From Bacteriovoracaceae bacterium (lineage in GTDB: Bacteria > Bdellovibrionota > Bacteriovoracia > Bacteriovoracales > Bacteriovoracaceae): a DNA stretch of 64,000 nucleotides. Shown in pieces: positions 1 through 64,000 of this stretch. A program made the translations under genes and the position numbers. The DNA lies in contig CANFHC010000004.1 in NCBI GenBank assembly GCA_947446575.1, positions 1-64,000 on the forward strand, in the 5' to 3' direction. Position 1 is the first letter of the stretch, and the number at the start of each line of letters is the position of its first letter. The notes below the pieces were generated by a model, which searched no databases, was not told the origin of the DNA, and was given only the letters and a program-made list of their open reading frames with translations.

Positions 1-2246
1 ACCCCTTTCATTAAGCTGGTCATAACGTAAGCGAGGCGTGGGTCATAGACTTGTTTATCGCTCAATGTTTTTTGAAATGGATTTGTGTTTTCTAAAACAG
101 GTGTATCTTTTTTTCCTTTATCTTTATCTGTTTCACCTGGAATTTTCATATCGTCTGAAATTTCATTTATTACATATTTTTTTCCATCACGATCTACAAC
201 TGAGAGAATTGCTTTAGGTGTAACAAATTTCCCACCATTGGGATATATAGCATAAGTTGAAACCATATCCCTTGGGCTTACTCCAAAGGTTCCAAGGGCA
301 ATACTTAAATTGCTTTCAAGTTTAGCATTAAAGCCAATTCGATCGACAAATTTTAAAATTGTTCCAACTCCAACTTTATCTGCCATCTTAATCGTTGGAA
401 TATTTCTAGACTCTTCCAAAGCAACCCTCATTGTCACTGGCCCTTTATAGTCACCTTCATAGTTTTTGGGTTTCCAACTTGAAGCTGAATCAAATCCTGG
501 CATGGCTTCTGGAGTATCCATGATTATTGTAGTGGGATTATAACCATGCTCTAAGGCTGCTGAATATAAAATCGGTTTGAAAGAAGATCCCGGCTGACGT
601 TTTGCTTGAATTACGCGGTTAAATTTTGAAAATTTAAAATCATTGCCCCCCACATAGCTGATAATTTCTCCAGAGCGAGCATCGATCGAGAAAAGGGCTC
701 CTTGCACTTCTGGAACCTGATCAAGTGAGCAAATAATGTAATTCTGTTTTTTGATTGCACTGGAATTTTTTAATTTATTTAAATTAACAGTTCCTTCTTT
801 TCCAAGATAACTAGCTAGGGCAGAAGATTTTTTAACCATTTGAACATGGATCAAATCACCTATTTTTAAAATGGTCGATGGTTTTGAGACCTCTTGATAA
901 TAAGCGGTATTTTCACTTATGCTGCGCTTGTGTGCCCATTTGAAAAAATCAAAAGGAATTATCCCCGGAGAACCCGCAATAGAAATATAAATCAAATGAA
1001 GGCTGTCATCTACTTTTGTCACTACTGCTTCATATTGGGTATTTGCTTCTAAAACATTCGGAAGATCGTCTCTATCACTTAATCCAGGGATTAAATTTTC
1101 ATCGTTATTTGCTTCTTTGTCTTTTTTCTCATCTGACTTTATTTGGTCATAAACGTTTTCATTAAAATCGAATTCAAAAACTTTTTCTTGAGCATCGTTA
1201 ATTGTGAAATATTCAGATCGTTTTCTATAAACATTGCGACGGTTATCTTTTTCAAACTTTTCAAATTCCTCTATGCCAATATGGGCAAATGGCCCTTTGT
1301 ACCCCTGTCGTTTATCAACATCTTTTACGCCTTTTTTAGTTTGCTCTTCAGCTACTTTTTGCAACTCCCAATCAAGTGAAGTTTTGATTTTAAATCCATC
1401 GACTAAAAACGATTTTTCTCCAACCGTATCTACTACTTTTTGCCGAACCCATTCTGTAAAGTATCCTGCGCGCAACTCGTCTTCACGAATTCTGTAAACT
1501 GTTTTTTCTTTTAGAGCATCTTCAAATTGTGGCTTTGTTATTTTTCCCAACTTATACATTCTTTCTAAAACGTAATGCTGTCTCATGCGAGCAGCTCGTG
1601 GTTTGACGTATGGAGAATATTTCCCCGGTGCAACTAAAAGTCCAGCCAACATTGCAGCTTCTGCCACCGTGATATTTTTTAGCTCTTTATTATAATAACC
1701 ATGAGCCGCTGCTTTAACTCCATAGTACCCACCACCCAAGTAAACTTGGTTTAAATACAAATAAAGAATCTCTTTTTTATTTAATTTTTCTTCGATTCGT
1801 TGTGCAAGTATAAAATCTTTAACTTTACGAGTGACTGATCTCTCTGAAGTTAAAAGTAATGATTTAGCTACCTGCTGAGTGATGGTACTTCCCCCCTGGA
1901 CAACCTTTCCTGCTTTGAAGTTGGCAAACATGGCCCTAGCAAGCCCTAAATAATCTACACCTTTATGTTCGAAAAACTTATCATCTTCAGCTGATAAAAA
2001 AGCATCTATAACTCTTGCCGGAACATCTTTCATGTCAACAATTTCTCTTTTTTCTAGTCCAAGTTCGGCTAAGAGATAGCCATCCTTAGAATAAATCTGA
2101 GACGCCAAATTTGGTTTATAATCTTGCAATTTTTCAATCTTAGGCAAATCTAGATTAAAATATGTAAAGACCACTGCTCCTGTTACGCCTGCAATAAAAC
2201 CTAGGCCCAAAAGCGTTAAAATAACCTTAAAGATAAGTCCTTTCAT
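1..2246 (-). CDS. mrcA: Class A penicillin-binding protein, PBP1A type (C-terminus cut by window edge)
   Basis: This bifunctional peptidoglycan synthase polymerises lipid II and cross-links stem peptides in the periplasm. About 748 residues are visible; the gene runs off the left edge before the KTG box. An N-terminal membrane anchor (about residues 5-30) is followed by a GT51 glycosyltransferase domain with the EDDKFFEH catalytic-Glu region and GGSTITQQ. A long insert of the OB-like type known in PBP1A comes next. The transpeptidase motif GSSFKP places the nucleophile at Ser554 and Lys at 557, with SRN further on. The ATG directly follows the stop codon of the upstream lipoprotein gene, so translation is probably coupled. 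The final visible residues match the PBP1A stretch that precedes the KTG motif. Family assignment is secure; MrcA versus other class A subtypes is judged from length and insert only. Confidence 0.92.
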   Translation of the reverse strand, partial: MKGLIFKVILTLLGLGFIAGVTGAVVFTYFNLDLPKIEKLQDYKPNLASQIYSKDGYLLAELGLEKREIVDMKDVPARVIDAFLSAEDDKFFEHKGVDYLGLARAMFANFKAGKVVQGGSTITQQVAKSLLLTSERSVTRKVKDFILAQRIEEKLNKKEILYLYLNQVYLGGGYYGVKAAAHGYYNKELKNITVAEAAMLAGLLVAPGKYSPYVKPRAARMRQHYVLERMYKLGKITKPQFEDALKEKTVYRIREDELRAGYFTEWVRQKVVDTVGEKSFLVDGFKIKTSLDWELQKVAEEQTKKGVKDVDKRQGYKGPFAHIGIEEFEKFEKDNRRNVYRKRSEYFTINDAQEKVFEFDFNENVYDQIKSDEKKDKEANNDENLIPGLSDRDDLPNVLEANTQYEAVVTKVDDSLHLIYISIAGSPGIIPFDFFKWAHKRSISENTAYYQEVSKPSTILKIGDLIHVQMVKKSSALASYLGKEGTVNLNKLKNSSAIKKQNYIICSLDQVPEVQGALFSIDARSGEIISYVGGNDFKFSKFNRVIQAKRQPGSSFKPILYSAALEHGYNPTTIIMDTPEAMPGFDSASSWKPKNYEGDYKGPVTMRVALEESRNIPTIKMADKVGVGTILKFVDRIGFNAKLESNLSIALGTFGVSPRDMVSTYAIYPNGGKFVTPKAILSVVDRDGKKYVINEISDDMKIPGETDKDKGKKDTPVLENTNPFQKTLSDKQVYDPRLAYVMTSLMKG

Positions 2247-3275
2247 TTATTCGTTTCCTGAATTTGATAAATTATCTAATTTGACCTGAATTTTTCTATA
2301 AATTAATGGGGATTGTTTTTGCATGAACTCATAAGATTTTTGCATAAAAAGGGCACTTTCTTTTGTAGAGTCCAAATTCATCGCTGCAAGCGGAAGCGTT
2401 ACACTATAATCGAAGTCCTTTCTCTCTTTTTGAATTCTTCCAGCCGTTCTTCCGTAAACACCAATTAAAAATTCATTTGCATTGTCAAAATCAAACTTTG
2501 AGCCCAATACATCTGCAGCGATTGTAAAATCAGCGCCTAGTTGTTTAAGTAGTCTGGCGTTAAAGACTTCTTTTTCAAAAGCTGTAGAATATTTTTGACC
2601 ACTTTTTGAAACAGAAAAATTATTAGAAAGCTTTAGGTTTAAAAGAAGAAGGTCTCTGATATTTCCCTTATCAAAATAATAAGTTTTTTTAGTATTATGG
2701 TCATACAAGGTTAAGAAAAATTTTCTTTTTGTATCTTGAAGATTGATTGATTTAAATTTTAATAAAAGAGCGGTATCAATTTCTTTTACCCAATCCTGGT
2801 CGTATGGTTTATTTTTTTTCTTTTCTTTAAAGTACTTATAAAAATTCCATTCAATCACTTCTGGAGTCATGCCAACAGCATACATGGCTGCAACGATTGC
2901 TCCCAAACCTGTACCTGTGATAATTTCAGGAGATAGATTTTGTCGTTCTAAAATTTTTAAAAAAGGAACATAATTTATTGTTCTATAAAGTCCAGGGCCA
3001 AGACTTAATCCAAAGCGAATTTTTTTATGTTCAGTATGGGACTCTTGATTGTCACTATTTGAATAAACATCACCACCACGATCTCCTACACGAACAGTTT
3101 CTTCGGGAGGTAGCATTTCAATTTGTTTATCTGTTGGATGTTGGTCTAGATTAAGTTCAACTTGATCTGGATTTATCTTCTTAAAAGAATTTTTATGCTC
3201 GTTTGATTGTATGGACTTAATTGATGAACAACTTGCCATTAATAGCAGAAGGGAGAAAAGGGCGAGTGCTTTCAT
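2247..3275 (-). CDS. Patatin-fold lipoprotein lacking catalytic residues (pseudo-phospholipase)
   Basis: The 342-residue protein has a lipoprotein signal with the lipobox Cys at about residue 16. Residues 85-250 follow the patatin/RssA layout: a degenerate oxyanion loop (SLGPG at 91-95), the nucleophile elbow, and a block ending LGADFTIAADV that matches the strand after the catalytic Asp. The elbow reads GTGLGA instead of GTSxGA, so Ser is Gly123. The DGG/DGA motif reads EKE at 234-236. Hydrolase activity is therefore unlikely and a binding or scaffolding role is inferred. It lies between xseB and a PBP1A gene, with the PBP ATG touching its stop codon, which suggests a cell-envelope function. 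It could also be an ordinary but very divergent patatin. The fold assignment rests on motif spacing read by eye. Confidence 0.7.
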   Translation of the reverse strand: MKALALFSLLLLMASCSSIKSIQSNEHKNSFKKINPDQVELNLDQHPTDKQIEMLPPEETVRVGDRGGDVYSNSDNQESHTEHKKIRFGLSLGPGLYRTINYVPFLKILERQNLSPEIITGTGLGAIVAAMYAVGMTPEVIEWNFYKYFKEKKKNKPYDQDWVKEIDTALLLKFKSINLQDTKRKFFLTLYDHNTKKTYYFDKGNIRDLLLLNLKLSNNFSVSKSGQKYSTAFEKEVFNARLLKQLGADFTIAADVLGSKFDFDNANEFLIGVYGRTAGRIQKERKDFDYSVTLPLAAMNLDSTKESALFMQKSYEFMQKQSPLIYRKIQVKLDNLSNSGNE

Positions 3276-3295
3276 CTTTAATTTTCCTAAATTCT

Positions 3296-3502
3296 TTAGA
3301 ACTCTTCTTCTTTTAAACTTTCAGTCAAAATCGCAATTTTTTTCTCAGCAACCGTTAACTGCTCTTTGCATTGTTTGTAGAGTTTTGTGCCAATTTCGAA
3401 TTGCTCTAAACTTTGCTCAAGACCTACGTCACCTGATTCCAATTTGCTGACAATTGATTCTAATTCTTTTAACGATTCTTCGAAATTTTTTTTGGTAGTC
3501 AT
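3296..3502 (-). CDS. xseB: Exodeoxyribonuclease VII small subunit
   Basis: XseB is the small subunit of exonuclease VII, which degrades single-stranded DNA to oligonucleotides in the cytoplasm; several copies assemble with each XseA. The 68-residue product has the family's usual size and pattern: FEESLKELESIVSKLESG, then the helix around LEQSLEQFEIG, then YKQCKEQL. The large-subunit gene xseA is not in this window, so the pair is either split or xseA lies elsewhere. An AGGGG Shine-Dalgarno-like sequence precedes the ATG. It is the first gene of the minus-strand group that continues with the patatin-like lipoprotein and the PBP. Confidence 0.92.
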   Translation of the reverse strand: MTTKKNFEESLKELESIVSKLESGDVGLEQSLEQFEIGTKLYKQCKEQLTVAEKKIAILTESLKEEEF

Positions 3503-3683
3503 TATGTGCCCCTATAGTTCAAAGATTAGCTGAACAAATTAGACCTGTAATCTGTGTCAAAAAAACCACACTAGATGGGCCTATTTTTTCCGATCTTGCT
3601 TCTTTAATTCCTTCTTAAAGATACATTATCAATGACTTACTTGAAAGAGGTTTCAGAGGGACAATTTTACCTATGTAGGGAAT

Positions 3684-3700
3684 TTGGCACCTCGCAAGTT
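3684..3700 (+). promoter_or_regulatory. Weak sigma-54-like element upstream of flgF
   Basis: TTGGCAC followed by spacing close to the -24/-12 geometry lies about 45 bases before flgF. The -12 element reads GT instead of GC, so the match is incomplete. Rod and hook genes are sigma-54 dependent in several flagellated groups, but no clean promoter can be claimed here. Confidence 0.22.
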
Positions 3701-3744
3701 ATAGTTGAGAGAGAATCTTTTAATCTTCGCGGAGGAGGGTTTAA

Positions 3745-4578
3745 TTGAGAGAACTTTGGGTGCCATTATCAGGAGCGATTGCTCAACAGAGAAATGTTGA
3801 GACGATTGCTAATAACGTGGCCAATGCCAACACTCCTGGATTTAAAAAGGAGCAAGTTGTTTTTAAAGAATATTTAGCTGCATTGGAAAACCCTGATGCG
3901 CAGATAGACCTTCCACAAAAAGAGTGGAAGCCTGAAGATTTTTATCGCAGTTATAATGCTGAAGATGCCTTTGTAAAAGTTGATGGCGCTTATACTCTTC
4001 ACGACCAAGGCCAACTCTCTCCAACTGGAAACGCTTTTGACAACGCAATTAATGGTCCTGGCTTTTTTGAAGTTCTCACACCAAATGGTGTTCGATATAC
4101 GAGAAAAGGTAACTTTACCATTAACAATGAAGGTAAATTGGTAACAGACCAAGGCTATCTTTTACTTAGTAAATCTCCTCCGCCCCAAGCTGGTGCAGAT
4201 GGAAAACTAGAAATCAAAACCCCACCAGAATCTCGGGCAATTAATGTAGGAAATAATAAATTTACTATAAGTCTCGATGGTGAAGTTTTTAGTGGATCTA
4301 ATAAAGCTGCTGATCTTTCTTTGATAGAATTTGGCGATGTTCACGCCTTAAAAAAAGAAGGGAATTCTCTATTCATTAATCCCGATCAAAAAAATATTAA
4401 ATCAGGCGAATTAAAAACAAGTGTTCACCAAGGATTTATTGAGCAGTCAAACGTGAATGCTGTGACAGAAATGTCATCTTTAATCAATGCCAACAGAAAT
4501 TTTGAATCGATTCAAAGAGTAATAAAGACCTACGATACAATGAGTGGAAAAGCAGTTAACGAGATATCAAAGTTTTAA
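3745..4578 (+). CDS. flgF: Flagellar proximal rod protein FlgF
   Basis: FlgF is a proximal rod subunit exported by the flagellar type III system. The 277-residue protein has the conserved N-terminal rod/hook helix pattern (ETIANNVANANTPGFKK), the GPGFFEV and RKGNFTINNEGKLVT core motifs, and the C-terminal helix TEMSSLINANRNFESIQRVIK. The start is a TTG at 3745 with a strong GGAGGAGG six bases upstream; no ATG fits. It heads the flagellar block and is followed 13 bases later by flgG. FlgF is chosen over FlgG because the next gene is clearly FlgG, though the two families are similar. Confidence 0.88.
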   Translation: MRELWVPLSGAIAQQRNVETIANNVANANTPGFKKEQVVFKEYLAALENPDAQIDLPQKEWKPEDFYRSYNAEDAFVKVDGAYTLHDQGQLSPTGNAFDNAINGPGFFEVLTPNGVRYTRKGNFTINNEGKLVTDQGYLLLSKSPPPQAGADGKLEIKTPPESRAINVGNNKFTISLDGEVFSGSNKAADLSLIEFGDVHALKKEGNSLFINPDQKNIKSGELKTSVHQGFIEQSNVNAVTEMSSLINANRNFESIQRVIKTYDTMSGKAVNEISKF

Positions 4579-4591
4579 GTAGAGGTTTAAT

Positions 4592-5434
4592 TTGAAAAAA
4601 TTATTAATAGTAATTGTGACATTAGGATCGCTTAGTGAAGTTCACGCAATGATGAAGGCCCTAAGTACTGCAGCTTCAGGAATGACTGCACAAGAAACTT
4701 ATGTAAGTACAATTTCCAACAACATAGCAAACGTTAACACTGTTGGCTTCAAGCGCGGAAGAACTGAAATCGATGATCTTGGCTATGAAACAATTCAAGA
4801 GCCTGGTGCTCGCTCTTCAGCCTCATCTGTATACAATGTAGGAACACAAGTTGGTTCTGGAGCTAGAGTATCTTCTGTAAGAAAAGAATTTACGGTAGGA
4901 AGTCCGCAAATTACGAACAACCCTTTTGATCTCATGATAAATGGTGAAGGATTTTTTGGAATCATTATGCCTAACGGTGAATTAAAATATACCAGAGATG
5001 GATCATTCAATGTGGATGCTCAAGGCGCGCTTGTTAATAAACAAGGTTATAAAGTTTATCCTGGATTCACTTTTCCACCAAATACTGGAAGTGTAATGAT
5101 TTCTGAAGGAGGAAAAGCCGATGCCTATGTTAAAGGGCAAACTGAACCAACAAGCATTGGTGTCATTCCTGTTTTTACTTTTGTAAACGCTGTTGGTTTA
5201 AAATCTAGTGGAGCTAATCTCTACCAAGTTTCTCTTTCGAGCGGGCAACCTATTCAAGCTGTTCCTGGAGAAAGCAATGCTGGCGCTCTTATGCAAGGAG
5301 CTCTTGAAACTTCTAACGTAAGTCCAATGACCGAGATGACAGACCTAATTCGTGCTCAAAGAGCGTATGAAATGAATTCAAAAGTAATGGGTGTTGCAGA
5401 TCAAATGATGCAAACAGTGAACAACATAAGATAA
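4592..5434 (+). CDS. flgG: Flagellar distal rod protein FlgG, with possible signal-peptide extension
   Basis: FlgG forms the distal rod that crosses the periplasm. The core matches FlgG: MMKALSTAASGM, ISNNIANVNTVGFKR, GEGFFGI, the TRDGSF region, and the C-terminal TEMTDLIRAQRAYEMNSKV. The oddity is the start. A TTG at 4592 with AGAGG six bases upstream, in the same GGTTTAAT context as flgF, adds 19 residues (MKKLLIVIV, then TLGSLSEVHA). These look like a Sec signal peptide ending exactly before MMKALST. The conventional start would be the ATG at 4649, which has only a weak GAAG upstream. FlgG normally carries no cleaved signal. The longer version is given here because of its ribosome site and the 13-base gap to flgF. 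Confidence 0.9.
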   Translation: MKKLLIVIVTLGSLSEVHAMMKALSTAASGMTAQETYVSTISNNIANVNTVGFKRGRTEIDDLGYETIQEPGARSSASSVYNVGTQVGSGARVSSVRKEFTVGSPQITNNPFDLMINGEGFFGIIMPNGELKYTRDGSFNVDAQGALVNKQGYKVYPGFTFPPNTGSVMISEGGKADAYVKGQTEPTSIGVIPVFTFVNAVGLKSSGANLYQVSLSSGQPIQAVPGESNAGALMQGALETSNVSPMTEMTDLIRAQRAYEMNSKVMGVADQMMQTVNNIR

Positions 5435-5439
5435 TTATT

Positions 5440-6345
5440 ATGAAAATCTTTTTTCTTTATTTTTCACTATTAAGTTCGTTCAGCGCAATTGCAGAATCTC
5501 ACAACTGTTCCCTAGAACTATTTTCTAAAGTTTATCGCTTAGAAAACAATCAAACTCTTAATAGTTCTGACATTGTTCACACTTCAACTTGCGAATCATC
5601 TGTCTTAACAAAAATTTCACTTATTATATCAAACTCATCTGGAACAGTTGGCGCGGATTTTTTAAAACGTGAAATTGCTAAAGATTTTCAAAATTTAAAC
5701 ATTGATATAACACCAAGAAAACTTTCATTATTAGAATTCAACTCCTCCTTGCGCGATCAACTTACAAGCGGATCAAATCTTTATTTTATTGATTCAAAAT
5801 CGTTAAACGGCTTACGTACAATTGGGCTAACTGAAGGTGAGCAAATTAAAGCAAATTGCGAAAGCTGCTCTAGTTTTGGTGAAAAAAATATAAAAATTGA
5901 TATTACCAATCCTCTTTCAAATTCTGTGCGCACATTATGGTTTAGCTCGAAAATCATGGCAAAAATAAAAGTTTTTAAAGCAAAAAGAAATTTAAGCTTC
6001 CAACAAAAACATCTTGAAGCTGATGATTTTTACGCTGACGAAATCTACTCTATAAATCCTGACAATGTTTTAACTGCTCTAGATAATATTGTTTTTTATA
6101 AAGCCAACAGGACTATATTACAAGGTGCTGCTGTTTCTAATTTAGATATCCAACCAGTTAACCTTATTAACTTTGGCACTCCTGTAAATGTTGTTTTAAA
6201 AAATCAAAATATAAATCTTCAAAGAACAGCAATGCCTTCTCGCTCTGCTTTATTTGGTGAAGTAATTGAACTTAGAAATCCAAATAATAATAAGATAATT
6301 GCAGGAAAAGTTGTTGATTACAACAAAGTGGTGATTGAACTATGA
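5440..6345 (+). CDS. flgA: Flagellar P-ring assembly chaperone FlgA
   Basis: FlgA is a periplasmic chaperone that helps FlgI subunits form the P ring. The 301-residue product has a Sec signal peptide (cleavage near AIA-ES) and a C-terminal SAF-like half with the family pattern: a segment starting ILQGAAVSNLDIQ, then FGTPVNVVLKN, then GEVIELRNPNNNKIIAGKV and a terminal VVIEL. The N-terminal half is poorly conserved, as is usual for this family. It starts five bases after flgG and its stop overlaps the flgH start by four bases, so translation is likely coupled. The position between flgG and flgH-flgI supports the call. Confidence 0.87.
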   Translation: MKIFFLYFSLLSSFSAIAESHNCSLELFSKVYRLENNQTLNSSDIVHTSTCESSVLTKISLIISNSSGTVGADFLKREIAKDFQNLNIDITPRKLSLLEFNSSLRDQLTSGSNLYFIDSKSLNGLRTIGLTEGEQIKANCESCSSFGEKNIKIDITNPLSNSVRTLWFSSKIMAKIKVFKAKRNLSFQQKHLEADDFYADEIYSINPDNVLTALDNIVFYKANRTILQGAAVSNLDIQPVNLINFGTPVNVVLKNQNINLQRTAMPSRSALFGEVIELRNPNNNKIIAGKVVDYNKVVIEL

Positions 6346-7121
6346 GAATAAATTCTTTTTTACTTTTAAGCTCACTCGTTTTTTTAACTTCGTGTTCATC
6401 TTATATGAATTCAATTTATAAAGATTTTGAACAACAAGAAAGAAGTAATGCCGAAGTAGATGTTCCCACAGACGGATTTGATCAATACAGACATCCAAAA
6501 CGAAGAACTTCTAGTGAATATAATCGCCTAGACAAAACAGTTACAACTGGTAATGCCAGAGTCTTGGCTCCTGAAGTTAAAAGACAATATAAGGGAGAAA
6601 AAGAAACTGTAAAACGCTACACTGCTAGCGATTTAACAGATAACGGTAATGACGGAAGCTTATGGGCCGGAAGTGATCCTAATGCTTTTCTATTTTCAAA
6701 CAATAAAACAAAAAACTCTGGAGACATTGTTCAAATTAATGTACTTCCTCGTTTAAAAAATGAAATTACAATGGAACTAAAAAAAGCTTTTCCTGACAAT
6801 CCATACGAAGCAAAAGCCAATGCAAAAAAGGAAGCTGACTCAGCTGCTTCAGGCGATCCGGCAGCAGTAGCAGCAAAACCAGCAGAGAAAAAAGAAACTG
6901 AAGTCGCCGGTGGGGACAGTGCTCAAGATAAAATTTCAGGTGTAGTCGTAGAAGAAATTAATCGTGAACATTTATTAATTAAAGGTCGCAAAAACGTATT
7001 GTATAAAAACAGAAAAAGAATGGTTGAAGTTCAAGCACTTGTTTCGAGAAAAGATATTGGTGAAAACGACACGGTTAGCTCAGATGCGATTCTTGAATCA
7101 AATGTTTCTGTTGTAAGATAG
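6342..7121 (+). CDS. flgH: Flagellar L-ring lipoprotein FlgH
   Basis: FlgH forms the outer-membrane L ring around the rod. The 259-residue protein starts with a lipoprotein signal (SSLVFLTSC, Cys at residue 18). It carries the FlgH signature SLWAGSDPNAFLFSN followed by GDIVQINV, and ends with the family pattern around VSRKDIGENDTVSS. Between the two blocks lies an Ala/Lys/Glu-rich segment (about residues 150-190) longer than in enterobacterial FlgH, which is typically nearer 230 residues. The ATG overlaps the flgA stop codon. Confidence 0.9.
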   Translation: MRINSFLLLSSLVFLTSCSSYMNSIYKDFEQQERSNAEVDVPTDGFDQYRHPKRRTSSEYNRLDKTVTTGNARVLAPEVKRQYKGEKETVKRYTASDLTDNGNDGSLWAGSDPNAFLFSNNKTKNSGDIVQINVLPRLKNEITMELKKAFPDNPYEAKANAKKEADSAASGDPAAVAAKPAEKKETEVAGGDSAQDKISGVVVEEINREHLLIKGRKNVLYKNRKRMVEVQALVSRKDIGENDTVSSDAILESNVSVVR

Positions 7122-7142
7122 TTTCTGGCAATACTCATTAGG

Positions 7143-8153
7143 ATGATGAATATGAAAAAAGTCTTTTTAGCTCTTACTCTACTTTTTGTGCAATCTGCTT
7201 ACTCTGCCCCAAGCAGATTAAAAGATTTAGTTACTGTTAAAGGTGTTAGGGAAAACCCAATCATCGGTTACGGATTAGTTATAGGTTTAAATGGATCTGG
7301 TGATGGTGGTGGTGAAATTACCAATACATCTCTTAAAAAGATGTTTGAAAAATTGGGACTAAATCCTAAATCAGAAATTACTTCTAAGAACGTTGCTGCT
7401 GTAGTCGTAACAGCAAAACTTCCAGCATTTGCTCGCGTTGGACAAAAAATCGATCTAACGATTTCATCAATTGGAGATGCTTCTTCTCTTGCAGGGGGAA
7501 CACTCTTGGTAACTCCACTTAAAGGTGGAGATGGAAATATTTATGCTGTTGCAGCTGGTCCACTTTCAATAGGTGGATTAAAAAAAGGTGCAAAATTCGC
7601 GACAACCGGAACAATTCCAGGTGGAGCAACCGTAGAAAAAGAAATTCTTACTGAATTTGAAAAGAAAAATTCACTTCGTCTAAGTTTGAATAATCCAGAT
7701 TTCACAACAGCTGCTCGAATTGAAAAAGTTATCAACGAAGAGTTGGGTGGAAAATTTGCTTCGGCGAAAGATTCAACAACTATCGACTTAGTCGTACCAG
7801 TTCAATATGAAAGAAACGTCGTTCAATTAATGGCAATCATTGAAAACTTTAAAGTTAATCCTGACAGCGCTGCAAAAATTGTAATCAACGAAAGAACTGG
7901 CACTATTGTAGCCGGAGGGGAAGTCACGATAGCCCCTGTGGCGATTAGTCATGGTGATTTAACTATCGAAGTAAAAGATGATGGCGGAAAAGGTGGTAAG
8001 CCCAATACACTTTATTTCATGGAAAAAGGTACAACTTTAAACGAATTGGTAAAAAGTTTAAATGCTTTTGGTGTTGCTCCCGAAGATCTAATCTCTATTT
8101 TTCAAACACTTAAGCGAGATGGAGCATTGGTCGGTGATATCGAACTAATCTAG
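7143..8153 (+). CDS. flgI: Flagellar P-ring protein FlgI
   Basis: FlgI is secreted by Sec and polymerises into the periplasmic P ring with help from FlgA. The 336-residue protein has a signal peptide ending near YSA, then the strongly conserved RLKDLVTVKGVRENPIIGYG and VIGLNGSGD. Other family blocks are GGTLLVTPLKGGDG, an SIGGLKKG block, and the C-terminal VVAGGEVTIAPVAISHG-like stretch and NAFGVAPEDLISIFQ. Three in-frame ATGs lie at 7143, 7146 and 7152; the third may be used because the AGG upstream is very close to the first. Sixty-six bases separate it from the next gene, so flgJ onward may form a second transcript. Confidence 0.94.
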   Translation: MMNMKKVFLALTLLFVQSAYSAPSRLKDLVTVKGVRENPIIGYGLVIGLNGSGDGGGEITNTSLKKMFEKLGLNPKSEITSKNVAAVVVTAKLPAFARVGQKIDLTISSIGDASSLAGGTLLVTPLKGGDGNIYAVAAGPLSIGGLKKGAKFATTGTIPGGATVEKEILTEFEKKNSLRLSLNNPDFTTAARIEKVINEELGGKFASAKDSTTIDLVVPVQYERNVVQLMAIIENFKVNPDSAAKIVINERTGTIVAGGEVTIAPVAISHGDLTIEVKDDGGKGGKPNTLYFMEKGTTLNELVKSLNAFGVAPEDLISIFQTLKRDGALVGDIELI

Positions 8154-8255
8154 TTGTGTATTTTTTATAGCTAGCTTTTAATCTTTTTTTTATGCTAAAA
8201 TTTAAAAAGTCTCCAATGAATGGGGAATTTTACTCATAACTTAGGAAGAGTTTTC

Positions 8256-8756
8256 ATGAGTGTCTCAGAAGTAAATCATATAAACCGTGGGATTAAAACC
8301 AATACAAAACAAGCGACACCGCTTGAGTATAAAGCTGTTGATGATAGAAAATATATTCCAAAACAATACCAAGAAGTTGCAGAAAGTATGGAAGCGCAGT
8401 TTGCTGAAACAATGCTAAAGCAAATGAATCAAACAATTGATGAAACACCAGGTGAAGATGCTGGTGGAATGGATTATTATAAATCGCTGCAGACAACTGA
8501 AAGAGCAAAGATGATGTCCAAACAAAATAATTTAGGATTACAAAATGTTATCTTGGATCAAATCTACCCTAAGCGCATGAGAAACGAGATGGCGCTTAAA
8601 CAATATGAAGCCCAAGCGGATTTGATCCACCACAATTTGCCTAGCTATAAGCTTGCTAAAAAAAATGATACAATAGAGATGGGGAAGAATGAATCTCCCC
8701 CTGTGTCTGGTGAAAAAATTGTCACCAAACAAAGCTCAGAAGGAGACTTGCCATGA
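8256..8756 (+). CDS. flgJ: Rod-binding protein FlgJ (N-terminal domain only)
   Basis: The protein matches the rod-binding half of FlgJ, the rod cap that helps rod assembly. The characteristic block is VAESMEAQFAETMLKQMN followed by GGMDYYKSLQTTERAKMM. At 166 residues it lacks the C-terminal peptidoglycan hydrolase domain found in enterobacterial FlgJ. Single-domain FlgJ is common outside the gammaproteobacteria, and a separate enzyme must then open the wall; the Slt-type enzyme in this window is one candidate by inference only. The ATG at 8256 is preferred over 8220 because AGGAAG lies about seven bases upstream. The stop overlaps flgM by four bases. Confidence 0.82.
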   Translation: MSVSEVNHINRGIKTNTKQATPLEYKAVDDRKYIPKQYQEVAESMEAQFAETMLKQMNQTIDETPGEDAGGMDYYKSLQTTERAKMMSKQNNLGLQNVILDQIYPKRMRNEMALKQYEAQADLIHHNLPSYKLAKKNDTIEMGKNESPPVSGEKIVTKQSSEGDLP

Positions 8757-9076
8757 GCGCAATTGATAGTACATCTTCAAGATCTATTTTCCTCCCTAAA
8801 AAAGACACTCGCGAGAGCGGCAAAGTTGGACCAAATGGCTTAAAAAGAAATTCTGAAGCAAGAAAAAGCGAATTAGAAGCTTTTTCCAAAGCAGATTCTA
8901 AAGTTGATATTGGCGATGCTATAAAAGATTTTTCTCGTATCAGAAAAGTAGCTGACGCTGCTCCTGAAATAGACAACACGGATAAGATCGCTCGCTTGAA
9001 AGCTCAAATTGCAGATGGGTCTTATAAAATCGACTACGACGAACTTAGCGATAAAATCATGGAACAAGAGTTCTAA
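8753..9076 (+). CDS. flgM: Anti-sigma-28 factor FlgM
   Basis: FlgM binds the flagellar sigma factor FliA and holds it inactive until the hook-basal body is complete and FlgM is exported. The 107-residue product has a disordered, Ser/Lys-rich N-terminal half and the family's C-terminal helices, including IARLKAQIADGSYKIDYDEL, which matches the FlgM core motif ending in SYxID. The ATG lies inside the flgJ stop region with a four-base overlap. Its place before flgN, flgK and flgL is the usual one for late-gene control. Confidence 0.87.
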   Translation: MSAIDSTSSRSIFLPKKDTRESGKVGPNGLKRNSEARKSELEAFSKADSKVDIGDAIKDFSRIRKVADAAPEIDNTDKIARLKAQIADGSYKIDYDELSDKIMEQEF

Positions 9077-9119
9077 GATAGCTTCTTAGTATTCTTTGAG
9101 ACCCACGGACGGAGCTCGA

Positions 9120-9611
9120 ATGAACGACAGACTAGCAATACTCTATTTTGAAGTCACAGATTTATGGAAACGTTTATGTGAAGAACATAACGAACTTTTT
9201 AATGTTACTTGTGATGAATACTCACTTCTTTTAAGAAGTGAACTAGATCTATTAGAGGAGAAGTTAGAAGAAAAAAATCAAATCATTCTTCGCATAGGTG
9301 CACTTGAAACTATTCGTAGAGAATTAATCGCTGATCTAAACACACTCCTTCCTGAAAAAAATATTGATAGCGTCTCTGCTTTGCTTGAAGTGATGAAGGC
9401 TTATGAAGTTGAAAAAAATCAAAAGCATCTTTTTCGCTTTAATGCTCTTTTGATTGATATCATAGAAAAAATTCAGGCACAAAATAAACGCAATCAACTT
9501 TTTATAAACAAAGCACTACTCTCACTTAAGCAAATCCGTATTGAAGCTACAGGAAAGAAAAATTTTTCTACCTATAGTGCCAAGGGATCTGCCATAAGCT
9601 CGAGCACATAA
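9120..9611 (+). CDS. flgN: FlgN-like flagellar export chaperone
   Basis: FlgN escorts the hook-filament junction proteins FlgK and FlgL to the export apparatus. The 164-residue protein is almost entirely helical and charged, and the run LLRSELDLLEEKLEEKNQI fits the FlgN coiled-coil pattern. Sequence conservation in this family is low, so the call leans on length, helicity and position directly upstream of flgK. The ATG at 9120 has GGAG five bases upstream; a TTG at 9096 would add eight residues with no ribosome site. Confidence 0.72.
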   Translation: MNDRLAILYFEVTDLWKRLCEEHNELFNVTCDEYSLLLRSELDLLEEKLEEKNQIILRIGALETIRRELIADLNTLLPEKNIDSVSALLEVMKAYEVEKNQKHLFRFNALLIDIIEKIQAQNKRNQLFINKALLSLKQIRIEATGKKNFSTYSAKGSAISSST

Positions 9612-9620
9612 GGAGAGATC

Positions 9621-11084
9621 GTGGCTGACTTATTAGGTATTGGTAAATCAGGTCTCTTCGCTTCTAAGAAAGCGCTAGAGGTAACTGGACATAACCTTTC
9701 CAACGTCAACACTGAAGGATACTCTCGCCAGCGAGTAATGCAATCAACAGCTATTCCAATTTCTACTGGTGGGTTCATTCAAGGAACGGGTGTTAAGGTC
9801 GATGGCATTAATCGTATGAACGATGAGTTCATCGATAAACGATTAAATAGCGCACTTTCTTCAAGCAAGTTTTATGAATCAAGAAGCGAACACCTAGATC
9901 AAATTGAAAGTATTTTTAATGAAGTTGATTCTGAAGGACTCAATCAAATTTTGAATAAATTTTTCAACTCTTTTAGAGAGCTTGCCAACCAACCAGAAAA
10001 TGAAACGATCCGTTCAGTTGTTCGCGACAATGCTGGTCTAGTTGTAAAAGACTTCCATCGCATCCGCGATACGCTCGATTTACAAGCTGGAAATATTGAT
10101 AGAAAAATCACTTCATCAGTTAGCGACGTAAACCAAATCCTTCACAATATTGCAAATCTCAATGGAAAAATAGCAACCATAGAAGCCCAACAGGGTGAAT
10201 CTGGAGATCTTCGCGATCAACGTGACTTAGCAATTAAAAATCTTTCTGAACATTTTAAGGTTCATACTTACACTGACAATAAAGGTCGATTTGTTATCAC
10301 TGCTCAAGGTATTGGTACACTCGTTACTGGATTACACACTCAAGATCTTGCAGTCGTTTCTAAAAATAAAAATAATTCTACTAATAATATGAATGGATCA
10401 GTAGAAGTTGTTTTAAAAGATCGCCCGTCTCAATCGGTTACCAATTCTTTTCAAGCAGGTTCCCTTGCATCAGTTATCAAGGTAAGAAATGAAGACTTGA
10501 GAAAACTGCAAGAAGATATGGATGGTATCGCCTTCCAATTTACAAATTCTGTAAACTCTATTCACCGTCAAGGTTTCGTAAATCGCCCTATTGCAATAGG
10601 CACAGATGGCACTCCAGTAGTCGCTGACAAGAAAGGATTAACGACTGGATTAGATTTTTTTACTTCTACCCTTGATAAATCTGGTGCTGCTGGAAGTATC
10701 GATCTTTCAGATTCGGTAAAAGAAGATTTAAGTAATATTGCAGCTGCACTTTCTCCGAACGCTCCAGGGGATAACCGTGTTGCAATTGCTATTTCTAAAA
10801 TTCAACATGAAAGAATTGAAGGTGAAGAATCTGTAACTTTGGAAGAAAAATATTTACAGACAATTGGGAGCATAGGTCTCGAGACTGGTAAGGCCCGTTT
10901 AGATGCTGAGCAAGCAAACGGAATTCTAGCCCAAACAAATGGAATTCGTGAAAGATTAACAGGTGTTTCTATAGATGAAGAAACAGCAAATATGGTTCGT
11001 TTCCAGCATGCCTATGAAGCATCTGCCAAGATGATGCAAGCAGCAGATGAAATGTTTAAAACGATTTTAGAACTCAAAAGGTAA
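9621..11084 (+). CDS. flgK: Hook-filament junction protein FlgK (HAP1)
   Basis: FlgK is the first hook-filament junction protein, exported with the help of FlgN. The 487-residue sequence begins GIGKSGLFASKKALEVTGHN with LSNVNTEGYSRQRV, the standard D0 pattern. It contains the GESGDLRDQRDLAIKNLSEH block and ends with ETANMVRFQHAYEASAKMMQ and the TILELKR tail. The GTG start at 9621 has AAGGAGAG immediately upstream at good spacing. It is a little shorter than the enterobacterial protein (about 547 residues), so the variable middle domain is probably reduced. flgL follows after seven bases. Confidence 0.95.
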   Translation: MADLLGIGKSGLFASKKALEVTGHNLSNVNTEGYSRQRVMQSTAIPISTGGFIQGTGVKVDGINRMNDEFIDKRLNSALSSSKFYESRSEHLDQIESIFNEVDSEGLNQILNKFFNSFRELANQPENETIRSVVRDNAGLVVKDFHRIRDTLDLQAGNIDRKITSSVSDVNQILHNIANLNGKIATIEAQQGESGDLRDQRDLAIKNLSEHFKVHTYTDNKGRFVITAQGIGTLVTGLHTQDLAVVSKNKNNSTNNMNGSVEVVLKDRPSQSVTNSFQAGSLASVIKVRNEDLRKLQEDMDGIAFQFTNSVNSIHRQGFVNRPIAIGTDGTPVVADKKGLTTGLDFFTSTLDKSGAAGSIDLSDSVKEDLSNIAAALSPNAPGDNRVAIAISKIQHERIEGEESVTLEEKYLQTIGSIGLETGKARLDAEQANGILAQTNGIRERLTGVSIDEETANMVRFQHAYEASAKMMQAADEMFKTILELKR

Positions 11085-11091
11085 GTAACAG

Positions 11092-12105
11092 ATGACAAGA
11101 GTATCTGAAAATAGTTCGACTGCTTCTTTGAAATACGCTCTTAATAGAACGAAGGCAAAGATGGAGGATTTGCAACTTAAGGGTTCAACTCTTAAGTCGA
11201 TTACCAAACCATCTGATGATCCTGTCAGTAACGTCGAAGCCATGGCCCTTACTTCAACGACTAATGATAATCTTCAGTATTTAAAAAATAGTGAATTTGC
11301 CCTTTTAAATTTGAATGTTACAGAAAAATCGCTTGAAGAGTTAACTGATATTGTCTCAAAGGCAAAAGAAATTGCCATTGCTCAATCTTCTGATTTTTTT
11401 AATGCAGACATCAGAAAAAACGTCGCAAACGAAGTTCAACAGCTCTATAATCAGTCGTTGGCTATATCTAATAAAAAAGTTGGTCTAAAACATATTTTCT
11501 CTGGAACAAATACACTTACAACTCCTTTTGATGGTGATGGAAATTACAAAGGTGACTCGGGCCACATAAGTTTGGAAGTTTCGCGTAACTTTTTTGTTCC
11601 AACAAATTTAACGGGCGAAGAAGTTTTTTTTAGTTCTGACGATAGTGATTCAATCGAAAGTCCGCTTCAAAGGTTTGAGCAATTCGACAAAAAATCAAAA
11701 GTTAATTTAAATCGTGATGTAGCTTCAAATCAAACTGAAGGCGATGATAAAAACTCCTTCAAGTCACGTGATAATCTTTTTGGGCAACTCGCAGGTCTTA
11801 CGAGCGCTCTTGAAAATAATGATGCTCAAATGATTCAAGGACTACTTGAAAAATTCGACAATACCATCAGCAGGCTCGTTACGCTTAGAACGAGGATCGG
11901 ATCAATAACAAACTCAGTTGAGTCTTCAAGATCAACTCTTGAGAGCGAGAACGTTGACCACACAGCTCGTAAAAGTGCCTTGCTTGATGCTGACGTTGTT
12001 GATTTATTTTCTGATATTAATAAGCAACAAGCAGTGCTAAAAACGACCTATCAGTCCACTCAGGGCATAATGAACCAAAGTCTTATGGACTTTCTCCACC
12101 GTTAA
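11092..12105 (+). CDS. flgL: Hook-filament junction protein FlgL (HAP3)
   Basis: FlgL is the second junction protein and the seat for flagellin. The 337-residue product has the flagellin-like N-terminal helix with LKSITKPSDDPVSNVEAMAL and the C-terminal helix VDLFSDINKQQAVLKTTYQS. FlgL is chosen over flagellin because it follows flgK directly and has the family's usual length. It is the last structural gene before csrA and fliW, the same neighbourhood seen in Bacillus, where flgK and flgL precede fliW and csrA. Confidence 0.92.
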   Translation: MTRVSENSSTASLKYALNRTKAKMEDLQLKGSTLKSITKPSDDPVSNVEAMALTSTTNDNLQYLKNSEFALLNLNVTEKSLEELTDIVSKAKEIAIAQSSDFFNADIRKNVANEVQQLYNQSLAISNKKVGLKHIFSGTNTLTTPFDGDGNYKGDSGHISLEVSRNFFVPTNLTGEEVFFSSDDSDSIESPLQRFEQFDKKSKVNLNRDVASNQTEGDDKNSFKSRDNLFGQLAGLTSALENNDAQMIQGLLEKFDNTISRLVTLRTRIGSITNSVESSRSTLESENVDHTARKSALLDADVVDLFSDINKQQAVLKTTYQSTQGIMNQSLMDFLHR

Positions 12106-12140
12106 TTTACAATAGCTTTAATGCATGCGTCGTATATCTA

Positions 12141-12176
12141 GACTAAAATAATGCAGTTTTTTCTTGCATTTTAGTC
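12141..12176 (+). other. Imperfect inverted repeat between flgL and csrA
   Basis: GACTAAAA (12141-12148) pairs with TTTTAGTC (12169-12176), and TGCA (12152-12155) with TGCA (12165-12168), leaving a three-base bulge and a nine-base loop. No U-run follows on either strand. It could be a weak terminator, a processing site or an operator; nothing in the sequence decides between these. Confidence 0.45.
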
Positions 12177-12203
12177 TTAGGGATAATATATGAAGCATTG
12201 CGG

Positions 12204-12225
12204 GTAGGATCAGGAAAGTTCCTAC
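12204..12225 (+). promoter_or_regulatory. Candidate CsrA-binding hairpin in the csrA leader
   Basis: GTAGGA (12204-12209) is fully complementary to TCCTAC (12220-12225). The ten-base loop carries AGGA, and the stem carries a second GGA. A GGA exposed in a hairpin loop is the known CsrA recognition form. It ends 23 bases before the csrA ATG, close enough to affect ribosome access, so autoregulation is a reasonable inference. Confidence 0.5.
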
Positions 12226-12248
12226 ATGTGCGATTTTGAGGTTGAGTT

Positions 12249-12479
12249 ATGCTGGTTTTGACACGGAAGCTAGGCGAAAGCATCGCAATCGACGACCATA
12301 TAAAAATTGTCGTTGTTCAAATTAAAGGTAAGCAAGTACGCTTGGGGATTAAAGCACCACCGGAGACTAAAATTCACCGGGAAGAAGTGTATAAAGCAAT
12401 CCAAGACCAAAATACTGAAGCATCTCAAGCTGACTTGAGCTCCATTACAAATTTGGCTAATGAGTTAAACAAGAAGTAA
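12249..12479 (+). CDS. csrA: Carbon storage regulator / translational regulator CsrA
   Basis: CsrA is a small dimeric RNA-binding protein that represses or stabilises target mRNAs by binding GGA motifs near the ribosome site. The 76-residue product begins with the invariant MLVLTRKLGESIAIDD and continues with IKIVVVQIKGKQVRLGIKAP and IHREEVY, the strand and helix that hold the RNA-contacting Arg. The C-terminal tail is extended beyond the 61-residue E. coli protein, which is usual in FliW-containing bacteria. GAGG lies about eight bases before the ATG. With FliW encoded next door, flagellin translation is the expected main target. Confidence 0.97.
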   Translation: MLVLTRKLGESIAIDDHIKIVVVQIKGKQVRLGIKAPPETKIHREEVYKAIQDQNTEASQADLSSITNLANELNKK

Positions 12480-12524
12480 TTTCCTGCTTGCTCTTTTGCC
12501 CCTACGACTGTTAGAATCGTTGAC

Positions 12525-12547
12525 AGAGGTCGGTATTCGACCTTTTT
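12525..12547 (+). terminator. Possible attenuator between csrA and fliW
   Basis: GGTCG (12528-12532) pairs with CGACC (12538-12542) around a five-base loop, extendable by A-U and G-U pairs, followed by TTTTT (12543-12547). The stem is short, so read-through is likely; it could lower fliW expression relative to csrA. The fliW Shine-Dalgarno sequence begins seven bases later. Confidence 0.35.
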
Positions 12548-12566
12548 GCTCAACGGAGGCCTACGA

Positions 12567-13139
12567 GTGAAAATCAAAACAACTAGATTTGGCGAACTTG
12601 AAGTCGACAAAAAAGACATTATTGAGTTTACAGAAGGTTTACTCGGTTTTGAAAATCTGAAGAAATTCTTTATCGTTGATCCAGGTGATCAGACTTTAAT
12701 TCTTTGGTTACAATCTATTGATGATGCAGGAACTGCATTCCCAATAATTGAACCTAAAATTTTCCAACCGAATTACATGGTGAAACTTCTTCCAGTCGAA
12801 CTTAACAGTTTAAGCTTAGAGAATTTACAGAACGCAAGTGTTTACACTGTTCTTACCATTCCACAAAACGTTACTGAAATGTCGGCTAATTTAAAAGCGC
12901 CAATCATTATCAATAATAAAACAAAAATGGCCCGTCAAATTGTTCTTCAAGATTCAAAGCTTGAAGTGAGATTTAAAATGTATATGGATCTTAAAAAATA
13001 CATTGTTAATTACACTTCAGATGACTCTAAGAGAACTAATGTTGCTCCAACTACTAGAGAGCAAGGACCTGCCGTTGTTCATGCTAACAATGTTCAAGTA
13101 AACAACGTTAACAAGAACAATTCGCCTGATGCTAACTAG
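12567..13139 (+). CDS. fliW: Flagellar assembly factor FliW
   Basis: FliW binds CsrA allosterically and also binds flagellin, so free FliW appears only when flagellin is exported; this sets flagellin translation. The 190-residue product has the FliW pattern: TTRFGELEVDKKDIIEFTEG, then LLGFENLKKFFIVDPGD, the SIDDAGTAFPIIEP segment and MSANLKAPIIINNKTKMARQ with IVLQD. The start is the GTG at 12567 with CGGAGG seven bases upstream; a TTG at 12546 would begin before the ribosome site. The C-terminal 40 residues are Asn-rich and lie beyond the usual FliW domain. Confidence 0.95.
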   Translation: MKIKTTRFGELEVDKKDIIEFTEGLLGFENLKKFFIVDPGDQTLILWLQSIDDAGTAFPIIEPKIFQPNYMVKLLPVELNSLSLENLQNASVYTVLTIPQNVTEMSANLKAPIIINNKTKMARQIVLQDSKLEVRFKMYMDLKKYIVNYTSDDSKRTNVAPTTREQGPAVVHANNVQVNNVNKNNSPDAN

Positions 13140-13163
13140 GATTTATTTTAGATTTTAGATAAT

Positions 13164-13190
13164 AAAAAGCCCTCCCTGAGGGCTTTTTTA
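13164..13190. terminator. Bidirectional terminator between fliW and the TPR gene
   Basis: GCCCTC (13169-13174) and GAGGGC (13178-13183) form a hairpin flanked by five A and six T residues. It serves the end of fliW on the plus strand and the convergent minus-strand TPR operon. Confidence 0.9.
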
Positions 13191-13194
13191 TTTT

Positions 13195-13935
13195 TTAGAT
13201 TGATCTAAGGTTTGTTTCTGTGGCTGTTCGAGAAAGGTTTAAATACATACTTGCTTCAGCATGAAATGGGTCTTTTAATAGAACTTTCTCCCACTCCGTT
13301 TGAGCTTCTAAAATGTTGCCATTCCCGTAGTGTAAAACACCAAGTGCGATTCTTGCAGGTGCGTAATTTGGTTCTTCATTTTTTAGCGTTCTTAGCTCTT
13401 CAACTGCCTTAGCAGTAAAACCTTTTTTCGCGTAAACTTTTGCGATTTTAATTTTTGCTTCTAGATTTTCTGGATCAAGGCCTATAACTTTATTGTACTC
13501 AAAAAGAGCTTCGTCATATCTATTATAAGAGAGGTAAAGATCAGCTATCTCGTAATGTTTTGAGGCAAACTTTTTATTAATGTGCTTATCTTCCATGAGA
13601 CCAGCACCCTTCGTTTTTCCCTTTACTCTCTCGTTGGCAGTCTCGAAAACCTTTCTAGCGTCTTCATATTGTCCAATATCGTTATAAAGGACAGATAAAC
13701 TGATCGCAGCGTCTGTATGCTCAGGGTTTAGCGTTAATACTTTATTAAAAGCCTTAATCGCCTTACCTATTTCACCGTGAATGTGAAAAATATTTGCAAG
13801 AAGAAAAAAAGCATCGACATTGTTGTCATCAGATTCAATGATTTCATTCAAAATCACTTGAGTTTTTTTATACTCTAGTTTTTCAAAACATTCTCTAGCT
13901 GACTTTAGCAATTGTTCATTGTTTGAAGTGTACAT
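13195..13935 (-). CDS. TPR-repeat protein
   Basis: This 246-residue protein consists almost entirely of tetratricopeptide repeats, which normally mediate protein-protein contacts. At least five TPR-like units can be read, for example around DAFFLLANIFHIHGEIGKAI, then AFNKVLTLNPEHTDAAISL, and YNRYDEALFEYNKVIGLDPE. There is no signal peptide, so it is probably cytoplasmic. It is the last gene of the minus-strand group that includes bamD, nine bases downstream of it. The repeat content does not reveal a specific function. Confidence 0.8.
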   Translation of the reverse strand: MYTSNNEQLLKSARECFEKLEYKKTQVILNEIIESDDNNVDAFFLLANIFHIHGEIGKAIKAFNKVLTLNPEHTDAAISLSVLYNDIGQYEDARKVFETANERVKGKTKGAGLMEDKHINKKFASKHYEIADLYLSYNRYDEALFEYNKVIGLDPENLEAKIKIAKVYAKKGFTAKAVEELRTLKNEEPNYAPARIALGVLHYGNGNILEAQTEWEKVLLKDPFHAEASMYLNLSRTATETNLRSI

Positions 13936-13944
13936 TTTAAAACC

Positions 13945-14592
13945 TCAGTGAGTGATGTGTGTTGCAGCTTCATCTATTCTAGTAAGAATGCGAAGTTTTT
14001 CATCTTTGTTTTTTAATGTTTTTAAGATGTCTTCATAGCGCGCTTTTGCAGCCTCGAAATCTTTTGTCCTAAAATAAAAATCTGCAATATAAATCTCTTT
14101 TTTCTCAAGCATGTCATCGATTTGATCGATTCTTGATTGAGCATCTTTTACGTATTCCGTACTTGGATAGTTTTGAATAAGTTCATTATAATATTTAACA
14201 GCTTCAATTCCTGCCGTTAGATCGCGATCAAATGTTGACGGCAATTGTCTGTAAAATGATTCTGAAATTCTAAAAATAACGTAACCCAGTTCATTGTACT
14301 TTGGGTGAAAGTCTCGAAATAAAATATAGGCTGAAGCAGCTTCTGCATAATTTTCTTGAGCAAATAAAATATCCGCCTGTAATAATTCAGCGTGAGTCGC
14401 ATAAAAACTGTATGGATATTGAGAGCGAATTGAGTTTAATTTTTCTGTCGCCTGTATATAGCGAGATTTTGAAATAAGTTCTTTAGCTTCTTTAAAAAGA
14501 ACTTCAGCTTCAGTGGCCCCTGGAGGTCTTTTGGTAGCACAAGATATAATAATTAAAGAAAAAGATAATATGAAAAATTTCAAAATTCTCAA
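13945..14592 (-). CDS. bamD: Outer-membrane assembly lipoprotein BamD
   Basis: BamD is the essential TPR lipoprotein of the BAM complex, which inserts beta-barrel proteins into the outer membrane. The 215-residue product has a lipoprotein signal (ILSFSLIIISC, Cys about residue 18) and BamD-type repeats: AKELISKSRYIQATEKLNSI, RSQYPYSFYATHAELLQADI, and the segment YPSTEYVKDAQSRIDQIDDM. Length is slightly shorter than the 245-residue E. coli protein. It sits between an AI-2E-type permease and a TPR protein on the same strand with short gaps. Confidence 0.87.
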   Translation of the reverse strand: MRILKFFILSFSLIIISCATKRPPGATEAEVLFKEAKELISKSRYIQATEKLNSIRSQYPYSFYATHAELLQADILFAQENYAEAASAYILFRDFHPKYNELGYVIFRISESFYRQLPSTFDRDLTAGIEAVKYYNELIQNYPSTEYVKDAQSRIDQIDDMLEKKEIYIADFYFRTKDFEAAKARYEDILKTLKNKDEKLRILTRIDEAATHITH

Positions 14593-14631
14593 AGCAAACT
14601 CCAGATGACTTAACCCTTAAAAAGAATCGTA

Positions 14632-15684
14632 TCACTTGGAGCGTTCAGTGTAAATTTCATTGTAAATTTCTGTAATAATAAGTTTGATTGCGGCAACTAC
14701 TGGAATAGATATTACCATCCCAGTAATGCCCATGTAGTGGGATCCAACGATAACACTAACAGCAACAATCATTGGGTGGAGATTGACTATTTTTGATACG
14801 AGAAACGGGAATACGAAGAAAATATCCACAACGTTTGCAATAGCGTATAGAGTAAGAATCGCCCCCATTGTTGGTGAGGTCATACCATATTCAAGCATTC
14901 CTAAAACGATTGCTGGGATTACTCCTAAAAATGGACCGACATAAGGAACAATATTCGTTAATCCAGCGATAAAACCTAAAACCACGGCGTACTTTACATC
15001 CATTAGCAACAAACCAATTGTAATAATTCCACCAACGATGATAGCTTCTACAAATTTGGCAAAAAAATAGTTCCCGAGCTGGCGGTTAAAAACGTGAATT
15101 ACATAATAAGATCTCTCGAAGATATTATTAGGAGTGAAACTTAATAATGTTTTTTTAAAAGCATCAGCATCTCGAATAATAAAAAAAGTAAAAAAAGGTA
15201 CTAGAAAAACCCATTCCATTAGATTTGCAATATAGGTTGGAAGTCGCACTACAATTGTTGTTGACCAATTCTGTAACTCTTCTAAACCTTGATAAACGTA
15301 TGCATCTCCAATTTCATGACCTGTTTTTAATTTTACCAATTCTCTGACGTATTGGAATTGTTGTATTATATATTGTTCAATTTTTGGAATTATATTTTGA
15401 AAATTTTGTGATTCTGCTGAAAGGAGTGGGATAATTTTCATTAGTGGCAGTCCAATCAAAACAGCTAAGACAATAAAAATTAGGACAGTAGCGGAGGTTT
15501 TACTTAATCTCAAGGCCATAAGTGAGCTAACGATGGGAGTAAGTGCCAATGATAAAATATAGGCAAGTGAAAGCGGAATTGAAATTCTTGGCAATGCTAG
15601 CACCAGCGAACAAAATAAAATTATTATTGAAACAAAAAAGATTAACTGAATTTTAGTAATGTTTTTTCTATTACTGAGAATCAT
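14632..15684 (-). CDS. AI-2E family (PerM/YdiK-type) permease
   Basis: This 350-residue integral membrane protein belongs to the AI-2E transporter family, whose members are annotated as autoinducer exporters or, in a few cases, antiporters; the true substrate is usually unknown. Evidence is the arrangement of two N-terminal helices, a long soluble loop (about residues 80-150), then a helical cluster with FFIIRDADAFKKTLLSFTP and the conserved GFIAGLTNIVPYVGPFLG-like block. The first codons overlap the end of the upstream cyclic-nucleotide-binding gene by 14 bases, so the two are translationally linked. Confidence 0.85.
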   Translation of the reverse strand: MILSNRKNITKIQLIFFVSIIILFCSLVLALPRISIPLSLAYILSLALTPIVSSLMALRLSKTSATVLIFIVLAVLIGLPLMKIIPLLSAESQNFQNIIPKIEQYIIQQFQYVRELVKLKTGHEIGDAYVYQGLEELQNWSTTIVVRLPTYIANLMEWVFLVPFFTFFIIRDADAFKKTLLSFTPNNIFERSYYVIHVFNRQLGNYFFAKFVEAIIVGGIITIGLLLMDVKYAVVLGFIAGLTNIVPYVGPFLGVIPAIVLGMLEYGMTSPTMGAILTLYAIANVVDIFFVFPFLVSKIVNLHPMIVAVSVIVGSHYMGITGMVISIPVVAAIKLIITEIYNEIYTERSK

Positions 15685-16291
15685 TTTTGGCTTCCAATTT
15701 TAATAGTCTTTTGTGCATTTTGCTAGCTTCGTTTGTTAGATAGTAAAGCCTGTCAGCTAATGCAATAGAAATTGATTGAATCAACTTTGCTGCAATAATT
15801 GGATGTCTCAAGATTAAATTATCTAAGTCTGGTTTAAATATCCCCACAAGTTCACATTTATTTCTAGCAATTGCAGAAGCAGTTCTCTGATTTCCTTCTT
15901 GTAGAAGAGCAAGCTCCCCGAAATAACTAAATTCTTCCAATGTTAAGAATTTCTCATTATTAATTTCAGAATCTAAATCATCATGACTTAATTCAATTGT
16001 TCCAGAATAAATAAAGTAAAAACCAATCCCAATTTCACCTGCGCGAAAAACGATTTCACCTTCGGCAAACTTGCGATTATGCATATATTTCGCGAGAATT
16101 CGAAGTTCGTTATCTGAGAAATTTTTAAGCAGCTCTATATTTCTTAAAAACTTTGGAATCGAATGTTTCCTCGCTCCACTTAACGGATTTGCCATCCATA
16201 AATATTTCATCATGGAAAAATCAATTTTTTTCGTTATCTCGAGCTTATTGGCTCCAGCATCTTTAACTTCTTGCTCGTATGAACTTGCCAT
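15671..16291 (-). CDS. Cyclic-nucleotide-binding-domain protein without an output domain
   Basis: The 206-residue protein has one CRP-like cNMP-binding fold, from about residue 50 to 180. Visible landmarks are FAEGEIVFRAGEIGIGFYFI, then SGTIELSH, and the phosphate-binding cassette FGELALLQEGNQRTASAIA, where the Glu and Arg that normally contact the cyclic nucleotide are kept. No helix-turn-helix follows; the C-terminus is a short helical tail. It probably acts as a sensor subunit through protein contacts. It overlaps the AI-2E permease gene by 14 bases and follows a TPR-SH3 gene by eight bases, so a membrane-associated role is inferred. Confidence 0.82.
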   Translation of the reverse strand: MASSYEQEVKDAGANKLEITKKIDFSMMKYLWMANPLSGARKHSIPKFLRNIELLKNFSDNELRILAKYMHNRKFAEGEIVFRAGEIGIGFYFIYSGTIELSHDDLDSEINNEKFLTLEEFSYFGELALLQEGNQRTASAIARNKCELVGIFKPDLDNLILRHPIIAAKLIQSISIALADRLYYLTNEASKMHKRLLKLEAKNDSQ

Positions 16292-16299
16292 TGTTTTTC

Positions 16300-17013
16300 C
16301 TAATAAAGACCCAATTGATCTTTGTTAATCCATCCAGCTAGTGAAATGGGAAATTTTATGTAAAACCAGCCCTCTTTAAAGTCGCCGAGAATAATTTTCG
16401 AACCTGCTTTAACTTTACCTTTTTCAGAAAATATTTTTGAAGGGCCCTCATAGACAATTACATCTTTAAAAGCCACCGCGTAATTCACTTTGTTCAAATA
16501 AAATTGTGAAAATAGAAAAGGAAAAGCTACCAATGCAACAAAAAGAGCAATGCTTGATTTTTTAACTAATTTTTTTGTTTTTAAAAGAACAGTACCCAAT
16601 AAAACTAAGATAAGTGTTATGGAGAGGTAAGCAGAACTCGGAATGCTCAAGGTGGAATTCATTATTTGATCTGGAATCATAGTTGAAGTCGATAAATCAT
16701 CTACTTGCAGTTGAGTTTTGACATATGTCAGATTATTAAGCGTAGAGCTGTTTATATAACCTTCTTTGATTGCTTTTTCTAAATGAAAGCGCGCAGCTGG
16801 ATAATCACCCATTTTTGAATAAACTGTTCCGAGATTATAGTGAAAAATACCCGAGTTTAATTGTTGCTTATTCTGCAATAAATAGTTTGCTGCACCCTTG
16901 TAATCTTTCTTAAGATAGAGTTCTTCAAAACTATTGGTGCTTGTAGAAACTTCCTTAATTGGAGCTATCCCTTGGGGTGACTTTTTCACGGTTGTTGTGT
17001 TAGTATTTTTCAT
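16300..17013 (-). CDS. TPR and SH3-like membrane protein (BatE-like layout)
   Basis: The 237-residue protein starts with a soluble TPR segment (about residues 28-85, with FHYNLGTVYSKMGDYPAARF). Two transmembrane helices follow (about 118-138 and 147-167), then a C-terminal bacterial SH3-like domain with VIVYEGPSKIFSEKGKVKAG and GWFYIKFPISLAGWINKDQL. TPR, two helices and SH3 in this order resemble BatE of the aerotolerance operon, but no BatA-D genes are visible here. It heads the minus-strand operon leading to bamD. Function is not established by the sequence. Confidence 0.65.
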   Translation of the reverse strand: MKNTNTTTVKKSPQGIAPIKEVSTSTNSFEELYLKKDYKGAANYLLQNKQQLNSGIFHYNLGTVYSKMGDYPAARFHLEKAIKEGYINSSTLNNLTYVKTQLQVDDLSTSTMIPDQIMNSTLSIPSSAYLSITLILVLLGTVLLKTKKLVKKSSIALFVALVAFPFLFSQFYLNKVNYAVAFKDVIVYEGPSKIFSEKGKVKAGSKIILGDFKEGWFYIKFPISLAGWINKDQLGLY

Positions 17014-17115
17014 AAATTAATTATCGCCTATAGCAGATTGATTGCAAGCGAGAAAAAGCATCCTACAGACTAAAAGACAACGAAAAACAATACACATTTT
17101 AGATAAGGAATGAAT

Positions 17116-18480
17116 ATGACCATTGGAGTTCAGTCACCAGAGATTCAAGACCATTTTAATAAACTGTTTTCTTCCATTTTAATGGAACAACAAAAAATTG
17201 ATCATGTTAAAACTGCCGATGAAGATAAGAAGGAATTGTTAACGAATAAGTTAAAAGAATATGAGCAACTAAAAGGACGCGGGTTTTTTTACGCATTCAT
17301 GGCCTCTGGAAGAGGGCATGGCCCATTTGTGGAAATGATTGATGGTTCAATTAAATATGATCTTATAAATGGTATTGGGGTAAATCTCTTAGGCCATTCA
17401 CATCCAATTTACATTAAAGCAAATCTTGAAGCTGCTACTTCAGATACGATGATGACAGGAAATCTTCTATCGTACCAAGAACCATATGAGTTGAGCAAAG
17501 TTCTTTTGGATTCTGTTAAAGCATCTCGCTTAAAACATTTTTGGTTTTCTTGTTCTGGATCTTTTTCAAATGATACTGCACTAAAAATTTTATGGCAGAA
17601 AAAAGCACCTAATTATCGTCTTATTGCCTTCCAAAAATCTTTTGCTGGAAGATCAATCGCTATGCAAGATGTGACTTATAATGCTGCCTATAGAGAAGGT
17701 ATGCCTAGCTCGATTCAAGTCGATCACGTTCCTCACTATAATTATAAAGATCCGGAAAATGCGCTAAAAAATACAATCGATGCTCTAGATAAATTAATTG
17801 AAAAAAATGGCAACACTTATTGTGCTTTAACTCTTGAATTGATTCAAGGGGAAGCGGGTTTCATTTTTGGTACAAAAGAGTATTATGAAGGAATTTTTAA
17901 ATGGGCAAAGAAGCACGGAATCTATATTTGGGTCGATGAAGTTCAATCTTTTGCTAGAACTCACCAAATGTTTGCTTTCCAAATGTTTGGGCTTGATGAA
18001 TATGTCGATATTGTGACAATCGGAAAAGTTCTTCAAGCTGCTGGAACATTATATACAGAAGAATTAAATCCAAAACCAGGATTAATAGCCGGAACATTTA
18101 ATGGGTCAGTCGCTTCAATGAACGCAGGAAAAGCAACCATTCGTTACCTAAAAGACGGAAACTTTTATGGTGAAAATGGGCGCATTAAAAATCTTGAAGA
18201 TAAATTTAAAGCTCAATTCAAGAAATTAGCCGAAGGAAGTTGTAAGGGTAAAATTCCTTACTATGGCGGAGTCGGAACAATGCTTTCTTTTGAAGTTGGA
18301 GATGCTTCAAACGATACAACAAACAAATTCATGAAAAAACTTTTTGATAATGGAATCATAACATTCTCAGCAGGAAAAGAGCCTACGCGAGTTCGCTTTC
18401 TTCTTTCACTTGCTATTTTAGATGAACATATCAATGAAATTTTCTCAATTTTAGAAAAAACAATTTTAGAAGTTATATAG
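17116..18480 (+). CDS. Class III PLP aminotransferase, probably AstC-like
   Basis: This is a PLP-dependent class III aminotransferase, probably acting on N-succinylornithine or a related omega-amino donor. Visible features are GVNLLGHSHP, the cofactor phosphate region FSCSGSFSNDTALK, the PLP-ring Asp in WVDEVQ (Asp274) and the Schiff-base Lys in TIGKVL (Lys304), then GTFNGSVASMNAGKA. The usual GAEANE motif reads GSFSND, so it is a divergent subfamily. The ATG at 17116 has AAGGA six bases upstream; the ATG at 17110 is too close. AstA and AstD homologues follow at once, which is why a succinylornithine transaminase role is preferred over 4-aminobutyrate or other ornithine transaminases. Confidence 0.8.
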   Translation: MTIGVQSPEIQDHFNKLFSSILMEQQKIDHVKTADEDKKELLTNKLKEYEQLKGRGFFYAFMASGRGHGPFVEMIDGSIKYDLINGIGVNLLGHSHPIYIKANLEAATSDTMMTGNLLSYQEPYELSKVLLDSVKASRLKHFWFSCSGSFSNDTALKILWQKKAPNYRLIAFQKSFAGRSIAMQDVTYNAAYREGMPSSIQVDHVPHYNYKDPENALKNTIDALDKLIEKNGNTYCALTLELIQGEAGFIFGTKEYYEGIFKWAKKHGIYIWVDEVQSFARTHQMFAFQMFGLDEYVDIVTIGKVLQAAGTLYTEELNPKPGLIAGTFNGSVASMNAGKATIRYLKDGNFYGENGRIKNLEDKFKAQFKKLAEGSCKGKIPYYGGVGTMLSFEVGDASNDTTNKFMKKLFDNGIITFSAGKEPTRVRFLLSLAILDEHINEIFSILEKTILEVI

Positions 18481-18488
18481 GACGTTAT

Positions 18489-19520
18489 ATGTACACCCTT
18501 AGATCGGCCTGCTTAAATGATCTCGATGATCTTTACGAACTAAGTCAGTTGGTATTATTCATCAACTTGCCTCCAGATCGAGAAATTATTAAATCAAAAA
18601 TTGAAAGTTCTATTAAGTCTTTCACTCATCCTTCCAAGTATCTTTGGGAAAACTATTATTTATTTGTACTTGAAGATATTAAAGCTGGAAAAATTATTGG
18701 TTGCTCTATGATTCATGCTCAACATGGAACAGAAGACGAACCTCATTACTATTTTGCTGTTTCTCAAGAAAATAAATTTTCTAAATCTCTTAACACCGGT
18801 TTTATACATGGAACTCTAAAACTTGGACTTGATACCAATGGTCCAACTGAAATTGGTGGTCTAGTCTTAGATCCCGACTATAGAAAAAATGAGCAAAGAC
18901 TCGGCAAACAACTTTCCTACGTTAGATTCCTCTACATGGGAATGAATAAAAAAAGATTTAAAGAAGATATTCACTCTGAATTAATGCCTCCATTCGACAA
19001 TGAGGGACATGCTCCTTTATGGGAAGCAATTGGACGTCGTTTTTTGAATATGGAATATCATGATGCTGATATTCTTTCTCGCAGTAATAAAGAATTTATT
19101 TTAAGTCTTTTTCCAGCAGATACAATTTATTTAACACTTCTACCAATCGAAGCACGTAATGCGATTGGAAAAGTAGGTGAAGCAACAGCTCCAGTTAAAA
19201 AAATGCTTGAAAGTATCGGATTTAAATATACCAATGAGGTTGATCCGTTTGATGGTGGTCCACATTACCGTGCCAAATCAAAAGACATAAAACCAATTAA
19301 GGAAATGTTCGAGTGTGAAATCCTTATTCGCGATTCCATTATCAAAAGTGACAAGATAAGTATCCTTGCGAGTCTTCCAACGAAAGATGGAGGCTTTAGA
19401 GCTGCCTATATCTCAGGTAATTTAAATCGAGGAACAAATCATCGATTTATTATTGAACCCGAAGAGGCAAAAACATTAGGACTAAAAGAAGACTTTAAAA
19501 CATTTGCTACTTATCTCTAA
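18489..19520 (+). CDS. astA: Arginine/ornithine N-succinyltransferase
   Basis: AstA transfers succinate from succinyl-CoA to the alpha-amino group of arginine or ornithine, the first step of the succinyltransferase pathway. The 343 residues equal the family length (344 in E. coli). Matching blocks are EIGGLVLDPDYRKNEQRLGK, RFLYMGMNKKRF, the EGHAPLWEAIGRRFLNMEYH stretch, and ATAPVKKMLESIGFKYTNEV ahead of DPFDGGPHYRA. The ATG lies eight bases after the aminotransferase stop, with AGGA at the stop codon itself, so translation is probably coupled. Confidence 0.9.
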   Translation: MYTLRSACLNDLDDLYELSQLVLFINLPPDREIIKSKIESSIKSFTHPSKYLWENYYLFVLEDIKAGKIIGCSMIHAQHGTEDEPHYYFAVSQENKFSKSLNTGFIHGTLKLGLDTNGPTEIGGLVLDPDYRKNEQRLGKQLSYVRFLYMGMNKKRFKEDIHSELMPPFDNEGHAPLWEAIGRRFLNMEYHDADILSRSNKEFILSLFPADTIYLTLLPIEARNAIGKVGEATAPVKKMLESIGFKYTNEVDPFDGGPHYRAKSKDIKPIKEMFECEILIRDSIIKSDKISILASLPTKDGGFRAAYISGNLNRGTNHRFIIEPEEAKTLGLKEDFKTFATYL

Positions 19521-19534
19521 CATATAGGTGAACT

Positions 19535-21055
19535 ATGAAATTTAAAATTCTGGGTAACTATTATAATAACGCTTTTAACCTTCCGGCCACAACTGGCCCA
19601 TTAGCTGTAGAAAATATTATTACGCGAGCATGTCCGGCTGATCTTTCATTAAATCTTTGGAATGCTCCAGTTGATTATCGTGACGTAGATCGAGTCATTG
19701 AGTCAGCAAATGCAGGATTTAAAGTTTGGAAAAAAACTTCTCAACTAGAGCGCAATAATTTTTTAAAAAAATACCAAGAAGAACTAACCAAGAGAAAAGA
19801 TGAAATCGCATTGGCAATTTCTTTTGAAATGGGGAAACCTCTTTGGGAAGCAAAAACAGAAGTTGCTTCCGTTATTGCCAAAGTAAATGTGACAATCGAC
19901 GAATCACTTCCAAGAATTGCAAACAAGCACTTTGACAACATACTTCCCAAAACAAATGGACACATCTTCTATAAACCAATTGGCCCTTCACTTATTATTG
20001 GTCCATTCAACTTCCCTTGCCACTTGGCGAATGGACAAATTCTAAGTGCATTGGTTTCTGGTAATTCAGTAATTTTTAAACCATCTGAAAAAACTTGTTA
20101 CTCTGCTCAGCTTTTAATCGAATGTTTTCATTCCGCAGGGTTTCCCTCTGGAGTTGTGAATTTAATTCAAGGTGATGGAGAGGCTGCAAGACGGCTTCTA
20201 AAAGATAAAACAATCAAAGGAGTCTTTTTTACAGGTTCAAAAGAAGTTGGTAAGAAAATTCTCGATGTTACTCATCACGATTTATCAAAACTTGTTTCTC
20301 TTGAGTTGGGTGGTAAAAACACCACAATTCTTCATAAAGATGCCAATATGGAACATGCTTTACAAGAATTATTAAAAGCTTGTTTTTTAACTACCGGACA
20401 ACGTTGCACATCTACTTCTCTCGTGGCAATTCACCGAAGTGTGCACGAAGAATTCATCACTAAATTTCATGATCTTTCAAAAAAAATAATCATTGATCAC
20501 CCTGTTGAGTTTGCTCGCGAACCATTTATGGGGCCTCTTGTAGATCAAGGCGCCGTTGATTCTTACTTGTTATTTATGGGCATGGCCAAACGTGAAGGCA
20601 TTCAAGAAATAATGAGAGGAAAAAATCTAGAAAAAACAAAAAAAGGTCATTACGTTACTCCTTCAATACACTTAAGTGAAAGATGGAATAATGACAGCAT
20701 GTTTTTACATAGCGAAATTTTTGGCCCCAATGTTACGTTTATTCCTTATGACACAATTGAAGAAGCAATCAAGATTGCTAATGCTACGGAGTATGGATTA
20801 GCTGCCTCTGTTTTCACTAAGGATCCTGAAATATTTAAAATGTGTGTGGAGGAAATTGATTCTGGTTTAATTAATTTTAATCGATCTACCGTTGGTGCAT
20901 CCGCTAAACTTCCATTTGGTGGCGTGAAAAACTCTGGGAATTATCGACCAGCGGCCTTAACAACTATTGATGCTTGTGTTTATCAAATGGCAAGTTTAGA
21001 AGTTTTAAGTGATGAACCAGAAGACATGAAATCTATTATCGGATTAGATTTATAA
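19535..21055 (+). CDS. astD: Succinylglutamate-semialdehyde dehydrogenase
   Basis: This NAD(P)-dependent aldehyde dehydrogenase is expected to oxidise N-succinylglutamate 5-semialdehyde to succinylglutamate. The 506-residue sequence shows the AstD-type segment IGPFNFPCHLANGQILSALV, the VIFKPSEKTCYSA motif, FFTGSKEVG, catalytic Glu257 in ELGGKN and catalytic Cys291 in GQRCTS. The specific call rests on that segment and on the upstream AstA; the fold alone would only give 'aldehyde dehydrogenase'. No AstB or AstE homologue lies nearby. The 3' end overlaps the convergent small gene by six bases. Confidence 0.85.
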   Translation: MKFKILGNYYNNAFNLPATTGPLAVENIITRACPADLSLNLWNAPVDYRDVDRVIESANAGFKVWKKTSQLERNNFLKKYQEELTKRKDEIALAISFEMGKPLWEAKTEVASVIAKVNVTIDESLPRIANKHFDNILPKTNGHIFYKPIGPSLIIGPFNFPCHLANGQILSALVSGNSVIFKPSEKTCYSAQLLIECFHSAGFPSGVVNLIQGDGEAARRLLKDKTIKGVFFTGSKEVGKKILDVTHHDLSKLVSLELGGKNTTILHKDANMEHALQELLKACFLTTGQRCTSTSLVAIHRSVHEEFITKFHDLSKKIIIDHPVEFAREPFMGPLVDQGAVDSYLLFMGMAKREGIQEIMRGKNLEKTKKGHYVTPSIHLSERWNNDSMFLHSEIFGPNVTFIPYDTIEEAIKIANATEYGLAASVFTKDPEIFKMCVEEIDSGLINFNRSTVGASAKLPFGGVKNSGNYRPAALTTIDACVYQMASLEVLSDEPEDMKSIIGLDL

Positions 21056-21286
21056 TTCGCACTTAGCAGATTTTTTTAATTGGGGATTATGTTTGGAGCT
21101 CAGATCCAGACAATCCTCATCTTTTGGTCTAAATTTTTTTACGACTTCCTTCTCTATTTTCACAGACGCAGGAGCTCTTCCTTTTTTTGTGACATTAAGC
21201 ATTCCGTCAGTATTATAATTTTCCACCACTTGTGAATATGTTATCGCCATGAGGGCAAGGAATGGAATGTATAACCAATTCTTCAT
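21050..21286 (-). CDS. Small secreted protein of unknown function
   Basis: The 78-residue product has an N-terminal hydrophobic signal (NWLYIPFLALMAITYS), with cleavage probably near residue 18, followed by a short basic and acidic tail containing two Cys near the C-terminus (EDCLDL and AKCEL) that could form a disulphide. I do not recognise a family. Its start overlaps the stop of the upstream gene by one base, so the two are probably translated together, and its end overlaps astD on the other strand by six bases. Confidence 0.55.
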   Translation of the reverse strand: MKNWLYIPFLALMAITYSQVVENYNTDGMLNVTKKGRAPASVKIEKEVVKKFRPKDEDCLDLSSKHNPQLKKSAKCEL

Positions 21287-21837
21287 TAAAACTGCTTCTT
21301 ATTTACTAACACACCGGCTTCTTTACCTTGTGAGAGGTTACTATTACTACCTTTTATCTGCTCAACATCTACGCTGGAATTTTTCTGATAGAGGTCTATG
21401 ATTTCTTTTTGTTTTAATATTTGTTGTGATCTTTTTAATCGTGCTTTTTCGATTAAAATAAATGAAGACATGTTCTCATTTTCATTGTGTTCAATTTTTT
21501 CACTGGCTGATCGAGGTGTATGTTCATCTAATTCTGCTTGGGCCATAGAAGTCAGAGAAACAACTGCTTCACCTGCTAGTGCTTTGATTGCGTCTTCAGA
21601 GGCGTTTGGCTTTTTAAATGGTAAAATTTTAGCTTGCGTATTGTTGTGCTCATCATGAATTTCTTCCATGGAATCAGTAGAAGAAAAATCACGATAAATT
21701 TGTCTCTCTACTCGCTCATTCACTAAATCAGTTAATGAAAGGAACTTCCCCCCATTATGCTTGGTTGCGATGTCTCCGATTTCCTCAGGGGTAATCAAGC
21801 GTAAAAGGTTCATAATTAAGAAGTTTGGTGCAGCCAT
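21286..21837 (-). CDS. Conserved-looking hypothetical protein
   Basis: This 183-residue protein has no signal peptide and no family I recognise. The first 60 residues (LLRLITPEEIGDIATKHNGG and a following VNERVERQIY region) look folded; the rest is acidic, Asn-rich and probably extended, with a helical charged stretch around residues 125-150. The gene is followed with a one-base overlap by a small secreted protein. The A/T-rich region upstream also carries the tRNA-Asn promoter in the opposite direction. Confidence 0.55.
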   Translation of the reverse strand: MAAPNFLIMNLLRLITPEEIGDIATKHNGGKFLSLTDLVNERVERQIYRDFSSTDSMEEIHDEHNNTQAKILPFKKPNASEDAIKALAGEAVVSLTSMAQAELDEHTPRSASEKIEHNENENMSSFILIEKARLKRSQQILKQKEIIDLYQKNSSVDVEQIKGSNSNLSQGKEAGVLVNKKQF

Positions 21838-21984
21838 AAAAACTTATCGACAACTCTTGGCAAAACTTGAGTAAAAATATCAAGTAGCCTGGAATCTCTC
21901 CCGAGAGACTAATAGCAAAAAGTTACTGATTAATGAAATTTCCATATGTTGAAACAAAAGATTCAAGAGATTTAAAAAAAGCAC

Positions 21985-22013
21985 TAGACATTTAGTCCTT
22001 TAATTTTTATAAC
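21985..22013 (+). promoter_or_regulatory. Sigma-70-type promoter for tRNA-Asn
   Basis: TAGACA (21985-21990), a 17-base spacer and TATAAC (22008-22013) match the housekeeping promoter with one mismatch in each box. Transcription would begin near 22020, about 19 bases before the tRNA. Confidence 0.65.
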
Positions 22014-22038
22014 TTGTAGACTTATTTCTATCTTTTAT

Positions 22039-22113
22039 TGGGAAGTGGCGCAGCGGTAGCGCAGTAGACTGTTAATCTATTGGTCGTGGGTTCGATCCCC
22101 ACCTTCCCAGCCA
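22039..22113 (+). tRNA. tRNA-Asn (anticodon GTT)
   Basis: The cloverleaf is complete. The acceptor stem TGGGAAG/CTTCCCA is followed by discriminator G and an encoded CCA at 22111-22113. The anticodon loop CTGTTAA has GTT at 22071-22073. The T arm is GTGGG-TTCGATC-CCCAC. No intron or CCA-less oddity is seen. Confidence 0.97.
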
Positions 22114-22165
22114 TTTTAATCATAACTTTTAATCAATTTTATTCCGAACAAAAAAAGGGTCTTCT

Positions 22166-23602
22166 ATGAAAGAGCAATTATTTTCAAACGATTTCCATGT
22201 AAAACTTAAAAAAGATGTGGAAAGAAGTTATCGTGATTTCATCGAGGATCTTCGCCAAGATTTTAAACGTGGATTCACTACTGACGTAGTTGATGCAGAT
22301 TTTTTAGATCAACTTTGTGACATTCTTCAGGATGATTGCTTTGATAAATATTCTCCACTTAAATTTTACTGGTTAAATCTTGTAGATAATATTGTTTATA
22401 TTATTCAACTTCATGAAGAATTATTGCTCGAAGAAGATATTGATACTGATGAATTAACTGAACTTGAAGATGAATTGTTTAATTTTTGGAATGACTCTGA
22501 TTTAGCAGAAGGATTTTTAAATTACTTAAATGAAGGTTCTCCTGTAATTGAGGCCTCTAATAATTTGTTACCTCTTTTAGAAAATCAAATTATTTCATTT
22601 TACGTTTTACACTTAAGTTTATACCAACAAGAATTTGATGATGCCTTAATGTATAAAACAGTTCCTGAATTAGGGGATTATGAAAAAAAGTTTTATTTAG
22701 GTGACCAACATCGCTTTGTTTTTTTGAAAAAAACTCCTGAAACATTTCCTTCGCTTCCAATTCGTTTTATTTCGCCAGAAGAAAATAAGATATCTATTGA
22801 AATAGACGATAAGGCACTTCCGCTGAATATTGAACAATCTCCAACTCCGGTAAGTATCGACGAATTAAATTTATATGTGCTACCTAATTGTGAGTCGGGT
22901 GAAAAAAAGCTGGAGGAATTTAAAAAGAATATTGCAAAAGCACTATTTAATATTAAAAAAACTGCACCGCACCTACACACTACTTTTAAGAGCTTCACCC
23001 ACACAATTATACCAGTAGATGAAAAAGGGATTGTTAGCTACTCTATGCAATCACTTCCTGGTTACTCATCGATTAACATGTTTGATCGCGACCAAATAGA
23101 CTTAATGGATGATTTGCTTCACGAAAATGGTCACCATTACTTAAATACTTTTTTAAATCATCAGGATTTAATTAATGAAGATGATGATAAAATTTATTTT
23201 TCTCCATGGAGAAAAGCGCTCAGACCAATTAGAGGAATTTATCATGCTACTTTCACATTCTTTTGGGCGCTCGAACTTTTCCACAGCCTTGACGTTGCAG
23301 CAGAAAAGAAGACTTTAACTTTTACCAAAGACGAAAGGGTTAAAATTAAACAAAGATTCTTAGAAGAATACTTTATGTTGGATTTTTCTCGTGCTGATCT
23401 TATTCATGCCTATAAAAATAAACGGGTAACGAGAGAAGGAAATCATTTAATCAATATGATTTATGAACGAATTGGAGCATACAAGAAAGACGTTGAGACT
23501 GTTCTTGCAGCGCTAAAAACTCTTGACGCTAAAAAACACCAAGAATTAACAACGCTGAAAGCTGAATTAATTAAGACTAGAGCTCACTATAAGTTGGTTT
23601 AG
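22166..23602 (+). CDS. HExxH-motif protein resembling alpha-ketoglutarate HExxH peptide hydroxylases
   Basis: The 478-residue protein has an acidic helical N-terminal region of about 300 residues with no clear family. Its C-terminal half carries HENGH at 319-323, then SPWR at 346-349 and LRPIRG at 352-357, with His360 shortly after. HExxH followed by a (Y/F)-x-PWR-x(4)-RP-x(2)-G pattern is, from memory, the signature of the family annotated as HEXXH-motif or alpha-ketoglutarate-HExxH peptide beta-hydroxylases, found in peptide-modification gene clusters. The two His and a downstream His could bind Fe or Zn. No radical SAM, transporter or precursor-like gene lies beside it. It starts 52 bases after tRNA-Asn, and its 3' end overlaps the YgfZ-TPR gene by 36 bases. 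A metallopeptidase is the alternative reading. Confidence 0.6.
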   Translation: MKEQLFSNDFHVKLKKDVERSYRDFIEDLRQDFKRGFTTDVVDADFLDQLCDILQDDCFDKYSPLKFYWLNLVDNIVYIIQLHEELLLEEDIDTDELTELEDELFNFWNDSDLAEGFLNYLNEGSPVIEASNNLLPLLENQIISFYVLHLSLYQQEFDDALMYKTVPELGDYEKKFYLGDQHRFVFLKKTPETFPSLPIRFISPEENKISIEIDDKALPLNIEQSPTPVSIDELNLYVLPNCESGEKKLEEFKKNIAKALFNIKKTAPHLHTTFKSFTHTIIPVDEKGIVSYSMQSLPGYSSINMFDRDQIDLMDDLLHENGHHYLNTFLNHQDLINEDDDKIYFSPWRKALRPIRGIYHATFTFFWALELFHSLDVAAEKKTLTFTKDERVKIKQRFLEEYFMLDFSRADLIHAYKNKRVTREGNHLINMIYERIGAYKKDVETVLAALKTLDAKKHQELTTLKAELIKTRAHYKLV

Positions 23603-25132
23603 TCGAGACTGCATCTCATTGGCTGGCATCATGTCTCCTCTTTTAGAGGCGACAACAATGCCGGCTTGATAGATACTGCGAGCTTTTACTATCTCAGCAA
23701 CTGCTTCGTAAGATTTTCCAAGCATCAAGTAGGCTGTAGAGTATTTAGGATCAACGGCAATAACCTTTTCTAAATTCTTAATTGCCTGAAGATAATCTTT
23801 TCTTTGATAAAAAATATCTGCCATTCCGTAAAGAGCGATAGTGTCTTCTTCATCTATTTCCAAGACTTGTAAAAACATTTTTTCTCTACGATGAATTTCT
23901 TCTTCCTTTTTCTTCTGCTCATCTGCAAGTTGCTTTTTCAACTTTGCTTCTTCACCAAATACGGCAAAAGATTTTACGGTAGCTAGCCCTTTTTCCACTT
24001 CCGCTTCTTCAATTTTTCCCAGCTTCATTAAAAAAAGAGATTTGTTAGTATGGGCCATTACGGATTGAGGATTTACAAAGAGCAGTTTGTCCATCCAAGT
24101 TATTGCCTCTTCAAATCTTTCAATTCTTCCAAGCATTACACCTAATGTCTCATACGCATCAGCTAGGCTCGGATCAAACTCTAAAGCCTTTTTCATGGTG
24201 GTCATGGCCTCTTCTAAATTTCCTGTTTGGAAGACGTCAACTCCTGTGTGGTAGAGTTCTAAGGCAATTTGCTGTGTCGTCATCGTCATATAAAAAGGTA
24301 AACTCAAAACCGTTGCTGCTATTTTAATCCCTTCGCAATTTAACTCAAGCTCACGGCCCACAACTCTGTAATCTCTAAAGAGTGTCGCTTGTAGAATTGA
24401 ATCAACTTGGTAAAGCAATTTACCTGCTTTTCTCTCTTCCACTTCAAAATCTGTGTTTAATTTGTTTTTGAGGTTAATGCTTGAATTTGTTTTCAAGAGT
24501 ACAGGATAATAAGCGGCTCCTCTATTGTTTTCAATTTTTGCAACAGTTTCCTGTCCTAAAAAACATCCCTTCTTATAAGAGATGGCAATTTCATTTAAGT
24601 AACTATCGTTGATAAAATGCGTTTCATCTACGTCTTGGCCCCATATCGGCCAGCCGTTTAATATTCTTATTTTTTCTAGCTCTTCTAAATCAGTTAATTC
24701 TAAATTTTCCTTCTTGTTTAAAACAAAACGTGCACTCATCCCATAAAAATTAAAATCAAAAAAGAGATCGTCGAGCTTTTCGTTTATTAGAAATGAGTTT
24801 AATTGAATCCATCCATAATAATTTTGTAATTCTAAAACAACATCATCCATAATGATAAATTTTTCAAAATCATCTTTGATTTTTTTAATTAAATTTTTTG
24901 GACAAAGAAGATAGAGACATTCACTAAGTTTTGCGATGAAAAAAAAAGATTGTAATTTTCCTGTTCGATTAAGTCGGGCCGTTAATTGCGCTTGATTAAT
25001 ATTAATGGCGTCAAGGTCGTTCGTTAATTGTCCTTGAAAAAATGATTCTCTATCGGCACCGGTCACTTTTATCAGTGACCAGTCTTGTAAAAAATATTGT
25101 GAAGGTTTGTATCTAATTGATGAGAGTGACAT
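23567..25132 (-). CDS. YgfZ-type folate-binding protein fused to TPR repeats
   Basis: Residues 1-280 match YgfZ, a GcvT-like folate-binding protein needed for repair or assembly of some Fe-S enzymes. The diagnostic motif is KKGCFLGQETVAKI with its Cys at residue 190, and the N-terminal FFQGQLTNDL and LNRTGKLQSFFF regions agree. From about residue 285 the same open frame continues into at least four TPR units (for example DPSLADAYETLGVMLGRIER and DPKYSTAYLMLGKSYEAVAE) with a charged helical linker between them. No stop or frameshift separates the halves. An internal start at the ATG for MTMTTQQ could also yield the TPR part alone. It starts one base before an A-type Fe-S carrier gene ends, consistent with an Fe-S role. 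Confidence 0.82.
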   Translation of the reverse strand: MSLSSIRYKPSQYFLQDWSLIKVTGADRESFFQGQLTNDLDAININQAQLTARLNRTGKLQSFFFIAKLSECLYLLCPKNLIKKIKDDFEKFIIMDDVVLELQNYYGWIQLNSFLINEKLDDLFFDFNFYGMSARFVLNKKENLELTDLEELEKIRILNGWPIWGQDVDETHFINDSYLNEIAISYKKGCFLGQETVAKIENNRGAAYYPVLLKTNSSINLKNKLNTDFEVEERKAGKLLYQVDSILQATLFRDYRVVGRELELNCEGIKIAATVLSLPFYMTMTTQQIALELYHTGVDVFQTGNLEEAMTTMKKALEFDPSLADAYETLGVMLGRIERFEEAITWMDKLLFVNPQSVMAHTNKSLFLMKLGKIEEAEVEKGLATVKSFAVFGEEAKLKKQLADEQKKKEEEIHRREKMFLQVLEIDEEDTIALYGMADIFYQRKDYLQAIKNLEKVIAVDPKYSTAYLMLGKSYEAVAEIVKARSIYQAGIVVASKRGDMMPANEMQSRLNQLIVSSSLN

Positions 25133-25468
25133 TTAAACTGAAAAAGATTCGCCACATCCGCAAGTGTTGTTTGCGTTGGGGTTGTTAAAAACAAAACCTT
25201 TACCATTTAAACCATCTTTAAAATCCAACTCTACACCTTTAAGGTAAATTGAAGACTTCGGGTCGATTAATATTTTGATATCTCCAAAATCGAGAATATT
25301 GTCTTTATCTTTTTTTTCAGAGAACTCAATTTTGTATGAAAGACCAGAACATCCCCCACCAACAACACCAAGTCTTAACCCTATATCGAGTCCTTTATCC
25401 TCCTTAGAATAAATCTCTTTTATGTGCTGAAGAGCTTTCTCTGTAACCGTTACAATGTTTTGTTCCAT
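25133..25468 (-). CDS. A-type iron-sulfur carrier protein (IscA/ErpA family)
   Basis: A-type carriers deliver Fe-S clusters to target apoproteins. The 111-residue product has the three conserved Cys in the standard places: GGGCSGLSY, and CGCGESF at the C-terminus (NNTCGCG), plus the VTEKALQHI start typical of the family. The ATG at 25468 has GAGG seven bases upstream and is preferred to a TTG at 25474. IscA, ErpA and SufA cannot be told apart from this sequence alone, and no isc or suf genes are near. Its end abuts the YgfZ-TPR gene. Confidence 0.9.
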   Translation of the reverse strand: MEQNIVTVTEKALQHIKEIYSKEDKGLDIGLRLGVVGGGCSGLSYKIEFSEKKDKDNILDFGDIKILIDPKSSIYLKGVELDFKDGLNGKGFVFNNPNANNTCGCGESFSV

Positions 25469-25598
25469 ATACAAACCTCGCGGGTAATACCCTACTAACC
25501 TAATCCCATATTATCACAAATTTTAAGCCTTGTAACAATTTGCCGTATTATATGTGATTATTTTTTAAGTTAGACTTATATAACGAGGTTACCTAATC

Positions 25599-26240
25599 AT
25601 GGCAATAGTACTACTTATAGCTACAAGTAATGATAAAATAATTGAACTTCTACTTTTAGGCAAATGCACACTTGGGCGATCAAGTAGTTGTGATTTACCA
25701 ATAGATGACAAACAAATGAGTGGTAAGCATGGCTCTTTTGAGATTACTTCAAATGGAGCCGTGTTTTATACAGACCACAGTTCTACAAATGGCTCTTTTC
25801 TCAATAATAACGTAATCCAAAAAACTCAAATCAAGATTAATGATAAATTGCGCATTGGTAATACGATTATATGCATAGATGAACAAAGACTTACTAGCAA
25901 AGAAAGATTGATTATTGGAAAGAGTAATGTTGGCTCAAGTGATTTAACGATGGCGATGCCTGCACACGAAGAATCTAAATCATTTGTAAATGGCTTAAAA
26001 AGCAGAGGAGATGCTAAGGTTAAAGAAGCTAAAGAAGCTAAAGAAGCTAAAGAAGCTCAACATGACAATGCAAAAGACAGTACAACATTTAAGAAATCAA
26101 TCATGCTCAACAAGGACTTGAAAAAGAAAACTCCTAAGTCCAATTGGGTCGTAAATGAAAAAGAAAAACTTATTGAACAAGAAGAAAGTTCTGGAAATAC
26201 TAAGCTTTTAAAACTAGATATCTCTAAAAAAGTAAAATAA
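25599..26240 (+). CDS. FHA-domain protein with a Lys-Glu-Ala repeat tail
   Basis: The N-terminal 90 residues form a forkhead-associated domain, which binds phosphothreonine peptides. The key motifs are GRSSSCDLPIDD, SGKHGSFEI and SSTNGSFLN, with the Arg, Ser, His and Asn that contact the phosphopeptide all kept. The remaining 120 residues are charged and probably disordered, with a fourfold KEA repeat encoded by exact nine-base repeats. No Ser/Thr kinase is encoded nearby. The gene is convergent with the cobalamin adenosyltransferase, only one base apart. Confidence 0.85.
   Translation: MAIVLLIATSNDKIIELLLLGKCTLGRSSSCDLPIDDKQMSGKHGSFEITSNGAVFYTDHSSTNGSFLNNNVIQKTQIKINDKLRIGNTIICIDEQRLTSKERLIIGKSNVGSSDLTMAMPAHEESKSFVNGLKSRGDAKVKEAKEAKEAKEAQHDNAKDSTTFKKSIMLNKDLKKKTPKSNWVVNEKEKLIEQEESSGNTKLLKLDISKKVK
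26022..26057 (+). repeat. Four exact tandem copies of a 9-base unit inside the FHA gene
   Basis: The unit AAAGAAGCT occurs four times without change (26022, 26031, 26040, 26049). Each copy encodes Lys-Glu-Ala, so slippage would change linker length without shifting the frame. Confidence 0.95.
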
Positions 26241-26241
26241 C

Positions 26242-26811
26242 TTATTCCCTAACGGGAATCCAGTTAATCTCGCTAACCTTTTTTTTCCAATTTAGATATC
26301 TAGACAAAATAAAAAAATAATCCGATATACGATTCATGAACCTCAATGCGCTCTCTGGCACTTCTCCGGGTTCATGATTTTCAAAATCAACCATCTGTCG
26401 TTCTACTCTTCTTGCGACTGTTCTACAAACATGAAAAGCAGATGCTTCAATTGTTCCACCTGGCAAAACAAAACTTCTTAGTTCCGGCAAAGTGCTATCC
26501 ATTTTATCTATTTCAACTTCTATTTTTTTAATAAAATATTCTTTAATCTGAGGAAGTTTAAATTGCATACGCTTTTCTTTTTCACAAGCCAGATTGCTCC
26601 CTAGATCAAAAAGTGCTGATTGTATTTCATGCAAAAAAGAAATATCAACATTTTTGTCTAAATGAGAAATACCCAAACCAATAAACGAGTTTAATTCATC
26701 TACTTCTCCATACAGATGAATACGTAAGTCACTTTTTTTAATGCGAGTCCCACCAACTAAGCCGGTAGTCCCCAGATCCCCTGTGCGCGTATATACAGCT
26801 GCTTTTTTCAT
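26242..26811 (-). CDS. Cob(I)alamin adenosyltransferase, PduO/MMAB type
   Basis: The enzyme transfers adenosine from ATP to reduced cobalamin to make coenzyme B12. The 189-residue protein begins with the family's ATP-binding signature YTRTGDLGTTGLVGGTR, followed by GEVDELNSFIG. Its C-terminal segment RFMNRISDYFFILSRYLN matches the conserved RLSD-type motif. The gene follows icmF with a one-base overlap on the same strand, so the cofactor maker and its client mutase are made together. Confidence 0.93.
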   Translation of the reverse strand: MKKAAVYTRTGDLGTTGLVGGTRIKKSDLRIHLYGEVDELNSFIGLGISHLDKNVDISFLHEIQSALFDLGSNLACEKEKRMQFKLPQIKEYFIKKIEVEIDKMDSTLPELRSFVLPGGTIEASAFHVCRTVARRVERQMVDFENHEPGEVPESALRFMNRISDYFFILSRYLNWKKKVSEINWIPVRE

Positions 26812-29800
26812 TACATATTCCTTCTGTATTTACCACCAACTTCATAGAGAAGGTTAGTGATTTGGCCAAGGCTTGCAAAGTTGACAGTATTTAGAAGTTC
26901 TTCAAAAATATTTTCGTTATTTAATGCAACTTCTTTCAATCGTTTTAAGGCGGCTTCAGATTTATCTTTGTTTCTATCTTTAAATTTATTCAAGCGATTA
27001 ATTTGATCCATTTTCTCATCATCGGTACAACGGGAAATTTCAATTTCTTTCGCCATTTGTTCTTTAATATTTGGAGCAATGTATGTGTTTACTCCAATAA
27101 TTGGGAACTCGCCTGTATCTTTAAGTGTTTCATAATAAAGTGATTCTTCCTGAATTTTGGAGCGCTGATACATTGATTCCATTGCACCTAAAACGCCCCC
27201 TTTATCTGAAATATTTTCAAATTCACGTAGAACTTGCTCTTCTACTATGGCCGCAAGTTCTTCAACAATATATGCACCTTGAACTGGGTTATCAGTCTTG
27301 TTCATTCCGAATTCACGATTAATAATCATTTGAATTGCCATAGCTCTTCTTACAGATTCTTCAGTGGGTGTTGTTATCGCTTCATCATACGCATTGGTGT
27401 GAAGAGAATTACAATTATCAGACAAAGCAAGAAATGCTTGCAGGGTTGTTCTGATATCATTGAAATCTATTTCTTGAGCATGCAGAGATCTTCCAGAAGT
27501 TTGCACGTGATATTTGAACTGTTGAGATTTTTCGTTGGCTCCGTATTTATCTCTTAATGTCACAGCCCAAATTTTTCTCGCCACTCTTCCCATGACTGTA
27601 TATTCAGGGTCTAATCCATTTGAGAAAAAGTAAGAGAGATTTCCGGAGAAATCATCAATTTTCATTCCGCGACTTAAATAGTATTCAACAAAGGTAAAAC
27701 CGTTTGAAAGCGTAAAGGCCATTTGAGAAATGGGATTCGCACCAGCTTCAGCAATATGGTAACCAGAAATAGAAACAGAATAATAATTTTTAATTGCATT
27801 TTTACAAAAATGTTCTTGGATATCGCCCATCATTTTAAGAGCAAATTCCAAAGAGAAAATGCATGTATTTTGAGCTTGGTCTTCTTTTAAAATATCTGCT
27901 TGAACTGTCCCGCGCACTTGTTTCATAACAGCGACACGTTTTTCATGGTTCCAAAAATCGTCTCCTTTTAGTACTTGCTTCATCGCTGTGTTCATATAGA
28001 GCGCAAGTATAATTGGAGCAGGTCCATTGATTGTCATTGATACAGAAGTCATTGGATCGATAAGACTGAAGCCTTTATATAAATCTTCCATGTCATCAAG
28101 GGTTGCTATTGAAACTCCCGCTTCACCGATTTTACCAAAAATATCTGGACGCTTATCAGGATCTTCTCCATAAAGAGTTACTGAGTCAAAAGCGGTTGAA
28201 AGTCTTTTAGCATTATCGTCTTTGGATAAATAATGAAATCTCTTATTCGTTCTAAGTGGTCCGCCTTCTCCGGCAAACATTCTTTTTGGATCTTCATCTG
28301 CTCTTTTAAATGGAAAAATTCCAGCAGCAAATGGAAAATGGCCAGGAAGATTTGAATCTTTTATAAAGCGGTATTTCTCATTCAGTGAGTGAAAAGTTGG
28401 ATAAGCAACTTTTGAAATTTCATTGTGAGAAAGAGATGTGTATTTAGTTTTAACTTTAATTTCTTTTCCGCGAACGAAATAAGAAAAAGTTCCAGTTTCA
28501 TATTGAGCAATCGTTTCTTCAAAGGTTTTTAATTCAGAAAAAACTGATTCAGGCATCGAAGCTTTAACTTCATTAAGTTTTGCCTCAACGTCCTTATTAC
28601 CTTTTAAGAGATTAGAAGTGATTAAAAGTGCTTCGTAGTCTTTTAATCTTTCTGCATTCTCAATAGCCTTTTGATTATATTCACGAACTGTTCCCGAAAT
28701 ATCTCGTAAGTAAAGTGAACGCTCAGGAGCAATAATGCTCTTTTTTTCTTTTGGTGCTTTTTCCTTTTTAAGTAAATCAATATTGTCAGTTTTAACATTC
28801 ATTGCTTTTGCAATGTCATAGAAAAGTGCATTCACACCTACATCATTAAACTGACTGGCCATTGTTCCATAAATTGGAAGTTGATCATCTTCAGGAGCTC
28901 CCGGATGACCGGCGAATTGACTATGATTTCTTCTCCACTGCTTTCTAATATCTCTAAGGGAATCTTCTGATCTGGGCTTTTCAAATTTATTGAGAACGAT
29001 AAAATTTGCAGCTTCTAGCATTTCAATTTTTTCTAGTTGAGTCGCAGCTCCATACTCTGGAGTCATAACATAAATGCACTTGTCTGCAACTTTCGTAATT
29101 TCATCAGACGCCTGACCAATTCCCGAAGTCTCGACTAAGATCAAATCAAAGTCTTGAGATTTTAGGAATGAAACTACGTCTTTAATATGAGGAGAGAGTT
29201 CTGTATTTGAATTCCTTGTTGCCAATGATCTGATATAAAAATTATCAAAACTCGCACTTCCTAAACGAATTCGATCTCCCAACAACGCGCCAGAAGTTTT
29301 CTTTTTTGTCGGGTCAACTGAAATTAGTGCAATTTTGCATTCTGGTGAATGACGATAAAAGCGAAGTAACAATTCATCGATTAAAGATGATTTTCCAGCT
29401 CCGCCGGTTCCAGTAATTCCTAAAACGGGCACACTGCCCGGAGTAAACTTAACAGGAATTTCACCATTGTCTTCAATGGCAGTAATTATTTTAGAAAGTT
29501 GTCTCTTATCTAATTTTTTTACATCGAATTTCGAAAAATCTACCCCCGTTAACGTTGAATCATTAGCCTTCTCGATCATGTCATCAATAATTCCATTAAG
29601 CCCAATTTCCATCCCATCTTGTGGAGAATAAATTCTCGTAATTCCTCTTTGGTGAAGTGTTTTAATTTCACTAGGAGTGATAACACCTCCGCCTCCACCA
29701 AAAATTTTTACATTATGAGCGCCAGCTTCATTAAGCAGTTCGCGAATATAAGTAAAGTACTCCATATGACCGCCCTGATATGAGCTTAATGCCACTCCTT

Positions 29801-29966
29801 GGACGTCTTCTTGTATAACAGCATCAACAACTTCTTGAGCAGAACGGTTATGACCCAAATGGATAACCTCAACGCCTTTAGATTGAAGCATTCTTCGCAT
29901 AATATTGACGGAAACATCGTGCCCATCAAAGAGGCTTGCTGCTGTGACAAATCGTAGTTTTTTCAT
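26811..29966 (-). CDS. icmF: Fused isobutyryl-CoA mutase IcmF
   Basis: IcmF interconverts isobutyryl-CoA and n-butyryl-CoA (related acyl-CoAs are possible) using adenosylcobalamin. The 1051 residues contain three parts. First is a B12-binding domain with FDGHD (ligand His16), the SSYQGGH region and GGGGG near residue 100. Second is a MeaB-type G-protein chaperone domain with Walker A GTGGAGKSS at 186-194, DPTKKKTSGALLGDRIR, ETSGIGQ and NKFEKP. Third is the mutase domain with FPFKRADEDPKRMFAGEGGP, STAFDSVTLYGEDPD and TVQADILKEDQAQNTCIFS. The Phe in the first mutase block, rather than the Tyr of methylmalonyl-CoA mutase, supports isobutyryl-CoA specificity. The order of the three domains is typical of IcmF. 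ETF and an acyl-CoA dehydrogenase elsewhere in the window could process its products. Confidence 0.96.
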   Translation of the reverse strand: MKKLRFVTAASLFDGHDVSVNIMRRMLQSKGVEVIHLGHNRSAQEVVDAVIQEDVQGVALSSYQGGHMEYFTYIRELLNEAGAHNVKIFGGGGGVITPSEIKTLHQRGITRIYSPQDGMEIGLNGIIDDMIEKANDSTLTGVDFSKFDVKKLDKRQLSKIITAIEDNGEIPVKFTPGSVPVLGITGTGGAGKSSLIDELLLRFYRHSPECKIALISVDPTKKKTSGALLGDRIRLGSASFDNFYIRSLATRNSNTELSPHIKDVVSFLKSQDFDLILVETSGIGQASDEITKVADKCIYVMTPEYGAATQLEKIEMLEAANFIVLNKFEKPRSEDSLRDIRKQWRRNHSQFAGHPGAPEDDQLPIYGTMASQFNDVGVNALFYDIAKAMNVKTDNIDLLKKEKAPKEKKSIIAPERSLYLRDISGTVREYNQKAIENAERLKDYEALLITSNLLKGNKDVEAKLNEVKASMPESVFSELKTFEETIAQYETGTFSYFVRGKEIKVKTKYTSLSHNEISKVAYPTFHSLNEKYRFIKDSNLPGHFPFAAGIFPFKRADEDPKRMFAGEGGPLRTNKRFHYLSKDDNAKRLSTAFDSVTLYGEDPDKRPDIFGKIGEAGVSIATLDDMEDLYKGFSLIDPMTSVSMTINGPAPIILALYMNTAMKQVLKGDDFWNHEKRVAVMKQVRGTVQADILKEDQAQNTCIFSLEFALKMMGDIQEHFCKNAIKNYYSVSISGYHIAEAGANPISQMAFTLSNGFTFVEYYLSRGMKIDDFSGNLSYFFSNGLDPEYTVMGRVARKIWAVTLRDKYGANEKSQQFKYHVQTSGRSLHAQEIDFNDIRTTLQAFLALSDNCNSLHTNAYDEAITTPTEESVRRAMAIQMIINREFGMNKTDNPVQGAYIVEELAAIVEEQVLREFENISDKGGVLGAMESMYQRSKIQEESLYYETLKDTGEFPIIGVNTYIAPNIKEQMAKEIEISRCTDDEKMDQINRLNKFKDRNKDKSEAALKRLKEVALNNENIFEELLNTVNFASLGQITNLLYEVGGKYRRNM

Positions 29967-30026
29967 AAGAGATCCATATTTTTGAGTGGATAATAAACCT
30001 AAACACTTTAATTCCTAGTAAATCTA

Positions 30027-30056
30027 TTAGCAAGAAAAGGTGTTCTAGGTTATAAT
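30027..30056 (+). promoter_or_regulatory. Promoter upstream of the ferredoxin gene
   Basis: TATAAT at 30051-30056 is a perfect -10 box. TTAGCA at 30027-30032 is a 4/6 match to -35, with an 18-base spacer. The start site would be near 30063, giving a leader of about 70 bases. Confidence 0.5.
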
Positions 30057-30136
30057 TAGCTCTAGTTATTAACACAGTTTTAATGAATTTGGTTTGCCAT
30101 AAGCACTAATAAGCGGCGCCAAAAAAGAGTCTGAAG

Positions 30137-30553
30137 ATGACGACTGAAAATCAAACAAAAAATGAAGAAGCCGAAGAGACAATAATTGTCGAAAACCCTT
30201 TTCATGCTGCTCGCTTGAAACCAAAGCGCAAAGGGAAGAAACCACCCAAATTATTGGCCGTGGTTCACCAATCTGGTTGCACAGGCTGCGAAATATGTAT
30301 TCAAGGCTGCCCTGTCGATTCAATTGAGCTTGTGCCTGGGCCAAACCCAGAAAATCCTCAATTTCAACAAACAGTTGAAATTGATCTGGCTCGTTGTATT
30401 GGATGCCAAAATTGTTCTCAAGATTGCCCTTGGGAGACGATTATGATGTATGAGCATGACGATGCTTTTACTGCTTGGTCACATGAAACACTGTTTTCGG
30501 AATTGTACACTGAAGAAAAAAAGATCGAAGAATTAAAAAAAGTTAACGAATAA
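30137..30553 (+). CDS. Ferredoxin with two [4Fe-4S] sites
   Basis: This 138-residue protein is a small electron carrier. Two full cluster motifs are visible, CTGCEICIQGCP and CIGCQNCSQDCP, separated by a PGPNPENPQF loop. A 45-residue basic, Pro/Lys-rich N-terminal extension and an acidic C-terminal helix surround the ferredoxin core, so it is longer than a minimal 2x[4Fe-4S] protein. The redox partner is not evident. It stands alone between divergent icmF and a convergent lipoprotein gene and ends at a strong terminator. Confidence 0.9.
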   Translation: MTTENQTKNEEAEETIIVENPFHAARLKPKRKGKKPPKLLAVVHQSGCTGCEICIQGCPVDSIELVPGPNPENPQFQQTVEIDLARCIGCQNCSQDCPWETIMMYEHDDAFTAWSHETLFSELYTEEKKIEELKKVNE

Positions 30554-30559
30554 AAAAAT

Positions 30560-30584
30560 AAGCCCTCTAAACGAGGGCTTTTTT
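30560..30584. terminator. Bidirectional terminator after the ferredoxin gene
   Basis: AAGCCCTC (30560-30567) pairs with GAGGGCTT (30573-30580) around TAAAC, followed by further T residues and preceded by an A-run. It serves both convergent genes. Confidence 0.9.
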
Positions 30585-30592
30585 CTTAGCTC

Positions 30593-31261
30593 TTATCTAC
30601 ATTCACCATAATAATCTGTAATTCTATTTGAATCTGTATCTGTTCCAGTAAATGAAGCTAATACTGATTTATTTTCAACATCTAAAAGATCTGCACTTAA
30701 ATTTCTTTCTATGTAACGGTTATGATATTCAACAAAACGAGTTCCTGGGAAAGTAACTAGCACATCCCTACAAACAATATCGCAATATGGAGGAATTCCT
30801 GGACGTCCAGGAGCTGGTGCTGTTCCACCTGAACAAATCTTGTCACAATGATTTTCCGTTCTTTGAATCGAGCATTCTTCAATTGTTCTAACCTGAGCCG
30901 ATAATGTTACATTAGTTTCAATTCGTCCTGATAGATCGAAAGGTTGAGAAATCTCACTTCCACGAATAATAATATTTCCGTTTGTTGGAATTGAAAAATC
31001 AGTTTCTTTTTTAATAGGAATTAAAATATCTGCCGATCCTTCTTTGTCTGATTTTAATTTCAAAGTAAAACTCTGAGCATTGTTTACTTTGATATTTGCT
31101 TGATAATTACCTGGTTGAATGGCAACCGATTTCATCTGAAGATTTAAAAATCCGCCTCTTTTTTTAGCATTGAGAACCTGACTTACATTTAGACGACCTT
31201 CAAGATTTACGCAAGAAACAGTCATTAAAGAAAGGGCCAATAAGGCGATTACGTTTTTCAT
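30593..31261 (-). CDS. Cys-containing lipoprotein of unknown function
   Basis: The ATG at 31261, with GGAG six bases upstream, gives a 222-residue lipoprotein (signal IALLALSLMTVSC, Cys about residue 17). The first half resembles a beta-rich fold (QPGNYQANIKVNNAQSFTL and following strands). The middle holds a cluster of Cys (EECS, HCDKICSGG, YCDIVCRD) that could form disulphides or bind metal, with a Pro-rich APGRPGIPP between them. No family is recognised. It is followed by the terminator shared with the ferredoxin gene and stands apart from the lgt gene upstream by about 160 bases. Confidence 0.7.
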   Translation of the reverse strand: MKNVIALLALSLMTVSCVNLEGRLNVSQVLNAKKRGGFLNLQMKSVAIQPGNYQANIKVNNAQSFTLKLKSDKEGSADILIPIKKETDFSIPTNGNIIIRGSEISQPFDLSGRIETNVTLSAQVRTIEECSIQRTENHCDKICSGGTAPAPGRPGIPPYCDIVCRDVLVTFPGTRFVEYHNRYIERNLSADLLDVENKSVLASFTGTDTDSNRITDYYGECR

Positions 31262-31424
31262 TTGAGACTCCATTTCGGGGCATTGATTGACGACTTATAA
31301 CATACTAAGAATTTTTTAGGGCAGGCGTATATTTTTTACAGGACCACTCTAAACGTTACACGACTTTAGGTGATGACTTCAAATGGATGTATTTTGGAAA
31401 TTTAAGGGGCTTTTGATAATGCTT

Positions 31425-32168
31425 TTATTTTTTGCCTTCTTTTCCGCGAATTAATTTTACCATTAACGCTGTTATTAAAAGGCCAATTGAAATAAATTGA
31501 GATGTAGACATTGAAAGCCAGTAGATGCCACGAATTTCATCACCTCTAAAGAGTTCAACTATAAAACGAATTATCGAATAATAAATTAAGTAATTAGTTA
31601 CAACGTAAAGATTTTGTTTTCTACTTTGCACCCACTTAAGACTGAAGTATCCCAAAATTAAGAGCGAAAAAGCCTCATAAAGCTGAACTGGATGACGGTA
31701 TTCACCATCCATAAAAACTTTCCACGGTAAATCGCATTGAGATCCATAACAGCAACCTGTAAAAAAACAACCGATTCGACCGACAGCATGACCAAAAATG
31801 AGGCCAGGAACTAATAAATAGCTTTCTTCAAAATTAAATTTTTTAAGCCAGAGAGAATATATTACATAAAAGACCAAACCAAAAATTAATCCGCCATAAA
31901 AAACAAAACCACCACCTAGCCAAAAATAATCAGCATAGATGTATTGGTAAACTTTATGTTTAGACGAAAATAAAAGAAAAAAAACTTTGGCTCCAAGCCA
32001 AGATGTTATAAATATACCGATGAAAAGTTTTAAAAGTCCCGTTGCATCTTGATGGTTTTTTTCAAATAAGAATTGAGTTAAATAAAACCCAACTCCCCAA
32101 GCTAACCCCATGAAGAGAGGATATGAAAAAAGAGTAAAATATTCTGATCTAAATAGTACCGGTAGCAC
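31425..32168 (-). CDS. lgt: Prolipoprotein diacylglyceryl transferase
   Basis: Lgt attaches diacylglycerol to the lipobox Cys of prolipoproteins in the inner membrane. The 247-residue, seven-helix-like protein has the family core: HAVGRIGCFFTGCCYGS, then RHPVQLYEA, and RFIVELFRGD near the C-terminus. Compared with E. coli Lgt as I recall it, the His before GG is Tyr (FYGGLIFG), and the GRLGN and GE positions are Cys. This GCCYG variant is familiar from other non-enteric lineages, so I read it as a subfamily rather than a defect. Its start overlaps lspA by 20 bases. Confidence 0.88.
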   Translation of the reverse strand: MLPVLFRSEYFTLFSYPLFMGLAWGVGFYLTQFLFEKNHQDATGLLKLFIGIFITSWLGAKVFFLLFSSKHKVYQYIYADYFWLGGGFVFYGGLIFGLVFYVIYSLWLKKFNFEESYLLVPGLIFGHAVGRIGCFFTGCCYGSQCDLPWKVFMDGEYRHPVQLYEAFSLLILGYFSLKWVQSRKQNLYVVTNYLIYYSIIRFIVELFRGDEIRGIYWLSMSTSQFISIGLLITALMVKLIRGKEGKK

Positions 32169-32652
32169 TATCTTCTTTTTTCTTACTAAAAAATAAGAGT
32201 TCTACTATTAAAATAATTGCAGCAATCGTAATTGAACTATCTGCAATATTGAAGGCTGCAAAATGGTGAGTCCCTATAAAAAAGTCGAAAAAATCGACAA
32301 CATAATTCATGCTGAAACGGTCTATTAGATTTCCGACTGCACCTGCAAAAATTAAACTATAGGCTAAGCAGTTCCAAAAATTTTTATTTCTCGTTATCCA
32401 AACTGCATAGATTAATCCAAAACAGGCAAGGACTGGTAAAACGAAAAAAAATGGGATCCTGATAATTCCTGGGGAATTTGCTCCCATTCCAAAAGCAGCA
32501 CCGGGATTTCGTACATACGTTAAATGGAAAAAATCTTTCACAATTGGAATTGATTCACCCAAAAAAAACTTTTGTTGAACAATTCCCTTCGTAATTTGAT
32601 CGACGATAATTATCGTTGCGATCAACACACACATCTTAAAAAATCTATTCAT
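32149..32652 (-). CDS. lspA: Lipoprotein signal peptidase LspA
   Basis: LspA is the aspartic protease that removes signal peptides from diacylated prolipoproteins. The 167-residue, four-helix protein shows the conserved VRNPGAAFG motif and GNLIDRF, with the two catalytic Asp in VVDFFDF and FNIADSSI. Length matches the family. It overlaps lgt, so the two consecutive steps of lipoprotein maturation are encoded together. Unusually, the pair follows a two-component regulator gene after only seven bases. Confidence 0.95.
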   Translation of the reverse strand: MNRFFKMCVLIATIIIVDQITKGIVQQKFFLGESIPIVKDFFHLTYVRNPGAAFGMGANSPGIIRIPFFFVLPVLACFGLIYAVWITRNKNFWNCLAYSLIFAGAVGNLIDRFSMNYVVDFFDFFIGTHHFAAFNIADSSITIAAIILIVELLFFSKKKEDSATGTI

Positions 32653-32659
32653 ATTTCTC

Positions 32660-34156
32660 TTAACCGTTTATGTAATCTTTTGCATGAATCTCATATTTTT
32701 CAATCTTACGTAGCAAAGTCTTTTTAGGTATATTTGCTTTTAATGCCGTTTGATTTATTTTTCCGCGGTTTTGCTTCAAGGCCCAAACAATAAATTCTTT
32801 TTCAAAAAGATCTTTGGCAACTTGGAAATCCATTACCATTTCTTTAGAATTTAAAACATTATTAAATGAGAATCCTTCGATCGCTCGAACGTCTTCATCA
32901 CTCTTCATATCAAAAATAGAGTCTTGAATTCCTTCTACATCAATCATTAGCTCTGAATTTTCTTCAGGCTCTGGAACTTTTGTAGCAGAAGTTAATTTTA
33001 AATTCGAAGGCAACGAAGGCGCTTGAATCATGTCTGAGGATTCAATGATAAAAGCATGCTCGATAACATTTCGAAGTTCTCGAATGTTTCCTGGCCATGA
33101 GAAATTCACTAAAAGATTTTTAGCTTCCTCACTCACGCCTTTAATATTAAGTGCATGAACGTTATTAAAATATTTTATGTAGTATTCAACTAGGTGAGGA
33201 ATATCGCTTTTTCTTTCACGAAGTGGTGGAAGATAAACTGGTAAAACATTTAATCGGTAGAATAAATCTTCTCTAAATGTTCCATCTGCGATCATTTTTT
33301 CAAAAGGCTTATGTGAAGCTGCGATCACACGCACATCAACCTTGATGTCGCGATTTGACCCAATTGGTGTAAAGGTTTTTTCTTGAAGAACTCGCAAAAG
33401 TTTTACCTGCATCGTAGGACTTACGTCTCCGATCTCGTCTAAGAAAAGTGTTCCCCCGTCAGCGTATTGAAACTTACCAAGCTTTCTTTCAGATGCCCCT
33501 GTAAAGGCTCCTTTCTCATGACCAAATAATTCAGATTCGATTAAATTTTCTGGAACTGCTGCCAAGTTGATTGTTACAAACTTGGCATCTTTTCTAGGAC
33601 CATTATAATGAATTGCGCGAGCAACAAGTTCTTTTCCTGTACCAGACTCACCACGAATTAAAACTGGGGTATTAACTTTTGCCAGTTTATCGATAACGTT
33701 GAAAACTTTTTGCATGACATGTGACTCACCAACAAATTGGTCATCACCGCCGAGAGATAATCTTGGCGAAGAAAATAAAGACGTCTCAACAAGTGAGCGG
33801 GCCTTAAGAGCTCTTTTAATTAAAGCTACTAAGTTATCTGAAGAGATTGGTTTTTCTAAATAATTGTATGCACCTTCTTTAACAACTTTAACGGCATCAC
33901 TTACATTTGAATAAGCCGTTAATATAATCACGATAACAGACGGGTCAACTTTTTTGATTTCAGTTAGAGCTGAAATACCATCCATCTCTGGCATGTTAAC
34001 GTCCATAACAACCAGGTCGTATTTTTCTTTGTAAACTGCATGCAGAGCTTCTTTACCATTATTGGCAACATCTACAGAAAAATTATGATAGAGCAGGGCC
34101 TCTTTAACAGAGTTCTGTAAAACTTTATCATCATCTACAACAAGGACTCGATGCAT
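32660..34156 (-). CDS. NtrC-family sigma-54-dependent response regulator
   Basis: The 498-residue regulator has a receiver domain with phospho-acceptor Asp52 in VVMDVNMPEMDG. An AAA+ domain follows with GESGTGKELVARAIH, the sigma-54 contact loop ELFGHEKGAFTGA and FLDEIGDVSPTMQVKLLRVL, then the sensor region FYRLNVLPVYLPPLRER. After a linker of about 60 acidic residues, a Fis-type helix-turn-helix ends the protein (KINQTALKANIPKKTLLRKI). It must activate sigma-54 promoters. Its partner kinase gene lies directly upstream, and lspA-lgt lie directly downstream on the same strand. Confidence 0.95.
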   Translation of the reverse strand: MHRVLVVDDDKVLQNSVKEALLYHNFSVDVANNGKEALHAVYKEKYDLVVMDVNMPEMDGISALTEIKKVDPSVIVIILTAYSNVSDAVKVVKEGAYNYLEKPISSDNLVALIKRALKARSLVETSLFSSPRLSLGGDDQFVGESHVMQKVFNVIDKLAKVNTPVLIRGESGTGKELVARAIHYNGPRKDAKFVTINLAAVPENLIESELFGHEKGAFTGASERKLGKFQYADGGTLFLDEIGDVSPTMQVKLLRVLQEKTFTPIGSNRDIKVDVRVIAASHKPFEKMIADGTFREDLFYRLNVLPVYLPPLRERKSDIPHLVEYYIKYFNNVHALNIKGVSEEAKNLLVNFSWPGNIRELRNVIEHAFIIESSDMIQAPSLPSNLKLTSATKVPEPEENSELMIDVEGIQDSIFDMKSDEDVRAIEGFSFNNVLNSKEMVMDFQVAKDLFEKEFIVWALKQNRGKINQTALKANIPKKTLLRKIEKYEIHAKDYING

Positions 34157-34208
34157 ACGTATCTCCTAGCAATATTGCTATTTAGTTTGCTTCTCTATTA
34201 GTTTACTA

Positions 34209-36080
34209 CTACTGGTTGACTAATTTCACTAAGAATTTTGTCTCTTTGCCCACTATAGAGTCAACAGAGATGGTCCCACCATGTAATTCGACGAAATATT
34301 TAACTAGATAGAGGCCCAGACCTGTACCTTTAATGGAATGATTCGCATCATTTTTTATCCGATAAAATTTCTCAAAGATATTCGAGAGTTCTTCTGGTGG
34401 AATACCTGCACCATTATCCTTAATTTCAATATACACCCACTTCTCATCATCCCAAGTTTTAACTTCAACGAGCGAGCCATCTCCAGAATATTTTATCGCG
34501 TTTTCCACGAGATTTGAGATTACCCTAGTTAGCAAAGTTACATCGATTTGGATGGGATATAGCGGAGCTAGTGCTTTTTTAACCTGGACATTTTTTTGCG
34601 AGGAACTAAAAGATAAATCTTTTATCACTGTCTCAATGACGCTGTTAACATCCTTGGAAATTTTATTCAGACCAAAATTACTGGATTCAATTTTAGTTAA
34701 ATCTAGAATACTGGAAATAAATTTATTTAACTCTTTAGTTGAATCAATAATTAATTGTGACTTTTCTCGAATCTCGGGATTAGTATTTTGATGGTAAAGA
34801 TTATCGGCCACTCCTGCAATTTTTGCGACAGGAGTCTTTAGATCATGACTCATTAGCGATAAGAAGTTTTGTTTTAACTTCTCTACTTTTTTGAGTATTT
34901 TAGCTTCTTCTTGAATTGCAAAACGTCGTTGGTATTCACCAATGGCCCTGAACGGAATCCAAATATAATAAACAACGAAAACGGTAACGACTAAATGTGC
35001 GGTATAAAGCCAAAATCCCATTAAAACAAAAAGCAAATACGAAAATACAAGAATAGAAATTAACATTAAGATAGTGATTATTAATCCATCTTTTGGCTTA
35101 AGCCTGGAAATAAGAATAGAGAGAATTATTCCTAAAACAAAAGCCACTACATTAGAAACCATTCTGGGAATCATTTTTATAGTTTTATTCTGGATGAAAG
35201 AATCAATTATATTAGCATGGATAATTAATTTCGGTGCTTTGTACTCTTCTTGATTAAAAGGCGAAAGGTAAAAATTATCTCTTTGTGAAATATAATTAGG
35301 ACCGATGAGAACTATTTTATCTTTAAAAATTTCTGGTGAAAAATTCCCTACAAGCACTCGGTGATAGGGAATTGTTTTATATTTGAATTCACTATATATT
35401 GGAGAACTTGCGTATCTAAACAAAACGAAATTTGCATCTGCTTCATCATTATAGTAAGCACCCAAAACATCTGGAACATTTATAGTGCTCTTCCCCATCA
35501 TCCTTCTGTATTGATTCGCTGTTGATAAATGTAACGATTCTTCACCTGAGACATTAAAAATCGCTCTTCGAACAACATCATCTTTAGCAAAAGTATTATT
35601 GTCGATATTGAGTTGTCCCAAAGAATAATTAAATTCTCGCAAACCTTCGGGGGGTAGTATTTCTCCAATCGTTTCGTCGAGCTCTGTAGCAAAATTAATT
35701 TTTCCACCAGTTGAATCAAACTGCTTTAAACTTTTTTTAAAATCGTTAAAATAAGGCAAGTCATCACTTGATACTTCTGGCATGCGAGAAAAATAATTTA
35801 TTATTTTAGGTTGTGCCTTAAGTAGTTTTTGCAGAAAACGAGAGTGTGTCGCATAGGTATATGGATAAGTGTCACCTAAGTAGTCATCGCTTTCTTCATC
35901 CATAGTCACAATAACAATTTCACGACTTGGCTTAATGCCAAAATCCATACGTATTTTTAAATCATAAAAAATACTTTCTAAAGAAGCTAAAGGGTATTGA
36001 AAAAGGATTGTGACAAAAATCAGCGTAAAAAAAAGCGGATAATAGTCAGATAAATCTATTTTTAATTTTTTTATCTTCAT
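34209..36080 (-). CDS. CHASE2-domain sensor histidine kinase
   Basis: The 623-residue kinase starts with one transmembrane helix (about residues 15-32) and an extracytoplasmic CHASE2 domain with the typical LKIRMDFGIKPSREIVIVTM and KDKIVLIGPNY blocks. About three helices follow (roughly residues 300-375). The kinase core has the H box SHDLKTPVAKI with His412, then N (ISNLVENAIKYS), G1 (DNGAGIPPEEL), F (IFEKFYRI) and G2 (GTGLGLYL) boxes, so all catalytic motifs are intact. The signal is unknown; CHASE2 kinases are usually thought to sense periplasmic conditions. It overlaps the upstream M48-like gene by four bases and precedes the response-regulator gene by 52. Confidence 0.94.
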   Translation of the reverse strand: MKIKKLKIDLSDYYPLFFTLIFVTILFQYPLASLESIFYDLKIRMDFGIKPSREIVIVTMDEESDDYLGDTYPYTYATHSRFLQKLLKAQPKIINYFSRMPEVSSDDLPYFNDFKKSLKQFDSTGGKINFATELDETIGEILPPEGLREFNYSLGQLNIDNNTFAKDDVVRRAIFNVSGEESLHLSTANQYRRMMGKSTINVPDVLGAYYNDEADANFVLFRYASSPIYSEFKYKTIPYHRVLVGNFSPEIFKDKIVLIGPNYISQRDNFYLSPFNQEEYKAPKLIIHANIIDSFIQNKTIKMIPRMVSNVVAFVLGIILSILISRLKPKDGLIITILMLISILVFSYLLFVLMGFWLYTAHLVVTVFVVYYIWIPFRAIGEYQRRFAIQEEAKILKKVEKLKQNFLSLMSHDLKTPVAKIAGVADNLYHQNTNPEIREKSQLIIDSTKELNKFISSILDLTKIESSNFGLNKISKDVNSVIETVIKDLSFSSSQKNVQVKKALAPLYPIQIDVTLLTRVISNLVENAIKYSGDGSLVEVKTWDDEKWVYIEIKDNGAGIPPEELSNIFEKFYRIKNDANHSIKGTGLGLYLVKYFVELHGGTISVDSIVGKETKFLVKLVNQ

Positions 36081-36865
36081 TTCAGTGCTTGGACTCTTGC
36101 TTCTAAACTTACGTAGTCAATCAAGAGATCACTGAGCACATCGTCTGTTTGATTTTTAACATGATTAAGTTCATTTATAAGCAACCCTCCTACGCTGTTT
36201 TCACAACAGGCAGGTAAATGATTTACTTTAAAAAGAGCAGATATATAGTCTTTTCTTAAACCTTCCAGTTTTCCAACTTGTTGATCAAAACGAAAAACAC
36301 TTTCTTCTATTTCATATAATCTGGCCTTTAAGCAATAGGCTGGATAAAGAAAAATATTCAATACTCGTTCAATGTTTTTGTTCTCAAACATTTCCCTAAT
36401 GGCATATACAGGAGAATAAAGGATAAAAAAGATTAAACTCGCCATCGTGCGGTGTTTAGATTCAGTTGATTTAAATTTCAACAAAGAAGCATAAATCAGA
36501 CTGTTGAGCTCATTTCTTGTGAATGTTTTATAAATATTTTTACCAATTACTAGAGCTGGTTTTCCAAAATAAGAATTTGTGTAATAAAGATTGTTCACAA
36601 ATACATTTGACCAATAAACCTTCACTTCAGGAATTTCAAAATGACAGCTAAAATTTTTCACCTGATTAATAAGTATCTCATCATCAGTTACATAACGAGC
36701 CTTAGCAAAAATCAAGATTAGTTTTTCTCCCCATATAGCAAGAAAAATAAAAATGATCGTCGCCACAAGCAAGCCAACTAAAACGCCCCTGTGCAGATCA
36801 AACAATAGCCCTACAAAACCAAAGGTTAAAAAGTATATAAAAAATAATAAAAGCAAATATCTCAA
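36077..36865 (-). CDS. Membrane protein resembling a degenerate M48 (HtpX-like) peptidase
   Basis: The 262-residue protein has two N-terminal membrane helices and then a region that aligns by eye with HtpX: IPEVKVYWSNVFVNNLYY, ALVIGKNIYKTFTRNEL, then a helix where HExxH should be. That position reads ASLLK (126-130), so zinc ligands and the catalytic Glu are all missing. A later hydrophobic stretch (LIFFILYSPVYAI) matches the HtpX layout. If the relationship holds, this is a pseudo-protease that might bind rather than cut membrane proteins. The gene overlaps the CHASE2 kinase start by four bases, so it could be an accessory sensor. Alternatively it is simply an unknown membrane protein. Confidence 0.5.
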   Translation of the reverse strand: MRYLLLLFFIYFLTFGFVGLLFDLHRGVLVGLLVATIIFIFLAIWGEKLILIFAKARYVTDDEILINQVKNFSCHFEIPEVKVYWSNVFVNNLYYTNSYFGKPALVIGKNIYKTFTRNELNSLIYASLLKFKSTESKHRTMASLIFFILYSPVYAIREMFENKNIERVLNIFLYPAYCLKARLYEIEESVFRFDQQVGKLEGLRKDYISALFKVNHLPACCENSVGGLLINELNHVKNQTDDVLSDLLIDYVSLEARVQALK

Positions 36866-36977
36866 ACGATAAATAAAATCTCTCCATGAAGTGACTTGAG
36901 AGTGTCATTATTACACTAGTCTTCTTAAATTATAGACAATAATCCGGACGAGAGCTATAAGGCATAGAGTGCTTTTT

Positions 36978-37102
36978 ACAGATCGAGGGGAAAACAAGGC
37001 CCGCCACAACCCAATGGAATCATTGGACTTTTCACGGCGCGGCTCTCATGTTTCGGGGATCTGTGATATCAATGAGTTGTTTTTATCATTCACGGGGGAT
37101 CT
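36978..37102 (+). ncRNA. Structured leader RNA upstream of the endonuclease IV-like gene
   Basis: Three nested stems can be drawn. P1 pairs ACAGATC (36978-36984) with GATCTGT (37058-37064). P2 pairs GGCCCGCC (36998-37005) with GGCGCGGCT (37036-37044), leaving one bulged C. P3 pairs CCAATG (37011-37016) with CATTGG (37021-37026). The area is visibly G/C-richer than its surroundings. GGGGATCT near P1 recurs as GGGGGATCT at the Shine-Dalgarno site (37094-37102), so the P1 5' strand could pair with either copy. That gives a switch-like choice between an exposed and a blocked ribosome site. I match it to no riboswitch class that I know. It may also be an independent small RNA. Confidence 0.5.
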
Positions 37103-37106
37103 CTAT

Positions 37107-37943
37107 ATGAAATTTGAACGTCTATTGTTTGGAACTGCTGGTGTACCTAACTCCACTCCAAAGAAAAATAATCCTATCGAAGGTGTTAAGCAAGTGCACG
37201 CACTTGGTTTAGATTGTATGCAACTTGAATTCGCTCATGGCGTACGTATGAAAGAAGAAGTTTCTTCAGGCCTACGAAAAGTTTCTTATGAACTTGGAGT
37301 TCCTTTAACTTCTCACGGTCCTTACTACATCAACTTGAATGCTCGAGAACAAGATAAAATTGATTCATCTGTTGAGCGCATTATTCAAACTGCAAAAATT
37401 TCTGATCTATGCGGCGCTGAATCGATGACTTTTCACGCAGCTTTCTATATGAAAGATTCTCCTTATGATGTTTTTGATCTTGTTCAAAAATCTCTTAACG
37501 TGATTGAAGAAAGACTTAATCGTCTTGATATTCAAATCGAACTTCGCCCTGAACTTACTGGGAAGACTTCTCAATTCGGTTCATTAGAAGAACTCATTGA
37601 TTTAACAAAATCTGTTTCATCATGTTCACCTTGCATGGACTTCTCACATTTATTCGCTCGCACAAATGAATACAATACATACGAAGAATTCTGTACTGTT
37701 CTTGGAAAACTAAAAGAAGAGTTAGATCCAAACGCTCTTCAAAACATGCACATTCATATTTCTGGAATCAGCTCAAACTCTAAAGGAGATTTAAAACATC
37801 TTAACCTTGAAGACTCTGATTTTAATTGGCGTGAACTTCTTCGTGCATTAAAAACTTTCGATTGCCGCGGTTACGTAATCTGTAACAGCCCAAATCTTGA
37901 AAAAGATGCAAAAATGATGAAGGATTTTTACGCTACTCTGTAA
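37107..37943 (+). CDS. Endonuclease IV-like (Nfo family) TIM-barrel protein
   Basis: Endonuclease IV cleaves DNA at abasic sites in base-excision repair using three zinc ions. The 278-residue protein keeps most metal ligands at nearly the E. coli positions: His70 (SHGPYYINLN), His110 (FHAAF), Glu145 (IELRPEL), Asp178 and His181 (CMDFSHLFAR), and His in MHIHISG. The last ligand, normally Glu in a LET or CESP context, is Asn260 (VICNSP). Activity may therefore be altered, or it may belong to a sister clade. The ATG at 37107 with GGGGGA upstream is used; an apparent extension to 36969 would translate the structured leader and has no ribosome site. Confidence 0.75.
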   Translation: MKFERLLFGTAGVPNSTPKKNNPIEGVKQVHALGLDCMQLEFAHGVRMKEEVSSGLRKVSYELGVPLTSHGPYYINLNAREQDKIDSSVERIIQTAKISDLCGAESMTFHAAFYMKDSPYDVFDLVQKSLNVIEERLNRLDIQIELRPELTGKTSQFGSLEELIDLTKSVSSCSPCMDFSHLFARTNEYNTYEEFCTVLGKLKEELDPNALQNMHIHISGISSNSKGDLKHLNLEDSDFNWRELLRALKTFDCRGYVICNSPNLEKDAKMMKDFYATL

Positions 37944-37982
37944 TATTTGATTTATTTGCGGCTTAAAGAAATGAGAATTTTT

Positions 37983-38483
37983 TTAGGCCGCTGCTTTTTC
38001 CGCAACTTCTTCGCCTTTCTTCTCAAAATAATTTCTCATCCACTTTACGTGATCACTCGAGCTTTCTTCAGGAAGAAAAACTAATTGCACTTCTTGGTTT
38101 TCTTTTACTAAGACAATGTTCTGAAAACTGCCACACAATTCTGAAAAAATATCTAATAAAAAATCTTCATCTAGTGTCTGATCAACATAGATTAAATCAG
38201 TAGTTTTTATGTTTTTAAAAACTGACCAGTTCGAAGGAAAATCCAAAACAGATTGTTTGAATGATAATCGATAACATTTTGAATCTGATTGAAATGAAAC
38301 CAGTTGATGAGATAAGTGGTGTTGATCGAGGTAATCAGCGATTGAAAGAAAATCAACTTCGTTCAGTCTTTTTTCGAAATACTTGCGTAAATCAACAAAA
38401 CTGTTCGGCTGATCTTTTTCTTCAGTCTCTGCACAGGTTTCTTCAATTAATTTAGAGATTAATGTGTCTTCATTGTTACTCAT
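37983..38483 (-). CDS. Hypothetical protein
   Basis: This soluble, acidic protein of 166 residues (from the ATG at 38483; a TTG at 38501 would add six) has no signal peptide. An N-terminal helical acidic region is followed by an apparent alpha/beta part around VDFLSIADYLDQHHLSHQLV and DLIYVDQTLDEDFLLDIF. I recognise no family. It is transcribed toward the endonuclease IV-like gene and follows a membrane protein gene by 37 bases. Neither start has a clear Shine-Dalgarno sequence. Confidence 0.55.
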   Translation of the reverse strand: MSNNEDTLISKLIEETCAETEEKDQPNSFVDLRKYFEKRLNEVDFLSIADYLDQHHLSHQLVSFQSDSKCYRLSFKQSVLDFPSNWSVFKNIKTTDLIYVDQTLDEDFLLDIFSELCGSFQNIVLVKENQEVQLVFLPEESSSDHVKWMRNYFEKKGEEVAEKAAA

Positions 38484-38520
38484 GCGAGTTTTATCGGACA
38501 AAGAAACAATATGTTGAATT

Positions 38521-39237
38521 TTAGCCTACGATTCCTCTTTCTAGGCAAACTTTGTACAATTCTGACCAAGATACTCGGGCATCTGGAAAACGATCAAAAA
38601 CAAGGCCAATACCGCGGTCATATGAAGAGACTAAGCGGGCCTCATGTTTGAAATGGACGCCTTCATAGTATGAATCGAGAAAGTATTTTTTTGCTGGGTT
38701 AATTTCCAGTGTATTTTCTTTGGGAAGTAATAAAAAACAGCTTTCTTCATCTATGTTCGTAACGTGAACAGCTACAGAATTATCTTCATTTTGATTAGTG
38801 CTGATTAGGGCCGTCAGCTTAAATCTGGTCTCTTTTTCTAGGTCATGGCTAGAAAATTTTGGATTAAAAGAAGCCAATTCGACTTCTAACTCCCAACTTA
38901 CGAAAAAATAAAATGCGAATACCAAGTAGATAAAATTTAAAACCAAAGTTAACTTATTAAAACTATCCGAAAGAAGAATAAAACTTTTCCCGACAATTAT
39001 AATCAGACATACTAAAAGTGCAATTTGCGAATATTTTTTTAACTTAACAACCATAAACCCTGTAATTAATGACAAGGCAAATATTAGGTAATGATCCATG
39101 AAAAAAGCACGGAGATTTAGAAGTGAAAAAAGTGAATTACCATGGGAAAGCGAAGCTATTGCCTGTAAATAAACTAATGAAAGAACCAAAAAAACAATTA
39201 GGTTTCTGTGTCCATAATTTCGTTTGAGGATTTTCAT
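38521..39237 (-). CDS. Membrane protein with a possible PilZ-like C-terminal domain
   Basis: The 238-residue protein has about four N-terminal transmembrane helices (residues 12-125), then a soluble beta-rich domain of about 105 residues. The pattern KETRFKLTALISTN, a mid strand around HVTNIDEESCFLLL and the closing RGIGLVFDRF recall PilZ domains, which bind cyclic di-GMP. The RxxxR and DxSxxG signature residues are not clearly present, so ligand binding is doubtful. It is divergent from a small ferredoxin gene, separated by 44 bases. Confidence 0.55.
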   Translation of the reverse strand: MKILKRNYGHRNLIVFLVLSLVYLQAIASLSHGNSLFSLLNLRAFFMDHYLIFALSLITGFMVVKLKKYSQIALLVCLIIIVGKSFILLSDSFNKLTLVLNFIYLVFAFYFFVSWELEVELASFNPKFSSHDLEKETRFKLTALISTNQNEDNSVAVHVTNIDEESCFLLLPKENTLEINPAKKYFLDSYYEGVHFKHEARLVSSYDRGIGLVFDRFPDARVSWSELYKVCLERGIVG

Positions 39238-39281
39238 GCCTATATACTCAAGATGCCCAAAGCTTTGTTACTATAGAGTGA

Positions 39282-39485
39282 ATGATACCATATTTAGAAA
39301 TAAACACACTTTGTATTTCTTGCGATAATTGCAAATTAATTTGTCCAGAAAATGCTGTTTTAAAAAATGGTGTTCACTACGTGATTGAGACTTGGTCCTG
39401 TACGCTGTGTGAAGCATGCATCGAAGTATGTCCTGTCGATTGCATAAAGCTTATCAGCGAAGAAACGAGAAAAAAAATATTCTAA
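39282..39485 (+). CDS. Small ferredoxin with two [4Fe-4S] sites
   Basis: The 67-residue protein carries two cluster motifs, CISCDNCKLICP and CTLCEACIEVCP, and nothing else of note. It is a minimal bacterial 2x[4Fe-4S] ferredoxin and the second ferredoxin in this window. Its 3' end overlaps the convergent murU-like gene by four bases. The partner enzyme is not apparent. Confidence 0.9.
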   Translation: MIPYLEINTLCISCDNCKLICPENAVLKNGVHYVIETWSCTLCEACIEVCPVDCIKLISEETRKKIF

Positions 39486-40348
39486 ATTTTTTGAATGAGT
39501 CCCTTCGCTTGAATGGTATTTGGCAAAAATCGTCCCCGGCATTCTAAATCTATTGCTGATTTTTCTTTGTCGATGAAAAGACTATCTTTACCTTTAAAAG
39601 CTGAATGCTTTTCTAAAAAATGTCCCATTAGATTTTTTCTTCCCACTGATTCATTTAATTGAAATATGTTTTGAGCATAATTCTCTGCCGTACCAAAATC
39701 CCAATATTCGAAATTTTCTGGAACTACAAAATCTACTTTTTCTGTCTGATAATCTGCAACTGTTTCAAAAAACCGTGAAATTCCTTTCACTGGTTTTAAA
39801 CCGTTTAAGTTCAACAACCCAAGGCCAGAATAAGTAATATAATCATGATCTTTTTCGCTGTTTTTTTTGATTTCTACGAGTTGATCATTTTTTAAAATTG
39901 TCTGATTGTAGCTAGCATCCTTATCTACTTTTATTCCAAACAAAACGGCGCGGCAGTTATTAATTTTGTTCAATGCTTGATTCCAGTAATTTTTATTGAA
40001 AAATAAAAACTGGTCTCCATTTACTAACAAAAGATTTCCTTGGTAATTCACTTCGCCTCTAGAGGCTAAGTTGTGAATTGCTCCACCAGAATCTAATAAT
40101 GGATCTTCATATAAAAGAGTAACTCTCTCATATAGGTTTTGAGATTTTAAAAAATGAACAATTTCTTCATGGAGAAAATGAGTGTTGACGTAAATTTTTT
40201 TAACCCCTAAGTCCTCACAATGGCGTATTTGAAGTTCAAGTAGAGTTTTAAAATATACTGGCCAAAGAACTTTTGGGATAAATTTACCAATTTCTCCCAT
40301 TCGAGTGCCAAGGCCTGCGCTTAAAATAAGTGCATTATCAATTTGCAT
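39482..40348 (-). CDS. murU: MurNAc-1-phosphate uridylyltransferase MurU-like
   Basis: The product is a sugar-1-phosphate nucleotidyltransferase. The 288 residues begin with the nucleotide-binding loop ALILSAGLGTRMGEIGKFIP and PKVLWPV, and contain LLLVNGDQFLF, with a Rossmann-type layout typical of MurU, RmlA and GalU. The start is the ATG at 40348, 11 bases inside the upstream kinase gene; the longer frame would read back into that kinase. The kinase matches AmgK, so MurU (UDP-MurNAc from MurNAc-1-phosphate) is the best reading. Alone, it could be another nucleotidyltransferase. The C-terminal 50 residues are less typical. Confidence 0.75.
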   Translation of the reverse strand: MQIDNALILSAGLGTRMGEIGKFIPKVLWPVYFKTLLELQIRHCEDLGVKKIYVNTHFLHEEIVHFLKSQNLYERVTLLYEDPLLDSGGAIHNLASRGEVNYQGNLLLVNGDQFLFFNKNYWNQALNKINNCRAVLFGIKVDKDASYNQTILKNDQLVEIKKNSEKDHDYITYSGLGLLNLNGLKPVKGISRFFETVADYQTEKVDFVVPENFEYWDFGTAENYAQNIFQLNESVGRKNLMGHFLEKHSAFKGKDSLFIDKEKSAIDLECRGRFLPNTIQAKGLIQKI

Positions 40349-41372
40349 AATACAAACTCGAAAGTATTTTCCGCTCTTTTGCAAAATCGTCATGGACAAG
40401 CATGATAGAGCGGACTTTTTCAAAGGCAAATCCAATATATTTAACGTATCTTAAATCTTTTCGATCCGCATAGATGTAAGCAAAACTTCCTATTGCCTTA
40501 AAGACTCTTTGAATCGTCATCATGTCATAGATATATTTAAATTGTTCATAGTTTTTAGATGGATCAAATTTTTGAAAATACTCTTTATAATAATAATTCA
40601 TTAGTTTTTCTTTATTTTCTGCCTCAATTTGGTAATAACAATCTTCTAACAACGAAACCAAATCGTATAATGGGGTTCCCATTCTTGCGTCTTGAAAATC
40701 AATGACAATTTGCTCGCCATCTTTAATCATTAAATTTCTTGAATGATAATCTCTATGTACTAAAACTCTTGGCTCACCAGAGAGTTGGTAGCACATATCG
40801 TAAAGTCTTTTATAAAGTGCTTCAACTCCAGAAGTTGTCACATCTAGCCCTAAAAACATTTTTAAGAAGTATTTTTTAGTAAATTCCATCTCCGCAAAAA
40901 GTTTTTCTGTATCGAAGGCTAAAGCAGTGAAGGTTTCATTTTTATATTTTTTAACATCAACATTGTGGATTGTGGCCATGAGATCGATTGCTTTTTTGTA
41001 AAACTGGAATTCATCTTCTGTGGTATTGATTAAAGAAATCTCTTTTAAAAAAGTAACATCTCCCAAGTCTTCTTCTAGTAAATATCCTGTCCCCAAATCT
41101 TTATCTAATATAAGAGGCACACGTACTTTTTCACCATGAAGTACTCTTTGAAGTTTAACAAAAGTAGGTTCATCTGCGGGATCAATCGTTGGGTTATCCA
41201 AACATGCGACATAGGAAGTTGTTGATGTATAGATTCGATAATATTTTCTAGTAGACGCATCTCCAGTCAATTTTTCGATATTTTCTATTACGTCGTCATC
41301 GAGCAAGTTTTTACTAATTGTTTTTTTAAATAATTCTTCTACTAAAATTCTTTCTGATTGTTCTGGTTTCAT
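40338..41372 (-). CDS. amgK: AmgK-like anomeric sugar kinase
   Basis: AmgK phosphorylates MurNAc or GlcNAc at C1, bypassing de novo UDP-MurNAc synthesis during cell-wall recycling. The 344-residue protein has the aminoglycoside-phosphotransferase fold: LTGDASTRKYYRI at 36-48, catalytic HRDYHSRNLM (Asp208) and DFQDA (225-229), followed by GTPLYDLVSLLEDCYY. The GDAS(x)R(x)Y start and the HRDYHSRNLM / DFQDAR pair match AmgK better than generic choline kinases. It overlaps the nucleotidyltransferase gene by 11 bases and the M48-like lipoprotein gene by four, so the three are translated together. Confidence 0.8.
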   Translation of the reverse strand: MKPEQSERILVEELFKKTISKNLLDDDVIENIEKLTGDASTRKYYRIYTSTTSYVACLDNPTIDPADEPTFVKLQRVLHGEKVRVPLILDKDLGTGYLLEEDLGDVTFLKEISLINTTEDEFQFYKKAIDLMATIHNVDVKKYKNETFTALAFDTEKLFAEMEFTKKYFLKMFLGLDVTTSGVEALYKRLYDMCYQLSGEPRVLVHRDYHSRNLMIKDGEQIVIDFQDARMGTPLYDLVSLLEDCYYQIEAENKEKLMNYYYKEYFQKFDPSKNYEQFKYIYDMMTIQRVFKAIGSFAYIYADRKDLRYVKYIGFAFEKVRSIMLVHDDFAKERKILSSLYYAN

Positions 41373-42136
41373 TTGTTGCTCGCGACATTGTTTAATAATT
41401 TATAAAATGGTTTAGATGAGTTTGATTCATTAATTCTTTTTTCAACGCTTGTGACACCTTGTTTCGCCATAAAGTTTTTAAAGAGGTGTTCTTCTTTTGA
41501 AATTCCAATTGCATCACCCAAATACAGAGAAAAATCTAGCGTATTTCTATTTTGTACTTGTATCCAGTTTAGATAGGCTGAAGCATCAAACCCGGATCTT
41601 TTTAGAATGAAATAAGTCCATTCGTTGATTTGATTTTTAGTTTCGGGTCTGAGTTTGGTTATTTGAATCATTTTTTCAGTGCTATTAAACCCTATTGGCA
41701 CCATAATTCTTTTTTCATAAATATTTCGATTACTTTTTAAAATCTCTGCTGCTAAGGCTGCGACAAACAGTTCTTCACTTTTTAAATATCGCTCCATAAT
41801 ACCACTCGACAGAAAAAATTGAGAGTGTGGCAGTGAAAATAAAAATGGTGTTTTATTTTTGATGATATGGAATTCCGGTTTTATCTCGTGAGAAAGTAGT
41901 ATTTCATTATTTGAGGTTATTCTTTCATAAACTTGCTCTAAAAAATGTACCGATTCTGGTTTTAATTTTATTTCTTTAATATCCTCGCTCTTTAAATAAA
42001 CAAGGCCTGAGGCTGCAAGGTGGTCAATATAGTCACGATCAGTAGGCTCACTCAACTTAGAATAATCTTTAAAACTTTTAGAATTAAAGCTGCATCCAAA
42101 GATCAGAATTGTGGCGAATATAATTAGTTTTTTCAT
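41369..42136 (-). CDS. Lipoprotein with an M48 peptidase-like domain lacking the zinc motif
   Basis: The 255-residue lipoprotein (IFATILIFGC, Cys15) has the arrangement of BepA/Oma1-type M48 peptidases: residues 87-120 run FHIIKNKTPFLFSLPHSQFF then LSSGIMERYLKSEEL, followed by the helix ALAAEILKSN. The HExxH of active enzymes is AEILK here (130-134), keeping the Glu but losing both zinc His. It is therefore probably inactive. The ATG sits directly after the U-run of an intrinsic terminator, with no Shine-Dalgarno sequence. Overlap with the amgK-like gene suggests a role connected with the wall or outer membrane. Confidence 0.65.
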   Translation of the reverse strand: MKKLIIFATILIFGCSFNSKSFKDYSKLSEPTDRDYIDHLAASGLVYLKSEDIKEIKLKPESVHFLEQVYERITSNNEILLSHEIKPEFHIIKNKTPFLFSLPHSQFFLSSGIMERYLKSEELFVAALAAEILKSNRNIYEKRIMVPIGFNSTEKMIQITKLRPETKNQINEWTYFILKRSGFDASAYLNWIQVQNRNTLDFSLYLGDAIGISKEEHLFKNFMAKQGVTSVEKRINESNSSKPFYKLLNNVASNK

Positions 42137-42163
42137 AAAAAAAAGCCCTTGTACTTCAAGGGC
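42137..42163 (-). terminator. Terminator hairpin whose U-run abuts the next start codon
   Basis: On the minus strand GCCCTTG and CAAGGGC form a seven-pair stem with a five-base loop, followed by eight U. The U-run ends at the ATG of the M48-like lipoprotein gene. It ends LysM-gene transcripts and may attenuate the downstream operon. Confidence 0.85.
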
Positions 42164-42196
42164 CTGTCTATTTTCCTTTTAGAACCTAATTATAAT

Positions 42197-42934
42197 CTAT
42201 CTGTGCTCAGACGCAACATCACGAACTGGAATATAGTAAAGAATAAAACCTGCGAAAATAAGATTTGGATCAAGAATAAGTGGACGGTTATTCTCGTAGA
42301 TGCTCTTCCATTTTTTTGAAGTACCGTATTTATCCACAGATATCAGACCTAAAGTATCCCCTGTTTTAACCATGTAAGGCATACCACTTGGTTGCCAACT
42401 AAAAGTCTTTTCTGGTTTATAATATTTTAAAACTGCACCAGCTCCAAATTTTTTATGAGGATTCCAAGCTTTTAAATCTTTCCATTTTCTATAGTCACCA
42501 TAGATTTTAAAAGCAACCATCATCAATGTGTCTTCCTTTTGCATCTGATAGGTTGCTTCAGCTCCCAATTTTAATTGGTGTGATTCTTCTTTCACGATAA
42601 TTGGTGCTTTTTGATAATCTTGAAACTTTGGCTCTTCTGGAACAACCATTGGTTCCTCCTTACCCTCGAGGGAACTGACCAATATTTGTTTTTCTTCCGG
42701 CTTTACTTCTATTTTTTCTGCTGGATTTTCAAGTGGTGAAACTTCATCTGGCATCTTTAGCTCAGTTATTTTTTGCTCTTCAACTTTAATATCAGCTGCA
42801 GATGGCTCAATTGTATCGACGGCAAACTCCAACTCATCACTTGGTCTTGAGGTAACAACTTCTTTGCTTGAGCTGGAAAAGCTACAAGCATTGAGGAACA
42901 GACAAATGACAAAAACAAGACTAACATTTTTCAT
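42197..42934 (-). CDS. LysM-domain lipoprotein
   Basis: The 245-residue lipoprotein (VFVICLFLNAC, Cys about 17) has a long acidic, Pro/Glu-rich spacer (residues 25-125). Two LysM-like modules follow: YQMQKEDTLMMVAFKIYGDY and YMVKTGDTLGLISVDKYGTS, each ending in an N(N)xP-type loop. LysM binds peptidoglycan, so the protein should tether between the lipid anchor and the wall. The spacing of about 100 residues would let it reach across the periplasm. It lies upstream of the M48-like/amgK/murU group, separated by the terminator. Confidence 0.85.
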   Translation of the reverse strand: MKNVSLVFVICLFLNACSFSSSSKEVVTSRPSDELEFAVDTIEPSAADIKVEEQKITELKMPDEVSPLENPAEKIEVKPEEKQILVSSLEGKEEPMVVPEEPKFQDYQKAPIIVKEESHQLKLGAEATYQMQKEDTLMMVAFKIYGDYRKWKDLKAWNPHKKFGAGAVLKYYKPEKTFSWQPSGMPYMVKTGDTLGLISVDKYGTSKKWKSIYENNRPLILDPNLIFAGFILYYIPVRDVASEHR

Positions 42935-43005
42935 AAAATATCTCCCGAAGGTTTCCCTCTATTTTTCGGAAAATAAAATTAAAAGTTTAATAACCCATAA
43001 TTCTG

Positions 43006-43033
43006 TTTACACTAATTAGTCGTGGGCTATAAA
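43006..43033 (+). promoter_or_regulatory. Strong sigma-70-type promoter immediately before the beta-barrel gene
   Basis: TTTACA (43006-43011), a 16-base spacer and TATAAA (43028-43033) each match consensus at five of six positions. The expected start site (43039-43042) coincides with the ATG at 43041, which has no Shine-Dalgarno sequence, so the transcript may be leaderless. Confidence 0.6.
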
Positions 43034-43040
43034 ATATATT

Positions 43041-44078
43041 ATGATTTTAAACGGTTTTAAATTACCCGTCCTTTTTTGTCTATTATTAGCAATGGCCTTT
43101 ACTCCATTGCACGCTCAAAATGTACTCGACGACCTAGAAGAAGAGGAAACAATTGACACTCCTGTAAGTGGAGAACAAGCACCATCGCTCGTTTCTGAGA
43201 CCATAAAGGTGATAGCTCCTTCGAAAAAAATATTTATATTAACCAACGAAAACCAATCGTTTTCTAAGGGCGATTATATTTCATTACTTTTGGCGAATAA
43301 GCTTGTATGTCGTGCTTTGATTGCAAAAACGACAAATGAAAAGCTCTCTGGCATAAAAATTGTTAAAATTTACAACTTGCCTCTCTGGAAACAATTAAAT
43401 ATGGGTAAAGAAGTACTTGTATTAAAAGGTGATGATAGTTATTACACCAACAAAGAAAAAGCTCCTGAAAAAGAAAAATCTTCAAAAAAGAAAAAAGATG
43501 ATTCAAAACTTCAGACAGATGAAGATTTATTTAATTCAACCTCGCTTTCTGGGAACGAAGATGACCTTTCTATGGACGAAAATAGCAAACGCTTAATCAA
43601 GCCAGATAATTTGGTCTCTTTTAATGTTGGACTCATCCAAGGAAAAGACGTTGATGGCTCAACAAAACGGTATACCCAAATTAATGCAGCTTGGGGATAT
43701 CAACTCTCAGATAATATTTGGGGAGAGGCTAATGTTGGCACCAATACTATTCGCGATTACCCGAGTACTGGTCTCGACACTCGATTAATTAATATTACGG
43801 TAAAAGGTAAATATACTTTTAGCGCCCCTTTCTATAGCTATATTCAACCTTATGTTGGTTATCAAACTATATTGGCCCAATCACCAAGTGCTGGCGTCGC
43901 CGATGCAAATCACACTGATCAAGTTGCTTTAGATAATGAACTTCAATTAGTGCAAGATTTGAAAAAAAGTTCTGTTGTTTTCGGTGTAACTATTTTAAAA
44001 AGAATTGTTCCAGGTTGGTTTGTCCGAGCTGATTTTGGCACAGATATTATTAACGGTGGATTGAGCATTGAATTCTAG
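43041..44078 (+). CDS. Probable outer-membrane beta-barrel protein with periplasmic domain
   Basis: The 345-residue protein has a Sec signal (LPVLFCLLLAMAFTPLHA) followed by an acidic spacer and a soluble region of about residues 55-130. A Lys-rich linker (EKEKSSKKKKDD) precedes about 150 residues of alternating strands. The strands (YTQINAAWGYQLSDNIWGEA, KGKYTFSAPFYSYIQPYVGY) and the C-terminal Phe in GGLSIEF are typical of outer-membrane barrels recognised by BAM. I recognise no specific family. The following small lipoprotein starts within its last codons, so translation is coupled. Confidence 0.65.
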   Translation: MILNGFKLPVLFCLLLAMAFTPLHAQNVLDDLEEEETIDTPVSGEQAPSLVSETIKVIAPSKKIFILTNENQSFSKGDYISLLLANKLVCRALIAKTTNEKLSGIKIVKIYNLPLWKQLNMGKEVLVLKGDDSYYTNKEKAPEKEKSSKKKKDDSKLQTDEDLFNSTSLSGNEDDLSMDENSKRLIKPDNLVSFNVGLIQGKDVDGSTKRYTQINAAWGYQLSDNIWGEANVGTNTIRDYPSTGLDTRLINITVKGKYTFSAPFYSYIQPYVGYQTILAQSPSAGVADANHTDQVALDNELQLVQDLKKSSVVFGVTILKRIVPGWFVRADFGTDIINGGLSIEF

Positions 44079-44247
44079 ATTTACCTTTTTTATTTTCTCA
44101 CTCATTGCCGTTTATGGCTGTGGTGTGAAGGCAAAACCAACTATACCACCTGAAAAAGCCATTAATTCATACATTAATTCTTACACTGGTACCAATCAAG
44201 CCCCAACCCTAGATCCTCCAATTCCTCCTGAAAAAAAGAAAAATTGA
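44068..44247 (+). CDS. Very small lipoprotein (59 residues)
   Basis: A TTG at 44068, overlapping the end of the barrel gene by 11 bases, opens a 59-codon frame. It has a lipoprotein signal (FIFSLIAVYGC, Cys about residue 18) and a short tail beginning CGVKAKPTIPPE and ending in KKK-Asn. The CG(x)K(x)(K/P)P start of the mature part resembles LptM/YifL-type small lipoproteins (CGLKGPLYFP), known to assist LPS transport protein assembly, but similarity is limited to a few residues. The stop overlaps the folK ATG by one base, which supports it being translated. Confidence 0.6.
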   Translation: MNSRFTFFIFSLIAVYGCGVKAKPTIPPEKAINSYINSYTGTNQAPTLDPPIPPEKKKN

Positions 44248-44729
44248 TGAATACTCACAACTCTTTTTTTATTGCAACTGGGACCAACCTTGGCGAGCGC
44301 GCAGCCAATTTAAAAAATGCTAAAAATATATTAAAAACTCATTTCGATTTGATTGCAGAAAGCAGATTATATAAAAGTATGGCCGTTGATTATTTAAACC
44401 AGCCTGACTTTTATAATCAGGTATTAGAATTTCGACTTCCAACGCAAACTCCTGAAAAAGTCATGCAATTGCTTTTGGAAATAGAAAAGGAAATGGGGCG
44501 TAACCGCGAAATCCCTAAGGGGCCTAGGTTAATAGATCTCGACATTCTTTTTTGGGGGACACAGAAAATACAAAGTGCTTTTTTAACAATTCCGCATCCA
44601 AGACTTTTTGAAAGAAGTTTTGTGGTCTTACCAATAGCTGAGCTTCCCGGTTTTAATGAGCTTAAAAAAGTTTTTGAATTTAAATTCCAATTTGACAACA
44701 GCGCGACACCACTTTCCTCATTGACCTGA
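44247..44729 (+). CDS. folK: 2-amino-4-hydroxy-6-hydroxymethyldihydropteridine pyrophosphokinase
   Basis: FolK transfers pyrophosphate from ATP to the pterin in folate synthesis. The 160-residue protein has the family's GTNLGERAANL start, the NQPDFYNQVLEF pterin region, EMGRNREIPKGPRLIDLDIL with the Mg-binding Asp pair, and IPHPRLFERSFVVLPIAEL. The ATG at 44247 overlaps the stop of the small lipoprotein; a TTG at 44244 would add one residue. Other folate genes are not present. Confidence 0.93.
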   Translation: MNTHNSFFIATGTNLGERAANLKNAKNILKTHFDLIAESRLYKSMAVDYLNQPDFYNQVLEFRLPTQTPEKVMQLLLEIEKEMGRNREIPKGPRLIDLDILFWGTQKIQSAFLTIPHPRLFERSFVVLPIAELPGFNELKKVFEFKFQFDNSATPLSSLT

Positions 44730-44785
44730 CTCCCCGTCGTTCTCTATAATTTTACTATTCATTACCTTCACCATGGAAAATGCCA

Positions 44786-45925
44786 ATGGATTTCAGCCTT
44801 ACGCCAGAGCAACTGGAAATTAAAGAACTTGCAATGAAGTTTGCAAAAAATGAAATGATGCCCAAAGCTCAGGAGTATGACGATAAAGCAGAGCTTCCAC
44901 GTGCAATTCTAGAACAGGCATGGTCGCTGGGTTTAGTGAACACATGTATTCCAGTTGAATATGGTGGTAGTGGCTTTTCTGCAATTGATTCGATGATCAT
45001 CACTGAAGCATTAGCATATGGATGCATGGGAATGAACACGGCAATAATGGCAAATGATCTTGCACTACTTCCAATTGTCATTGGTGGTTCTGATGAACAG
45101 AAAAAAAGATTTCTCGCTCCTATGACTGAAAAATATAAAATGGCTGCATTTTGTTTAACAGAGCCTGGAAACGGAAGTGATGCTGCTGGTATTAAAACAA
45201 CTATTAAAGAAGATGGTGATGACGTTGTAATCAACGGAAATAAAATGTGGATCACAAATGCGGGTTATGCAGATTTATTTGTTCTTTATGGAACAACTGA
45301 TCCTGCACTAAAACACAAAGGGATTACTGCTGTTGTAATTGAAAAAGGAACGCCTGGAATTGAAGTAGGAAAAAAAGAAGATAAAATGGGACACCGTTGT
45401 TCTGACACGCGTGCCATTACTTTTAACAGTGTCAGAGTTCCAAAGGCAAATGTTCTTGGTGGGTTAAATAAAGGCTGGAACATTGCTATGAAAACCCTCG
45501 ATCACTCTCGACCAATGGTTGCTGCAAGTGCTGTTGGTGGTGCTCAATGTGCTTTTGATCACTCTGTGAAATATGCAAAAGAGCGCGTGCAATTTAATGT
45601 GCCCATTTCCCAACACCAAGCAATTCAATTTATGATTGCTGATATGGCGATGAAAATTGAAGCTTCAAGATTACTTGTTCATAAAGCTGCTTGGCTTTTA
45701 GATAATCACCAACCCAATACTCAATTGGCCTCATACGCTAAAGCGTTCGCCGCTGATTCTTGTATGCAAATTACTACGGATGCAGTACAAATTTATGGTG
45801 GTTATGGATATAGCAAAGAGTATCCCGTCGAAAAGATCATGAGAGACGCGAAACTTATCCAGCTCTACGAAGGCACTTCTCAAATACAAAGATTGGTTAT
45901 AGCTAAAGAAATATTTACTCGGTAA
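44786..45925 (+). CDS. Acyl-CoA dehydrogenase
   Basis: This FAD enzyme introduces a trans-2 double bond into acyl-CoA and passes electrons to ETF. The 379 residues (ATG at 44786 with GGAAA upstream) show the family landmarks: AFCLTEPGNGSDAAG, KMWITNAGYADLFV, RCSDTRAITFNSVRVPKANV and the C-terminal catalytic Glu in QLYEGTSQIQRLVIAKEIF. That Glu position is the one used by short/medium-chain enzymes. The chain-length specificity cannot be read directly. etfB and etfA follow, and an IcmF in the window would produce n-butyryl-CoA, a possible substrate. Confidence 0.93.
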   Translation: MDFSLTPEQLEIKELAMKFAKNEMMPKAQEYDDKAELPRAILEQAWSLGLVNTCIPVEYGGSGFSAIDSMIITEALAYGCMGMNTAIMANDLALLPIVIGGSDEQKKRFLAPMTEKYKMAAFCLTEPGNGSDAAGIKTTIKEDGDDVVINGNKMWITNAGYADLFVLYGTTDPALKHKGITAVVIEKGTPGIEVGKKEDKMGHRCSDTRAITFNSVRVPKANVLGGLNKGWNIAMKTLDHSRPMVAASAVGGAQCAFDHSVKYAKERVQFNVPISQHQAIQFMIADMAMKIEASRLLVHKAAWLLDNHQPNTQLASYAKAFAADSCMQITTDAVQIYGGYGYSKEYPVEKIMRDAKLIQLYEGTSQIQRLVIAKEIFTR

Positions 45926-45943
45926 TTTCAAGGGAGCTAACAC

Positions 45944-46732
45944 ATGAATATTTTCGTTTGCGTAAAGCAAGTACCAGACACCGAAACAAAAATTATCCCA
46001 AGTGCAGATGGAACTTTCATCGAAACCAGTTCAATCAAATGGATCATGAATCCGTATGATGAATTTGCAGTAGAGCAAGCTCTTCTTGTTCAAGCAACTA
46101 ATGCTGGATCAACTGTTACTGTTGTAAGAGTTGGATCAACAAAAGACACTGAAGCACTAAGAACAGCAATGGCAATGGGAGCAGATGACGCTTTCCTTGT
46201 AGAAGCTGCTGACAACCTAGATTCTTATTCAATTGCCAAAGCTCTCAAAGGTGCAATTGTTAAATCAGGAAAGACACCAGATTTAATTTTAACTGGTAAG
46301 CAAGCTATCGATGATGACTGTCTACAAGTTCCTCAAATTCTCGCGACCATGATGGAACTTCCATCTGTTTCTGTAGTTGTTGGATATGAAGGATCAGCGA
46401 CTGACATTACAGTTAAGCGCGAAGTTGAAGGTGGAGCACTTGAAGTTTACGGTGTAAAGCTTCCCGCGATGATTGCTTGTAATAAAGGAATCAATACTCC
46501 AAGATACGCTTCTCTTCCAGGAATTATGAAAGCTAAGAAAAAACCTCTTACGACTTTAAGCTTAGCTGACGTAGGCGTTAGTGAAGCTGATCGCAGAGTA
46601 AAATATTCTAACTTCCAACTTCCGCCAGAAAAACCACCTGGGAAAAAATTCGATGCAACTGATTCTGCTAAAATGGCAGGTGTTGTAAAAGAAGTTGTTG
46701 ATCTATTAAGAACTGAAGCAAAAGTAATATAA
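45944..46732 (+). CDS. etfB: Electron transfer flavoprotein beta subunit
   Basis: EtfB, with EtfA, accepts electrons from acyl-CoA dehydrogenases and hands them to ETF-quinone oxidoreductase. The 262-residue protein starts with MNIFVCVKQVPDTETKI and contains WIMNPYDEFAVEQAL and ILTGKQAIDDDCLQVPQILA, with the AMP-site signature VKREVEGGALEVYGVKLPA. GGGAG precedes the ATG. It lies 18 bases after the acyl-CoA dehydrogenase and ten before etfA, a single catabolic operon. Confidence 0.96.
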   Translation: MNIFVCVKQVPDTETKIIPSADGTFIETSSIKWIMNPYDEFAVEQALLVQATNAGSTVTVVRVGSTKDTEALRTAMAMGADDAFLVEAADNLDSYSIAKALKGAIVKSGKTPDLILTGKQAIDDDCLQVPQILATMMELPSVSVVVGYEGSATDITVKREVEGGALEVYGVKLPAMIACNKGINTPRYASLPGIMKAKKKPLTTLSLADVGVSEADRRVKYSNFQLPPEKPPGKKFDATDSAKMAGVVKEVVDLLRTEAKVI

Positions 46733-46741
46733 GAGGATTGT

Positions 46742-47704
46742 ATGGCTAAAATACTAGTATTCGCAGAACTACATGGATCACACGTTAAAAGTGTGACGTT
46801 AGAAATTTTAGGTAAACTTGCTGGTCACACCGTTGAAGTTGCGGCTATTGGAACAATTCCTGGTGAAGCTACTGCTGATCTTGCAAAATTTGGAGCAGCT
46901 AAGGTTCACTCATTAAAGGGTGCTAACTTAGATAAATATTCTCCTGAAGGATATGCAAATGCTCTTCACGGATTTATCGCTGCTGGAAACTTTGATTATG
47001 TTTTCGCTGGAGCAACTTCTTTAGGAAAAGACTTAATGCCTCGCTTGGCTACAAAGTTCGACGCCGGTATGGCTTCAGAAGTTACAAACTTTATTATGGA
47101 AGGTGACAAGTTCGCTGGAACTCGCCCACTTTTTGCTGGTAAATGTTTTGCTAAGGTTGAACTTTCTGGACCAAAACCTCACTTTGTAACAGTAAGACCA
47201 AATGCTCTTGGTATGAATGCTAATCCTACTGCGGGGGCAGCCACTTCATCAGACGCTGCAGTTGATGCTGGCGCAATTAGAGCGATGATTAAAGAAATTG
47301 TAAAAGGAACCTCTGAAAAATTAGATTTAACAGAAGCTAACATAATTGTTTCTGGCGGGCGTGCAATGAAAGAGGCAGCCAACTTTAAAATCTTAGATGA
47401 ATTAGCAAACGTTATTGGCGCGACTGTTGGTGCAAGCCGAGCCGCTGTTGATTCTGGATTTGCTCCACACGCTATGCAAGTCGGACAAACTGGTAAAACA
47501 GTTGCTCCTTCACTTTATATTGCTTGTGGTATTTCTGGAGCTATTCAACACTTAGCTGGGATGAGAACATCGAAAGTTATTGTAGCAATCAATACTGATC
47601 CAGATGCTCCAATCTTCACAAAAGCAGATTACGGAATTGTAGGTGATTTATTCACAGTCGTTCCACTTCTGACTCAAGAATTTAAAAACCTTTTAGGTAA
47701 ATAG
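46742..47704 (+). CDS. etfA: Electron transfer flavoprotein alpha subunit
   Basis: EtfA binds FAD and docks acyl-CoA dehydrogenases. The 320 residues show the N-terminal AELHGSHVKSVTLEILGKL pattern, the segment FAGATSLGKDLMPRLA and the C-terminal FAD-binding signature VGQTGKTVAPSLYIACGISG with AIQHLAGM and INTDPDAPIFTKADYGIVGD. Length matches the family. It ends at a strong terminator shared with the convergent membrane-protein gene. Confidence 0.96.
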   Translation: MAKILVFAELHGSHVKSVTLEILGKLAGHTVEVAAIGTIPGEATADLAKFGAAKVHSLKGANLDKYSPEGYANALHGFIAAGNFDYVFAGATSLGKDLMPRLATKFDAGMASEVTNFIMEGDKFAGTRPLFAGKCFAKVELSGPKPHFVTVRPNALGMNANPTAGAATSSDAAVDAGAIRAMIKEIVKGTSEKLDLTEANIIVSGGRAMKEAANFKILDELANVIGATVGASRAAVDSGFAPHAMQVGQTGKTVAPSLYIACGISGAIQHLAGMRTSKVIVAINTDPDAPIFTKADYGIVGDLFTVVPLLTQEFKNLLGK

Positions 47705-47713
47705 ATACGAATT

Positions 47714-47740
47714 GGCCCTCTTTTTTGAGGGCCTTTTTTT
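47714..47740. terminator. Terminator after etfA
   Basis: GGCCCTC (47714-47720) and GAGGGCC (47727-47733) form a seven-pair stem with a six-T loop, followed by seven T. It ends the ETF operon; the opposite strand lacks an equal U-run, so it is mainly plus-directed. Confidence 0.9.
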
Positions 47741-48719
47741 ATTTTTGTAAAAATACTTTAAAACGCTCGTTGCCTCGTCTCCAAATCAATCCATCAAAAA
47801 TAAAATGTGCTATCAAAGGTGTCGTTAATATTGCTCGAATCAAAACATCAGCATCATCAAAATATTCAATGATAGAGTCATGAAAATAATCAAGTGTTCC
47901 GCCAGCAAGAAAGGAGAAAAACAAAAACATATAAGCGAATTTTTTTATCACATTATAGCGATGTGTGTTTACTAAGCGTTTTTCCATTAAAAAATAATAT
48001 GGAACAGCGTGAGAGACAATTAATATTATATAACTTTGAAATTCATTTTTAGAAATTAAAAAGGCAAAGACGTAAACAAAAGAGAAAAATATCAACGAAA
48101 ATAAACCCTGAAATTGTTTTTTAAAATAGATATAAGCTAAAATTAGCGCGCCCCCTATACCAAAAAAAATCACTCCAAATTGGAAATATTTAGCTAGAAT
48201 TTCTGAAGAATAAAAAGCACTCAAATCAAAAGACTTAATAATGGCATCACCTAGCTTAACTTTTGAATCACGTACCCTGAAATGAAATAATAAAAATGGA
48301 ACTACTGTTAAAAAATAATAACTGTATTTGTAGAATTGCGCGTAACCTTTTATGCCTTTTCTATAAAGGAAAGTCACTCCTAAGCCCTGTCTCATATTAT
48401 GAAAGACTGTGAAATAAAAAATATAATAAAAAAAATAGTTTGGTAAAAAAATTAGAACAAGTAAATTAAGTACTAATGATAAAAACGTGACGACCCAAAC
48501 ATACCCTTTTCGAATTTCTTCCGGATCAGCATAAACTTCCAAAAGTGTAGAATAAACATGACCTCCATCAAGGAGGTAAACCGTGGCTAAAATAACCAAA
48601 GTTGAGGATAAAAAAACCGGATTAAAACTTATGACAAAGACTAGAAACGTAAAAAAGAAGATTTTAAAAAAATCTTCTTTTTGGCTTTTGAAAACTAAAC
48701 TTTTACTTAGCAAGCTCAA
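47739..48719 (-). CDS. Polytopic membrane protein with conserved-looking His motifs
   Basis: The 326-residue protein has about eight transmembrane helices. Charged or His-containing motifs lie at helix ends: LLDGGHVYSTLLEVY, FHNMRQGLGVTFLYRK, IVSHAVPYYFLMEKR and AHFIFDGLIWRR. Repeated membrane-embedded His and an HxxxDxxIWR-type closing motif suggest a metal or lipid-active site such as those of desaturase-like or carotenoid-related membrane enzymes, but I cannot assign a family. It stands alone between two convergent or unrelated genes. Confidence 0.6.
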   Translation of the reverse strand: MSLLSKSLVFKSQKEDFFKIFFFTFLVFVISFNPVFLSSTLVILATVYLLDGGHVYSTLLEVYADPEEIRKGYVWVVTFLSLVLNLLVLIFLPNYFFYYIFYFTVFHNMRQGLGVTFLYRKGIKGYAQFYKYSYYFLTVVPFLLFHFRVRDSKVKLGDAIIKSFDLSAFYSSEILAKYFQFGVIFFGIGGALILAYIYFKKQFQGLFSLIFFSFVYVFAFLISKNEFQSYIILIVSHAVPYYFLMEKRLVNTHRYNVIKKFAYMFLFFSFLAGGTLDYFHDSIIEYFDDADVLIRAILTTPLIAHFIFDGLIWRRGNERFKVFLQK

Positions 48720-48768
48720 CTCTATTTTTGTTGTAAGTTGTGGTTACTATTATTGTTGCATGTTTTAT

Positions 48769-49803
48769 TTAGAAAGCGAAACCACTTTGTTCTGCTGTTG
48801 CTTTAATTTCATCTTCGCTTAAAATTTGAACTGGTTCTTGATTTTCAACATCACTGGCTACTTCTTTTCTTTCTTCGATTACCTTTTCTGCTGCCGCTTG
48901 AACATCTTCTTGAACTGGAGCTACTTCCTGACTATCAGCTTGATCTCTTTCAGTTTCTTGTACTTTTTCTAATTGCTCCTTAGTAACAAAGTTAAGCATT
49001 GCCCCAGCGATTGGACCAGTTACGAAACTAATTCTGTAGCCATCCTTTCCGTTATTAAAAACAACACCTGAAACTTCTTCACCGTTAACTTCTGATTTAA
49101 AAGTTCCACCATCCATAAGGTCAGCTGTATCGATTTCAATATTTTGTGATTCACCGTTTGGATTTCTAAGCTCTACAGATAATCCAGTAATCGTCTTAGC
49201 ATTTAATGAAACTTCACCAGAAACATCATTTCCGAGAAGAACTTTATTTGATTTCGATTGGTTTAAAGCTCGCTCTAAAACCAATTCAACTTCTTCATTC
49301 ACAACTAAAGCCTTATTTTCTACTGTTGTTACTACTCTCTTTGCTTCCAGAATTTCAAAACCATTTCCAATTTTTTTATAAAGAGCAATTGTTCCGAATT
49401 CTGACATTAAAGAAACATTATAAACAAGAGCACTGTCTTTATTAACTTTTACTAAACTAGTTCCCACCATTTCAAATTTTACCTTGATAGATTTTTTAGC
49501 ATTTTCTGGGGTAGAAAATTTGTCATAAGTAACTTTTTCATCCGCACCTACGATTCTAGTTATTTCCCAAGTTGTATTAATCTTTTTAATATTGTCAGCA
49601 TTCATTGGTAAGTAGATTCGTGCAACCTTTGAAACTGCTTCAGAAGCTACATTTCTTTCAATTGGAATAATTTCTTTCTCAATTGATTCCGTATTTAATG
49701 GCTTTACGGAATGAGAGTTTATATCCTTAATTGTTCCAGCTAGGACGATTGAGCTAACACTCAAAATTCCGATGATGGCTTTTTTAGAAGTTAATGCTTT
49801 CAT
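48769..49803 (-). CDS. Secreted or membrane-anchored protein of unknown function
   Basis: The 344-residue protein has an N-terminal hydrophobic segment (AIIGILSVSSIVLAG) that serves as a signal or anchor, then a mostly beta-type region from about residue 55 to 240 with no Cys. The C-terminal 90 residues are Glu/Gln/Ala-rich and acidic and probably extended. Strands such as YNVSLMSEFGTIALYKKIGN and GYRISFVTGPIAGAMLNFV suggest a beta-sandwich or lipid-binding fold. I recognise no family. About 200 bases without a gene lie upstream. Confidence 0.55.
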   Translation of the reverse strand: MKALTSKKAIIGILSVSSIVLAGTIKDINSHSVKPLNTESIEKEIIPIERNVASEAVSKVARIYLPMNADNIKKINTTWEITRIVGADEKVTYDKFSTPENAKKSIKVKFEMVGTSLVKVNKDSALVYNVSLMSEFGTIALYKKIGNGFEILEAKRVVTTVENKALVVNEEVELVLERALNQSKSNKVLLGNDVSGEVSLNAKTITGLSVELRNPNGESQNIEIDTADLMDGGTFKSEVNGEEVSGVVFNNGKDGYRISFVTGPIAGAMLNFVTKEQLEKVQETERDQADSQEVAPVQEDVQAAAEKVIEERKEVASDVENQEPVQILSEDEIKATAEQSGFAF

Positions 49804-49955
49804 ACCCGTTCCCCTTTAAAGTTACTTAAGCTTTATAGAGCAAGGGTTATGCCACTTCGCGACACTCCTGAACTAGAAGAGATGCTAGACTAATGTGTTG
49901 ATATCTAATGAATTATTGGTTGGATTAAATGGTATGCTGAGTAGGTTTTAGTCAG

Positions 49956-49987
49956 CCTGTCTATAAAATTTACATTCCATAGACAGG
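49956..49987. other. Nine-pair perfect inverted repeat
   Basis: CCTGTCTAT (49956-49964) and ATAGACAGG (49979-49987) are exact reverse complements separated by 14 A/T-rich bases. Neither strand has a following U-run, so a protein-binding operator or a transcript-end structure for the short downstream gene is more likely than a standard terminator. Confidence 0.6.
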
Positions 49988-50003
49988 TATAAGGTGCAAG
50001 TGT

Positions 50004-50195
50004 CTAATCTTTTTTCGGTGATTTAACATCCCAGTCACTGTGAGATGAACGGTATCTCTTAAGGGCAATAACGACTAAATCGGCCACTGCAATTCCACTT
50101 TTGACAGCCATTCTTTCAAAAGAATCAACAACATCCTTTTCGATCATGGCCTTAAGTTCTTTTAATTCACCTTGGTTTTGAACCTGAGTTTTCAT
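50004..50195 (-). CDS. Small protein, possibly ribbon-helix-helix
   Basis: The 63-residue protein has an N-terminal charged part and a central helix pair (DVVDSFERMAVKSGIAVADL, VVIALKRYRSS) whose spacing recalls the two helices of ribbon-helix-helix regulators such as CopG or Arc. A preceding beta strand is not obvious, so DNA binding is only a possibility. It lies downstream of the DUF4388-like gene with 58 bases between, and its 3' side carries the perfect inverted repeat. Confidence 0.5.
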   Translation of the reverse strand: MKTQVQNQGELKELKAMIEKDVVDSFERMAVKSGIAVADLVVIALKRYRSSHSDWDVKSPKKD

Positions 50196-50253
50196 AATAT
50201 CCTCGCGTTTACGCTTATAGAGCTAATAGTTTTGAAATTTTAATAACTTATTT

Positions 50254-50793
50254 CTAATTTTGAAACACCTTTATTGCTCTTTTTTTACGTAAGCCTACTA
50301 GGGCATTTGTAATCTCAAACTCCATTAACTTGCTGTATTTATAAACATCTGAAACCATACACCACTCAGCGAGGACAGATAGGATATCAAATTCCTCGGG
50401 TGTTATGTCTTCACTGCTAACAAGTATTTCTGGGTCTACGACCAGCCGTAGTCCCATTGCGGGCTTGAGTTTTTTAGCCTGAACATATTTTTGATAAATT
50501 TTTTGAGCTTCTGCTTTAACTTCATCAAAACTCAATCGCATTGTGAAATAGCTTGCGGCCACTAGTTCGGGCTCAACGATAAATTTGAAATGAGAATCTG
50601 ATTCAACATCTTCGAAGATCATTTTATAAAGCGCTTTTCTTCCGATTAATTGCTCGAAGCTCGCTCCGACAATTGCACCCTCATGTTGATAAACCACGCC
50701 TTGAAATTGGCCATTGGAAGTTAAAAGTAAATTCACCTTTCCGGTAAAACCGAAAGATGCCTGCTCTTTTAATACTTCCATTAAATTTGTCAT
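50254..50793 (-). CDS. DUF4388/PATAN-like domain protein
   Basis: The 179-residue cytoplasmic protein opens with the pattern of DUF4388 (PATAN-type) domains: SFGFTGKVNLLLTSNGQFQG, then VVYQHEGAIVGASFEQLIGR and KALYKMIFED. Such domains are usually found attached to response regulators or signalling proteins and appear to bind partner proteins. The C-terminal 70 residues (TPEEFDILSVLAEWCMVSDV and LVGLRKKRAIKVFQ) look like a winged-helix-like tail. It begins 19 bases after the mrp gene stops, on the same strand, so it is probably co-transcribed. Confidence 0.65.
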   Translation of the reverse strand: MTNLMEVLKEQASFGFTGKVNLLLTSNGQFQGVVYQHEGAIVGASFEQLIGRKALYKMIFEDVESDSHFKFIVEPELVAASYFTMRLSFDEVKAEAQKIYQKYVQAKKLKPAMGLRLVVDPEILVSSEDITPEEFDILSVLAEWCMVSDVYKYSKLMEFEITNALVGLRKKRAIKVFQN

Positions 50794-50812
50794 ACTATTA
50801 ATTAAAACCTAA

Positions 50813-52006
50813 TTAAGAAAAAAGTCTCTTAAAAAATCCTTTTTGGGGTCCAGCACTAGGTGATTCTTCGAAAGATTGTTCAACGTTTTTTGCAAGCATC
50901 ATGTAGGCATTCCAAACTGGGCGGCCTTCATGTTTTTTTTCATTCATGTATGGAAGTCCTTTGTCAGATCCTTCGCGCAGAGCTATCTCAAGTGGAATTT
51001 CTGCCAAGAGATTTACATCGAGTTCTGCCGCAGCTTTTTTCACTCCGCCATCACCAAAAATATAGTATTTTTTATTAGGTGCATCGTCTGGAACAAAGTA
51101 ACTCATGTTCTCTACCATCCCCAGAACTGGAATCTTAACTTGGTTAAACATGTTTAATCCTTTTTTAGTATCAAGGATTGCTACGTCTTGAGGTGTTGAG
51201 ACAACAACAACACCATCGATTTCAGTTGCCTGTACCATAGATAATTGCATATCTCCTGTACCAGGAGGTAGATCGATAATTAAATAATCTAAATCGCTCC
51301 AAGCGACATCGAATAAAAATTGATTAAGTACCCCTCCGAGCATTGGACCTCTCCAAATAACAGGATCTTTCTCATTTATAAAAAGACCAAAGCTAATGAA
51401 TGGAATTCCATAAGCGTCTATGGGAAGAATTTTTTTCTCTGTTGTAGCTCCAGGTTTTGCTTCTCTTTGATTAAGAAGCATTGGCATAGATGGTCCATAT
51501 ACATCTGCGTCTAGAAGACCAACTTTTTTTCCTAGATTTTTAAGTGCGAAAGCTAAGTTAACGGCAACGGTAGATTTACCTACGCCGCCTTTATTAGACG
51601 AAACAGCAATGACTTTTTTTGCTCCAGCTACTCTTTTTTTATTTGCTCCAACAGGACCGTGACCAGACTTTATTTGAGCAGATGCTGGTGCCGCTGCCGT
51701 TGCTTTTGGCTTTTCACCAGCAGGAGTAAAAGTTTTTTCTGTAAACACGTCTGAAGAATTTTCAGAAATTGTTAATACCGTGATTTTTTCTGGAGAATAA
51801 AATTCAGAAAGTGCATTTGAAACATTTGTTTCGATTGAGCGCTTTTGCTCTGGTGTAATACCATCTCTTTTATATTTAAATAGTAACTCATTTTGGTCGG
51901 CTTTTATTTCAACAATACGGCCTTCTTCTTTCAAAGTTTTTCCGTTGTTGGGATTGATTATTACCCCTAAAATTTTAGTAATCGAATCAAGATTATTTTC
52001 TGACAT
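50813..52006 (-). CDS. Mrp/NBP35-type P-loop ATPase lacking all cysteines
   Basis: Mrp-family ATPases (ApbC) normally carry Fe-S clusters on a CxxC at the dimer interface. The 397-residue protein has an N-terminal MIP18/DUF59-like domain (residues 1-85), an Ala/Pro linker and the ATPase core with SSNKGGVGKSTVAVNLAFAL, DADVYGPSMPMLL, IDLPPGTGDMQLS and VENMSYF. The region after ENMSYF, where CxxC belongs, reads VPDDAPNKKYYIFG, and I find no Cys anywhere in the protein. It may act without carrying a cluster. The ATG at 52006 with GGAG six bases upstream is preferred to a TTG at 52012. Confidence 0.88.
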   Translation of the reverse strand: MSENNLDSITKILGVIINPNNGKTLKEEGRIVEIKADQNELLFKYKRDGITPEQKRSIETNVSNALSEFYSPEKITVLTISENSSDVFTEKTFTPAGEKPKATAAAPASAQIKSGHGPVGANKKRVAGAKKVIAVSSNKGGVGKSTVAVNLAFALKNLGKKVGLLDADVYGPSMPMLLNQREAKPGATTEKKILPIDAYGIPFISFGLFINEKDPVIWRGPMLGGVLNQFLFDVAWSDLDYLIIDLPPGTGDMQLSMVQATEIDGVVVVSTPQDVAILDTKKGLNMFNQVKIPVLGMVENMSYFVPDDAPNKKYYIFGDGGVKKAAAELDVNLLAEIPLEIALREGSDKGLPYMNEKKHEGRPVWNAYMMLAKNVEQSFEESPSAGPQKGFFKRLFS

Positions 52007-52108
52007 ATTCAACTCCGTTATTTCTGACTAAAAGACTATCCTGTTATAACAAATCTCGTTCTTTTTCACAATTTTATAGAAGGAAGCACCGATTTAATTT
52101 AAAATAAA

Positions 52109-52702
52109 ATGACGCTTTATTGGTTAAGGGGTTATCTGGTGTCTTATAGTCGAAAAATTTATCTGATCAATCCGAAATTTCAAATTCGGTTTAGCCTTTA
52201 TGTATGTATATTGGTTTTTCTCACAAGCATCATTTATCCATTTTCTATCTATGAATTAATGAACACAATCATTACTCACTTCTCTTTAAAAAATCCCGAA
52301 ATTGCCAGTCATTATAGCGAAAAACGCGATGCCCTTATTTTATTTCTCATTCTTTTGCATTTGGGCTTCACTTGTTTAACTTTTTTCATCTGCGTTTTCT
52401 TTTCACACAAAATTGCAGGGCCTCTTTATAAACTCCAAAAACACTTAAGACTTTTGCGAGAAGGAGAGCACCCTGGAAAATTATTTTTCAGAAAAGGTGA
52501 TTACTTTCCAGAACTCGCTGATGACATCAATGAAACTTTTGACCACATGGAAGATAGTTATAAAAGCGATTTAGTTTATATCAGCGAAGTCACATCTTAT
52601 ATTAATAACCTTAGCTTGGTCGTTCCCGATGATAAGCGAGTGGTCTTAAATGAAATTTCGTCCCGACTTTCTCTCATCCAAGAGAGATTTACCAAAAATT
52701 AG
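52109..52702 (+). CDS. Membrane protein with a HAMP domain
   Basis: The 197-residue protein has two transmembrane helices (about residues 27-45 and 73-97) flanking a short periplasmic loop. A cytoplasmic HAMP-type segment follows (FFSHKIAGPLYKLQKHLRLL, REGEHPG, DYFPELADDINETFDHM) and a final helical stretch. No kinase, cyclase or methyl-accepting domain follows, so any signal must pass to a partner. The transglycosylase gene begins 37 bases after its stop. Confidence 0.72.
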   Translation: MTLYWLRGYLVSYSRKIYLINPKFQIRFSLYVCILVFLTSIIYPFSIYELMNTIITHFSLKNPEIASHYSEKRDALILFLILLHLGFTCLTFFICVFFSHKIAGPLYKLQKHLRLLREGEHPGKLFFRKGDYFPELADDINETFDHMEDSYKSDLVYISEVTSYINNLSLVVPDDKRVVLNEISSRLSLIQERFTKN

Positions 52703-52739
52703 GACGATGGCTTATAAGGGCTTTAGTCTGGAGGTTAGT

Positions 52740-54839
52740 TTGTTGAGGCTCATGTCAGCGGCCGTTTCCAGTTTATATTTTTTGTCTGTAGCTTTTGCTA
52801 CTCCAAATCTTAATTTTGCATCTACGGCTATCGCTGCAGAAGACGTGCCTTTTCATCTCAACTTTAGCCCTACAGATTATGATTATGGTAGAGATATCGA
52901 TTTACTTTTTAGTGAGCTGGGAAAAAACCAACTTAAGAAAAAAACGGTAGATAGCTTAACTCGCTACCAACAAAAAAATCACTCATTTTCTATCCTTAAT
53001 GCTTCTTATGACCGCTTAAAAAGCATCATGACAATCACCGACCAAGATTCGTTTTATAAAAACTGTTCTATTGTAACTAAAAATGTTAATTCCTATACCG
53101 ACAGCATTGCAGATCGTTTTAATATTTCAATTGATAAGTATTGCCGCTTTTTATACCTTTTACGCTTAAGCGAATTATCTCCTAATATTAATTTCTCTTC
53201 TCGGGACTTGGCTTATTTCAAAGACGCAGCTCCGTTTTTTAGTACCGGTGAAAACCATCCAAACCTCGTCGCATTTCTTCGCCACTACAAAACAAATCCC
53301 ATTGAACACGAAAAAGTTTCAAATTTTTTAATTGAAAAATATATCGAATTTAAAATCAGACCTGCGACAAATGTTTTAACGAGCTTAAAAATAAATTCGC
53401 AATTTAATAAATTTTTACAAAACAATTTAAACTTAGACGATACTTCTAATTCTTATTTCCAAGAAGAGTTTCAACGACTATCTCGCGATGCTCAGGATGC
53501 AGCTGAAAAAGGAGACTATCTTCAAGCAAAACTACTCATCACAAGTGCGATTAATTTTTACAATAGAAACAAGAATTTTATCAGTACTAAAAAGGCTTGG
53601 ACTGGTGCTATTCTCACAGGCAAAGCACTTTTTTATAAAGGTAGAGATATTGATGCTATTGAAGTTTTTAACTTAGCAAAAACTATCGCGAGTAAAGAAG
53701 ATACCTCTGAGACCTATTTTTATTTGCTGTGGCCGCATCTCATTAACAAAGATTACAAGGCAATGAGAACTGTTATTGACAAAAACAACTTAGAAAAAAG
53801 TTTTGAGAAGTTTGATTCGAAACTGCAGTACTGGATTTCTTATGCCATGATGAAAACAGGAGATACTAAAAAAGGCGTCGCTTTTTATAATAAAATAATA
53901 GACACCTCTCCCTACTCTTTTTATTCGATCATCTCTTTGAAAGAATTAGCTCTTTTTAATAAAGGAGCAATCTCTGAGGCTGATATTCTTGCTAAACTGA
54001 TTTCTAAGAATGATCCGATAGAGTACACACTTGATAAAACTAGTGATGACCTTAAAGATTCTCTACGTAGACTTGCCGTTTGGAACAAACTTGGAAACGA
54101 TAGATTTGCTACTCTTGAACTACGCTACATTCAGTCATTACCAAAAGATTTAACTTTTAAAAATGCTGATTTTGCCAAGGCCGTGACTCCTTTAGCCCAT
54201 AAAGAATTTCTTATCATGAATTTAATCAGATTACTAAACTCACAAAAGCGATACATTACATCGTTTAAAGTTTTCCAAGATTCGTTGGAACAAAATTCCC
54301 TTAGCTTAAATTACAAATTAATTAAATTTATTTTTCCACTTAACTATATTGATGTGATTAAACGAAACTCTGAAAACCTTGATCCATTAATTGTGATCTC
54401 GCTTATTCGCCAAGAATCTGCCTTTAATCCTGAAGCCAAATCGGGTGTTGGCGCCAAGGGTTTGATGCAATTAATGCCAGCAACAGCAAAAAGATTTAAC
54501 CGACGAGTGCGTGTCACTCATTTAGGAAATCCCGAAATCAATGTGGCACTTGGGACAAAATACTTGCGCCAACTAATTACTCGCTTTGATGGAAACCTTA
54601 TTTTTGCATTAGCTTCTTATAATGCTGGTGAGAATAGAATAGATCGCTGGAGAAAGGAAATATTTAGAAATGACGATCCTCTTTCGACGATTGAATCTAT
54701 CCCGTTTGAAGAAACTCGAAATTACGTTAAACTTATTTATAGAAATAATTTTTTCTATTCTTTGATATCTAATCGCCCAGTTCTCATGGTTCCTTTAGAA
54801 GAAACATTCAAAGTGAGCGCCAGTGGTAAGAACTATTAA
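52740..54839 (+). CDS. Slt70-type soluble lytic transglycosylase
   Basis: Lytic transglycosylases cleave peptidoglycan glycan strands and form 1,6-anhydro-MurNAc. The protein (699 residues) has a signal-like N-terminus (LMSAAVSSLYFLSVAFA), a long helical superhelix of about 520 residues, and a C-terminal SLT domain with SLIRQESAFNPEAKSGVGAK (catalytic Glu559), GLMQLMPATA and ALASYNAGENRIDRW. The start chosen is a TTG at 52740 with GGAGG five bases upstream, the same layout as prs; an ATG at 52707 has its AGGA too close, and a frame back to 52650 would overlap the HAMP gene. It could also open the wall for the flagellar rod, since FlgJ here lacks a hydrolase domain. Confidence 0.88.
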   Translation: MLRLMSAAVSSLYFLSVAFATPNLNFASTAIAAEDVPFHLNFSPTDYDYGRDIDLLFSELGKNQLKKKTVDSLTRYQQKNHSFSILNASYDRLKSIMTITDQDSFYKNCSIVTKNVNSYTDSIADRFNISIDKYCRFLYLLRLSELSPNINFSSRDLAYFKDAAPFFSTGENHPNLVAFLRHYKTNPIEHEKVSNFLIEKYIEFKIRPATNVLTSLKINSQFNKFLQNNLNLDDTSNSYFQEEFQRLSRDAQDAAEKGDYLQAKLLITSAINFYNRNKNFISTKKAWTGAILTGKALFYKGRDIDAIEVFNLAKTIASKEDTSETYFYLLWPHLINKDYKAMRTVIDKNNLEKSFEKFDSKLQYWISYAMMKTGDTKKGVAFYNKIIDTSPYSFYSIISLKELALFNKGAISEADILAKLISKNDPIEYTLDKTSDDLKDSLRRLAVWNKLGNDRFATLELRYIQSLPKDLTFKNADFAKAVTPLAHKEFLIMNLIRLLNSQKRYITSFKVFQDSLEQNSLSLNYKLIKFIFPLNYIDVIKRNSENLDPLIVISLIRQESAFNPEAKSGVGAKGLMQLMPATAKRFNRRVRVTHLGNPEINVALGTKYLRQLITRFDGNLIFALASYNAGENRIDRWRKEIFRNDDPLSTIESIPFEETRNYVKLIYRNNFFYSLISNRPVLMVPLEETFKVSASGKNY

Positions 54840-54842
54840 ATA

Positions 54843-55952
54843 TTAGACGTTGAATCTAAAGTGCATAATATCGCCATCCTTAACGACATACTCTTTTCCT
54901 TCAACTCTGAATTTTCCAGCTTCTTTAACTTTTGCTTCTGATCCGTATTTAATCAAGTCTTCAAAAGAGAAAACTTCCGCTTTAATAAATCCACGTTCAA
55001 AGTCTGTGTGAATAACACCTGCACACTGAGGTGCTTTAAAACCATCATGGAAAGTCCAAGCTCGAACTTCTTTAACTCCAGCGGTGAAATAAGTTTTTAA
55101 TCCAAGCATGTTATAAGCTGCGCGAGTCAGTTTATCTAAACCAGATTCTGTAATACCTGCTGCTTCTAAAAATTCTTTTTTCTCTTCAAGTGTTTCAAGT
55201 GATGCGATTTCAGATTCTAATTTTCCACAGATGATCATAACTTCTGAGTTTTCATTTTTTGCATAAGTTTTAACAGCTGCAACGTGATCGTTATCTTTTG
55301 TTAGACCTTCTTCGTCGACATTACAAAGATAAATTACTTTTTTCATCGTGATGAGGTTTAAATCGGCAACTGCCTCTTTATCTTCATCAGAAAGAGAAGA
55401 GTTTCTAGCAGCAATACCACTTTCTAATTCAACTTTTAGTTTTTCTAAAAGTGGAAGTTGAATTTTTGCAGAAGTAAGCACGTCCTTATTTTGAGATTTT
55501 AAAAGCTTTGGAATATTTTGTAATTTTTTCTCAACTACTTCTAAATCTGCAAACGCTAACTCAAGATTAATTGTTTCAATATCGTCTTTGGGATTAACTT
55601 TTCCATGGACGTGAATAATATCTCCGTCTTCGAAACATCTAACAACGTGAACGATTCCGTTTACCGCTCTGATATGACCTAAGAATTGATTTCCTAAACC
55701 TTCACCTTTAGATGCACCTTTAACAAGTCCCGCGATATCAACAAACTCTACTGTCGTATAAATCATTTTTTCAGGTCCGATAATGTCCCCGATTTGTTTC
55801 ATACGCGGATCGTGCATTGCTACGATACCAACGTTTGGCTCGATCGTACAAAATGGATAGTTCGCCGCTTCAGCTGGAGCTGAAGTGATCGCTGAAAAGA
55901 TTGTTGATTTACCAACATTTGGAAGACCTACAATTCCACAATTTAATGCCAT
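54843..55952 (-). CDS. ychF: Redox-regulated ATPase YchF (Obg-like)
   Basis: YchF is a universally conserved Obg-like P-loop protein that prefers ATP and associates with ribosomes. The 369-residue protein has GIVGLPNVGKSTIFSAIT, the switch region NYPFCTIEPNVG, DIAGLVKGASKGEGLGNQFL and a C-terminal TGS domain ending in VKDGDIMHFRFNV. All motifs are intact and the length is normal (363 in E. coli). It follows pth by 15 bases, a common ychF-pth pairing. Confidence 0.97.
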   Translation of the reverse strand: MALNCGIVGLPNVGKSTIFSAITSAPAEAANYPFCTIEPNVGIVAMHDPRMKQIGDIIGPEKMIYTTVEFVDIAGLVKGASKGEGLGNQFLGHIRAVNGIVHVVRCFEDGDIIHVHGKVNPKDDIETINLELAFADLEVVEKKLQNIPKLLKSQNKDVLTSAKIQLPLLEKLKVELESGIAARNSSLSDEDKEAVADLNLITMKKVIYLCNVDEEGLTKDNDHVAAVKTYAKNENSEVMIICGKLESEIASLETLEEKKEFLEAAGITESGLDKLTRAAYNMLGLKTYFTAGVKEVRAWTFHDGFKAPQCAGVIHTDFERGFIKAEVFSFEDLIKYGSEAKVKEAGKFRVEGKEYVVKDGDIMHFRFNV

Positions 55953-55967
55953 AAAATTTTCCCTTAT

Positions 55968-56537
55968 TTAAACTATTTTTTTCTTACTATATGTCGTCGC
56001 AGCTTTATCAAACCCTAATTTGATATAGTCTTCGAGCGCCTCTGCCGCACCTTTTAAATAGGGGCGGAAAAAATCTTTATCCTCTCCTGTATATCCCGAG
56101 AGAACCCAATTGGAAACATCCCCGTGTATAGGACGACTTATTCCTAGGCGAACACGTCTGAATTCTTGAGTTCCAAGGCTTGCGGTAATTGATTTCAAGC
56201 CGTTGTGACCGGCAAGACCTCCACCTTTTTTAAAAGCAATTGTCCCAAAGGGAAGATCTAGCTCATCATGGACGACTAAAATGTTTTCCACTGATATTTT
56301 GAAAAAATTCATCAGCGGCTGCACACTTTCGCCAGAGAGATTCATGAATGTTTGTGGTTTTAAAAAATAAATTTTATCAGGGCCAGAATTATAAACGGCA
56401 TAGTGCCCTTTAAACTTTTCTGTCCATTTTAAATCTCTTGCAAACGAGAGCTCTTCAAACACATCCCAACCTATATTATGGCGAGTGTGGTGATATTTTG
56501 AACCATAATTTCCAAGGCCCACAATTAAACGATCCAT
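55968..56537 (-). CDS. pth: Peptidyl-tRNA hydrolase
   Basis: Pth frees tRNA from prematurely released peptidyl-tRNA. The 189-residue protein starts with LIVGLGNYGSKYHHTRHNIG (catalytic His in HNIGW), and has LKPQTFMNLSG, ILVVHDELDLPFG and the HNGLKSITASLGTQEFRRVR block with GISRPIHGDV. It sits between prs and ychF on the same strand with gaps of 10 and 15 bases. Confidence 0.96.
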   Translation of the reverse strand: MDRLIVGLGNYGSKYHHTRHNIGWDVFEELSFARDLKWTEKFKGHYAVYNSGPDKIYFLKPQTFMNLSGESVQPLMNFFKISVENILVVHDELDLPFGTIAFKKGGGLAGHNGLKSITASLGTQEFRRVRLGISRPIHGDVSNWVLSGYTGEDKDFFRPYLKGAAEALEDYIKLGFDKAATTYSKKKIV

Positions 56538-56547
56538 TGCCCCTCTC

Positions 56548-57492
56548 TTAAATAAAGAGCGAGCTAACAGAATCGTTATTAAATGTTCTGTGAATCGCTT
56601 TTGCTAAAAGTTCTGCTGTAGATAAGAGTTTAATCTTATCGCATTTTTTCGCAGCTTCAGTAAGTGGAATTGTATCTGTAACAATCACCCGATCAAGTTC
56701 TTCGCATTCTGAAATTCTTTTAATCGCTGGATCTGAAAAAACTGGGTGTGTTGCGCAGGCATATATTTTTGTAGCGCCATTTCTACGAAGTGCTTTACAA
56801 GCCTCTACTAATGTCCCGGCAGTATCGATCATATCGTCAATGATAATGCATTCTTTTCCAGATACGTTACCGATAACGTTCATTGCTTCAGCGATGTTTT
56901 TTCCAGTTCGGCGTTTATCGATCATGGCTATATCTGCATTTAGCTTTTTAGCATAAAAGCGCACGCGCTCAACACCTCCTGCGTCTGGAGAAACGAAAAT
57001 TGTATTTTCGTTGAAAATTTCTTTTTTAATATAATTAAGAATGACCGGTGAAGCGTAAATATTGTCGAATGGAATATTAAAAAAACCCTGAATCTGACCT
57101 GCGTGAAGATCCATCGTGATTACACGAGTAGCTCCTGCAACAGTTAAAATATCTGCGACTAATTTTGCTGAAATTGGCGTACGTGGTGAAGCTTTTCTAT
57201 CTTGTCTTGCGTATCCATAAGAAGGAATTACTGCTGTGATAGAGGTTGCTGATGCTCTTTTGAGTGCATCAATCATTATTAAGAGCTCCATCAAATTATC
57301 GTTTACTGGCGCACATGTTGATTGAACAACAAATACATCAGCACCACGAACATGCTTTTCGATTTCACAGAAGATTTCACCATTAGCAAAACGAACTAAT
57401 TGTGGATTAACGAGAGGTACGTCAAGGTAATCAGAAATTTGATTAGAGAGAAGCTGATTAGAAGACCCAGAAACAAGGACGATTCGTTTCAA
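56548..57492 (-). CDS. prs: Ribose-phosphate pyrophosphokinase
   Basis: Prs makes PRPP from ribose 5-phosphate and ATP. The 314-residue enzyme (E. coli 315) shows VPLVNPQLVRFANGEI, IPSYGYARQDRKASPRTPIS, the catalytic flexible-loop DKRRTGKN and the PRPP-binding IIDDMIDTAGTLVEA. The start is a TTG at 57492, with GGAGG five bases upstream. The open frame continues to 57585, but that part lies inside the tRNA-Gln gene and carries no sensible N-terminal sequence. Gln tRNA and prs are probably on the same transcript, as the tRNA is 23 bases upstream. Confidence 0.96.
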   Translation of the reverse strand: MKRIVLVSGSSNQLLSNQISDYLDVPLVNPQLVRFANGEIFCEIEKHVRGADVFVVQSTCAPVNDNLMELLIMIDALKRASATSITAVIPSYGYARQDRKASPRTPISAKLVADILTVAGATRVITMDLHAGQIQGFFNIPFDNIYASPVILNYIKKEIFNENTIFVSPDAGGVERVRFYAKKLNADIAMIDKRRTGKNIAEAMNVIGNVSGKECIIIDDMIDTAGTLVEACKALRRNGATKIYACATHPVFSDPAIKRISECEELDRVIVTDTIPLTEAAKKCDKIKLLSTAELLAKAIHRTFNNDSVSSLFI

Positions 57493-57514
57493 AAGATCCT
57501 CCTGTGTAAAAAAA

Positions 57515-57589
57515 TGGTTGGGGTGCAAGGATTCGAACCTTGGCATGGCAGAATCAAAATCTGCAGACTTACCACTTGTCGACACCCCA
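57515..57589 (-). tRNA. tRNA-Gln (anticodon TTG)
   Basis: On the minus strand the acceptor stem TGGGGTG/CACCCCA, discriminator A and encoded CCA are complete. The anticodon arm is GCAGA-TTTTGAT-TCTGC with TTG in the loop. The T arm has the usual GGTTCGAATCC core. Confidence 0.95.
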
Positions 57590-57645
57590 ATACATCATGA
57601 TTTGCGTCTGTCCAATATAAACTTTAAGACTCTTTTTTGCAAGAG

Positions 57646-59592
57646 CTAGTTCACTTGATCACAACTGAATTGTTGAAAACGTTTTCCGCGATCGCGGTAA
57701 TAATTTTGGAAGACATTAAAAGCGGTGGTTGCACCGTATAATCCAAGGTTTTTTGTTTTACGCTCCCCTTCATATCCAACCCAAATTACTGACAAATTTT
57801 TTCCGTCAAATGCTACGTACCAATTATCATAACCATTATTTGTAGTACCCGTTTTACCGAAAAAACGAAGCTTTTGCATGACTGCATCTACGGCATGCTC
57901 AACAGTTGTCAGGTTGGGATCGGAAAGCGCATAAAGCACACTTTGATCTTGTGCTCGAGTGCCTTCTTTTATTTTTTTACATTCGTCTTTTAAAAATTGG
58001 GCGTACACATCGCGCAGTTCATTTACACTGAGTTCCATACTTCCCAGCAACTCTGATGGGTATTCTTTGAGTGGCAATTTCAGTGATTTAAAATATGGCT
58101 TGAGTTTTTCTTCGATTTTTTCAAAACCAATTTCATCGGCAATTCGTATGACAGGTCGATTGTATGATTTTAAGAGCGCATCTACCAAAGTAGTTTCTGA
58201 CTCTTTAATGATATGGGCTTCTTTAGGGGACCAGGGTCCTGAGAGAAGTTGTAACTTAATTTCTTTGGTTGAAACATTGTCGTTTAATTTTTTGCCAAAT
58301 TCTTCAAAAACACTATATACGATAGGTTTAATAGTACTACCCACTTGGTGGCGCTCAGAATAGATAGCCTTCTCTTTATTGCGTTCTACTCTTGAATAGT
58401 AATTAAAGCCGCCATTAGCTGCGACTGGGCCCAGCATAACTTTTACAGATATATCGCTAACCGAATTTTTTCCGTTAATGACTGATGAGAATTTTTCATC
58501 AATCTTAGTTCTAACATCAGCTACTTTTTGAATGAGAACGAATTTTTCATAGGTAGCAAGCGATGGATCATTATCGTGTAATGTCCTCCAGATCGATTGA
58601 AAATGTTGCTGTTTCTCTTGAGCCTTTAATTTAAAAAGCCATTTGTCCCAAACTTTTTGAGTCCATATAAGTGATTTATCGTTAGGGATTAAGTTTTCTT
58701 CAATCAGCTTGTTGTACACAACTACTGAGCGCTCTTTTAATCTCTCAATTTTTTTCAGTGGTGAAAAATAACTTGGGCCTTTTAATAAACTTATTAAAAT
58801 TGCCCCTTCATAGGCGCTAATGTCATTAGGTTTTTTTCCGAAATAAAAGACTGATGCTGCAAAAACACCTTTTATTTTTATTCCTTGAAGTGCTCCCCAA
58901 TAAACTTCGTTCAAATAGGCTTCTAAGATTTTTTCTTTAGGGAATTTGGTTTCAATATAAATGGACATTGCCATTTCTTTAAACTTCCTCGTTAATGTTT
59001 TTTCATTGGTAAAAAATAAGTTTTTTACCAACTGTTGCGATATCGTCGAGCCACCTTGCTCAAATCTCATATGACGAATATTTGTCACAAAAGCACGAAA
59101 AATAGATTTAACATCGACTCCAAAATGATCGAGATAGCGTTGATCTTCAACGCCTATTAGTCCCTTCCAAAAAATTGAAGGTATATAATCAAAAGAAATA
59201 TAATGTTGGTAACAATAAATTTCTGAACAATCGTTTGCCAGGAGGTTTTTCATTTCAATGTTTTGATTGATCTGCAAAAGACCGGGAACTTCTTTTAATT
59301 CATATAAAATATTATTTTGTTTTTTTTGAGCTAAAAATTCTTCAGGGGAGCCTTTTTCCGCGGAAAAAAGTAAGAAAGATTGGAGTTCATCACCTTTAAC
59401 AACAGAGCCTTCATCCAGAATTATCGGCGGGCTAATCGTAGTGGAGAAATCATTTTCTTTTTGAGTTTTTTCTTCTAAGACCGACAGCGACGTCTCAGCG
59501 ATAGTCCATTTTACAAAACCAAAGCCAAAAAGAGTGAGGATAATGAGACCTAATACGGAAAATTTTAATATACGAATTGCCCATTGCTTCAT
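57646..59592 (-). CDS. Second class A penicillin-binding protein
   Basis: This 648-residue bifunctional cell-wall synthase is shorter than the PBP1A-type protein at the left edge. It has an N-terminal membrane helix (residues 8-30), a long unusual region to about residue 150, then GT51 motifs (VEDQRYLDHFGVD, GGSTISQQLVKNLFF, YLNEVYWG). The transpeptidase motifs are all present: GSTIKP with Ser419 and Lys422, SYNRP, and FGKTGTTNN. No OB-like insert is seen, so it is closer to a PBP1C or short 1B-like layout. It is divergent from a strong promoter serving the outer-membrane protein. Confidence 0.9.
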   Translation of the reverse strand: MKQWAIRILKFSVLGLIILTLFGFGFVKWTIAETSLSVLEEKTQKENDFSTTISPPIILDEGSVVKGDELQSFLLFSAEKGSPEEFLAQKKQNNILYELKEVPGLLQINQNIEMKNLLANDCSEIYCYQHYISFDYIPSIFWKGLIGVEDQRYLDHFGVDVKSIFRAFVTNIRHMRFEQGGSTISQQLVKNLFFTNEKTLTRKFKEMAMSIYIETKFPKEKILEAYLNEVYWGALQGIKIKGVFAASVFYFGKKPNDISAYEGAILISLLKGPSYFSPLKKIERLKERSVVVYNKLIEENLIPNDKSLIWTQKVWDKWLFKLKAQEKQQHFQSIWRTLHDNDPSLATYEKFVLIQKVADVRTKIDEKFSSVINGKNSVSDISVKVMLGPVAANGGFNYYSRVERNKEKAIYSERHQVGSTIKPIVYSVFEEFGKKLNDNVSTKEIKLQLLSGPWSPKEAHIIKESETTLVDALLKSYNRPVIRIADEIGFEKIEEKLKPYFKSLKLPLKEYPSELLGSMELSVNELRDVYAQFLKDECKKIKEGTRAQDQSVLYALSDPNLTTVEHAVDAVMQKLRFFGKTGTTNNGYDNWYVAFDGKNLSVIWVGYEGERKTKNLGLYGATTAFNVFQNYYRDRGKRFQQFSCDQVN

Positions 59593-59627
59593 GCGTTTGT
59601 CTCATTACTTCTTTTGATTTCTTGTTT

Positions 59628-59656
59628 TTGACTTAACTACCTTCATTTCATATAGT
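59628..59656 (+). promoter_or_regulatory. Strong sigma-70-type promoter for the outer-membrane protein
   Basis: TTGACT (59628-59633), a 17-base spacer and TATAGT (59651-59656) each miss the consensus by one base. Transcription would begin about 59663, leaving a leader of roughly 46 bases that includes GGAG before the ATG at 59709. Confidence 0.75.
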
Positions 59657-59708
59657 ATTTTAAGAAACTTTTCCAATGTTTATTGTTCTATTTTGTGGAG
59701 TATTTTTT

Positions 59709-61211
59709 ATGTCCAAGCAAATGCCAAAATTATTAGCAATGGCCGTTCTCCTTCTTTTACCGGTCGTTTCTCAAGCCCTTCCAATTGATTGGCATGGGTC
59801 TTTCGGCGTAGATTCAACTTTAATCAGTGATTACCGCAGAATTAAAGCGAAAGCTTTAAACTCTAATCCTGCAACTGATCTTGGAACACAAGAAGTCCCT
59901 CTTGATTCTGGAAGTAAAGGAAGTGCTTCTTGGCAGAGTTATATTTTTAAACTTAGCCCGACCATGGTGATAAATGATGCAGCAACGTTCTTCGGGGAAC
60001 TCTCTACTGGTTATGCCAACGGTGGATATTTAGGTGATAGTGCACAAACAGATGCAGCTGCTGGTACAACCGTAAATTCAACAACTCCAGTTGGGGCAAA
60101 CGGCGCTCCACTTTACTATCACAACCAAGCACGCGGTCAGAGCGTATTTGTTAAAAAAGCTTATCTAGAACTTTATTCAGACACCGCTACTTATATGATC
60201 GGTCGTCATGCAACTGAATGGGCGCTTGGTGGTATTTACAACGACGGCAGTGACACTTGGGATCGCCACGCATCTTCACGCGATGGAATTACGATGAAAT
60301 TAAAAATCGGAAATTTCCATGTAAGTCCTTTCTGGTCAAAAGTTTCTAATGTCGGCTACACAGACGCCACAAATACAAAAGAATACGGAGCTAGTCTTTT
60401 ATATGACAACCAAGAACGAGATATTGCTTTTGGTATCATGTATGTAAAAAAATCGAGCGGTTCGAATTCTTCAGAATACACAACGACCATGAATGGTGGA
60501 GCTGCGATTGCTATTGGAGAAACTAACTTAACAGTTACTGATCTTTATTTGAAAAAAGTTTTTGGTAAATTTGATTTTGCTGCTGAAGTTCCACTAATGT
60601 CTGGTGACCTAGGAAAAACAACTGCGGCGAATGCGATTACAACTTATTCAGCGAAAGCTTTTCTACTTCAAGGAAACTACAAATGGACTGACACATGGAC
60701 TGTTGGTTTAGACTTAGGTCAAGTTAGTGGACATGATGGAAGCACGAGTAAATTTAGTGCTCTTTATCTAAATCCTAATTTTCAAGTTGCAAATTTACTA
60801 TTCAGATACAACATGACAGCTCTTGGTACCGCTAATAAAGCCGTGAGCGTTTACGATTCATCTATTACGAATGCTCGTTATTATAAACTTCGCTCTAGTT
60901 ACAACTCTGAAAAATGGACTTTCGATTCTGCTCTTATTTTTGCAAAAGCTTTGGAAGTTGCAAAAACAGGAGCTTTTGCCTACAACCATACAACGAATAA
61001 AATTTTCACGGCTCATACTAATCAATCAGATAATCTTGGAACTGAAATTGATTTCAATACAAAATACCATTGGAATAAAGAAATTTCGATTGGAACTGGA
61101 CTTGGTTATTTGTTAACTGGGGATTACTTCAGCTATACCGACAATGCTTCAAAATCAAATGAAGCGAAAAGTTCTCTACTTGTTCAAATAAATACTGCAG
61201 TTACTTTCTAA
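59709..61211 (+). CDS. Outer-membrane beta-barrel (porin-like) protein
   Basis: The 500-residue protein starts at the ATG at 59709 (GGAG eight bases upstream) with a Sec signal (KLLAMAVLLLLPVVSQA). The rest is a run of amphipathic strands with periodic Tyr/Phe and short turns (FVKKAYLELYSDTATYMIGR, GKFDFAAEVPLMSGDLGK, SISIGTGLGYLL-type hairpins), ending in the outer-membrane signature VTF with C-terminal Phe. About 18-20 strands can be drawn, a porin-like size. I recognise no family. A strong promoter and terminator flank it, consistent with abundant expression. Confidence 0.78.
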   Translation: MSKQMPKLLAMAVLLLLPVVSQALPIDWHGSFGVDSTLISDYRRIKAKALNSNPATDLGTQEVPLDSGSKGSASWQSYIFKLSPTMVINDAATFFGELSTGYANGGYLGDSAQTDAAAGTTVNSTTPVGANGAPLYYHNQARGQSVFVKKAYLELYSDTATYMIGRHATEWALGGIYNDGSDTWDRHASSRDGITMKLKIGNFHVSPFWSKVSNVGYTDATNTKEYGASLLYDNQERDIAFGIMYVKKSSGSNSSEYTTTMNGGAAIAIGETNLTVTDLYLKKVFGKFDFAAEVPLMSGDLGKTTAANAITTYSAKAFLLQGNYKWTDTWTVGLDLGQVSGHDGSTSKFSALYLNPNFQVANLLFRYNMTALGTANKAVSVYDSSITNARYYKLRSSYNSEKWTFDSALIFAKALEVAKTGAFAYNHTTNKIFTAHTNQSDNLGTEIDFNTKYHWNKEISIGTGLGYLLTGDYFSYTDNASKSNEAKSSLLVQINTAVTF

Positions 61212-61220
61212 AAAATAAAA

Positions 61221-61246
61221 AAGGGAGCTTTAAGCTCCCTTTTTTA
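61221..61246. terminator. Terminator after the outer-membrane protein gene
   Basis: GGGAGC (61223-61228) pairs with GCTCCC (61234-61239) around TTTAA, preceded by an A-run and followed by seven T, so it works on both strands for the two convergent genes. Confidence 0.9.
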
Positions 61247-61270
61247 TTTCATATAAATTTTTTTTTAAAT

Positions 61271-63280
61271 TTAAATCGAAGGCCATCCGCCAGTTTGAAT
61301 TCCTTGTTGTGCCATCTGAGGCATTTGAAATTGCCCTTGCTGAATTGGAATTTGTGGGTTTACCATTTGTGGATTAAATAATCCTGTATTTCCCATTGCT
61401 GCTGTTTGTCCGCCCATTTGGTATAGAGCTGGGTTGTATGCCGTTGAAACTGGAGCTCCATAATAGTTAGGAAATAAAGTTTCAAAATTATTTTCATAAT
61501 TCGTGTAGGAAGCCCCATATGGCTCATACCCTTCAGCATCGCGAGTTTCTTTATCTACTTGTTTCTTTTGGTACTCATTATAACTTGTACTCATCTTTGA
61601 TAATTTTTCATTACGACCTTTAATAAACAATAAATCTTTTTCACGTTTTTTCAGTTCGGTATTTAGTCTTTGTTGAGCACCATTTCTAAAGGCTGTACAT
61701 TGAACGGGATTGGTTACTCCACCGGTCATACCCATTCCGCAATATTTTTGAAGATTTTTTTGTTCATTTACTTGGTAATTATTCCATCGCTTGTTCATTG
61801 AATCGATTGCAGTAGCACGCTCTTTTTCTGTTCTTTGAAGAGGGTACATAATTCCTTTTCCAACATTGTATTGATCTGTCCAATCATTAAGAGTTTTTTC
61901 AAACTTTTGAATCCCAGCGAATTGCTTTTGGTTGGCATCTTCAAAAGAAATGGCCTTCCCTCTCTTGTCATCATTAGGTCCAGCATATACTTTTCCATAA
62001 AGATAAGATTTTAAGCGAATATCTTCAATTTGTTTTGCAGAATCTGTAATTGCGTATTTTTCCATTACGCTATAAAGGCTTGCAAAAGCAGTATTGGGTC
62101 TTCTTGAGAAAGCACCAACATCTTCATTGATTTTTTTAATTTCGTCGTCGATTGCTTTTAGACGAGAATCATCTTCATCTAAGCTTGCTCTTTGTTTAAT
62201 TAAAACATCAAGACGAGCAATCGCAGGGTTAAGAAATTTATTATCTAATTCTTTTGTCAGATCAGCATACTGACGTGTGAGTTTTTTCGACGTAGCTTCA
62301 TCGATAGTATCTCTTTCTTTTGTAAGACGATCTTCAATTTTTTCCATGTCTTTTTTAATTCTTTCGACATCTTTTTGAACTGCAACCAAATACCCCGCAT
62401 CAAGCTCAGCTTTAATCTTTTCTGCAATATCTTTTAGTGCATCAGCATTACCATAGGCTTTTCTTGCTTCAGCAATTTCTTGGGCTTTACCACCCCTACA
62501 AATTTCCTTAAGCTCAGAGATCATTACATCCTGACCTTTATTTAAATATGTTACTTGTGGCTGAATTTTTTCAGCGCTAAAACATTGATTGTCTTTTGCT
62601 TGAATAGCGACATCTTCATCGATCCCATAAACTGGTGCATAACCATCTTTACCTTTAAAAGATCTTGGGTATCCATATGACAGTTTTACCGATTGTTTTA
62701 CATCTTTAGATTTATCAAAATCATAATCGACAATATAAGAATACTCTGAGTATTCTTTTCCAGCTATCTCATCATGATTTACTTTTCCATCTTTTAATAA
62801 TTTTTTATCTTCAAGACATTTTACGTATTCAGCATATGTTTTCCCATCAGCTGATTCCATCATTATGGTTACATCTTTTGTTTTGGGGTTTTGCACACGT
62901 GTTGCTTTGAACTTTCCACATGTATCAATTATAGCTGGAATTTTTACTAAAACTTTATTATCCGCTCTTTGCTCGAAAGTTAAAGATGATCCATCTCGAG
63001 TAATATTGGAAAAGAAATCAAGTGGAAAATACTTGGAAGCATCTTGATCCATAGTACAAGATTCGTTTCTATTTCCTGCTTGGGTTGAATCGGGAACAGA
63101 TGCGCCAGAAGAACTACTAGAACCACCACCATTACTTGGCTTCGTAGTTGGAGTGTTTGGTCCATCTGAAGTTCTTACCCCTTGGATCTTTGCATAACTT
63201 GCTTGCGACAAGAGAGCACAGGCCATACTAATAGTAAAAAACTTAGTGGCCTTAAACATTGGTTCCGTTTTTTTCTTCAT
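61271..63280 (-). CDS. Large secreted protein with coiled-coil core, orphan
   Basis: The 669-residue protein has a signal peptide after a short basic N-terminus (FFTISMACALLSQASYA) and then a Gly/Ser/Pro-rich linker (residues 40-75). A beta-type region follows (to about 230), with CGKFKATRV and a Cys near YVKCLED, then a long charged helical or coiled-coil segment (about 250-430) with repeated Lys/Glu. A further mixed region leads to a Gln/Met/Gly/Pro-rich low-complexity tail. I recognise no family. The tail and signal suggest a cell-surface or secreted role. GAGG lies nine bases before the ATG. It is transcribed toward the shared terminator. Confidence 0.7.
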   Translation of the reverse strand: MKKKTEPMFKATKFFTISMACALLSQASYAKIQGVRTSDGPNTPTTKPSNGGGSSSSSGASVPDSTQAGNRNESCTMDQDASKYFPLDFFSNITRDGSSLTFEQRADNKVLVKIPAIIDTCGKFKATRVQNPKTKDVTIMMESADGKTYAEYVKCLEDKKLLKDGKVNHDEIAGKEYSEYSYIVDYDFDKSKDVKQSVKLSYGYPRSFKGKDGYAPVYGIDEDVAIQAKDNQCFSAEKIQPQVTYLNKGQDVMISELKEICRGGKAQEIAEARKAYGNADALKDIAEKIKAELDAGYLVAVQKDVERIKKDMEKIEDRLTKERDTIDEATSKKLTRQYADLTKELDNKFLNPAIARLDVLIKQRASLDEDDSRLKAIDDEIKKINEDVGAFSRRPNTAFASLYSVMEKYAITDSAKQIEDIRLKSYLYGKVYAGPNDDKRGKAISFEDANQKQFAGIQKFEKTLNDWTDQYNVGKGIMYPLQRTEKERATAIDSMNKRWNNYQVNEQKNLQKYCGMGMTGGVTNPVQCTAFRNGAQQRLNTELKKREKDLLFIKGRNEKLSKMSTSYNEYQKKQVDKETRDAEGYEPYGASYTNYENNFETLFPNYYGAPVSTAYNPALYQMGGQTAAMGNTGLFNPQMVNPQIPIQQGQFQMPQMAQQGIQTGGWPSI

Positions 63281-63359
63281 ACGAATTTTCCTCTTGGACC
63301 TTAAAGGTCTTAATGGTTCTCATCGTCTTTACGGATTTTTAACTTGGTTACTTTAAAAC

Positions 63360-64000
63360 TTAATCAAAATAATAAGGATCTACGTCTATTTTCAAAGAGA
63401 TAGTATGAGGAGGATGGTAATTTTTGCTGAAAGTCCTAACAAGATTATGAAGTTGATTCACATCCGCACTTCTAATCATTAAAGACCAAGTAAATTTGTT
63501 AACTTTTTTTTCAACCATAGAAGGCTTTGGTCCTAATATTTCCACTTGATTAAAATGTGTATCACATAAAGCACGTAAAGAATTTGCTTGATGCGAGCTC
63601 TCCTTTATAGCGGTCTCTTGAGACTTAGAATTAAAATAAATTAACACTAACTTTTTCATTGGTGGTGAGGAACATAGTTGGCGCATTGGAATTTCATCTT
63701 GATAAAATTCTTCAAAGGTATGTTTCTTTAAATATGAAAAAATTTTATTTTCAGGAGCTAGAGTGTGAACTAAAACTTCTGCATTTTTACCGAATCGCCC
63801 CGCCCTTCCACTTACTTGCGTCAGTGTTTGATAGACTCTTTCGTTTGATCTGAAATCTGGAAAATTAAGTTGAGAGTCGATTCCCAATATAAGTACAAGG
63901 TTTACGTTTTCAAAATTATGTCCTTTTGAGAGCATTTGAGTGCCCACTAAAACATCAATTTCCTTGTTGTGAAATTTTTCCAAAACAGATTCTAGTTGCG
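63360..64000 (-). CDS. priA: Primosomal helicase PriA, C-terminal part (cut by window edge)
   Basis: PriA reloads the replisome at stalled forks. The visible 213 residues are the end of the protein: the helicase motif DVLVGTQMLSKGHNFENVNL, DSQLNFPDFRSNERVYQTL and motif VI TQVSGRAGRFG, followed by the C-terminal domain with SPPMKKLVLIYFNS and VEILGPKPSMVEKK. The start and the zinc-binding region lie beyond the right edge. It is read with the minus strand and ends in this window before the orphan secreted-protein gene. Confidence 0.93.
   Translation of the reverse strand, partial: QLESVLEKFHNKEIDVLVGTQMLSKGHNFENVNLVLILGIDSQLNFPDFRSNERVYQTLTQVSGRAGRFGKNAEVLVHTLAPENKIFSYLKKHTFEEFYQDEIPMRQLCSSPPMKKLVLIYFNSKSQETAIKESSHQANSLRALCDTHFNQVEILGPKPSMVEKKVNKFTWSLMIRSADVNQLHNLVRTFSKNYHPPHTISLKIDVDPYYFD

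Follow-up and report, generated by a model that had tools for sequence, protein, structure and literature searches.

Orphan riboswitch candidates and lineage-restricted cis-regulatory RNA motifs are known from G+C-rich intergenic regions (PMC2864571, PMC8723152). The leader described here precedes the gene for a TIM-barrel protein in a 64,000-nucleotide stretch of DNA from a Bacteriovoracaceae bacterium (contig CANFHC010000004.1 of assembly GCA_947446575.1; the whole stretch is hereafter called the window). It resembles the orphan candidates in its position, its conserved unpaired blocks and its compensated helices, as well as in its association with a single gene in a restricted lineage and in forming a G+C-rich island in an A+T-rich genome. 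It differs from them in that this Bacteriovoracaceae leader has no Rfam model, its helix registers drift, and no expression platform was recognised in it. As in leaders of the ribosomal-protein type, there is one site per genome before one gene, with sequence blocks held by short helices, although the gene presumably regulated here does not encode a ribosomal protein. With translational riboswitches that sequester the Shine-Dalgarno (SD) sequence, the leader shares a position upstream of a strong SD, but not a conserved pairing between element and SD. Since lineage-restricted candidate leader RNAs are already a well-known kind, the leader is best filed under that kind, as a new, lineage-restricted candidate cis-regulatory RNA that is absent from Rfam.

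In the window, a promoter is predicted on the forward strand at 36933-36961 (TAGACA-17-TATAAG), and transcription would start near 36968. It recurs before the gene in most genera of the family, as TTATAGACA...CTATAA with unchanged spacing; a strict consensus promoter scan of the window gave 36933-36961 no score. Between this conserved promoter and the ATG, the transcript would carry an untranslated 5' leader of some 139 nt (36968-37106, forward strand). An open frame does run from 36969 into the gene in the window (335 codons, and 284 in G015, G009 and G013), and a coding, N-terminal extension through the leader was considered and rejected, since in the closest relatives the frame is interrupted shortly before the gene begins. 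Because the upstream open frame is not kept there, we treat the bases before the ATG as leader.

A sequence-only reading of the window had drawn three stems in this leader, nested in a region richer in G/C than its surroundings, and had noted that GGGGATCT occurs twice. All of these features are present on the forward strand. P1 joins ACAGATC (36978-36984) to GATCTGT (37058-37064) in 7 pairs. P2 joins 36999-37005 to 37036-37043, with 7 pairs and one bulged C by our recount, brought to 8 by a flanking G-U. P3 is the hairpin CCAATG-GAAT-CATTGG at 37011-37026, with 6 pairs (37011-37016/37021-37026). The GGGGATCT repeat lies at 37055-37062 and again at 37095-37102, the latter copy at the SD sequence GGGGGA (37094-37099), and the leader is 48% G+C, compared with 31% upstream of it, 36% within the gene and 35% over the window as a whole. 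Taken alone, the window sequence is nevertheless weak evidence for a special fold or repeat, as a drawn stem and a repeat in any one sequence are. The leader folds with a minimum free energy of -34.1, and its dinucleotide shuffles average -32.6 ± 3.3 (z -0.46), 63 of 200 of them folding equally well; when the 129 bases are shuffled, 13% of the resulting sequences contain an exact 8-mer repeat. No second copy of the leader was found in its own genome. The evidence for a special region comes only from relatives.

When the upstream regions of 117 genomes were compared, a block common to seven genera emerged, consisting of an AA pair, a TTGAATTAAAG-like loop, TTTTCRCGGYGCGNCTNYC and TRTGATATGA. 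In the window, the conserved element spans 76 columns of alignment A1 (37000-37075, forward strand). Column profiles place within it block B (37029-37047, consensus TTTTCRCGGYGCGNCTNYC) and block C (37062-37071, consensus TRTGATATGA, TGTGATATCA in the window). The two blocks keep a fixed spacing: the distance from CACGG to block C is 29 nt in all 30 aligned genomes, and the 30 copies of the element align in MAFFT without any gap (A1). A profile built from sequence alone finds one strong match per genome in 31 genomes of the seven genera (13 genomes in g1, 2 in g3, 5 in g15, 6 in g16, 3 in g35 and one each in g38 and g44), always before the TIM-barrel gene; among them is G016 (L132), which lay outside the training alignment. 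Nothing further of a convincing kind was found among 369 genomes of the phylum, where G125:C70 and G360:C25 gave weak partial matches, and in the viral contigs searched for the element the TIM-barrel protein has no relative. Many genera of the same family carry the gene without the element. The genera that do have it are dispersed over one half of a gene tree of low resolution, with which one origin of the element or several would both be compatible. In L047 (g34) the profile missed a leader that is similar to the element apart from a few bases inserted after the P3 hairpin, before block B. That the leader fits no known class, as the sequence-only reading supposed, is borne out by Rfam 15: no family reached its gathering score in the window except two tRNAs, and at E values up to 10 the window leader and 10 relatives drew only snoRNA, miRNA and sRNA models, all well short of the gathering scores. 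In a limited search of open-access papers, no account of the leader turned up.

The question of whether this conservation belongs to RNA or to DNA was answered differently by different methods. In a fixed-register scan of the aligned relatives nothing covaries, RNAalifold on the fixed-register A1 gives no consensus structure, and, with 53% of P2/P3 cells pairing in fixed register, there is no one consensus secondary structure that keeps most pairs. A pure DNA element was at first favoured from these null scans, a view that was reversed by swap tests, in which the leader halves are exchanged between genomes and the folding energies compared after removal of row and column effects. With the 5' strands out of register, the pairing had escaped the fixed-register methods; exchanging halves between relatives tests pairing even where registers drift. 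By this home-made test, which is not R-scape and draws on related genomes that lack independence, own halves pair better than swapped ones across all genomes (z -6.0, and z -5.2 with P3 kept). For that reason weight falls on the tests confined to genera or made at the genus level, and these gave z -5.5 with permutation within genera only and an exact p of 0.0002 at the genus level (the swap tests exclude L107 and L124, in which the limits of the 5' half could not be set). The controls were flat, with z 0.06 for DNA upstream of the promoter, -0.67 for the divergent gene and 0.06 for the 3' half against the downstream sequence.

The signal can be assigned to particular helices. For P3 by itself, z is -5.0 within genera and the genus-level p is 0.0016, and by column permutation the real P3 region folds better than chimeras of the same columns (z -4.8 overall, -6.1 in g1). 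As the 3' half is lengthened from -10 to +4 of block C, the swap signal grows from z -2.1 to -4.3; base-pair probabilities show an excess at -4 to +3, the columns of the P1 3' strand pairing with their own 5' half, and at -37 to -28, the lower P3 hairpin. When P1 is tested as a duplex only, the signal is lower (z -2.1, p 0.02). Outside the window, the P1 sequence pair recurs only in G011 (L016), there with one A-U replaced by G-U, while G009 (L011) keeps 5 of the pairs; equivalent closing helices in other genera are supported by the swap tests. Support for P2 across genomes, between which its register shifts, is weak (z about -2 for the P2-strand region, genus-level p 0.009). In A1, which is ungapped and was not fitted to structure, P2/P3 covariation is 0.180 against 0.131 ± 0.020, a value reached in 4 of 500 shuffles. 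One more hairpin, lying between the two blocks B and C, was also considered and found unsupported (z -0.5 to -1.3).

By the swap tests, their controls and the A1 covariation, then, pairing is kept through sequence change. The strand was addressed by picking helices with G-U and A-C scored alike: own helices contain 30 G-U to 9 A-C (16 to 1 in P1), swapped ones about 22 to 19 (p 0.002), and this excess implies that the sense-strand RNA has been selected. Together these results support a folded sense-strand RNA in which P1 and P3 are the reliable helices. Of the structured leader proposed from the window alone, P3 and the closing helix at P1 have held up in relatives upstream of the gene and P2 only weakly so.

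Leaders that bind a ligand or a protein typically combine conserved unpaired blocks with specificity for a gene. We think it reasonably probable (about 0.6) that this leader is a cis-regulatory structured RNA, its likeliest mode being that a small molecule or a protein binds the blocks held by P1 and so alters how stable the mRNA is or how it is translated. The conserved promoter would give rise to the leader, the 5' half of which would pair with the 3' half such that the closing helix P1 encloses the P3 hairpin with its weak lower stem P2. P1 would thereby hold the blocks UUUUCRCGGYGCGNCUNYC and URUGAUAUGA, mostly unpaired, at a fixed distance. Blocks B and C may be the surface that recognises this ligand or protein, which, once bound, could alter the stability or translation of the mRNA. 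The conservation of the element, its single copy, gene specificity, compensated pairing and sense-strand bias have been demonstrated computationally; from these we infer that it controls the TIM-barrel gene, most likely through a bound ligand or protein. The element thus marks a very slowly evolving enzyme gene as probably regulated through its transcript, and the ligand or protein, if found, would hint at the role of the enzyme in predatory bacteria. A narrower version, in which the leader is a riboswitch-like class of predatory bacteria with blocks B and C forming a pocket in which a metabolite or metal connected with the TIM-barrel enzyme binds, is speculative and on present evidence unlikely. 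Against the main reading stand the null fixed-register scans, the lack of a recognised expression platform, the many genera that carry the gene but not the element, and the drifting helix registers, which are unusual for a ligand-binding RNA.

The same blocks could in principle be read as DNA, that is, as an operator or second promoter in which a protein binds the leader DNA and the inverted repeats are half-sites. The gapless 29-nt spacing in 30 genomes and a sequence more conserved than its pairing are what such a site would show, and the CRC-NNN-GCG palindrome in block B resembles the promoter-upstream palindromes of genera lacking the element. A DNA site would not, however, explain why block C has a compensated partner in the 5' half whose distance from it varies, nor would it explain the G-U excess, and because the element occurs once per genome there is no regulon for an operator to serve. 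We regard a DNA element as an unlikely explanation, if one that deserves to be kept in mind. That the drifting registers and loose pairing reflect a 5' stem that solely protects the mRNA from degradation, without sensing, is harder to believe; the P1 5' strand does lie close to the inferred 5' end, but protection gives no reason for blocks B and C to be unpaired, strongly conserved and fixed in their spacing.

Two-codon AUG-AUA minigenes are known to cause peptidyl-tRNA drop-off, and block C might accordingly be a start codon with a short ORF, at which ribosome stalling or drop-off controls the gene. In all genomes block C reads ATG or GTG at positions 1-3 and ATA or GTA at positions 4-6, and TGA comes next in nearly all genomes of g3, g15, g35, g38 and g44 and in two of g16. 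Such control is nonetheless very improbable: no SD precedes block C outside part of g1, the frame continues for differing lengths in g1 and g16, and block C also takes part in P1. As an observation in its own right, block C (window 37063-37071 and relatives) has in five genera the form of a toxic two-codon minigene, with a start codon, Ile or Val, and TGA. Least credible is the translational switch of the sequence-only reading, in which the P1 5' strand pairs with either the P1 3' strand or the SD copy of GGGGATCT: the complementarity is there in the window, but the SD copy is found only in that genome, the repeat being absent from 11 of 11 other same-genus genomes compared (where nothing longer than GGGGA, CGGGG, TGGGGA or ATTTTT is common to the P1 3' strand and the SD) and of a kind seen in 13% of shuffles; element-SD pairing is not conserved (z +1.4), and predicted SD pairing differs between genomes, with occlusion running from 0 to complete. 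Since in addition there is no intrinsic terminator in the window leader, or by eye in those of relatives (in the window the only terminator-like site, 37191-37206, is inside the gene), the proposed switch is unsupported; as a conserved mechanism it is largely refuted, and its geometry in the window is probably accidental.

The gene downstream of the putative regulatory RNA (37107-37943, forward strand) encodes an AP_endonuc_2 (PF01261) TIM-barrel protein of 278 aa, a distant endonuclease IV relative. It scores 99.2 bits against the Pfam cut-off of 31.1, and 54.1 against the curated NCBIfam cut-off of 129.65 bits for endonuclease IV (Nfo; TIGR00587), below which it falls; its similarity to solved endonucleases is weak. 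The gene is found in 122 of 129 genomes of the family Bacteriovoracaceae at about 75-100% identity, it is 83-88% identical between genera, and the matched records carry names such as Bacteriovorax, Halobacteriovorax and Bacteriovoracaceae. Judged by ORF size and strand, gene order around the locus looks alike across genera. The divergent neighbour (36077-36865, reverse strand) encodes a protein that resembles HtpX only distantly and scores far under the curated cut-offs, and beyond it lie a CHASE2 histidine kinase and then a sigma-54 response regulator. Between the HtpX-like gene and the promoter is a 7-1-7 palindrome, GTGTCATTATTACAC (36902-36916), which is kept as NNTTATTACAC in most genera and has a form that we take to be the kind bound by Fur/Zur-family repressors. 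Palindromes such as GACGCNNNGCGTC occur upstream of the promoter in g12, g13, g17, g42 and others, which have no leader element; g35 and g44, which both have the element, also show a palindrome at this position.

Other arrangements precede the same gene elsewhere in the family. By eye, g36, g43, g46, g10 and g27 have a small ORF directly before the TIM-barrel gene and no leader element; the cysteine pattern of this ORF (CEC...GxGCxxC) looks like that of BFD-type [2Fe-2S] proteins. In g12 (L023, L024, L032, L035, L045 and others; alignment A3) the gene is preceded by a different structured leader, with a closing helix UUGUCACR/YGUGRCA that contains compensated pairs and a CCUG/CAGG hairpin that adjoins a GGGGG Shine-Dalgarno sequence, as would be expected of SD masking.
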